Virus record (IMG/VR): IMGVR_UViG_3300035682_000132
Span: 1 to 30,002 of that record
Direction: 5' to 3' (one strand)
DNA from: a virus
DNA length: 30,002 nucleotides
Shown piece by piece: positions 1-30,002 of this stretch; positions within the stretch are counted from its first letter, which is position 1, and the number at the start of each line of letters is the position of its first letter. The position numbers and the translations under genes are program-made. The notes below the pieces were generated by a model that worked only from the letters and a program-made list of their open reading frames with translations, made no database searches and was not told the DNA's origin.

Positions 1-127
1 TGGTTTGAATGTTCTTGAAAAAATATTTAAGAAAAAAACAGATGAACAACAATCCTGATGTAAAAATCATTCTTGAATATCTTGAAAAGTACAAACATCT
101 TCCATCACTTACTCTTGCAAAACTGAT
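1..127. repeat. Terminal direct repeat, left copy (circularisation overlap)
   Basis: These 127 bases are identical to the last 127 bases of the window. The simplest reading is a circular assembly graph broken at one point, giving a unique genome of 29,875 bp. An overlap of exactly 127 matches the largest odd k-mer commonly used by short-read assemblers, so this is probably not a biological terminal repeat. The break falls between the second holin-like gene and the metallophosphoesterase gene and interrupts neither on the circle. Confidence 0.93.
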
Positions 128-1040
128 ATATAAAAATCATTTTGAATCATTTTCAACTATTGAAAACATCAGGTCAAGAATCAATTATTATCGTGGTAAA
201 TCTGGAAAGAAACATCGTGAAGATATTACAAATAAAAAATTTATGGAAAAAGAATTAAGACCATATTCACCATTTGTTCTTCCAGAATCGGATGCAAAAA
301 AAAGAATTGTGTACAAGCTGGAAGGAAAGAAAATCGGATTGCTTTATGATATTCATATTCCATATCACGATGTGACATCTTTGAATTTAGCATTGATGCA
401 AATTGAAAAAGAAGGATGTGATTCAATCGGATTAATTGGTGATGCACTTGATTGCTATTCATTAAGCACTTTTGAAAAGGATGCAAAGAAAAGAAAGTTC
501 AAAGAAGAATTGTATGCAATGCGACAATTTCTTTTTATGCTTCGTGAAAGGTTTCCAGATGCACACATCTATTTCAAAGAAGGAAATCACGAAGATAGAT
601 ACTGGAGATATATGAGATTGAAAGCACCAGAGTTGATTGATATTGATGCATTTTCATTTCAAGAATTATTGCATCTTGACAAGAACAATATTCATTACAT
701 CGAAGGAAAATCAAAAGCGACATTTGGAAAACTGAATGTATTTCACGGACACGAATTTCCAGCTGGTGCTGGTTCACCAACATCAGTTTCAAAATCACTT
801 TACAACAAGACGAAAACAGATTCAGTTTGTGGACATCATCATCAGACATCAGAGAATCAAGAAACAAATGCTAATGGTGAAATAGTAATGACTTATTCAG
901 TGGGTTGTTTGTGTGAATTATCACCTGATTATATGCCTTTCAACAGATGGAATCACGGATTTGCAATTGCAGAATTGACAAGTGAAAAAGGAGATTACAA
1001 ATTTACAAATTACAGAATTCACGATGGTAAAATTAAATAA
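42..1040 (+). CDS. Calcineurin-like metallophosphoesterase
   Basis: A 332-residue protein with the full metal-binding signature of the calcineurin-like phosphoesterase superfamily. D103-x-H105 is followed by G133-D134, G181-N182-H183-E184, H235-G236-H237 and the G264-H-H-H cluster. Such enzymes are two-metal hydrolases of phosphomono- or phosphodiesters; the substrate cannot be read from the sequence. Residues 1-80 are a charged helical region that may bind nucleic acid, which is inference. The start at 42 is chosen because on the circle the preceding small membrane-protein gene ends 17 bases inside this gene, as other neighbours do; a start at 9 would extend 11 residues further into that gene. 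The 3' end overlaps the spanin-like gene by 17 bases. Its place inside the lysis group is odd for a nucleotide-metabolism enzyme. Confidence 0.88.
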   Translation: MNNNPDVKIILEYLEKYKHLPSLTLAKLIYKNHFESFSTIENIRSRINYYRGKSGKKHREDITNKKFMEKELRPYSPFVLPESDAKKRIVYKLEGKKIGLLYDIHIPYHDVTSLNLALMQIEKEGCDSIGLIGDALDCYSLSTFEKDAKKRKFKEELYAMRQFLFMLRERFPDAHIYFKEGNHEDRYWRYMRLKAPELIDIDAFSFQELLHLDKNNIHYIEGKSKATFGKLNVFHGHEFPAGAGSPTSVSKSLYNKTKTDSVCGHHHQTSENQETNANGEIVMTYSVGCLCELSPDYMPFNRWNHGFAIAELTSEKGDYKFTNYRIHDGKIK

Positions 1041-1392
1041 CAATCAAAGCAATCTTGTGGTTGTAATTTCATTTGTTGTGATTGCATCAGTAATTGGTAT
1101 GATGTTTTGTAAAAGAATCATTGTTGAAAGACCAGTTGAAGTAATCCAGAAAGAAATAGTTCAGAATGATTCAATGATTGATGTTCTAACTGGACAAAAC
1201 ATTGCACTGAATAATCACATTCACAACTTGAATCTGGAAATTGATATGTACAAAAAGTTGCTTGATAAAAATAAAAAACAATATGATAAAGAAATTGATT
1301 TCATTGATGGTCTTGATGCTGATGAACAACTTTTGTTACTCGCAAAAAACATTGATTCCATCAGATACAAGCATATGTCTTTTGGTGAATGA
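1024..1392 (+). CDS. Small membrane-anchored coiled-coil protein, i-spanin-like
   Basis: A 122-residue protein with one N-terminal membrane segment (about residues 9-27) and then a predicted periplasmic coiled coil (about 35-95, rich in E, K, N, L and I). This is the topology of phage inner-membrane spanins of the Rz type. The start at 1024 is preferred over an upstream ATG at 982 because it gives a short overlap with the metallophosphoesterase and puts the membrane segment at the N-terminus. It lies downstream of the endolysin and two holin-like genes, and a second exported protein is encoded in another frame over its 3' end. Function is inferred from topology and context only. Confidence 0.68.
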   Translation: MVKLNNNQSNLVVVISFVVIASVIGMMFCKRIIVERPVEVIQKEIVQNDSMIDVLTGQNIALNNHIHNLNLEIDMYKKLLDKNKKQYDKEIDFIDGLDADEQLLLLAKNIDSIRYKHMSFGE

Positions 1393-1699
1393 TGCTTTGT
1401 TGTTGAACAAGGTAATTGCTTCAGAAAGATTCTTCCATCAACAATATTTAATTCATACCAGAATGATTTCAACTGATGATTCATTAATCAGCAAATACAA
1501 AATGATTGCATACAATTATGAAGACCAAATCAAGTTGTATGAAGAAAACATTTCACGATTGAAGAAGTTAAATCAGATTGCATCTGGTGAACTACAAGAT
1601 GAATCTGCACGAAAAAAGAAATGGAAGAAAGCAACATTGATTGCAATTCCCATTTCTCTCTCAATCGGATTTGTTTGTGGTGTTCTTTTGGCTTTATGA
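1283..1699 (+). CDS. Exported coiled-coil protein with C-terminal membrane anchor, spanin-like
   Basis: A 138-residue protein in a different frame from the upstream spanin-like gene, overlapping it by 110 bases. It begins with two lysines and a hydrophobic run (residues 5-14) ending in NNFCYSQ, which resembles Bacteroidota signal peptides that end in SQ or AQ. A helical, charged middle (about 55-115) follows, then a K/R-rich patch and a C-terminal membrane segment (about 117-138). Exported N-terminus plus C-terminal anchor is the layout of a unimolecular spanin, but C18 is not in a good lipobox. The lysines before the last segment do not fit the positive-inside rule for that topology. The start at 1283 gives the signal-like N-terminus; a longer form from 1241 would not. 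Confidence 0.62.
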   Translation: MIKKLISLMVLMLMNNFCYSQKTLIPSDTSICLLVNDALLLNKVIASERFFHQQYLIHTRMISTDDSLISKYKMIAYNYEDQIKLYEENISRLKKLNQIASGELQDESARKKKWKKATLIAIPISLSIGFVCGVLLAL

Positions 1700-1849
1700 A
1701 TCAATCATAAATTCTGAATACAATTCAGAAAGTGTTCCAACATAAAAACCATCGTGATACACACATTTGTTCTTGTCGAAATCATACTGGTTTTGCTTCA
1801 ACCATAATGCAAATTCAATTGCATTTTCTTTTGATTCCCAACCTTCCAT
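1694..1849 (-). CDS. Small hypothetical protein
   Basis: A 51-residue acidic protein, the last gene of the minus-strand block. Its start at 1849 falls one base after the TAG stop of the preceding gene, a compact arrangement typical of this block. An upstream in-frame ATG at 1909 would add 20 glutamine- and histidine-rich residues and overlap the previous gene by 59 bases, so it is less likely. Its 3' end overlaps the end of the convergent spanin-like gene by 6 bases. Pattern: an alpha-helical start (ESKENAIEFALWLKQ), then a short aromatic stretch and a C-terminal helix. Function not recognised. Confidence 0.55.
   Translation of the reverse strand: MEGWESKENAIEFALWLKQNQYDFDKNKCVYHDGFYVGTLSELYSEFMIDS
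1712..1730. terminator. Candidate bidirectional hairpin between convergent blocks
   Basis: TTCTGAAT (1712-1719), loop ACA, ATTCAGAA (1723-1730): a perfect 8-bp stem just beyond the 3' end of the plus-strand block and inside the last minus-strand gene. It is A/T-rich and has no clear T tract, so termination is only a possibility. Confidence 0.35.
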
Positions 1850-1850
1850 T

Positions 1851-2069
1851 CTAATCCAGTTTTCTGGATGCTCTTGCAATTGTTGTTGCTGATGAAAGTG
1901 TTCCATCACAATACATATTCCAAAAATCAGATACAGAATGAATTGCTGGATTCATTCCAAGTTCTTTGAACTCTTTCATCCAAACACGAACTGCAAGTTT
2001 TCTTGCATTGGTTTTCAGTGCTGGTGATTTCTTCGTCACTGATTTAACATTTGTTGTTGTTTTACTCAT
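1851..2069 (-). CDS. Small basic hypothetical protein
   Basis: A 72-residue protein with a strongly basic, Thr/Lys-rich first 30 residues and a helical remainder containing RVWMKEFKELGMNPAIHS. The basic tail would suit nucleic-acid binding, but no known fold is recognised. It lies directly downstream of the large terminase and begins after a 59-base A/T-rich gap. Placement suggests co-transcription with the terminase. The start is the only ATG before the basic tail. Confidence 0.55.
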   Translation of the reverse strand: MSKTTTNVKSVTKKSPALKTNARKLAVRVWMKEFKELGMNPAIHSVSDFWNMYCDGTLSSATTIARASRKLD

Positions 2070-2128
2070 AATCTTAAAATTAACAATTAATACAATTTAT
2101 CAGGCAGAAAAGAATTAACATTTCCACA

Positions 2129-3436
2129 TTAAGCGAAAACATATTTTCCAGTGTTTGCATTCAACTCATAAAACATACGCATCATAATTGCATCCGCAAT
2201 ATCTGGTGATTTTCCTTCACGCATTTTGATGACATCTTTTGGAGTTACTGCAAGTTTAGAATCTGAATCCGCTTTATGTCTTTTTATCATCTGCAATTCG
2301 GAAATGATTTGTTCCTTCCAGTCATTTGCAAGGAAAGTGATTTTGTTTTTTTCAATGAATTCTGCAAGTTTGAAAAAGCATTCCGCTTTGATGTTTTGAA
2401 ATCTATCTGGATGCTTTGCTTTCGAACCATTCTGAAATCCTTTGTATTTGCCGATGTCACACAATCCACCACCAATTCCATCTTCATCACAAATGATATT
2501 CTGAATCATTATCTGGTGTTCTTTACGCAATGATTCAATCACTTCATATGTATCTGTTATGGAAGACCTTTTCAACTCTTTAATATGGATTAATGAAAGA
2601 CCATTCCATACACAAATAATGGTTCTATCTTTTCCAAATCGTGCAACATCACAAGTGATGTATTTAATACCAGATAGAATCTCATTTCGAAAAGCAATAT
2701 TCAAATGTTCACTGCTAAATATTTTATCAGAATCATCATCGTATTCCCAATTTCCAAGAAGCAATCTTTTTCTATCATAATCTGGAAGCAATCGAAGTGA
2801 TTCAAGATATGATGCTGGAAGAAATGGGTTATCAGTTGGTAATGCCTGAACAAATGCACGATGTTCTGGAAGTTCACCATTTTTTGCTTTCAAATAGAAT
2901 TCATTATATATCCAGTTCTTCGATGGATTGCAAGTAAGTAATCCTTTTGGAATCAAATCATATTCATTCAATTTGAATCTGCATCTGGAATGAACAATTG
3001 CAATTGCTTTTTCACTGATTTCAGAAACTTCATCGCAAAAATAATCTGTGATTTCAAGTGAACCAAGTGAATCGAAATTTTTATCTGCTGGATAGCTGAA
3101 CAAATCTTTTAGTATGATTTCACTTCCATTGAAAAACTTAATCACATTTGTTTGTCCATTGAAGGTATAGTGCAAACCAGATTTCAATTGCATTTCAGCA
3201 CAAGTTTCGAAGAAAGTATTCAGTGTTGTTTTCTTCAGTGTATCAAGTTTACTTCTTCCGATTAACGAACGAGTTCCAGCATACTTTAACCTTCGTTGAA
3301 TTTGCCAGATACAACCAAGTTTTGTTTTACCACCACCAGCACCACCACCATACAACACTTGTTGTATAGGTGATGATATTGAAAGGTGATTCAATGCTTC
3401 TTTTTGTCGGTCAAGAAAGGTTGGTTCGTACTTCAT
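2129..3436 (-). CDS. terL: Terminase large subunit (ATPase and nuclease)
   Basis: A 435-residue packaging motor. The ATPase domain shows a Walker A (GGGAGGGKT, residues 30-38), a Walker B with catalytic glutamate (DYFCDE, 131-136) and a coupling motif (LTCNPS, 167-172). The RNase H-like nuclease domain shows acidic residues at D263 (DVARFGKD), D317/D319 and D412/D415 (SPDIADAI). Length is normal for the family and the gene looks intact. It should dock on the portal (26330-28318) and cut and pump DNA into proheads. It overlaps the preceding small gene by 26 bases. Unusually, it lies on the minus strand at the end of the replication block, far from portal and capsid genes, so it would be expressed with early functions unless a separate internal promoter exists. 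Confidence 0.96.
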   Translation of the reverse strand: MKYEPTFLDRQKEALNHLSISSPIQQVLYGGGAGGGKTKLGCIWQIQRRLKYAGTRSLIGRSKLDTLKKTTLNTFFETCAEMQLKSGLHYTFNGQTNVIKFFNGSEIILKDLFSYPADKNFDSLGSLEITDYFCDEVSEISEKAIAIVHSRCRFKLNEYDLIPKGLLTCNPSKNWIYNEFYLKAKNGELPEHRAFVQALPTDNPFLPASYLESLRLLPDYDRKRLLLGNWEYDDDSDKIFSSEHLNIAFRNEILSGIKYITCDVARFGKDRTIICVWNGLSLIHIKELKRSSITDTYEVIESLRKEHQIMIQNIICDEDGIGGGLCDIGKYKGFQNGSKAKHPDRFQNIKAECFFKLAEFIEKNKITFLANDWKEQIISELQMIKRHKADSDSKLAVTPKDVIKMREGKSPDIADAIMMRMFYELNANTGKYVFA

Positions 3437-3635
3437 TGATTCGATTTAATGCATTTTGGTAAAATCTTCTTTCAGCAATGTTGCATTCACTTTTCAGAAG
3501 TTCTTCGAAGGTCTGAATTGAAAGTTCTATTGGTGATTTTTCAGCTGATTCAGATGTCAATTGTTGATACATATCCAGTATGTAATCAGCAAAGATTTCA
3601 GCTCTCTGTTTATTGGTAAATTTTTCTTTTTTCAT
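3411..3635 (-). CDS. Small hypothetical protein upstream of the terminase
   Basis: A 74-residue, mostly helical, charged protein that overlaps the start of the large terminase by 26 bases. The first 10 residues are Lys-rich and the middle is a predicted helix pair (QTFEELLKSECNIAERRFYQ). Position directly before the terminase makes a small terminase subunit conceivable, but it is short for that and no helix-turn-helix is evident; the DUF5681-like protein at 12401 is the other candidate. Function not assigned. Confidence 0.6.
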   Translation of the reverse strand: MKKEKFTNKQRAEIFADYILDMYQQLTSESAEKSPIELSIQTFEELLKSECNIAERRFYQNALNRINEVRTNLS

Positions 3636-3637
3636 TC

Positions 3638-3868
3638 TTAAAATGTTTCATTTATTTCTACTTCAAAACCAAGATGTTCCAGAACTTGTTTCAAGATGGT
3701 GTGTGTATCTTGATTGTGCGAAGGCATTTCAACACCATTTACTTTTGTGATTGTTCCATAATAAGCGCAACAACCATCACCACAAGTATCATAATATTCT
3801 TGAATATCAATATTTAACTTTGGCTTGGTTTCAATACCAGCCATAAATTCATCAAACTCTTTACTCAT
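3638..3868 (-). CDS. Small hypothetical protein with a CGDGCC motif
   Basis: A 76-residue protein. A central YYDTCGDGCCAYYG segment carries three cysteines, followed by a beta-rich stretch and a helix (ILKQVLEHLGFEVEI). It resembles small unnamed proteins common in tailed phages; no function is known to me. The start at 3868 is chosen because it overlaps the previous gene by only 8 bases; ATGs at 3880 and 3904 would lengthen it with Thr/Lys-rich residues and a larger overlap. It ends two bases before the next gene. Confidence 0.6.
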   Translation of the reverse strand: MSKEFDEFMAGIETKPKLNIDIQEYYDTCGDGCCAYYGTITKVNGVEMPSHNQDTHTILKQVLEHLGFEVEINETF

Positions 3869-4115
3869 CTTGACATCCATAAGTTTTGTTGTAGTATTCT
3901 TCACCTGTTACATAAAAGAATTCATCCTTAAAATTGCAATATTTTTCTTTGTCAATAACCATATCAATACCAGCCCTATTAGATTTCATTATCTCCTCCT
4001 TGTGCATTGCTTTGGCTTTTAAAAATATCTGAGATTCTGATAATTCACAAGTTCCATTTACAATTTTAATTATTTGTTCTTGAAACCATTCAACCGCAGT
4101 TTGTTTTGCTTTCAT
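3861..4115 (-). CDS. Small helical hypothetical protein
   Basis: An 84-residue protein starting MKAKQTAVEWFQEQI, a pattern that recurs in short unnamed genes of Bacteroidota phages and prophages. It continues with a long helix through LKAKAMHKEEIMKS. Its ATG overlaps the TGA of the previous gene (ATGA), implying translational coupling. Function unknown; the neighbours are small regulators and the terminase. Confidence 0.65.
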   Translation of the reverse strand: MKAKQTAVEWFQEQIIKIVNGTCELSESQIFLKAKAMHKEEIMKSNRAGIDMVIDKEKYCNFKDEFFYVTGEEYYNKTYGCQDE

Positions 4116-4306
4116 ATTTTTTCTTCGCGTATTTCTATTTTGAATAATTCTTTCAGTGCTAAAACTTCAGCATCTTTGAAGTTTGTCTTTCCTTGTTCAC
4201 GAAGACAATAATTTGATTGTTCGATTCCGAGTTTATACGCAAGGTATTCTTGTGAATATTCATAAAACAATCTGTAACACTTAACTGATTTGTGAAATGG
4301 AATCAT
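4112..4306 (-). CDS. Small helix-turn-helix (XRE/Cro-like) protein
   Basis: A 64-residue protein whose middle reads as a Cro/XRE-type helix-turn-helix: YSQEYLAYKLGIEQSNYCL (about 16-34), then a turn (EQGKTNFK) and a further helix. XRE proteins commonly repress or modulate transcription. Alone, without a divergent operator or integrase, it is weak evidence for lysogeny; a role in switching early transcription is inference. The gene is coupled on both sides by ATGA overlaps (4303-4306 and 4112-4115). Confidence 0.68.
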   Translation of the reverse strand: MIPFHKSVKCYRLFYEYSQEYLAYKLGIEQSNYCLREQGKTNFKDAEVLALKELFKIEIREEKI

Positions 4307-4692
4307 AAATTAAAAAGTTTAGCAATTATTCTTTGAATGAAGTTTCGTTCTGGTTGATGAACTGAATTATTTCCATCAACAAGTTCTTTCAGCTTTTTAA
4401 CTCTTGGTGTTTCTCTGATTCCTTTTTGATAATTGTGTTTCAATTTTAGAAACATTGCGAATCTTTCATTTCGAATTCTTTCCATTGCTTTGTAATTCTT
4501 GTTTCCATCACACGATATCATTCCACATTGCATCATCATTGAAAAATAATGCTTTGAAAATTTCATCTGGTTGCAAACTTCAATTGGTGTTAATCCTTCG
4601 TTTACCAGTTTGCAAACTTGTGACAATCTTTCACGAGTTACTGGAGTGCGATTTGCTTTGTGTTTTTCAAATGTCATTTTGAGTTGTTCCAT
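4303..4692 (-). CDS. Possible DNA-binding protein with helix-turn-helix-like segment
   Basis: A 129-residue basic protein. Residues 20-55 contain a pattern like a resolvase- or GcrA-type helix-turn-helix (VCKLVNEGLTPIEVCNQM, then FSKHYFSMMM). The C-terminal half is highly basic (KLKHNYQKGIRETPRVKKLK). This suggests DNA binding, perhaps regulatory or packaging-related; no specific family is recognised. The start is preceded by the A-rich leader AAAAATCAAAACA seen before many genes of this block. It is ATGA-coupled to the XRE-like gene. Confidence 0.55.
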   Translation of the reverse strand: MEQLKMTFEKHKANRTPVTRERLSQVCKLVNEGLTPIEVCNQMKFSKHYFSMMMQCGMISCDGNKNYKAMERIRNERFAMFLKLKHNYQKGIRETPRVKKLKELVDGNNSVHQPERNFIQRIIAKLFNL

Positions 4693-4710
4693 TGTTTTGA
4701 TTTTTATTTA

Positions 4711-5403
4711 TTATTTATAAAGTTCTTTTGACCATTGTTCTGCAATTGCATCTGCAATACCTTGAAATGTTTTGCTTCTTAAAGTTCTTCTTTGCTCTGG
4801 TGTTTTTGCTTCTTTAAGAATATCCATATACCACTTTGGTTGTCTTTTTTTAATTCCTTTTGCAGATATGAATTCAACCATTTCACCTTTTCCAACTATA
4901 TTAGTTGGTTCTAAATTTGGAAGATTCTTCAACCACAAACAAGTTGATTTTGTTGCTTCATCACCAAACATATATGGTTGAATTATTTGATGTGGTTTCA
5001 TCCATAATGATGAAAGTGTTCCAATTGGATTTTCAATTGCAACTTTTTCAATATTACAATTGTATAATCTTTTTACAAATTCAACACTTTCCATCATATC
5101 ATTTCTACGATTTGGATATTTTGGATTTGGTCTTCTTTCATCAAATGGAAGATGCTTATCTTCAGGATGTGATAACCATTGTGAACCACTAATTGCAAGG
5201 AATGTGCAAGGTGGATGTGCAACCATCAAATCAAATTTAGGTTCTCTTTCAATTACATTGAATACATCTTCTTGAAAATGATATTCAGGATGTCCACCAG
5301 AAGAAGGTAAAAGGTCGCAACTGAATGCTTCAATTCCTAATTTTCTAAATGCTTTTGTTACTGCTTGACTTTCTTCACAAGCTATTAAAACTCTTTTTTT
5401 CAT
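4711..5403 (-). CDS. Small phage cytosine-C5 DNA methyltransferase
   Basis: A 230-residue protein. An AdoMet-type N-terminus (RVLIACEESQAVTKAFRKLG, about 4-23) is followed by acidic D30, the catalytic motif HPPC (63-66, equivalent to the PPC of motif IV) and IENP (123-126, equivalent to motif VI). The family transfers a methyl group to C5 of cytosine. It is shorter than full-length Dcm- or HhaI-type enzymes, and I see no obvious target-recognition domain, so specificity cannot be read. The start is preceded by CAAAAATCAAA. A protective role against host restriction is plausible and relevant to the missing tetranucleotides in this genome, but the link is inference. No matching endonuclease is adjacent. 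Confidence 0.78.
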   Translation of the reverse strand: MKKRVLIACEESQAVTKAFRKLGIEAFSCDLLPSSGGHPEYHFQEDVFNVIEREPKFDLMVAHPPCTFLAISGSQWLSHPEDKHLPFDERRPNPKYPNRRNDMMESVEFVKRLYNCNIEKVAIENPIGTLSSLWMKPHQIIQPYMFGDEATKSTCLWLKNLPNLEPTNIVGKGEMVEFISAKGIKKRQPKWYMDILKEAKTPEQRRTLRSKTFQGIADAIAEQWSKELYK

Positions 5404-5419
5404 TTTGATTTTTGTTTAA

Positions 5420-6208
5420 TTATTTAAGATTACATTGTTGAATTAAATATTTTGTGTATATGATTCTTCGAAGTTCACAAGTGATTGAATGCGCAAAGTT
5501 TTCTTCTTGTCTTTCACTGAACTTTGAAATCTTTGTTGGTGTAATGTCTTGTTCTTTCATCACAACTTTTCGTGCTTGAATTCGGAATGCTTTCCATTCT
5601 TCTTTGGAATACATATCATCAGATATTAATCCAGTTGAATGCATCCATTCCACAATCCGATATGAACACAACATTGCACTGGTGTTCTTTCCTTGTTTCC
5701 ATTGTTCAATGTGTTCCTGAATCAACTTCATCCAGTCAACCTTGATTTCTTTTTCAGCATCAGTTGGTTCTGGTGGATTCAGTTCTTTCCACTTTGCTTC
5801 CAAATTCCGATATTCAATAATTGCTTTTCCTTTGTGTATCAGATACAATGAAAGAACATCAGAGATATATGAAGCATCAATTGTTTGGAAGTGATTGATT
5901 TTCTTGTCGAACTGGTTTGTGATGTTCATTTCAATAGCAATCATCAAATCATCAAGCGTTACTGATGGGAATGCATTAGAAAGAATCTGGTGCATTATCT
6001 GGATGAATTGTATGTCAACCATCGCAACACCATTCAAAGCGCAAATTTTGACTATGCTTTGCGCGAATTCAGGCAATGTACACTTGGATATCTTTTCTGA
6101 TTCTTGTGCTTTAATGATTCTGTTGTGAAGCAATGTCATTTGCTTGTTGAAGAATTCTTTCTGCATCAGTGATTGTGAACCTTCCGTTTTTTGAAGTTGT
6201 TGATTCAT
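5420..6208 (-). CDS. Probable replication-associated protein, unassigned
   Basis: A 262-residue helical protein immediately downstream of the initiator gene and overlapping its end by 98 bases. No ATPase P-loop is visible, so it is not a canonical DnaC/IstB loader, although its position is where phages often keep a helicase loader or primosomal protein. The start at 6208 is preferred because the 40 bases before it form an A-rich leader with repeated AAAATCAAAA blocks, as before other genes here; ATGs at 6166 or 6139 would shorten the overlap. A longer frame open to 6364 lies over coding sequence of the initiator and is unlikely. Role in replication is inferred from context only. Confidence 0.6.
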   Translation of the reverse strand: MNQQLQKTEGSQSLMQKEFFNKQMTLLHNRIIKAQESEKISKCTLPEFAQSIVKICALNGVAMVDIQFIQIMHQILSNAFPSVTLDDLMIAIEMNITNQFDKKINHFQTIDASYISDVLSLYLIHKGKAIIEYRNLEAKWKELNPPEPTDAEKEIKVDWMKLIQEHIEQWKQGKNTSAMLCSYRIVEWMHSTGLISDDMYSKEEWKAFRIQARKVVMKEQDITPTKISKFSERQEENFAHSITCELRRIIYTKYLIQQCNLK

Positions 6209-6890
6209 TTGCTTTTTGATTTTGGTTTTGATTTTTGTATGTTGATTTTCTTCGCATCCAATTTCGTGCTGATGACAACCAGTCAACCATTGGTGTTCTT
6301 CCAACCTTCCAACCATTACTGGAATAGTAATCGTAAAATTCGTTTGCATCTGATTCAGTTCCATCTATTGTGGAAAAGTATTCAAGCACTTGCAAAACTG
6401 ATTCAGGTTTTCCTTGTTTCTTATTTTTTTTCGTCTTTATTATATTAATATTATTATTAATACTATTAATACTATTACTATTAATACTATTATTAATATT
6501 AGTATGTAGTGCATCAGTTTCACATATGCTCACCATATGCTCACCATATGCTTCATCAGACGAAGTTGAATTTGAAGATGGAATCACCAGTGGTTTTTTC
6601 TTGGATGTCGCATTGCGCTTTCGATTCATTGAATATTCACTTTGCTTTTGCATTGATTCCAGAAGTGGTTCATACATCCAAACATCACCATATGCTATGC
6701 ATATGCTCTGCATATGCTCACCATATGCTATGCATATGCTTTTCATCTGGTCTTGTGTGATGAATCCATTCTGATGCTGGATGCAAAGCATTGTCAAGAA
6801 TGAACCTTTTTGTTCCATTGACATCAGTGAAGAATCCTGAAGTAATCTGGTAACATCAAGCATCATTGGTTTTGATTTTGATTTGAACAT
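6111..6890 (-). CDS. Replication initiator / replisome organiser, origin inside the gene
   Basis: A 259-residue protein. The N-terminal part (LLQDSSLMSMEQKGSFLTML, about 16-35) looks like the winged-helix start of phage replisome organisers. The C-terminal part has the FYDYYSSNGWKVGR...WLSSARNWMRR pattern (about 185-215) common in phage initiators. The middle is low complexity: an 11-residue repeat (SICIAYGEHMQ and relatives) and an Asn/Ile/Ser-rich stretch. Both are the translation of 11-bp DNA repeats and an A/T-rich block, an arrangement like lambda O, where the origin lies within the initiator gene. It should bind these repeats and recruit host helicase; no phage helicase, primase or polymerase is encoded. 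It lies between the DnaA-like gene and the 5420-6208 gene. Confidence 0.76.
   Translation of the reverse strand: MFKSKSKPMMLDVTRLLQDSSLMSMEQKGSFLTMLCIQHQNGFITQDQMKSICIAYGEHMQSICIAYGDVWMYEPLLESMQKQSEYSMNRKRNATSKKKPLVIPSSNSTSSDEAYGEHMVSICETDALHTNINNSINSNSINSINNNINIIKTKKNKKQGKPESVLQVLEYFSTIDGTESDANEFYDYYSSNGWKVGRTPMVDWLSSARNWMRRKSTYKNQNQNQKANESTTSKNGRFTITDAERILQQANDIASQQNH
6521..6552. repeat. Three-unit 11-bp iteron array
   Basis: Three head-to-tail units of CACCATATGCT: 6521-6530 (one C missing), 6531-6541 and 6542-6552. The core CATATG is palindromic. The array begins 15 bases from the A/T-rich block, close enough to act as part of an origin. Confidence 0.85.
6686..6740. repeat. Five-unit 11-bp iteron array
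   Basis: Five contiguous 11-bp units: CACCATATGCT, ATGCATATGCT, CTGCATATGCT, CACCATATGCT, ATGCATATGCT. The last eight bases of each (CATATGCT) are invariant and only the first three vary. Spacing of one helical turn would put every core on the same DNA face. Encoded on the minus strand as an 11-residue protein repeat of the initiator. Confidence 0.9.
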
Positions 6891-6902
6891 TGCTTGTGAT
6901 TT

Positions 6903-7403
6903 TTAGTACACTTTGTTTGTCACCATCAGAACATTCAAATCTTTTTTCATTCCATCATATTCGTGCATTGCAATATATTCAGCAACTGCATTTGCTTGAT
7001 TGCGAAATGTCTTATCAAAAATGAATAGTTCTTCGAACATCTTGTAAGAATGAATCGCAGTTGAATGATGTCGGTTGTATCTTCTGGAAATATTCGCCAT
7101 TGTCATCATCGTGTTTTTACGCATAACCCACATACACATATGCCTTGCATATGCAATTTCGCGTCTTCGTGAATTCTCATACAATGATTTTGCTTTGATT
7201 CCGAATACATTGCAAATCTTATCTTCCAGAAGTTGAATAAAATCTTCTTCTTTCATCAACACTTCTTCAACTTCTTCTGGTTCTTGTTCAACATTATCAC
7301 TGGTGATTATGTATGGTGCAATGAACAAAACAAATTCTTCGCGTCTTTCTGGAAGAACAAACATTGATGCGTAATCAAGTATTTTTTTTACTTCAGTTTT
7401 CAT
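6903..7403 (-). CDS. DnaA domain IV-like DNA-binding protein
   Basis: A 166-residue protein. The C-terminal half matches the DNA-binding domain of the bacterial initiator DnaA: a helix with REIAYARHMCMWVMR (about 98-112), ISRRYNR, then the signature HHSTAIHSYKMFEEL (about 128-142), equivalent to the DHTTVLHA signature that contacts DnaA boxes. There is no AAA+ ATPase domain, so it can bind DNA but not melt an origin by itself. The start at 7403 is fixed by an ATGA overlap with the previous gene; the frame stays open to 7463 but only adds basic residues inside that gene. It lies next to the initiator with the embedded origin, and its own sequence has two iteron-like sites. A role in origin recognition or capture of host replication proteins is inference. 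Confidence 0.8.
   Translation of the reverse strand: MKTEVKKILDYASMFVLPERREEFVLFIAPYIITSDNVEQEPEEVEEVLMKEEDFIQLLEDKICNVFGIKAKSLYENSRRREIAYARHMCMWVMRKNTMMTMANISRRYNRHHSTAIHSYKMFEELFIFDKTFRNQANAVAEYIAMHEYDGMKKDLNVLMVTNKVY
7134..7155. repeat. Two further CATATGC sites with 11-bp phasing
   Basis: ACACATATGCC (7134-7144) followed directly by TTGCATATGCA (7145-7155). The CATATGC cores begin at 7137 and 7148, exactly 11 bases apart as in the arrays within the initiator gene. They lie inside the DnaA domain IV-like gene. With two units this could be chance, but the spacing matches. Confidence 0.5.
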
Positions 7404-7660
7404 TTTCTTTTTTGGTTCAAAGGTTCTTCGTTTTGCTTTTCGTTTTGTTTTTCGCTTTCGCATATCAGGTTGTATAATTCAGTGGAATCAATTCCAGTTT
7501 TGGTTTGTATTCTTGAAAAGACATCCATACGCATTTGTTCTGGATGTTTGAGATAATGTGTTGCAGTTGGAATACTGCAATCAATATATCTTGCAAAAGC
7601 AACAACACTTCGAAAGTGTTGCGCTAATGCTTGATGAAATTTAGAATGGTAAATCGCCAT
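7400..7660 (-). CDS. Small DNA-binding-like protein
   Basis: An 86-residue protein. Residues 8-45 fit a Cro/CI-like helix-turn-helix (HFRSVVAFARYIDCSIPTAT, followed by YLKHPEQM). The C-terminal 20 residues are repetitive and charged (Gln, Lys, Asn, Glu). It overlaps the SSB-type gene by 20 bases upstream and is ATGA-coupled to the DnaA-like gene downstream. Likely a regulator or replication accessory; no specific family recognised. Confidence 0.6.
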   Translation of the reverse strand: MAIYHSKFHQALAQHFRSVVAFARYIDCSIPTATHYLKHPEQMRMDVFSRIQTKTGIDSTELYNLICESEKQNEKQNEEPLNQKRK

Positions 7661-8429
7661 CTGTTTTGTTGTTTAATTTTTCAGAAGTGATTTCAGCATT
7701 GATAAACGAAATGAATGTTTCAGCAACTTCCAGAATTTGCTTCAGGTCACAATTGCGTTCTTTCAAAAAATTCACTGATGATGTTAATGCATTCATACGA
7801 ATGATTCGCGCTTCAGTTTCTGGTGATTTAGCACCAAATGATTGTGCTGGTGTTGATGTGTTTTGTGACATTGGTCTTGAATAATTTTGTTGTGTTCCAA
7901 ATACTGGTTTGATTGCAGTGAATGTTTTACCATTCTTTGTTGGTTTGGTTTCGATGGTGTAGGTTGCTTCTTGACCAGCGACAAATTTGTTTTGGTCTGA
8001 TGATTTGGAATTGTAGTTTCCTACATCACCATTTTCGAATGCAACTTCGAATCCATAAAGTGTTCCATAGTTTGATTCGAATGAACCATTTGATTGTGCT
8101 GATAGCACTTTGCTTGTCTTTTCCATAATTGTGGATTTGTTATTTGTTGTTTGTTGTTGATTGATTTCTGATTCTTCTTTGAATTGATTCCTAATTTTTT
8201 GTTCGTTCCAGTTTGCTTCATTAGACCAATTCCAGAATACTTTCGAATTGTCAAATTTCATTGTATTGAAGAACTGATATTCTGATACACCAAATTTGAT
8301 TGATGCTTGATATGATTTCAGCATCGTATCAAAGATTGTTGGTCTGGATTCCCTATCATATGTTTCCGACATTTCGAATATATGATTTGAAAAATGCCTT
8401 GCGACAAATTGATTTTCTTCTTCCATCAT
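7641..8429 (-). CDS. Single-strand DNA-binding-type protein with N-terminal extension
   Basis: A 262-residue protein in two parts. Residues 101-180 form a beta-rich OB-fold-like unit (FESNYGTLYGFEVAFENGD, later FVAGQEATYTIE) of the kind seen in phage single-strand-binding proteins, and the protein ends in the acidic tip DGDLPF, the SSB-type partner-docking tail. Residues 1-100 are a different aromatic-rich domain with no family I recognise, joined by a Gln/Asn/Thr linker (about 90-99). An internal ATG at 8129 (M101), preceded by an A-rich stretch, could give a separate short SSB. The full-length start at 8429 is supported by an ATGA overlap with the previous gene. Role: coating single strands during replication or recombination. 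Confidence 0.68.
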   Translation of the reverse strand: MMEEENQFVARHFSNHIFEMSETYDRESRPTIFDTMLKSYQASIKFGVSEYQFFNTMKFDNSKVFWNWSNEANWNEQKIRNQFKEESEINQQQTTNNKSTIMEKTSKVLSAQSNGSFESNYGTLYGFEVAFENGDVGNYNSKSSDQNKFVAGQEATYTIETKPTKNGKTFTAIKPVFGTQQNYSRPMSQNTSTPAQSFGAKSPETEARIIRMNALTSSVNFLKERNCDLKQILEVAETFISFINAEITSEKLNNKTDGDLPF

Positions 8430-8587
8430 TTGATTGTGTATCTGTATTCAGTTAGTTCCTTGTGATGATTCATATTTTCAGCAATCTCATTAAAGCTCAA
8501 ATAAGGAAATGAATTTGCTGATGATGTCACACATACCATTGTTGGTTTTGATGGTGGTAATGGCTTTGGTTTACGTTTGAATAGCAT
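8426..8587 (-). CDS. Small hypothetical protein
   Basis: A 53-residue protein with a basic, proline-rich N-terminus (KRKPKPLPPSKP). The start at 8587 lies four bases after the stop of the previous gene and fits the block's compact spacing; upstream ATGs would overlap that gene. It is ATGA-coupled to the SSB-type gene. No function recognised. Confidence 0.5.
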   Translation of the reverse strand: MLFKRKPKPLPPSKPTMVCVTSSANSFPYLSFNEIAENMNHHKELTEYRYTIK

Positions 8588-8591
8588 ATAA

Positions 8592-9119
8592 TTATTTGTT
8601 TTGGTTTGTATAATATGAATCTGGTGGTGTTGGAAGTTCAATCCATCTCTGAAGTGCAATCTTTTTGTACAAAGAATCAGCTTGATTAATCCAAGATTCC
8701 AATTGATTATTATATGATATCTTCACTGGAGAATCTTCAGGAAAGATTTTCTTATCACCAAATGAATCTTGTGCTGATTGAATTGTAAACAACAGATGAA
8801 ATACTTCTTCTTCAGTGAATTCAATTCGCTTGATGTTTTCAATTACTTCTTCAACTTCAATTACTTCCAGAAGGTCTTTTGAATGCTCTTTTACCATCGT
8901 GTTGTACTTACCTTCATTTGTCCACAATTCATATTCTTCCAGTCCATCTATACCATCAAACAATCCGCGAATTGCATAGTGTTCATAATAGTCTGGAAGG
9001 AATGTCAATGCATTGCTTTCGATTAGTGTTCCATCACGCATCACGAATTGTGCATTTGGATTCTTCATTGCTTCCAGTGTGAATGGAATTGTGATTTTTC
9101 TTTTGATTGTCTGTTTCAT
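8592..9119 (-). CDS. Hypothetical early protein
   Basis: A 175-residue acidic protein. It opens with a short beta-rich unit (KRKITIPFTLEAMKNPNAQF, then VMRDG), a pattern I associate with unnamed early proteins of Bacteroidota phages. A glutamate-rich helical centre (about 85-105) and a helical C-terminus follow. The start is preceded by the leader CTAAAATCAAAATAAA. Function unknown. Confidence 0.65.
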   Translation of the reverse strand: MKQTIKRKITIPFTLEAMKNPNAQFVMRDGTLIESNALTFLPDYYEHYAIRGLFDGIDGLEEYELWTNEGKYNTMVKEHSKDLLEVIEVEEVIENIKRIEFTEEEVFHLLFTIQSAQDSFGDKKIFPEDSPVKISYNNQLESWINQADSLYKKIALQRWIELPTPPDSYYTNQNK

Positions 9120-9131
9120 TTTATTTTGATT

Positions 9132-9218
9132 TTAGAATTTACCGAACATTGATTTTGATTTTGATTCGTATGCATATTGCATCACTTCACGAATCCAGAT
9201 TTTGATTTTATTCACCAT
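9132..9218 (-). CDS. Very small basic protein
   Basis: A 28-residue open frame (starts MVNKIKIWIREVMQYAYES) overlapping the end of the 9208-9333 gene by 11 bases. Its compact placement and amphipathic N-terminal helix suggest a real microprotein, but at this length chance cannot be excluded. Ends just before the leader of the 8592-9119 gene. Confidence 0.38.
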   Translation of the reverse strand: MVNKIKIWIREVMQYAYESKSKSMFGKF

Positions 9219-9333
9219 ATGTATTTACTTCAATTGATTCCAGTTCTTTGATTTGCACATCGAAATCCGATGCGAATTTGAATGCAAGAATAAAGAAGAT
9301 AATTCCAGCAATAATTTTAATTTCCTTTTTCAT
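9208..9333 (-). CDS. Very small single-span membrane protein
   Basis: A 41-residue open frame starting MKKEIKIIAGIIFFILAF. It has a basic N-terminus, one hydrophobic segment (about 6-18) and an acidic tail. The start is preceded by TCAATCAAAATCAAT, the same type of A-rich leader as the flanking genes, which supports expression. Possible early membrane effector; function unknown. Confidence 0.5.
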   Translation of the reverse strand: MKKEIKIIAGIIFFILAFKFASDFDVQIKELESIEVNTYGE

Positions 9334-9348
9334 ATTGATTTTGATTGA

Positions 9349-9540
9349 TTATGAATGTTCGACAATTTCAATTTCTGTTTCTGGTTTGTTACCATCAGAA
9401 AATGCGTAATACATATCTTCACGAACATTCAATGATTTTTCTGATGCGTGACGCATTAAGCAATCTACTGCTTGATTCTCTTTTGCAAATTCGAACTCCT
9501 GAACTAATTTGCTTTTGTGATAAAATTCTACGATGTACAT
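9349..9540 (-). CDS. Small hypothetical early protein
   Basis: A 63-residue acidic protein starting MYIVEFYHKSKLVQEFEFAK, predicted mixed alpha/beta. Second gene after the minus-strand promoter. The leader contains three copies of an AAATCAAA-type block. No known family recognised. Confidence 0.6.
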   Translation of the reverse strand: MYIVEFYHKSKLVQEFEFAKENQAVDCLMRHASEKSLNVREDMYYAFSDGNKPETEIEIVEHS

Positions 9541-9572
9541 ATTGATTTGATTTTTGATTTTTGGTTTTTAGA

Positions 9573-9761
9573 TTAACTGAATAATTTTTCTTTCAAGAAT
9601 GTAATTTGCATTTCCATCATTTCGATTTCAATTTTGGTGAATTGGTCGAATTCAATGAATGATTCATCTTCCAAAGAGTCTTCATAATGTTTAATTTTAA
9701 TTTCAAGTTCTTTGATTTTTTCAAAGATTAGTGATTTTGTTGTTCGTGTTAATTGTTCCAT
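9573..9761 (-). CDS. Small coiled-coil early protein
   Basis: A 62-residue, almost entirely helical, charged protein with heptad-like hydrophobics (KIKELEIKIKHYEDSLEDE). It is the first gene of the minus-strand block; its start lies about 25 bases downstream of a well-matched Bacteroidota promoter and after the leader ACAAAATCAAA. First position implies very early, strong expression, as for host-takeover proteins, but no function is recognised. Confidence 0.62.
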   Translation of the reverse strand: MEQLTRTTKSLIFEKIKELEIKIKHYEDSLEDESFIEFDQFTKIEIEMMEMQITFLKEKLFS

Positions 9762-9783
9762 TTTGATTTTGTTTTAATTTTAG

Positions 9784-9814
9784 CAAATGTACACAGGAAT
9801 ATTGAACTACCAAA
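9784..9814 (-). promoter_or_regulatory. Bacteroidota-type promoter for the minus-strand block
   Basis: Read on the minus strand, TTTG (9814-9811), a 19-base spacer and TACATTTG (9791-9784) match the primary sigma consensus TTTG-N19-21-TAnnTTTG. Transcription would start near 9777, about 15 bases before the first ATG. In the same 111-base divergent gap (9762-9872) I could not find an equally good promoter on the plus strand. Confidence 0.7.
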
Positions 9815-9872
9815 AAAATCTTTCGTTTAGACAAAAATAATTTCAGATAATAACATAAGTAATTGAAAATCA

Positions 9873-10295
9873 ATGGTAAAATTCTATAAAAAAAATGTGA
9901 AAAAATCAACTGGTTTGAAGAAATCACTGATTACTGAAGGTTCAGAAGCATCAATCCAGCAATCAATATGCAGATATCTGGACATCACACATCCAAGAAT
10001 ATTGTATTGTGCAAGTGCTGGTGGAATGCGCACCAGTATGAAACAAGCAATCAAAATGAAGATGACTGGATATCGAAAAGGTTTTCCTGATATGTTCATC
10101 TATAAATCAAATGATTCTTTCAATGGTCTTGCAATTGAAGTAAAGAAGAAAGGTGGTGTGATATCACCACATCAAAAAGAATGGTTGACCAGATTGAAAG
10201 ATGGTGGATACTTTTCTTGTGTTGTGTACAACTTGGATGATGCGATTCAAATCATTGATTCGTATATTAGTAACACAATTCAATTAAGTGAATAA
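9873..10295 (+). CDS. VRR-NUC domain nuclease
   Basis: A 140-residue protein with the VRR-NUC form of the PD-(D/E)xK nuclease fold: E25 in the first helix, then G70-F71-P72-D73, E89-V90-K91 and a C-terminal helix after SPHQKEWLTRL. These nucleases cut branched or structured DNA; phage members are thought to resolve junctions during replication or packaging. It is the first gene of the plus-strand block. The first 20 residues are Lys-rich. Length is normal for stand-alone phage VRR-NUC proteins and all expected catalytic residues are present. Confidence 0.88.
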   Translation: MVKFYKKNVKKSTGLKKSLITEGSEASIQQSICRYLDITHPRILYCASAGGMRTSMKQAIKMKMTGYRKGFPDMFIYKSNDSFNGLAIEVKKKGGVISPHQKEWLTRLKDGGYFSCVVYNLDDAIQIIDSYISNTIQLSE

Positions 10296-10797
10296 GTGCA
10301 TAGATGATTATGTGAATGAGAGATACAACAAGTGGAAACAGATTGCATTCAATATCTGCAAATCCGAACAACACTTGGAAGACCTTTTGCACGATACACT
10401 TTTTAGAATTTTAGAAAAAGACGAAAGAAAAATCATCCTGATGATTCAGAAAAACGAGTTTGAATTTTATATCATCAAAGCATTATATCGTGCTTGGAAT
10501 TCATCCAGAAGTTCTTTCTATTTAACGCATCGGAAATTTGGAATGATTCGCACTGATTTGATTGAAAGATTTCACGAACAAGATACAACTTGGTATGGTG
10601 CAAGACTGGACAATGAAACTCTTGATTTAGCAGTTTCCAGATTGAACTGGTTTGAATCACAGATATTTCAATTGTACATACTGGAAGATTTTTCATATCG
10701 GCAATTGGAAAAGGAAACTGGAATCCCATCAATGTATCTATGCAGAACCATTGATAAAGCAAAGAAGAATTTGAAACGAATGATTATACGCAAATGA
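10288..10797 (+). CDS. Sigma-70-like RNA polymerase sigma factor
   Basis: A 169-residue protein with the two-domain plan of small sigma factors. A region 2-like part (QHLEDLLHDTLFRILEKD, about 28-45) and a region 4-like helix-turn-helix (about 115-165: FESQIFQLYILEDFSYRQL, then KETGIPSMYL and KKNLKRM) are visible. It probably redirects host RNA polymerase to later phage promoters, but could act only as a DNA-binding regulator because region 2 is divergent. The start is GTG at 10288, overlapping the nuclease gene by 8 bases; no ATG gives a comparable N-terminus. The 3' end is ATGA-coupled to the next gene. Confidence 0.78.
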   Translation: MNKCIDDYVNERYNKWKQIAFNICKSEQHLEDLLHDTLFRILEKDERKIILMIQKNEFEFYIIKALYRAWNSSRSSFYLTHRKFGMIRTDLIERFHEQDTTWYGARLDNETLDLAVSRLNWFESQIFQLYILEDFSYRQLEKETGIPSMYLCRTIDKAKKNLKRMIIRK

Positions 10798-11249
10798 AAA
10801 TTTTAGCGCATCCAAAAGTTCGCAAGGAAAGACTTGAAATATGTCAATCTTGCAAATGGTATAAACCACAAACCAAATCTTGTGGAACTCTGATTCTTGG
10901 TAATGATGTTTCAGAAGAAGTTCTTGCAGAAAACAATGTCACATACTACAAGAAAGAATTCACATTGTGCGGTTGTGTAATGCCTATCAAAACAAAATTG
11001 TCAATGGCTAAATGTCCAGCAAACAAATGGACATCTGCACTAACTGATTCCGATATTGAAGAAATCAAAGAGTTCCTGAAATCAATTAATGTGATTGATG
11101 GAAAATTCAAGGTTCAAAGAATCAGTTCGGAACAAGTGAAGACCATATTCGAATGGATGAAAAAACTGAAAGGTCAACCAGTGGAAATCACATCTTGTGG
11201 AAAGTGTGTTGAAGATGCAGTCAAATCTTTAATTGAAGAAGCACAATGA
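10794..11249 (+). CDS. Zinc-ribbon-like hypothetical protein
   Basis: A 151-residue protein. Cysteines C17, C20, C30, C59, C61 and C74 fall in a CxxC...C...CxC...C pattern (ICQSC, SCGT, LCGCVMPIKTKL, KCPANKW) that I recognise from small phage proteins thought to bind zinc. A second pair (SCGKC) lies near the C-terminus. The end is helical. Coupled by ATGA overlaps to the sigma-like gene and to the next gene, so probably co-regulated. Precise role unknown. Confidence 0.68.
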   Translation: MKILAHPKVRKERLEICQSCKWYKPQTKSCGTLILGNDVSEEVLAENNVTYYKKEFTLCGCVMPIKTKLSMAKCPANKWTSALTDSDIEEIKEFLKSINVIDGKFKVQRISSEQVKTIFEWMKKLKGQPVEITSCGKCVEDAVKSLIEEAQ

Positions 11250-11488
11250 AAGGAATAGAACTACCAATTCTGGTTTATGAAAATTCAAATTATGAACTGG
11301 AAAAATTAGGAATTGAAACATCAGCAACTGATACGAAAATTGTTCAGTTTACATTTTACAACATTGATATGATATATCAGTATGAAGATGATGGTGTTCA
11401 ATTGACTGCAATATATTGTGGTGGTAAAGATTACACTTCACCAGCACCATTTGATTTGATTAGAAAACTAATAAGCGAAAATTTATAA
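11246..11488 (+). CDS. Small hypothetical protein
   Basis: An 80-residue, beta-rich acidic protein (for example VQFTFYNIDMIYQYEDDG). ATGA-coupled to the zinc-ribbon-like gene and followed two bases later by the next start. Reads as a single compact domain; no family recognised. Confidence 0.6.
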   Translation: MKGIELPILVYENSNYELEKLGIETSATDTKIVQFTFYNIDMIYQYEDDGVQLTAIYCGGKDYTSPAPFDLIRKLISENL

Positions 11489-11490
11489 TA

Positions 11491-11781
11491 ATGGAAAAAG
11501 TAAAATATTCACCAGTGTATCAACAAGCACTGAAGCAATTAGAAACAAGTTCAGCAATCACCACAAGTGTGAATGAATTGAAAACACTTTATGCAAACAA
11601 AACAAAGATTGAATCAATCACTGAACTTTCTGTTTCTGGTGCTGGATTAAAGTTCACCATCAATTCAAAGGATGATGCATTTACTGAATTCATTTTGACA
11701 ATGACTGAATCAATCAATTCAAAGATTGTACAAAAAGAACAAGACATTGATGCAATATTGAATACTGAAGTAAAAGCATAA
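11491..11781 (+). CDS. Small hypothetical protein
   Basis: A 96-residue protein with a long N-terminal helix, a short beta segment (SGAGLKFTINSKDD) and a C-terminal helix. Its stop overlaps the next start by one base (TAATG), indicating coupled translation. Function not recognised. Confidence 0.6.
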   Translation: MEKVKYSPVYQQALKQLETSSAITTSVNELKTLYANKTKIESITELSVSGAGLKFTINSKDDAFTEFILTMTESINSKIVQKEQDIDAILNTEVKA

Positions 11782-12134
11782 TGATAATCATTCCAGCGCA
11801 ACTTGAATCAATTGCTTCCAGAAAGGACAAGACAATCAAACTTGTTTTCGGAACGAATGAACTTGCACCAAATACTTCAGGTGAATTGTTCCAGATGTCA
11901 AACGCATTTGGATTCCTTTCATTCAAAGAAGAATCATTCCGCAAAGAAGAACTGGACATTATTGAATCACTGAAATCAGATATTGAACTAACTGGTAAAA
12001 CACCAGCGCAAAGACTTCGTGGTGTTATGTATAAACTATATCAACAGAATGATGGTGGTTTTTCTTCATTTGCGAAGTATTACGAACACCAAATGGAAAT
12101 TGTGATATCACACTTCAAAACTAAAATAGATTGA
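11781..12134 (+). CDS. Hypothetical protein
   Basis: A 117-residue protein. The N-terminus is beta-like (KTIKLVFGTNELAP) and the C-terminal half is helical with TPAQRLRGVMYKLYQQNDGG, a pattern I associate with unnamed proteins that precede structural genes in Bacteroidota phages. One-base overlap with the previous gene; the next gene begins with TTG inside its stop. Confidence 0.65.
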   Translation: MIIIPAQLESIASRKDKTIKLVFGTNELAPNTSGELFQMSNAFGFLSFKEESFRKEELDIIESLKSDIELTGKTPAQRLRGVMYKLYQQNDGGFSSFAKYYEHQMEIVISHFKTKID

Positions 12135-12367
12135 AAGCAACGCTTCTTTTTGACTTGGATGAAACAGATGATTCATATGCACACAAGAGATGTTTGAAAT
12201 CACTGGATATGATATTCTGCATTCAGGAATTCAATTCACAAATGAAAGCACGAATCAAGTACAATGAATTCTCTGAAGTGAAACAACAATCATATGATGA
12301 AGTATTCAAACTATGGTGTGAAACAATGCAAGAATATTCAATTGATATTGATGAATTGATTTATTGA
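12131..12367 (+). CDS. Small acidic hypothetical protein
   Basis: A 78-residue protein starting at TTG (12131), which overlaps the TGA of the preceding gene. It begins with KATLLFDLDETDDSYAHKRC and continues as helix. The DLDET string recalls HAD phosphatases, but the protein is far too short for that fold. The non-ATG start implies low or coupled translation. Function unknown. Confidence 0.6.
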   Translation: MKATLLFDLDETDDSYAHKRCLKSLDMIFCIQEFNSQMKARIKYNEFSEVKQQSYDEVFKLWCETMQEYSIDIDELIY

Positions 12368-12375
12368 ATATTGTT

Positions 12376-12394
12376 ATTAACAATGATTAACAAT
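12376..12394. repeat. Direct repeat ahead of the structural genes
   Basis: ATTAACAAT occurs at 12376-12384 and again at 12386-12394, a 10-base period, within the only noticeable gap (12368-12400) between 9873 and the structural genes. It could be a regulator site for the DUF5681/chaperone unit. In a sequence this A/T-rich, chance is quite possible. Confidence 0.35.
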
Positions 12395-12400
12395 TAAGAT

Positions 12401-12670
12401 ATGGCTTTTAAGAAAGGGCAATCTGGTAATCCAAAAGGAAGACCTGAAGGTGCAATCAGTGAAAAGAAAAAGATGTGGGAATCACTTGGTTCATTTGTAG
12501 TGAATGAAGGTTCTGAACGCGCAATGAAAGTTCTTCAGTCAATGGATGATGAAGAATTCTTGCATTACTACATCACAATGTTGGAATACTTCAAACCAAA
12601 ACAAGCGCGACAAACTCTTGTTGGTGAAGGTGATGCACCACTTCAAATAGTAATATCAAAAGATTTATAA
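12401..12670 (+). CDS. DUF5681-like protein, possible small terminase subunit
   Basis: An 89-residue protein beginning AFKKGQSGNPKGRPEGA, the hallmark of the DUF5681 family. Such proteins are often encoded near phage terminases and are suspected of small-terminase or packaging roles. The rest is helical and acidic. Here it sits before the tail-assembly chaperone, about 9 kb from the large terminase and on the other strand, so the terminase link is weaker. One base separates its stop from the next start. Confidence 0.68.
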   Translation: MAFKKGQSGNPKGRPEGAISEKKKMWESLGSFVVNEGSERAMKVLQSMDDEEFLHYYITMLEYFKPKQARQTLVGEGDAPLQIVISKDL

Positions 12671-12671
12671 T

Positions 12672-13244
12672 ATGGCTTTAGAAATAGAACTACCAGTTGG
12701 ATTCGAATCCATCACAATCAAACAATGGTCTGATTACAAAAATTCAAAATCAGATATTGAACGCTTGTGTGCATTAACTAAAAAGAGTAAAGAAGAAATA
12801 TCACAATTGAAACTGGTTCAGTTGAATGAACTGATTCAATTCTTCGAATCAATGCTATCAACTAATGATGCAAAATTTCAACCATTAATCACCATCGGAA
12901 AAAATACATATGGATTCATTCCAGATTTGTATTCAATCAGCACTGGTGAATATGTTGATTTGATGCAGTATGTTTCAGACGAAGGTGAAAACATCCTGAA
13001 GATAATGCAGATTCTTTATAGACCAGTAATCAAACAGATTGGTGAAAAGTATTTGATAGCACCATATCGTGTTGAAGAACTAAAATTTTATGAAGATGAT
13101 ATTGCATCAATCAAGATGGAATTTTATCGTGGTGCAATGCTTTTTTTTTCGAGTTTGCAAAATCAACTCAACGAAAGTTTGCAAGAATATTTGATGAATC
13201 AAGCACTGATGATTCAGAAGAATCTGGTCAACGAAATGCAGTAA
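12672..13244 (+). CDS. Tail assembly chaperone, short (zero-frame) form
   Basis: A 190-residue protein whose arrangement (FESITIKQWSDYKNSKSDIE, then TKKSKEEISQLK, KFQPLITI, YGFIPDLYSISTGEYVDLM and MQILYRPVIKQIG) matches the tail-chaperone family of Bacteroidota siphoviruses. It is the counterpart of lambda gpG: it should coat the tape measure until the tail tube assembles. Its frame runs through nine T residues at 13141-13149, where a -1 slip would yield a longer form. The last 32 zero-frame residues after the slip site are low in conserved features. The tape measure is about 7 kb downstream instead of adjacent. Confidence 0.74.
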   Translation: MALEIELPVGFESITIKQWSDYKNSKSDIERLCALTKKSKEEISQLKLVQLNELIQFFESMLSTNDAKFQPLITIGKNTYGFIPDLYSISTGEYVDLMQYVSDEGENILKIMQILYRPVIKQIGEKYLIAPYRVEELKFYEDDIASIKMEFYRGAMLFFSSLQNQLNESLQEYLMNQALMIQKNLVNEMQ

Positions 13245-13420
13245 ATTCTGTTTTGGGCAAATGGTCTTATTACCATTTGATTCTGGAAGGTTGTTCACAA
13301 TCTTTCATTAATATTGATTCAGTGGTGGAAAAACCAGTGTATTCGCTATTTACTTATTTAACCTATATGAAAGATTACAGATATGTCGAATCTCAACTCA
13401 TACAATCAGCTAATAAATAG
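12672..13420 (+). CDS. Tail assembly chaperone, long -1 frameshift form
   Basis: If ribosomes slip -1 at T-TTT-TTT (13142-13148), translation continues in an open frame to TAG at 13418-13420. This gives a 249-residue fusion, 159 residues before the slip and 90 after. The extension contains KWSYYHLILEGCSQSFINID and FTYLTYMKDYRYVESQLIQ, protein-like with aromatic and helical character. It fills the otherwise unexplained gap 13245-13382 and overlaps the fibre gene by 38 bases. This mirrors the G/GT pair of lambda. A homopolymer length error in the assembly would produce the same picture. Confidence 0.7.
13142..13148 (+). promoter_or_regulatory. Slippery heptamer for -1 frameshifting
   Basis: T TTT TTT in the zero frame of the chaperone gene, inside a run of nine T (13141-13149). 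It fits X XXY YYZ, with both tRNAs able to re-pair after a -1 slip. The next codons in the new frame are TTC GAG TTT. I did not identify a convincing downstream stimulatory structure. Confidence 0.65.
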
Positions 13421-15836
13421 ATTCAAAGCATTTGCCGATGGGCATTTCCTTTTGAAGAATTTCACATATGGTGCAATCACACTTGCAGATTTGCAGAAGT
13501 TTGGATTGTATCCATTTATGCATATCGTACCAGTAGATGTTTCATACGAAACTGGAGTGAAGAATTTTTCATTTGATGTCTTCTTTGCAGACCTTCCAAG
13601 AGATGAAGAAAACAAAGGTGAATATCAGAAAGAAACTTTATCAGACCTTCAACAGATTGCTGAAGATTTACTTGGTGAAATCACAAACCATCGTGTTCTG
13701 TTTGGATATGATTGTTCAGTGATATCTTCAAGATTAGTTCCATTCGAAGAAGAATTTTCAAATGTATTAACTGGATGGAATCTTTCCATCACTTTGCAAA
13801 TACCATACAACTGGAGTGCTTGTGATACACCAGCATCATTCAATGATTTCATTGTCTATAATCAAAGCACTGGTGAATCAGCAATACTTGAATTCAAAGA
13901 TTCGATTGTTCGTGAAGGTGGTGAAGTTAGACTGGTGAATGATGTTGAATTTCCTGATGAATCATATTACTATGGAACTGATGCGAATGGTGTTCGTGGA
14001 TGGTTTGCATTTCCAACAGAAACTGGATTGACTTGTGAAACACTTGGTGCTTGTTCAACCATTACTGATATTCAAACCAACATCACAAATCTTGAAGATG
14101 ATGTTACTGATTTGAGTGCAAATGTTGTTGATATCCAAATGGACATTACAACTATTGAAGGCAATATCACAACACTTCAATCTGATGTAACAAGCATTCA
14201 ATCTGATGTTGCAGATTTGCAAACTGATGTATCATTGAAAGCATATACATCAAGCATCAGTGCAGTTGGATTTTCAAATGATTATAATGATTTAGATAAT
14301 CTTCCAACAATACCAGATGCACAAATACAATCAGACTGGAATCAATCAAACAATGTTGCACTTGATTTCATCAAGAACAAACCAAGTATTCCTTCAGCAC
14401 AAGTTAATTCAGACTGGAATGCAACAAGTGGTGTTGCTGAAATATTAAACAAACCATCATCACTTCCAACATCAACACTTCGTCACGAAGTAAAACTTGG
14501 TTCAACAATGACCAAAGGAACACCAGTGTATGTAAGTGGTGCATCTGGAACAAATATGATTGTATCACCAGCATCAAATGGAAGTGAAGCAACATCAAGC
14601 AAAACAATGGGTTTGTTGATGGAAGGTGGAAATACAAACGCAAAAGTATTTGTAATCACTGAAGGTCTTCTGGATGGATTGAATACAAGCACTGCAACAA
14701 TTGGTGATGCAGTATGGTTGGGTTCAACTGGAACATTGATTTATGGATTAGCAAACAAACCATATGCACCATTGCATCTTGTGTTCATTGGTATTGTAAC
14801 GAGAGTGAATATCAACAATGGTGAAATCTTCGTGAAAGTTCAGAATGGATTTGAACTGGATGAAATACATAATGTTGCAACTTCACAAAGTAAATCAACA
14901 CCAATTGATGCAGATGCAGTTTTGTTGTATGATAGTGCTGATGCAAATGGATTATGGAAGAAACTTTCTTGGTCAAATATCAAAGCAACACTGAAGACAT
15001 ATTTTGATTCTTTGTATCAATCAACACTTGGATTCACACCAGAAAATGTTGCGAACAAACAGAACTCACTTGCAACTGATGGAACTGGAACTAAATATCC
15101 AACAATTGATGCTATAAATTCGTATTCAATAATTGAAAGGGGTAAGCGTGGTATGACATTTTATAGTGACTTTATAGGTCCAAGTACCGCATCAATGGAT
15201 GGAATTTCAACTATAATAAGTGGTGGAAGTGTTTCGACTACAACGACATTATCTTCAATAGGTTTTAGAAGCAGTAATCAATTAGGTTTTATGTCATATG
15301 GTAGTGGACTTTTGAATTTTAGTTTTGCGTTTCACATAGGCAATTCAATTCCAACTATTGCATTTGGTAATGGAGTTTGGAATTTTGAAACATCTATTTT
15401 GCTTCCAGCATTAAGTGTGTTAATTGATAGATACAGAACAACGCACGGCTTTGCAAGTACAACTGGAATTACAGATGAAACAAATGGTGTGTTTTTTACA
15501 TATGATGAAGGTGGAACAATTAATGGAACAACTGCATCACCAAACTGGGTTTGTATTTCAGTTGCTGGTTCAGTAAGAACATTAACAACAACTTCAGTTC
15601 CAGTAAGCAATACTTCGTGGACAAAACTTCGAATCAGTGTTAATGCAAACGCAACTTCAGTTTCATATTATATCAATGGAACATTAGTTGCAACACACAC
15701 AACCAACATTCCAAAATTTGCAGATAACAGATATGTATTTATGAAACAAGGAATTGCAAAAGCAACTGGTACTTCAAACAGATTGTTGCATTGTGATTAT
15801 TTAGGATATGAAAATATATTAACTACACCAAGATGA
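13383..15836 (+). CDS. Modular tail fibre / receptor-binding protein
   Basis: An 817-residue protein. Residues 1-160 look like a compact virion-attachment domain. A repetitive region with YYGTDANGVRGWF leads into a parallel coiled coil (about 222-285: repeats of LQSDVTSIQSDV type). Two copies of a Bacteroidota fibre repeat follow (DNLPTIPDAQIQSDWN and KPSIPSAQVNSDWN, about 298-362), then a beta-rich shaft and a FTPENVANK linker (about 555-580). The C-terminal domain (about 585-817) resembles a concanavalin/LamG-type carbohydrate-binding fold (TSWTKLRISVNANATSVSYY). Coiled coil and repeats imply a trimer. The C-terminal segment has somewhat different codon use from the rest. It probably determines host range. 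Confidence 0.78.
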   Translation: MSNLNSYNQLINRFKAFADGHFLLKNFTYGAITLADLQKFGLYPFMHIVPVDVSYETGVKNFSFDVFFADLPRDEENKGEYQKETLSDLQQIAEDLLGEITNHRVLFGYDCSVISSRLVPFEEEFSNVLTGWNLSITLQIPYNWSACDTPASFNDFIVYNQSTGESAILEFKDSIVREGGEVRLVNDVEFPDESYYYGTDANGVRGWFAFPTETGLTCETLGACSTITDIQTNITNLEDDVTDLSANVVDIQMDITTIEGNITTLQSDVTSIQSDVADLQTDVSLKAYTSSISAVGFSNDYNDLDNLPTIPDAQIQSDWNQSNNVALDFIKNKPSIPSAQVNSDWNATSGVAEILNKPSSLPTSTLRHEVKLGSTMTKGTPVYVSGASGTNMIVSPASNGSEATSSKTMGLLMEGGNTNAKVFVITEGLLDGLNTSTATIGDAVWLGSTGTLIYGLANKPYAPLHLVFIGIVTRVNINNGEIFVKVQNGFELDEIHNVATSQSKSTPIDADAVLLYDSADANGLWKKLSWSNIKATLKTYFDSLYQSTLGFTPENVANKQNSLATDGTGTKYPTIDAINSYSIIERGKRGMTFYSDFIGPSTASMDGISTIISGGSVSTTTTLSSIGFRSSNQLGFMSYGSGLLNFSFAFHIGNSIPTIAFGNGVWNFETSILLPALSVLIDRYRTTHGFASTTGITDETNGVFFTYDEGGTINGTTASPNWVCISVAGSVRTLTTTSVPVSNTSWTKLRISVNANATSVSYYINGTLVATHTTNIPKFADNRYVFMKQGIAKATGTSNRLLHCDYLGYENILTTPR

Positions 15837-15973
15837 TATTAAAAAAATATAGAATGATTGTTGACAATGGATACATTGAAACACTAAATGAAGAAGAAGC
15901 AATTCAATTTGGAAAACACGAAATAGTATTTGAAGAAATTCCAGATGAAGTAACTGAAGATTTTAATGGCTGA
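15833..15973 (+). CDS. Small acidic protein after the fibre gene
   Basis: A 46-residue protein (starts MILKKYRMIVDNGYIETLNE, ends in an acidic tail). Its ATG overlaps the fibre gene's TGA (ATGA) and its 3' end overlaps the next gene by 8 bases, so it is embedded in a coupled series and very likely translated. Small acidic genes at this position are frequent after fibre genes; a chaperone-like role for fibre folding is speculative. Confidence 0.6.
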   Translation: MILKKYRMIVDNGYIETLNEEEAIQFGKHEIVFEEIPDEVTEDFNG

Positions 15974-16541
15974 AAATTTAACAAGAAAAAAAGTTGAATT
16001 GAAGTTTCGTGAATTTGCGAAACTGGTAATTGAACGCGCACAATCGAATCTTCGCATTTCGCAGTATGTCACACAAATGACATCCAAAGGAATGAAGAAA
16101 AGAAAAGTGAAAAGGATTGCTTCTGGAAGATTAGAAAAGGCATTGATGTTCAAACTTGATATGTCAAGAGTTGGATATGTAGAAATGTTATTCACTGCAA
16201 AAGGAAAAGCAAAAGAATATTATGGTGTGATTGAAGAAGGTCGTGGTGCAAACAAAACACCACCACCATACAAAGACATTATGAAGTGGGTTGCAAAGAA
16301 GAAGATTCAACCAAGAAATGCTTCAGGACAATTCCTTCAAAAACTAAAAACAAAAGACGAAAAAAAAGCAATGGCTATTGCAATTGCAAAACACATTGGA
16401 AAATATGGATTCGCTGGAATACATTATTACAGAGATGCAGTCAATGATGTAAATGATGAAAAAGGAAATGAATTCACAACTGCATATGCTCAATATCTTT
16501 CGATTGATTTAGCGCGAGAATGGGAATCAAAAACAAAATAA
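15966..16541 (+). CDS. Tail completion / neck protein (HK97 gp10-like)
   Basis: A 191-residue basic protein. The layout (a long N-terminal helix, IASGRLEKALMF, beta strands, VIEEGRGANKTPPPYKDIMKWV and a C-terminal helix with HIGKYGFAGIHYYRDAV) matches the HK97 gp10-like / tail-terminator-type family. These act at the head-tail junction or tail end during assembly. Length is slightly above family typical. It lies among tail genes rather than beside the portal and connector where this family is usually found. Confidence 0.65.
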   Translation: MAENLTRKKVELKFREFAKLVIERAQSNLRISQYVTQMTSKGMKKRKVKRIASGRLEKALMFKLDMSRVGYVEMLFTAKGKAKEYYGVIEEGRGANKTPPPYKDIMKWVAKKKIQPRNASGQFLQKLKTKDEKKAMAIAIAKHIGKYGFAGIHYYRDAVNDVNDEKGNEFTTAYAQYLSIDLAREWESKTK

Positions 16542-16544
16542 AAA

Positions 16545-17765
16545 ATGGCTTTAACACTAACAGAACAACCATACGAATTCACACCAGCAAATCAAAAGTT
16601 GATTGTGATTGTCGAATCAGATAATATTGCACAACCAGATTTCAGATACATATTCCAATTTGGTGGTTACAATATATATGTTCAACCAAATCCAGAAGGA
16701 GTTGGAATGATTGATTTAGCACCATTGTTCAAACACAAACTTTCGCATTCACCAACAATGCATATTGAAGCGAATTGTGGATATGATACAGATGCAGCGT
16801 ATGAAATTACTTGCAGAATATACGAAGGATATAATGATGGAACTGGATTCGCACAACACAATGCACCAGTGGATATTGAACCAGTTGGAATATTTCAAGC
16901 ATCATATCAAATAAGAGATGGATACAAAAGAAGTCCGAATCTTGATTATGCAATGAATACAACAACATCAAATCTATTAAGCGCAAGAACACCATCAACA
17001 CACCAGTGGATTGGTGTTCCTTATTATGATGCTGATGCAGTTTACATACCAACACGAATAAAAGATTTCGGTGTGATTAATTATATTGCAGATGCATCAC
17101 ATATCACCAATGAAGTTCTTGGATTTGTGTTTAATGTTTTTGATATTGCTGGTAATACTGAAGCATCTTTCACACTTGTTCCAACTGCATTAGATTACAC
17201 AATTGGATTTCTTCCATCTTGTCCACAAAACCTTCTTTCTTATTTTGATTTTGAATTAATCAATTCTTGGTTTTCATATGAAGTTTTTGGTGTTGATGAT
17301 TTAGGAAATCAAGTTACCAGAAAATACGTTCACTACAAAGTTGAAGATGATTGCAGATATGAAACAATCAGAATGCAATGGTCAAACAATCTTGGTGGTG
17401 TTGATTACTTCAACTTCACAAAGAAGAATGAAGAAACTTTGAATGTAGAAAGAAAGAGAATCAGAAAGGTTGTTGGTTCATATGGTGCTTCTGAATTTGG
17501 ATTCAATTCATATGATAGACAAAATCAAGAATCCGAAATCATTGCAGAAAAAACATTGATTATAACAAGCAACTGGATATCAGAAGGTGAATTCTATTTA
17601 CTGAAAGATATGGTTGCATCGAATGATGTGAACATCATCAATGAAGATGGTTCAATCACACCAATGATGGTTGAAGATTCATCATATGTAATCAAGAAAA
17701 CTCGTGATGGTGGTGTTTACAATATCTCATTCAATCTAAAATACTCACAAGAATACTTCGTGTAA
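16545..17765 (+). CDS. Tail / baseplate structural protein
   Basis: A 406-residue, beta-rich protein. Near residues 275-310 it has the pattern IRMQWSNNLGGVDYFNFTKK, which I recognise from an unnamed tail protein of Bacteroidota phages and prophages; the C-terminus is also beta-rich. Its stop overlaps the start of the next tail protein by one base. Position upstream of the 891-residue tail protein suggests a distal tail or baseplate component; the exact role is inferred from neighbours. Confidence 0.62.
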   Translation: MALTLTEQPYEFTPANQKLIVIVESDNIAQPDFRYIFQFGGYNIYVQPNPEGVGMIDLAPLFKHKLSHSPTMHIEANCGYDTDAAYEITCRIYEGYNDGTGFAQHNAPVDIEPVGIFQASYQIRDGYKRSPNLDYAMNTTTSNLLSARTPSTHQWIGVPYYDADAVYIPTRIKDFGVINYIADASHITNEVLGFVFNVFDIAGNTEASFTLVPTALDYTIGFLPSCPQNLLSYFDFELINSWFSYEVFGVDDLGNQVTRKYVHYKVEDDCRYETIRMQWSNNLGGVDYFNFTKKNEETLNVERKRIRKVVGSYGASEFGFNSYDRQNQESEIIAEKTLIITSNWISEGEFYLLKDMVASNDVNIINEDGSITPMMVEDSSYVIKKTRDGGVYNISFNLKYSQEYFV

Positions 17766-20440
17766 TGAAACAAGAACTTCAGTTGTGGTGCTATGATTCA
17801 AATGGAAATGCTTCCATCATTGATTTGTATGAGAATGAAAATATGTATCTTCAGTTTCAGTTCAATGATTTAGTTGATTTCACCAATGTCGGAAACTATT
17901 CAAGAGAATTCAGAATACCAGCATCAAAAACAAATGTTGATTTCTTTGGTGCAATCTTCAATGTAAATTACAATGGTTGGTTTGATTTTAGAAAGAAGGT
18001 TGATGCATCAATTGTTGTGAATACAATTCCAATTACAAATGGTCATATCCAGATAAAACAAATCTTTGAATCAAAAGAAAAGATTCACGAATTCCAGATT
18101 GTGTTCTTTGGTGAAACACCAAACATTTCAAGGTCACTTGGTGAAAAGAAGTTGAAAGATATTCAATCAATTCAAAATGGTGATTTAGATTATGCATTGA
18201 TTCACGCAAATATTCCAGAACCAAACAATGCAACAATTTTAACATTATGCGACAAGTTCAACTGGTCAATATTCAACTTTGAAAACACAACAAATTTCAA
18301 TGATTTATATGTTGGTCAATTAACACCAGCAGTGAAAACCAGATATCTTGTTGAACAAATTTTTCTTGATGCTGGATTCACATATGATGGTGCAATCTTC
18401 GATTCAATCACTGAAGAAATGTATACACCATTCATTGCTGATAAAGGATTGATTTGTTCAGGTGGATTGAATGATAATCAATTCAACTTGATTTGGAAAG
18501 ATGGTCTTTCAGTTTCCAATACATTAATTGGTCAAACAACAAATCAGATAATTAGCAATCCACCAAATGCAGTTGATACATATGATTTTCTTCTGGATGA
18601 AGGTTCAAACATAATTAACAATGGAACTTTTGTTGCACCATTAACTGCTGATTATACATTCAAATTTATCACCAATTTCAAGCGTGAAGATAGTGCTTCA
18701 ACATCTGGTGGTGCAATTACACTTGGTGCTTCTTTTGTCAATCCAGATGCAATTGGATTTTATGAATTTAATTATTTTGATACACTTGGAAATATTTGTG
18801 GTGCAGCAACATTGAATATTGTTGATGGTGATTCAGATGCATTGTATCATATGGAATTGATTCACACAATTCATTTGAATGCTGGTGATAAAATTGCAGT
18901 GATGTTGCAAGTTCTTGGTGCTGGTGGTAATGCAACACAAATAATTGATTTGAATCTGAATCCATTTGCAATCAATTATCTTGATTATAATCTTGGAACA
19001 TATTTTCAATACGAAGGAACATCTGTTGAATTGACTGGAACTGATACCATTGTTCAGATGCGAAACAATGCACCTGATATGCGACAAATTGATTATATCA
19101 AATCACTTGCAAAAGTTTTGAATCTTGCAATTATTCCATCAAGAACACTTCCATCACATTTGACAATTGTTCCACTGGTGGAATATCTTGGAACTGGAAA
19201 CACTAATGACTGGACAAACAAACTTGATACAAGCAAAGATGTTGTGATTTCATCCACTGCTGATATGCAGTATTCGAAATTGTCATTCACATACAAATCA
19301 GATTCTGATGTATTGAATAAATATTTTGAAAGTGCGAAAAGAATATATGGTGAATATAAAGTTGAAGAAAATGATTTCACAGAAACGAATGATTTTGCAA
19401 CTGGTGAACTTTCAGTTGCAGTTGATTTTGCAGCAACACCTTGTGGACATTTGTATGGAACAAATATTGTCACACCAAAATTCATAAATGATAAAGGTGA
19501 ATTTATTATACCAACTTGCAGATTGCTTTTCAATGCTGGATATGTTGAAGTAAAAGTATTTGATGAAGTAAGTGGTGATAGAATCACAACTGAAGTAAAA
19601 TTGCTGAATCATTATTCTTCAGTCTTTCCAGATGTTCAGGATAATGATTTGAACTTTGGAAAAGAAACACCAGCACAACAAGTAATTGCATATCCAGACA
19701 ACACTTCATACGTTCGTTTTTGGCGCGATTACTTGCGTGAATTATACGATGGTGAAGCACGAATACTTGAAGCATATTTTGATTTGAACATCACTGATAT
19801 TTTGACATTTCAGTGGAGTGATAGAATCTATGTGAAAGATTCTTGGTGGAGAATTTTGGAAATCACTGATTATGGAATTGCTCTTGGTGATTCCACAAAA
19901 GTGAAACTTGCAAGACTTGTTGATTTGGGTTTGGATTGTACATTCAAACCATATGCATCAACTATTTCAGGACAAATACTTTTTAGTGATGGTGAAGGAA
20001 ACACTGGATTAACTGGAAATGAATTCTGTTGTGAAAGATATGGATATTATTGGAACAATGATAAGTGCAGAAATTCATCACCATCAAGAACACAATTTGT
20101 TTTCAACAATAATGCAATCAACAAACCAACAAATGTTTTTCAAGATTTAGTTGTGAAATCAATTCAAGTTGATGTGACTGAAATCACTTCTGATTATGTA
20201 TGCACTGGAAAAGAATCAGTAATTATGTGTGATACAAGTTTGGGAACAATCAAATTGTTAATGCCTGATGTAGCAATAATGATTGGAAAATCAATTACTA
20301 TTATCAACACATCAACTGGTGATGTTAAAATCAGTGCAGATACTGGATTGATTGAAGGTAATGCATTTATAATTATTTCAGGAATTTATTCAAAAACAAC
20401 AATTACAAGTGATGGTAAAAATCTATTTCAATTAGTATGA
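17765..20440 (+). CDS. Large tail / baseplate hub-type protein
   Basis: An 891-residue protein. The N-terminal 60 residues (DLVDFTNVGNYSREFRIPAS, then KTNVDFFGAIFNVN) match a recurring start of large tail proteins in Bacteroidota phages. The centre (about 150-330) is followed by a long beta-rich body; WRDYLRELYDGEARILEAYF (about 655-674) and a WSDRIYVKDSWWRILEI stretch resemble hub-type tail proteins. The C-terminal part is jellyroll-like. It overlaps both neighbours by 1-4 bases. A role in the tail tip or adsorption apparatus is likely; no enzymatic motif was identified. Confidence 0.62.
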   Translation: MKQELQLWCYDSNGNASIIDLYENENMYLQFQFNDLVDFTNVGNYSREFRIPASKTNVDFFGAIFNVNYNGWFDFRKKVDASIVVNTIPITNGHIQIKQIFESKEKIHEFQIVFFGETPNISRSLGEKKLKDIQSIQNGDLDYALIHANIPEPNNATILTLCDKFNWSIFNFENTTNFNDLYVGQLTPAVKTRYLVEQIFLDAGFTYDGAIFDSITEEMYTPFIADKGLICSGGLNDNQFNLIWKDGLSVSNTLIGQTTNQIISNPPNAVDTYDFLLDEGSNIINNGTFVAPLTADYTFKFITNFKREDSASTSGGAITLGASFVNPDAIGFYEFNYFDTLGNICGAATLNIVDGDSDALYHMELIHTIHLNAGDKIAVMLQVLGAGGNATQIIDLNLNPFAINYLDYNLGTYFQYEGTSVELTGTDTIVQMRNNAPDMRQIDYIKSLAKVLNLAIIPSRTLPSHLTIVPLVEYLGTGNTNDWTNKLDTSKDVVISSTADMQYSKLSFTYKSDSDVLNKYFESAKRIYGEYKVEENDFTETNDFATGELSVAVDFAATPCGHLYGTNIVTPKFINDKGEFIIPTCRLLFNAGYVEVKVFDEVSGDRITTEVKLLNHYSSVFPDVQDNDLNFGKETPAQQVIAYPDNTSYVRFWRDYLRELYDGEARILEAYFDLNITDILTFQWSDRIYVKDSWWRILEITDYGIALGDSTKVKLARLVDLGLDCTFKPYASTISGQILFSDGEGNTGLTGNEFCCERYGYYWNNDKCRNSSPSRTQFVFNNNAINKPTNVFQDLVVKSIQVDVTEITSDYVCTGKESVIMCDTSLGTIKLLMPDVAIMIGKSITIINTSTGDVKISADTGLIEGNAFIIISGIYSKTTITSDGKNLFQLV

Positions 20441-20655
20441 TAAAATATTACGAAGAAACATCTGAAAAATATATGGTGCTTGTGCTTGAAATGATTCGTC
20501 ACAACATCAAAGATGAAAGTGAAGTGTGCTTGATTGCAAGTGGTAAAAATCAACTCAATCAAAAGAAGTGGAATATGTATAAGCGAACAAGTAAAATCAT
20601 TCTTGCATTGCTTGTTTTAAGTGCTTGTTTTTTAACATATAAAATATTTGTGTAA
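20437..20655 (+). CDS. Small C-terminally anchored membrane protein
   Basis: A 72-residue protein with a charged N-terminal half and one membrane segment at the C-terminus (about 53-70, SKIILALLVLSACFLTYKIF). It lies between the hub-type and tape-measure genes, overlapping both by a few bases. Small membrane proteins at this place are unusual in siphovirus tail operons; roles in superinfection exclusion or virion-membrane contact would be speculation. Confidence 0.58.
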   Translation: MIKYYEETSEKYMVLVLEMIRHNIKDESEVCLIASGKNQLNQKKWNMYKRTSKIILALLVLSACFLTYKIFV

Positions 20656-23069
20656 TGGCTGAAACTAAAATCAAAATAGTAGTTGATGATTCTGGAGTAA
20701 CAAAATTCATTGATGAAGCTGGTCAAGAAATAAACAAGTTTGCTGATGGTCTGAAAGAAACAAGACTGGAACTGAAACGCATCCAAGATGCAATTGCTTC
20801 AGGAACTTTCAAGGATGATGAATTGTTGAAACTTCAAAAAAGAGCTGGTGAACTCAAAGATAAAATGGGTGATTTAGCTGAAGAAACAAGAGCAAATGCG
20901 GGAAACGCTTTTGAAGGTTTGAACAACAATCTTGGATTAACATCAGATAGATTGATGAATCTGGATTTCGAAGGTGCATCTGCATCATTGAAAGGATTAA
21001 CTGCGAACGCACAAAATTTAACATTTGGTGAAGTAAAAAAAGGATTGAAAGATTTTGTTACTGGTTTAGGAAATCTTGCAAAAGCCATTCTTGCAAATCC
21101 AGTTTTGTTATTAGCTGGAATCATTGCTGCAATTTTTATGAATTGGGATGCACTGGTCAAGTTGTGGAACACAAGTGAAATTGATGGTTTGAAAAAAGCA
21201 CAAGCATCACTTGAAGCACAAAACAAAGCAATGAATGAACAAATTGCACTTGAAAAAGCAAAAGGAAAATATGGTCAAGAAACATACTACAGATTAACAC
21301 AAATATTGCGAAATGAAATTGAGATTCTGAAGTTGAAAGAAAAGCAATTGAAGTTGGAAGGTGATGATGAAGAAATGCAAAAGGCAAATGAAGATAGACA
21401 AAAGAAAATATTAGAACTGAAACAAGCACAAGTTGAAGCGGATGGAAAAATCTTTCAGGCAGTTGAAAATGCAAAGGCAACACTGGACCCAGTGGTCGCA
21501 TTACAACAGAAAAAAACTGATAGTGCAAAAGAAGAACTTGATGCGTTAGAATTAATCAAGCAAAGACAACAAGACCAGAAAGCAGATTTGGAAACAATGA
21601 CTGGTGAAATGGGAAAATATCAATCATTGCTTGGAAAAGAAAAAACATTGCGTGACAAGTTGCAAGGTCTTGTTGAACGCGGTGTGATGACAAATGCACA
21701 AGCGTTAAGTCTTCAAGCAAAAGCTGGTAATTCACAACAGAAATCAAAAGAAATTCAAGAAGATATAAACAAATTGATTCGAGAAAAAATTGCTGGAATT
21801 GATGGTGAAGTGAAGGGTATTTTTTCTGCAAATGGTGGATATGCTGAACAAATTCGTTTGTTAAGTGAAGCTGCAAACAAAAAAATGGATGCAGTAAAAT
21901 CAGATGAAGAACTTGCACAAATTGAAGAAGCTAAAAGAAAACAAGATGAAAGAAATGCTGAAGCAAAAAGAAAGCGTGAAGAAAGACTTGCAAAGATAGA
22001 AGAAGCAAAAAAGAAACTTGCAGAAGAAGTTCTTGCAATTGAAAAAGAAATTGCTGAATTCAAATTTCGTGGATTATCAGCACAAGAAATTGAAATTCGT
22101 GAAGCTGATAAAAAATATGAAATACAAAAAGCAACATTCATTCAAGCAAAGAAATCAAAAGAAGACCTTGAATTGCTGGAATCACAACACAATATTATTG
22201 TTGGTGAAATAAATCAGAAGTATGCTGATGAAAAATATGTGAAGGATGAAGCAATTCGACAAAAAGAAATTGCACAAGTTGAAGAACAATTTCAGTTGCT
22301 TCAACAACTCACATCAACTGCAAAAGAAAATGAGATTGCTGATGCAGTAAAGAATGCGGAAAAGAAATATGAAACTGCAAATGGTGATGCTGCAACAGAC
22401 CTTGCAATAAAAATTGAATTAGAAAATAAGATTGCAGAAATCAACAAGAAATATGCAGATGAAGAAATAAAAACTGCAAAAGAAAAAAGTGATAAGCTGA
22501 TAGAAATTGACCAGAAGAATGCAGAAAAAAGACAAGCAATCAGAGATTTTGTTGTTCAGCAAATTGGTAATGGTCTTTCCATTATTTCACAAATGCAAGA
22601 ACTTGGATTGCAGAATGAATTAAGAATTGCTGAATCTCAAAATAAAACTGAAGAACAAAAAGATGCAATCAGAAAGAAATATTTTGAAAAGCAAAAACAA
22701 GTTCAGATTGCACAAGCACTTCTTTCAACATTTGAAAGTGCAGTTAATATGTTCAATGCAGTTTCTAAATCACCAATAACAACAGCATTTCCAGCTGCAC
22801 CATACATTGCAACTGCATCTGCGGTTGCACTTGGTTTGTTGAATGTTGCGAAGATTAGAAACACACAATTCAGTGGTGGTGGTTCTTCATCATCATCAAC
22901 TGCACAAGCACCAAGTTTCAGTTCATTATCAACACCACAACCATCAATGAATGGTGTGAATGTACAAGGTCAACAAGACCAACCAGTGTTTCAAACATAT
23001 GTTGTATCTGGAACAATTACAGACAATCAAGAATTATCACAATTAATATACAATCAAAGCAAATTATAA
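20655..23069 (+). CDS. Tail tape measure protein
   Basis: An 804-residue protein dominated by coiled coil (long Lys/Glu/Ala-rich helices, about 15-110, 180-320 and 410-690). A hydrophobic segment at about 140-165 (LANPVLLLAGIIAAIFM) and a second at about 707-735 are typical of tape measures, which cross the host membrane on infection. A Ser-rich flexible stretch (about 738-765) precedes the C-terminus. By the usual 0.15 nm per residue the tail would be roughly 120 nm, which is inference. It follows the baseplate-type genes and precedes the capsid protease, the reverse of the usual order. Confidence 0.82.
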   Translation: MAETKIKIVVDDSGVTKFIDEAGQEINKFADGLKETRLELKRIQDAIASGTFKDDELLKLQKRAGELKDKMGDLAEETRANAGNAFEGLNNNLGLTSDRLMNLDFEGASASLKGLTANAQNLTFGEVKKGLKDFVTGLGNLAKAILANPVLLLAGIIAAIFMNWDALVKLWNTSEIDGLKKAQASLEAQNKAMNEQIALEKAKGKYGQETYYRLTQILRNEIEILKLKEKQLKLEGDDEEMQKANEDRQKKILELKQAQVEADGKIFQAVENAKATLDPVVALQQKKTDSAKEELDALELIKQRQQDQKADLETMTGEMGKYQSLLGKEKTLRDKLQGLVERGVMTNAQALSLQAKAGNSQQKSKEIQEDINKLIREKIAGIDGEVKGIFSANGGYAEQIRLLSEAANKKMDAVKSDEELAQIEEAKRKQDERNAEAKRKREERLAKIEEAKKKLAEEVLAIEKEIAEFKFRGLSAQEIEIREADKKYEIQKATFIQAKKSKEDLELLESQHNIIVGEINQKYADEKYVKDEAIRQKEIAQVEEQFQLLQQLTSTAKENEIADAVKNAEKKYETANGDAATDLAIKIELENKIAEINKKYADEEIKTAKEKSDKLIEIDQKNAEKRQAIRDFVVQQIGNGLSIISQMQELGLQNELRIAESQNKTEEQKDAIRKKYFEKQKQVQIAQALLSTFESAVNMFNAVSKSPITTAFPAAPYIATASAVALGLLNVAKIRNTQFSGGGSSSSSTAQAPSFSSLSTPQPSMNGVNVQGQQDQPVFQTYVVSGTITDNQELSQLIYNQSKL

Positions 23070-23070
23070 T

Positions 23071-23667
23071 ATGGAAAATACAAAGAAAATTTTAGATTAC
23101 GGAATAGATGAAAATGGATTTCTTGGTGTGATGGCTATTTCAATGGTAACAGAACCAGCAATTGAAAGCAATTGGATTTTTCTTTCAAAAGAAAGCAAAG
23201 TTCATTGTGCAATTGAATCACCAGAACGCAAAATGTTATATGGTGCAATTATGATTCCTGATATGGAGATTTTGAGAGTTGATGAAAACAATCAAGAATA
23301 CTATATTCGATTTTCAAAAGATGTGGTAAAACAAGTTGCATATGATTACTACAAAAAGAACCTACATCACAATGCAACATACCAACACGAATTTGCAGTT
23401 CTTGGATTAACGCTGGTTGAATCTTGGATTGTTGAAGGTGAACACGACAAATCAAAAAACTTTGGATTTAATCTTCCAGAAGGAACTTGGTTTGGTGGAA
23501 TGAAGGTTGACAATGAAGAAATCTGGACATCAGTGAAAGATGGTGAAATCAAAGGATTTTCAATTGAAGGAATGTTCCAAGATTTAGCAAAAGAAACTTT
23601 TTCAAATGCAGATGTTGAAGGTTCATTGTTGCTTCAGGAACTGGAAAGAATTTTGAAAGGTCAATAA
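23071..23667 (+). CDS. Prohead protease (XkdF-like)
   Basis: A 198-residue protein matching the XkdF / S78-related family. H106-E107 (YQHEFAVLGLTLVESWIVEG) with S118, then KVDNEEIWTSVKDGEIKGFS ending in the GFSIEG block (162-167), are visible. The family cleaves scaffold and the capsid N-terminus during maturation. The catalytic assignment (H106, S118) is by similarity only. It is followed by the scaffold and major capsid genes, as expected, but preceded directly by the tape measure. A 9-bp hairpin follows its stop. Confidence 0.74.
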   Translation: MENTKKILDYGIDENGFLGVMAISMVTEPAIESNWIFLSKESKVHCAIESPERKMLYGAIMIPDMEILRVDENNQEYYIRFSKDVVKQVAYDYYKKNLHHNATYQHEFAVLGLTLVESWIVEGEHDKSKNFGFNLPEGTWFGGMKVDNEEIWTSVKDGEIKGFSIEGMFQDLAKETFSNADVEGSLLLQELERILKGQ

Positions 23668-23674
23668 AAAACAA

Positions 23675-23696
23675 AGAGCATCATTTGTGATGCTCT
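23675..23696 (+). terminator. Hairpin after the protease gene
   Basis: AGAGCATCA (23675-23683), loop TTTG and TGATGCTCT (23688-23696) form a perfect 9-bp stem. There is no T tract, so it may be a transcript-processing or partial attenuation structure rather than a full intrinsic terminator. The 106 bases after it (23697-23802) hold an AAAATCAAAATCAAAAATC leader and perhaps a promoter (TTTG at 23749-23752, imperfect -7 box at 23774). Confidence 0.5.
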
Positions 23697-23802
23697 CTGT
23701 CAAACCTTAAAATCAAAATCAAAAATCAATTTCACATATGAAACATCATTTGTTACAAATGTACTTCGATTGCTATTTATAAGAGTAAACAAATTATACA
23801 CA

Positions 23803-24396
23803 ATGACAACAATTGAAAAAATCAATTCATTGTTCAAGAAATTCAATGTCAATCTGGAAGTTGCAGAACCTTCGAAAGAAGAAGTTGCAAAGGTCGAAAT
23901 GATGGCTGAAGGAATTCTTGAAGATGGAACAAAAATCGGAACAAGCGCAGATGCTTGGTCTGAAGGTGTTGATATATTCATCGTGGATGCTGATGGAAAT
24001 CAACAACCATTACCAGATGGTGAATACAAATTAACTGATGGAACAACTTTGATGGTTGAAAGTGGAATCTTGAAAATGATTACACCAGTAACAGAAGAAG
24101 AAGTTGTGGTTGAAGAACAAGCTGAAGAAGTAGAAAATTCAGCGGAAACAAAAATCACAAACGCACAAGTTGAAGCACTAATGAATTTAGTTGCAAAACT
24201 TGAAGTTGCACTTTCAGACGAAAAGAAAAAGAACACATTGAATGAAACGAAGGTTGCTGAATTAAGCAAAGCACCAGCAGTTGAATCAGTGAAAAATTCA
24301 AAACAAACAAACAACAAAAACAACAAAAATGTTCAGGCAAAATCATTCAAAAAGATGACATACTCTGAACGTATTTCTAACATTCTAAACAAATAA
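23803..24396 (+). CDS. Probable capsid scaffold protein
   Basis: A 197-residue acidic protein directly before the major capsid gene. An N-terminal helix, a short beta-rich unit (about 55-100 with VDADGNQQPLPDGEYKLTDG), a glutamate-rich stretch (about 103-120), a coiled coil (about 128-165) and an Asn/Lys-rich C-terminal tail fit scaffolds of this phage group, whose basic tails bind capsid protein. The start at 23803 is preferred over non-ATG extension to 23770. Likely cleaved by the adjacent protease. Confidence 0.68.
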   Translation: MTTIEKINSLFKKFNVNLEVAEPSKEEVAKVEMMAEGILEDGTKIGTSADAWSEGVDIFIVDADGNQQPLPDGEYKLTDGTTLMVESGILKMITPVTEEEVVVEEQAEEVENSAETKITNAQVEALMNLVAKLEVALSDEKKKNTLNETKVAELSKAPAVESVKNSKQTNNKNNKNVQAKSFKKMTYSERISNILNK

Positions 24397-24400
24397 AAAA

Positions 24401-25309
24401 ATGCCTACTACTTACCCCGTAATAGAAAACAATTCCTACACTGGAGAATTCGCTGGTCAATACATCAGCGCATCAATTCAAAGTGCTGATTCAGTTCAAC
24501 ACTTAACAATCAGACCAAATGTACGTTACCAAGAAGTAATTCGTTTATTCAATGGTGGTGTTACATTGCAAGATATGTCTTGTGATTTTACTGCTGATAG
24601 TGGTGCAACACTTGGTGAAATAGTTCTTGCAGTAAAGCAATTGAAAGTGAACGAAGTTTTTTGCAAAACTAATTTCGTGAACACTTGGGAAACTCGTGAT
24701 ATGGGATTCTCTGTATTGAACGAAACAATTCCAGCATCATTGACTGAATACATCATTCAAAATATGATTGCTGAAGTTTCTGCTGAAGTTGAAAACAACA
24801 TCTGGAAAGGACAAGCTGGTGCTGGTTCAATGGATGGTTTCTTCCAAATTGCAACTGATAGAGCTGATGTGAATCTTGTTGCATCACCAGTTGCATTAAC
24901 AACTGGAAACATCATTGAAAAACTTGATTTGACAATTGATGAATTGCCTTCTTCAGTTCTTGCAAGTGCTGAAAAACCATTGATATATGTATCACCAAAA
25001 ACTGCAAGATTGTATTTACGCAAAATGCAGTCATTAGGTTATTTGGATACATACTATGCTGGTGAAGTTCCAATGCTTTTTGAAGGTCTTCAAATAGTGG
25101 AATGTGCTGGTATGTATGATGATGCAATCTGGATTGCAAAGAAATCAAATATGTTTTTAGGAACTTCTTTGTTAGCTTTTGATAATGAAGTTTCGGTTCT
25201 TGATATGGCGAAATTGGATGGTAGCAAAAATGTTCGTTTCATTATGAACTTCAGTGCTGGTGTTCAATACGGAATTGGTTCAGACATCGCAGTATATTGG
25301 GTTGACTAA
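24401..25309 (+). CDS. Major capsid protein (HK97-fold type)
   Basis: A 302-residue protein. Its position after protease and scaffold, a flexible N-terminus, a long spine-like helix region (LTEYIIQNMIAEVSAEVENN, about 112-131) with NIWKGQ, P-domain strands and a C-terminal beta-rich end (NFSAGVQYGIGSDIAVYW) fit HK97-fold capsid proteins of about this size. The first 40 codons use more C-ending codons (for example TAC, ATC) than most genes here, as expected for a highly expressed gene. A strong intrinsic terminator follows. No other gene is a credible alternative. Confidence 0.82.
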   Translation: MPTTYPVIENNSYTGEFAGQYISASIQSADSVQHLTIRPNVRYQEVIRLFNGGVTLQDMSCDFTADSGATLGEIVLAVKQLKVNEVFCKTNFVNTWETRDMGFSVLNETIPASLTEYIIQNMIAEVSAEVENNIWKGQAGAGSMDGFFQIATDRADVNLVASPVALTTGNIIEKLDLTIDELPSSVLASAEKPLIYVSPKTARLYLRKMQSLGYLDTYYAGEVPMLFEGLQIVECAGMYDDAIWIAKKSNMFLGTSLLAFDNEVSVLDMAKLDGSKNVRFIMNFSAGVQYGIGSDIAVYWVD

Positions 25310-25324
25310 TTAATTGAAAATGAT

Positions 25325-25358
25325 TGATGGTGTTGAAACATACACCATCAGTTTTTTT
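25325..25358 (+). terminator. Intrinsic terminator after the major capsid gene
   Basis: TGATGGTGT (25325-25333), an 8-base loop, ACACCATCA (25342-25350) and seven T (25352-25358): a 9-bp perfect stem with a T tract, 16 bases after the capsid stop. Confidence 0.85.
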
Positions 25359-25387
25359 CTTTATTATAAATATTAAAAAAAAATAAT

Positions 25388-25888
25388 ATGTGTACATTAA
25401 CAACTGGATTTGGTCTGGATTGTAAGACATCAAGCGGTGGATTGAAGAAAGTTTATTTGCAATCAAAAGGTGATTCACAATTCACATTTCTTGATGGTGA
25501 AGTAACTGCAATTGATTCTGGTGATTGGTATGAATATGACCTTCAACCACAAACTGCAAACTTTGACGAACCATTAACATTCAACAGAGATAATTCAACC
25601 ATCTTTTACACACAAACAATCACGATGAAACTTCATCGTTTGTCAAGTGCAAAAAGAAATGAATTGATTCAAGTTGCACAAGCGAGAATTTGGGCAATTG
25701 TTGTTGATGCAAATGATAATTATATTTTATGTGGTTTTGAAAATGGTCTTGATTTAAGCACCAGAACTGCATCAACTGGAACTGCACTTGGTGATTTCAA
25801 TGGTTATGATTTGGCTCTTACACACGAAGCACCAAATCCAGCGTATCACTTAACTGCACCAGCAATTGCTGATATTGAGATTGCATAA
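25388..25888 (+). CDS. Probable major tail tube protein
   Basis: A 166-residue beta-rich protein starting MCTLTTGFGLDCKTSSGGLK, a conserved start among structural proteins that follow the capsid gene in Bacteroidota phages. Its size and beta/helix/beta layout (a helix with KRNELIQVAQARIW in the middle) suit a tail tube subunit. It stands alone between two strong terminators, implying its own transcription and high expression, again typical of tube protein. Identity as tube versus head decoration protein is not certain. Confidence 0.58.
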   Translation: MCTLTTGFGLDCKTSSGGLKKVYLQSKGDSQFTFLDGEVTAIDSGDWYEYDLQPQTANFDEPLTFNRDNSTIFYTQTITMKLHRLSSAKRNELIQVAQARIWAIVVDANDNYILCGFENGLDLSTRTASTGTALGDFNGYDLALTHEAPNPAYHLTAPAIADIEIA

Positions 25889-25909
25889 TAGTATGCAATA
25901 AAATGTTGA

Positions 25910-25939
25910 AAAGGGAACATCATACTGGTGTTCCTTTTT
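25910..25939 (+). terminator. Intrinsic terminator after the tail-tube-like gene
   Basis: GGAACATC (25914-25921), loop ATACT, GGTGTTCC (25927-25934), with one G-T pair, extended by A-T pairs and followed by five T (25935-25939). Confidence 0.78.
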
Positions 25940-25968
25940 CGTATATTTCGTAAACCAAAAACATTAGA

Positions 25969-26346
25969 ATGATTTACTTACTCACTGATACACCAGAACA
26001 ATTTTTGTGGTTGACATTAGCTGAAGGAAGAACATACTTCACTGAATCATTCACGCATTATCTGGTTGTTCTTTCGAAAGAATTATCAAATCAATCTTTT
26101 CATCAGGTTGTGGAAATCATTCAAGAGAATGAGAGATTCACAAAAATAAAATTGACAACAGAATCATTGATTGATACTGGAACATACAGATATGAAGTGT
26201 ATGGTCAAAATTCAAGCACGAACATAGATATAAACAATGCATCGGTTGTTGGTCTTGTTGAAGTTGGTCAAGGCAATTTGACAACATCACAAGAGTTCTA
26301 TGATGCAACACCATTAACAATTCCAACAGATGTCATCTATAGATAA
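25969..26346 (+). CDS. Small structural-type hypothetical protein
   Basis: A 125-residue beta-rich protein. It ends with the pattern TTESLIDTGTYRYEVYGQNS, which I recognise from short unnamed structural-cluster proteins of Bacteroidota phages. It overlaps the portal gene by 17 bases. Possible head-tail or tail accessory protein; not assigned. Confidence 0.58.
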   Translation: MIYLLTDTPEQFLWLTLAEGRTYFTESFTHYLVVLSKELSNQSFHQVVEIIQENERFTKIKLTTESLIDTGTYRYEVYGQNSSTNIDINNASVVGLVEVGQGNLTTSQEFYDATPLTIPTDVIYR

Positions 26347-28318
26347 ATTAAAGAATTCTATTCAACAAGTTTCACTTGCAACATACACTTCTGAACTTGC
26401 AGTTGAGAAAGAAAATCGCAGTGGATGGATTGACTATGGTGTACGAAATAATTATCCAGATTTCATCATCCAGCTTTACAACAATGCACCAGTTCACAAT
26501 GCACTTGTGAATTCGATTTCATTTATGATTGCTGGAAAAGGAACAACAAATGAAATCATAAACAATGCAGTTCAAGGAATCTGTTTTGATTTGAAATTGC
26601 AAGGTGGTTTTTATGCTGAAGTAATCTGGAATATTAATTTCACTGAAGTTGTAAAAATCAATCATCTTCCATTTGAGAATTGCAGATTAGCATACAATTC
26701 TGATGAAGATGAAATCACTGGTGTATATTATTCTAATGACTGGAGAAAGCATAGAGAGAAAAAAAACAAACCAGTATTCATTCCAAAATATAATACTGAA
26801 AGTGCATCAAATGAACCAAGACAAGTTGTATTTGGATTCACGATGTCACCATCAAGTATGTGGTATTCAAGACCAGATTATTCTGGTGGTTTGAATTACA
26901 TTGAACTTGCAACACAAATTGGAATCTTTCATAATTCAAATATTCAGAATGGATTAATGCCTTCGATGATTATTAATTTTATGAATGGTACACCATCATA
27001 TGAAGAACGCGAAGCAATCAAAGATGAATGGGAATCAAAAATGACTGGTGTTCAACAAGCTGGTAAATTCATAATGACCTTCAATGAAGACATTTCGAAA
27101 GCACCACAGATTGTTCCATTTCCATTAACTGATGCAGATAAACAATATCAATTCTTGTCTGAAGAATGCACCAGTCAAACCATTGTTGCACACCGATGCA
27201 CTTCACCATTATTGTTTGGTGTTCGCACTGGTGGAACTGGTTTTGGAAGCAATAAAGATGAAATGGTAATTGCATTTGAAATATTCAAGAATCAAGTAAT
27301 CAAACCATTTCAACAAATAGTAAAAGATGCGTTTGCATTTTTAGGTGATTTCGAATTCATCCAGAATGATATGTTTGATTCTGTTGATGTAGTTCAACAA
27401 CCAGTTGCAGAAACACCAACACAAGCACCTGAATCAACAAGCACAACACCAAGTACAACACCATCTGAAAAAGTTTCTGATGTTACATACAATGGTGCGC
27501 AAATTAGCAGCGCATTAGAGATTGTTGCAAGTGTTGGTTTGGGAACATTAACGAAGGAACAAGCAATTGTTTTCTTGGTTCAGTTTCTTGGTCTTGATGT
27601 GGATGTTGCACAATCAATGTTTGAACAAACTGGAAATGCAGTTGCACAATTATCAGCACAAAAAAAAAAGAGTTGTTCAATCACTGAATTAAAATCAGAA
27701 AAAGGAATTGAACCAACACCAGAAATTGAAGAATATTGGTTGAACAAATTAGAACTTGTTGGTGAAGTAATTGATTCAGAAGAATGGGAATTGATTTCAG
27801 AAACTGATGCTGGAACACCAGAAGAAGAACAACAATATCAGTTTGCATTTATGGAAACGCAAAGTGAATTGAAATCATACGCAAAGCCAAATGAAAAGAG
27901 TGATGAAATGGATTCTGGTTTGTACAAAATCAGATATCAATATTCACAAAATCTAACTTGGAAAGATGGTGAACTTGTGACAAGAAAATTTTGTCAACAG
28001 ATGGTTTCACTTTCAAAGAAAGGAATCATATTTAAGTATGAAGATATTCAAGATATGTCTGATGCTGGTGTCAATGGAACTTTTGCACCAGCTGGAAGCA
28101 CCACATATAATTTGTTCTTGCACCTTGGTGGTTGCTATTGTCATCATAAATGGAATCGTTTGATATATTTCAGAAGAAGAAAAGAAGGTAGATTCTTACC
28201 AAATGATGGATTGAAAAATGATGTTCGTGTGAATACAAAAGAAGCGAACAATCTATTTCCAAAAGGTGAAGAATCAATCAGACCAATTGATACACCAAAT
28301 CGCGGAAAATTAAATTAA
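26330..28318 (+). CDS. Portal protein with C-terminal Cys/His extension
   Basis: A 662-residue protein. Residues 1-350 show the portal pattern: a clip/stem-type region, NNAPVHNALVNSISFMIAGKG early, then SEECTSQTIVAHRCTSPLLF and GGTGFGSNKDEMVIAFEIFK (about 285-320). Residues 355-390 are a Thr/Ser/Pro linker. The remaining 270 residues are an added domain with DMSDAGVNGTFAPAG and GGCYCHHKWNR (about 581-613), perhaps metal-binding. Typical portals are 400-500 residues, so this is long. The extra domain could take the place of a separate head-morphogenesis (MuF-like) protein; that is inference. Confidence 0.82.
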   Translation: MSSIDKLKNSIQQVSLATYTSELAVEKENRSGWIDYGVRNNYPDFIIQLYNNAPVHNALVNSISFMIAGKGTTNEIINNAVQGICFDLKLQGGFYAEVIWNINFTEVVKINHLPFENCRLAYNSDEDEITGVYYSNDWRKHREKKNKPVFIPKYNTESASNEPRQVVFGFTMSPSSMWYSRPDYSGGLNYIELATQIGIFHNSNIQNGLMPSMIINFMNGTPSYEEREAIKDEWESKMTGVQQAGKFIMTFNEDISKAPQIVPFPLTDADKQYQFLSEECTSQTIVAHRCTSPLLFGVRTGGTGFGSNKDEMVIAFEIFKNQVIKPFQQIVKDAFAFLGDFEFIQNDMFDSVDVVQQPVAETPTQAPESTSTTPSTTPSEKVSDVTYNGAQISSALEIVASVGLGTLTKEQAIVFLVQFLGLDVDVAQSMFEQTGNAVAQLSAQKKKSCSITELKSEKGIEPTPEIEEYWLNKLELVGEVIDSEEWELISETDAGTPEEEQQYQFAFMETQSELKSYAKPNEKSDEMDSGLYKIRYQYSQNLTWKDGELVTRKFCQQMVSLSKKGIIFKYEDIQDMSDAGVNGTFAPAGSTTYNLFLHLGGCYCHHKWNRLIYFRRRKEGRFLPNDGLKNDVRVNTKEANNLFPKGEESIRPIDTPNRGKLN

Positions 28319-28324
28319 AAATAT

Positions 28325-28885
28325 ATGTCATTAGAACCTGAAGTTTTATTTGTGAATGGTGATTACATCAAGCGTTACACTTGGTTGAATGGAAGTGTTG
28401 ATGAAAATCTGATGTTTCCTTCAATCTATCTTGCACAAGATGAATACATCCAGCAATATCTTGGTGAAGACTTGTTCAAACTAATTAAACAAGAAATCAA
28501 GGATGATGATGTGACAATTGAAAATCAAATTTTGCTTGATGAATACATTCGTCGCGCAACTTGTTGGTGGAGTTTGTATGAACTTTTACCACATCTTTAT
28601 ATGAAAACAGATAATGGTTCAATTGTGCTTCGTGTATCTGATGATACAACACAAATTGCACCTGAAGACTTGTTCAGATATCGTGACCAAACAAAAGACA
28701 AAGCATTGTTTTACACAAAAAGAATGGTGCAATATTTATTCAATAATTCAACATTATATCCAGCATATTCAACCAATGAATCAAATGGTATTTGGGCTGA
28801 AAAAGAAGTGTATGAATCGAATGCTTGGATGATATCAGAAGGTAGAACACAAATTCCAAGATTCCCAAAATGCTGGTTCAAATGA
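28325..28885 (+). CDS. Head-tail connector / head completion protein
   Basis: A 186-residue protein. FVNGDYIKRYTWLNGSVDEN, DEYIQQYLGEDLFKLIKQ and the helical WWSLYELLPHLYMKTDNG with DTTQIAPEDLFRYRD match the connector protein that follows portals in Bacteroidota siphoviruses. It should sit below the portal in the mature virion. Starts six bases after the portal stop; ATGA-coupled to the next small gene. Confidence 0.68.
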   Translation: MSLEPEVLFVNGDYIKRYTWLNGSVDENLMFPSIYLAQDEYIQQYLGEDLFKLIKQEIKDDDVTIENQILLDEYIRRATCWWSLYELLPHLYMKTDNGSIVLRVSDDTTQIAPEDLFRYRDQTKDKALFYTKRMVQYLFNNSTLYPAYSTNESNGIWAEKEVYESNAWMISEGRTQIPRFPKCWFK

Positions 28886-28995
28886 AAGATGAAAACAAAA
28901 GAGTTGAAAGAAAGAAGTACGAAGAAAAACTTCGTGTGTATTTAGAAAAAAGAAAACAAGAAATAAAAAATAATGCAAACACCAAACGCAAATAA
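28882..28995 (+). CDS. Very small charged helical protein
   Basis: A 37-residue Lys/Glu/Arg-rich helix (MKDENKRVERKKYEEKLRVY). ATGA overlap with the connector gene and a 23-base overlap with the endolysin gene. Its compact placement supports translation, perhaps as a coupling peptide; function unknown. Confidence 0.48.
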   Translation: MKDENKRVERKKYEEKLRVYLEKRKQEIKNNANTKRK

Positions 28996-29524
28996 ACTTC
29001 GTGAAATCTTTTCAAAGAAAGGATATGCTTGGATGAATTTTCACATTGTTGGAATTCGTTCAACTGCAAATGAAAAAAATAAATTTGATGATTTCATCGG
29101 AATAGTTGATGGTGAAGATGTTTTCTGGTTTACTGGAACAACAAATGCTGGAAGACATTGGTTGATTAATCTGATGAATCCAAAAGGATGCGCAGTATTA
29201 AAACCAAATCAATACATCAACGCATACAAAATTGGATTACACAAAGGTCAATATGAAGCACTTGTTCAATACGCACCAGTTGAAGTATATCGTGACAATA
29301 ACAAGAATGATATTGCTGAAGAAATTGGTGTTGTTGATAAAGGATTATTCGGAATCAATATCCATCGCGCAAATCCAAATGCAACTTCATCATTGATTGA
29401 AAAGTGGAGTGCTGGATGTCAAGTATTGGACAATCCAGTTCAATTCAGACATTTTATGAATAGAGTGAAATTAAGTGGAATGAATTATTTCACATACACA
29501 TTGCTAAAAGAATCTGATTTATGA
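28973..29524 (+). CDS. Putative endolysin with L,D-transpeptidase-like motif
   Basis: A 183-residue protein. GINIHRA (H131) followed after 14 residues by SAGC (146-149) fits the H-x14-17-[S/T]-x-G-C pattern of YkuD-type L,D-transpeptidases and relatives, which act on peptidoglycan peptides through a cysteine. The rest is an alpha/beta catalytic domain; there is no signal peptide, consistent with holin-dependent release. Position directly before two small holin-like membrane proteins supports a lysis role. It is also possible that it is a cell-wall amidase or muramidase of unfamiliar type; the fold is not certain. Confidence 0.62.
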   Translation: MQTPNANKLREIFSKKGYAWMNFHIVGIRSTANEKNKFDDFIGIVDGEDVFWFTGTTNAGRHWLINLMNPKGCAVLKPNQYINAYKIGLHKGQYEALVQYAPVEVYRDNNKNDIAEEIGVVDKGLFGINIHRANPNATSSLIEKWSAGCQVLDNPVQFRHFMNRVKLSGMNYFTYTLLKESDL

Positions 29525-29697
29525 GCAATCAACAACAACAAATAGCTGAAGGTGTTACTGGAACAATCACATCAATATTTTTGAGCATACCAGCTTGGTT
29601 GCTTGATGTGGAATTTGCAATGAAAATGCTTTGTTTAGTATTGTCTGGAATAGCATCAATATTCACGATTGTGAAGATGCTGAAAAAGAAAAGATGA
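29521..29697 (+). CDS. Holin-like small membrane protein (first)
   Basis: A 58-residue protein with two hydrophobic segments (about 10-28 and 36-52), a Gln-rich N-terminus and a Lys-rich C-terminus (KMLKKKR). Size, topology and an ATGA overlap with the endolysin gene make it a good holin candidate. It is also ATGA-coupled to the next membrane-protein gene. It is short enough to be missed by automatic gene finders. Confidence 0.68.
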   Translation: MSNQQQQIAEGVTGTITSIFLSIPAWLLDVEFAMKMLCLVLSGIASIFTIVKMLKKKR

Positions 29698-29933
29698 TTG
29701 ATTTTATTAAATCAATGTTGAGTTCAAAAGGTGATGTTTCAAGTAAAAGAATCATTGCTTTATTTCTGGTGGTGAATCTGGTTGTGACAATGTACATCGC
29801 AGTGTACAACAATGAAGAAAGAGTTGCACCAGAATTTATGTTTGATGGTTTGTGTTTATTGGCTGGTGGTGGAATTGGTTTGAATGTTCTTGAAAAAATA
29901 TTTAAGAAAAAAACAGATGAACAACAATCCTGA
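29694..29933 (+). CDS. Holin-like small membrane protein (second)
   Basis: A 79-residue protein with two membrane segments (about 20-40 and 50-66) and a Lys-rich end. The start at 29694 overlaps the previous stop in ATGA form; an upstream extension to 29631 lies inside that gene and is unlikely. It may be a second holin or an antiholin partner. On the circle its 3' end overlaps the metallophosphoesterase gene by 17 bases. Confidence 0.65.
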   Translation: MIDFIKSMLSSKGDVSSKRIIALFLVVNLVVTMYIAVYNNEERVAPEFMFDGLCLLAGGGIGLNVLEKIFKKKTDEQQS

Positions 29934-30002
29934 TGTAAAAATCATTCTTGAATATCTTGAAAAGTACAAACATCTTCCATCACTTACTCTTGCAAAACTG
30001 AT
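29876..30002. repeat. Terminal direct repeat, right copy (circularisation overlap)
   Basis: Second copy of positions 1-127. It contains the end of the second holin-like gene and the first 86 bases of the metallophosphoesterase gene (start at 29917, equal to 42), so that gene is not truncated on the circular genome; it is complete at 42-1040. Confidence 0.93.

Follow-up and report, generated by a model that had tools for sequence, protein, structure and literature searches.

An 11-bp CATATG iteron array and an A/T-rich block inside a phage initiator gene as a candidate replication origin

Does a phage gene that is predicted to encode a replication initiator also contain the origin on which its product acts? 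The question is raised by a gene at 6111..6890, on the minus strand, of a 30,002-base stretch of DNA (the window) that is the whole of an IMG/VR virus record. A direct terminal repeat of 127 bp (1-127 and 29876-30002) indicates a complete genome of 29,875 bp that is circular or circularly permuted, and the terminase, portal, and protease genes are those of a tailed phage. The nearest named relatives of the terminase are those of Flavobacterium phage 11b (49% identity) and Cellulophaga phage phi10:1 (46%), a kinship that makes a Flavobacteriia host likely. The relatives used for comparison are mostly uncultivated contigs with inferred hosts, some of them fragments, and totals from several of the contig scans are lower bounds.

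Iterons, A/T block, and genes in the window

Two clusters of AGCATATGNNN iterons, oriented on the minus strand, lie within the gene. Cluster A (6686..6740) has five units, with CATATG starting at 6689, 6700, 6711, 6722, and 6733 in exact 11-bp steps. Cluster B (6521..6552), in linker-coding DNA that adjoins an A/T-rich block, has three, starting at 6523, 6534, and 6545, again in 11-bp steps. All eight sites read CATATGCT on the plus strand and AGCATATG on the coding strand, and cluster A lies ~145 bp from cluster B on the upstream side. The five and three units claimed by an earlier, sequence-only reading of this DNA are thus confirmed by the positions and spacing of CATATG, but a further pair in the next gene, at 7137/7148 (7137..7153, minus strand), was overlooked. 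This pair is also found in the close relative L001; its significance is doubtful, and it was rejected as a third cluster because an 11-bp pair occurs in 1 of 32 nonredundant DnaA-domain genes.

The motif is strongly overrepresented, with 34 copies of CATATG in the window compared to 12.1±3.6 in dinucleotide shuffles, and 21 copies of GCATATG compared to 4.0. Six of the seven 11-bp CATATG pairs in the whole window fall in the initiator gene, and 20,000 synonymous redraws of that gene, made with the window's own codon usage, yielded four such pairs at most.

The A/T block at 6422..6505, a presumed DNA unwinding element (DUE) by its composition and stability, was described beforehand as almost pure A/T. 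Its measured A/T content is 90%, rising to 93% over 6438-6505, against 67% in the genome; no 84-mer in the genome is richer in A/T, and the 50-mer of lowest stability in the genome is centred within it, at 6461. The cumulative GC-skew minimum, proposed as a check, agrees less well. It is at 7300, near the array but off it, and is confounded by gene orientation.

The initiator gene encodes 259 amino acids and is defined by its open reading frame, its AF2 model, and phrog_15768/28809. In the model (mean pLDDT 77, pTM 0.41), an N-terminal winged helix (residues ~12-96, with helices 13-20, 25-41, 46-52, and 57-63 and strands 65-67 and 70-72) is followed by a disordered linker (~108-158) and a helical C-terminal domain (~160-258). 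Cluster A codes for residues ~50-68 and so spans the predicted helices 46-52 and 57-63. The window protein has no significant Pfam match, and a Foldseek search with the model gave no significant fold match. Naming a relative from Foldseek or VIA-align was dropped, as the N-terminal part returned generic winged-helix matches with a best Z of 5.3. DUF1376 (PF07120) is matched by 14 of 30 relatives at E<=0.01 (best 7.6e-7), the window member being without a match, and relatives have 'primosomal protein' and 'replication initiation O-like' among their PHROG matches. The C-terminal module is common to annotated phage replication initiators; its carrier sits beside a DnaC-like loader gene in Porphyromonas phage005a and beside a DnaB-like helicase gene in Vibrio phage 1.236.O.

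The gene that overlaps the initiator gene downstream (5420..6364, minus strand) has the position of a lambda P-like helicase loader, and its product has no Pfam match and matches PHROGs of unknown function only. Directly upstream, at 6903..7463 on the minus strand, is a gene for a stand-alone DnaA domain IV protein of 186 aa (PF08299, E 3.8e-17, the sole domain found), which gave no match to an AAA+ ATPase domain. This neighbour, which the sequence-only reading of the neighbourhood missed, is possibly a second origin-binding factor. In two relatives, the DnaA-domain-like genes are very unlike, as if exchanged (L012:5973-6500 and L011:1296-1835), while the initiator proteins and arrays are nearly identical. 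Farther upstream, 7641..8429 (minus strand) encodes a probable ssDNA-binding protein, so named solely from its acidic, SSB-like C-terminal tip (...DGDLPF), with no informative Pfam or PHROG family match.

Conservation of the arrays across relatives

Single-sequence searches for relatives recovered L001 alone, and a DNA search of a phage collection with the origin region as query gave no match. Motif scans reach much farther. Three copies of AGCATATG at 11 bp are found in L001 and four distant contigs, and in every case the array lies within the initiator gene with a DnaA-domain-like gene directly upstream. A scan by DNA only, for three CATATG at 11-bp steps, finds at least 119 viral contigs, and in ~80% of these (among the matches listed) the array is inside the initiator gene family. 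The control scan with CATATG at 10-bp spacing finds 14 contigs, and the initiator gene family is present in none.

A second set of 80 loci was gathered by protein only and is therefore free of any DNA criterion. CATATG neighbours at 11, 12, 22, or 23 bp occur in 62 of these 80 loci. CATATG occurs 250 times compared to 115±6 in synonymous shuffles, and 11-bp neighbours 97 times compared to 14.5±3.2, although the loci are partly redundant and these counts are not independent. Across 32 nonredundant loci, 40 11-bp pairs are found in 21.6 kb of initiator gene and none in the 157.9 kb around it. Exact 6-mer repeats at a lag of 11 reach 5.9/kb compared to 0.5 in other genes of the same loci, and at a lag of 22 they reach 3.6/kb compared to 0.34, each about tenfold. 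Lags of 6, 12, 18, and 24 are raised too, probably from codon repeats such as Glu-Asn runs.

The two clusters are not equally conserved. Of 76 CATATG-class genes, 72 have cluster B and 39 have an array at the cluster A position, and in the divergent members L016, L276, and L318 the upstream array is at other codons. The five-copy cluster highlighted earlier is real, but the conserved one is the three-copy cluster that adjoins the A/T block. Comparison of the window with L001 shows 0 changes over the 55 bp of cluster A and, for the gene outside it, 30 changes in 594 bp, a difference that is weak by itself; in cluster B of L001, the three CATATG cores are kept and the spacer bases are changed. 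A fixed helical phase between the clusters was rejected, as their distances vary and fit no single phase.

The A/T block follows the same pattern. Over the 60 bp that follow cluster B, the A/T content in 74 nonredundant genes is 80%, compared to 66% for the remainder of the gene. Of all 50-mers within 1 kb, the least stable falls 0-120 bp past cluster B in 45 of the 74, where 4.4 are expected. The bias extends to synonymous codons, with AAT:AAC for Asn at 371:2 in the block compared to 657:466 elsewhere, and GAA:GAG for Glu at 322:7 compared to 950:262. A mere disordered linker has no need of such a bias, which argues that the block is selected as DNA. In L001, the block is reshuffled by indels relative to the window, yet it is still A/T. 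The earlier claim that the repeats themselves are selected as DNA is likewise borne out by the synonymous shuffles, the excess at lags 11 and 22, this codon bias, and the use of all three codon frames by CATATG sites (126/111/74).

Some genes with unlike N-terminal domains carry CATATG arrays as well (L126, L057, L051). One such gene, L051:13006-13872, with counterparts in L015, L073, and L128, has four CATATG at 11 bp in the coding sequence of a protein without a Pfam or PHROG match (GAYEKHMDTICKPYGFS), and reads as an initiator-like gene of another lineage. Only six of the genome loci listed carry the initiator gene, and these include MAGs labelled Clostridia, Bacilli, or Saccharibacteria, among others, with uncertain hosts. 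Many scattered CATATG triples at 11 bp, for example GAATTCATATGGAATTCATATG, are found in Rhodobacteraceae contigs (L129-L207: Rhodovulum marinum, Actibacterium, Marinosulfonomonas, and others). They were left out as an apparently chromosomal repeat family unrelated to the initiator.

Exchanged iterons and a second gene family

Relatives that keep the protein without the repeats had been named as the finding that would speak against an origin here. Such relatives exist as far as CATATG is concerned, but several of them have a different tandem repeat in the corresponding positions, which favours the origin reading. TTAGGTT recurs at 11 bp in L305 and L299, CTAGGTT at 11 bp in the linker-coding part of L336, CCACGGCA at about 11-12 bp in L313, L326, and L404, and ACTCCGAGC at 13 bp in the linker-coding part of L316; CTCCGAG is likewise among the swapped repeats. 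A few family members, for example L386 and L353, have no clear array. The layout is kept and the repeat sequence is swapped between relatives, which is the strongest sign that the array, and not the peptide, is what is conserved.

A scan for three GTATAC at 11 bp, another palindromic hexamer chosen as a control, finds 60 contigs. A DUF1376-type gene is present in none of them and the initiator profile matches 0 of the 60 loci. In about half of the contigs, however, the array lies inside the PHROG 'DnaD-like helicase loader' gene family. The scan thus cannot serve as a clean null for the hexamer, though it does so for the gene family. Arrays of TGTATACA with an 11-bp step are seen in DnaD-like replication genes (L413-L472; e.g. 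L439:3216-3914 and L443:6442-7161). Among isolated relatives, 11-bp pairs lie in the replication-gene linker: Lactococcus phage 38502 and Streptococcus phage Javan264 have GTATAC there, and Streptococcus phage M102AD and Lactobacillus phage LF1 have TGTATCC.

These genes belong with the 'replisome organizer' or 'DnaD-like helicase loader' proteins of Lactococcus, Streptococcus, Enterococcus, and Lactobacillus phages, for which no published origin data were found. In 38502 and M102AD, the gene with the 11-bp repeats is beside a helicase or DnaC-like gene, and some metagenomic members of the family have the C-terminal module in common with the window initiator family. Unlike the window, the DnaD-like family has another N-terminal family and another iteron. 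It is conceivable, and offered tentatively, that unlike initiator families share one origin grammar made of a one-turn (about 11-bp) array of short palindromic or near-palindromic sites in the initiator gene, a following A/T block written in synonymous codons, and a swappable site address, the addresses on this reading being CATATG, GTATAC, TTAGGTT, CCACGGCA, and CTCCGAG. On this reading, the upstream array in the family of the window initiator also encodes the helices of the domain expected to read it, so that the site and the binding surface must co-change.

Proposed origin, rival explanations, and known systems

The arrangement is most probably a theta-type origin located in the gene of its own initiator, which would bind its own iterons, melt the A/T block, and recruit the helicase. 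The sequence evidence supports the outline of the earlier reading, which had placed an origin in the initiator gene. The initiator (6890-6111) would bind the CATATG iterons through its N-terminal winged helix, and the palindromic cores, one helical turn apart, would set the protomers on one face of the DNA, presumably with cooperativity. Assembly on cluster B, aided by cluster A, would then melt the adjoining A/T block, and the C-terminal domain may recruit the host helicase directly or via the downstream gene product, with replication presumably proceeding in theta mode. Several observations count against this explanation: the GC-skew minimum is off the array, the downstream gene is unrecognisable as a helicase loader, the Foldseek search had no significant match, and a few members are without a clear array. 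Moreover, CATATG arrays in genes with unlike N-terminal domains are a hard fit for a single specific winged helix.

In a rival explanation, host DnaA or the stand-alone protein with DnaA domain IV (7463-6903) would bind the iterons, with the initiator bringing the helicase only. A 9-bp DnaA-type box with 2 bp added gives the 11-bp step, and arrayed DnaA sites in oriC are spaced in this way. In favour of this rival are the PF08299 domain encoded directly upstream of the initiator, the DnaA-domain-like gene that lies ahead of the initiator in L010-L013 too, the 11 of 28 family records with PF08299, and the 11-bp CATATG pair that the DnaA-domain gene itself has in the window and L001. Such a pair, however, is in just 1 of the 32 nonredundant genes noted above. 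No PF08299 was found in the other 17 of the 28 records, mostly CATATG-class contigs of ~30-42 kb of which some are possibly fragments, and a DnaA-domain protein was therefore rejected as a universal binder. Where present, the domain occurs in both CATATG and TTAGGTT classes and does not track the iteron class, and in L012 and L011 the arrays stay nearly the same beside very unlike DnaA-domain-like genes. Binding by a DnaA protein is accordingly judged unlikely. The initiator is favoured as the binder because the arrays follow its gene with or without a DnaA-domain gene, though the DnaA-domain protein may bind in those phages that carry it.

The remaining rivals dispense with an origin altogether. 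The arrays could be operators, at which the protein binds its own gene and represses or times early transcription, with the A/T block reflecting an Asn-rich linker. Binding sites within an early gene could indeed act as a roadblock and A/T-rich codons suit a disordered linker, but the block is biased at synonymous sites where a linker needs no bias (AAT:AAC 371:2) and stands in fixed order after cluster B, the arrays are inside the gene and not at its start, and PHROG names and neighbours indicate replication initiation, so that operators are a very improbable reading. A centromere-like partition site would also suit two clusters of 11-bp direct repeats, since ParR binds clusters of 11-bp repeats in parC of plasmid R1. 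It can practically be dismissed, as the arrays track the initiator gene and no ParM, ParA, or ParR domain was found among the twenty window proteins scanned. Equally remote is an origin of the repeats in protein constraint or slippage, the three CATATG being an accident of coding for a conserved peptide such as HMxxICxxY. A peptide of this type recurs in many relatives and slippage is able to expand an 11-bp unit. Nevertheless, the synonymous shuffles, the three frames, and the zero pairs outside the gene contradict this account, as do the retention of cluster B within a poorly conserved linker, the different codons at which divergent members have the upstream array, and the other motifs at the same places.

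As a candidate origin within its initiator's gene, the locus resembles several known systems without matching any of them. Escherichia coli oriC has cooperative DnaA sites about one turn apart together with a DUE. The window is similar in its one-turn site spacing and in the adjacent DnaA domain IV gene, but no AAA+ domain was found in the neighbour protein, and the repeats, judged by inspection, are without the DnaA box consensus TTATCCACA.

In lambda and Stx phages, the origin lies in the middle of gene O and consists of inverted-repeat iterons followed by an A/T tract (PMC7466680). Lambda has four iterons and Stx six, the minimal site is a 19-bp imperfect inverted repeat, and with the two extra iterons the O protein is longer by 13 residues (PMC7466680). 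The likeness claimed earlier, with a different repeat and initiator, proves correct: tandem iterons are inside the initiator gene, in the window and family-wide, and an A/T-rich tract adjoins them in the window and in the 74 genes. Unlike lambda, the step is 11 bp, the core is a 6-bp palindrome, and clusters of 5 and 3 are separated. No lambda O family is found among the Pfam matches of 30 members, the window protein having none, and the O-like phrog_678 is matched by only 3 of 30. Since both iteron form and protein family differ, the locus is classed as a distinct version of the initiator-embedded origin. SPP1 oriL, within gene 38, likewise has direct repeats and an A/T-rich DUE, is bound by gp38, and is served by the loader gp39 (PMC6316719). 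The window shares direct repeats and a putative DUE within the initiator gene, and is set beside gp38 by layout only. No report of the present origin type was found in the literature, subscription journals being outside the scope of the search.

For a large group of phages of which hardly any have been isolated, the locus provides a testable candidate origin and initiator, and its signature, an 11-bp hexamer array with a codon-biased A/T block, is readable from sequence alone. Related initiators with different repeats at the same places form a natural experiment on how initiator and origin specificity co-change, with the further restriction in this family that the repeats also code for protein. 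In the isolate Flavobacterium phage 11b, no CATATG array and no gene matched by the initiator profile are found; its unannotated gene 63 (L408:33871-34509) carries CAACTAA repeats at 10 and 20 bp, which are a possible candidate origin of that isolate.
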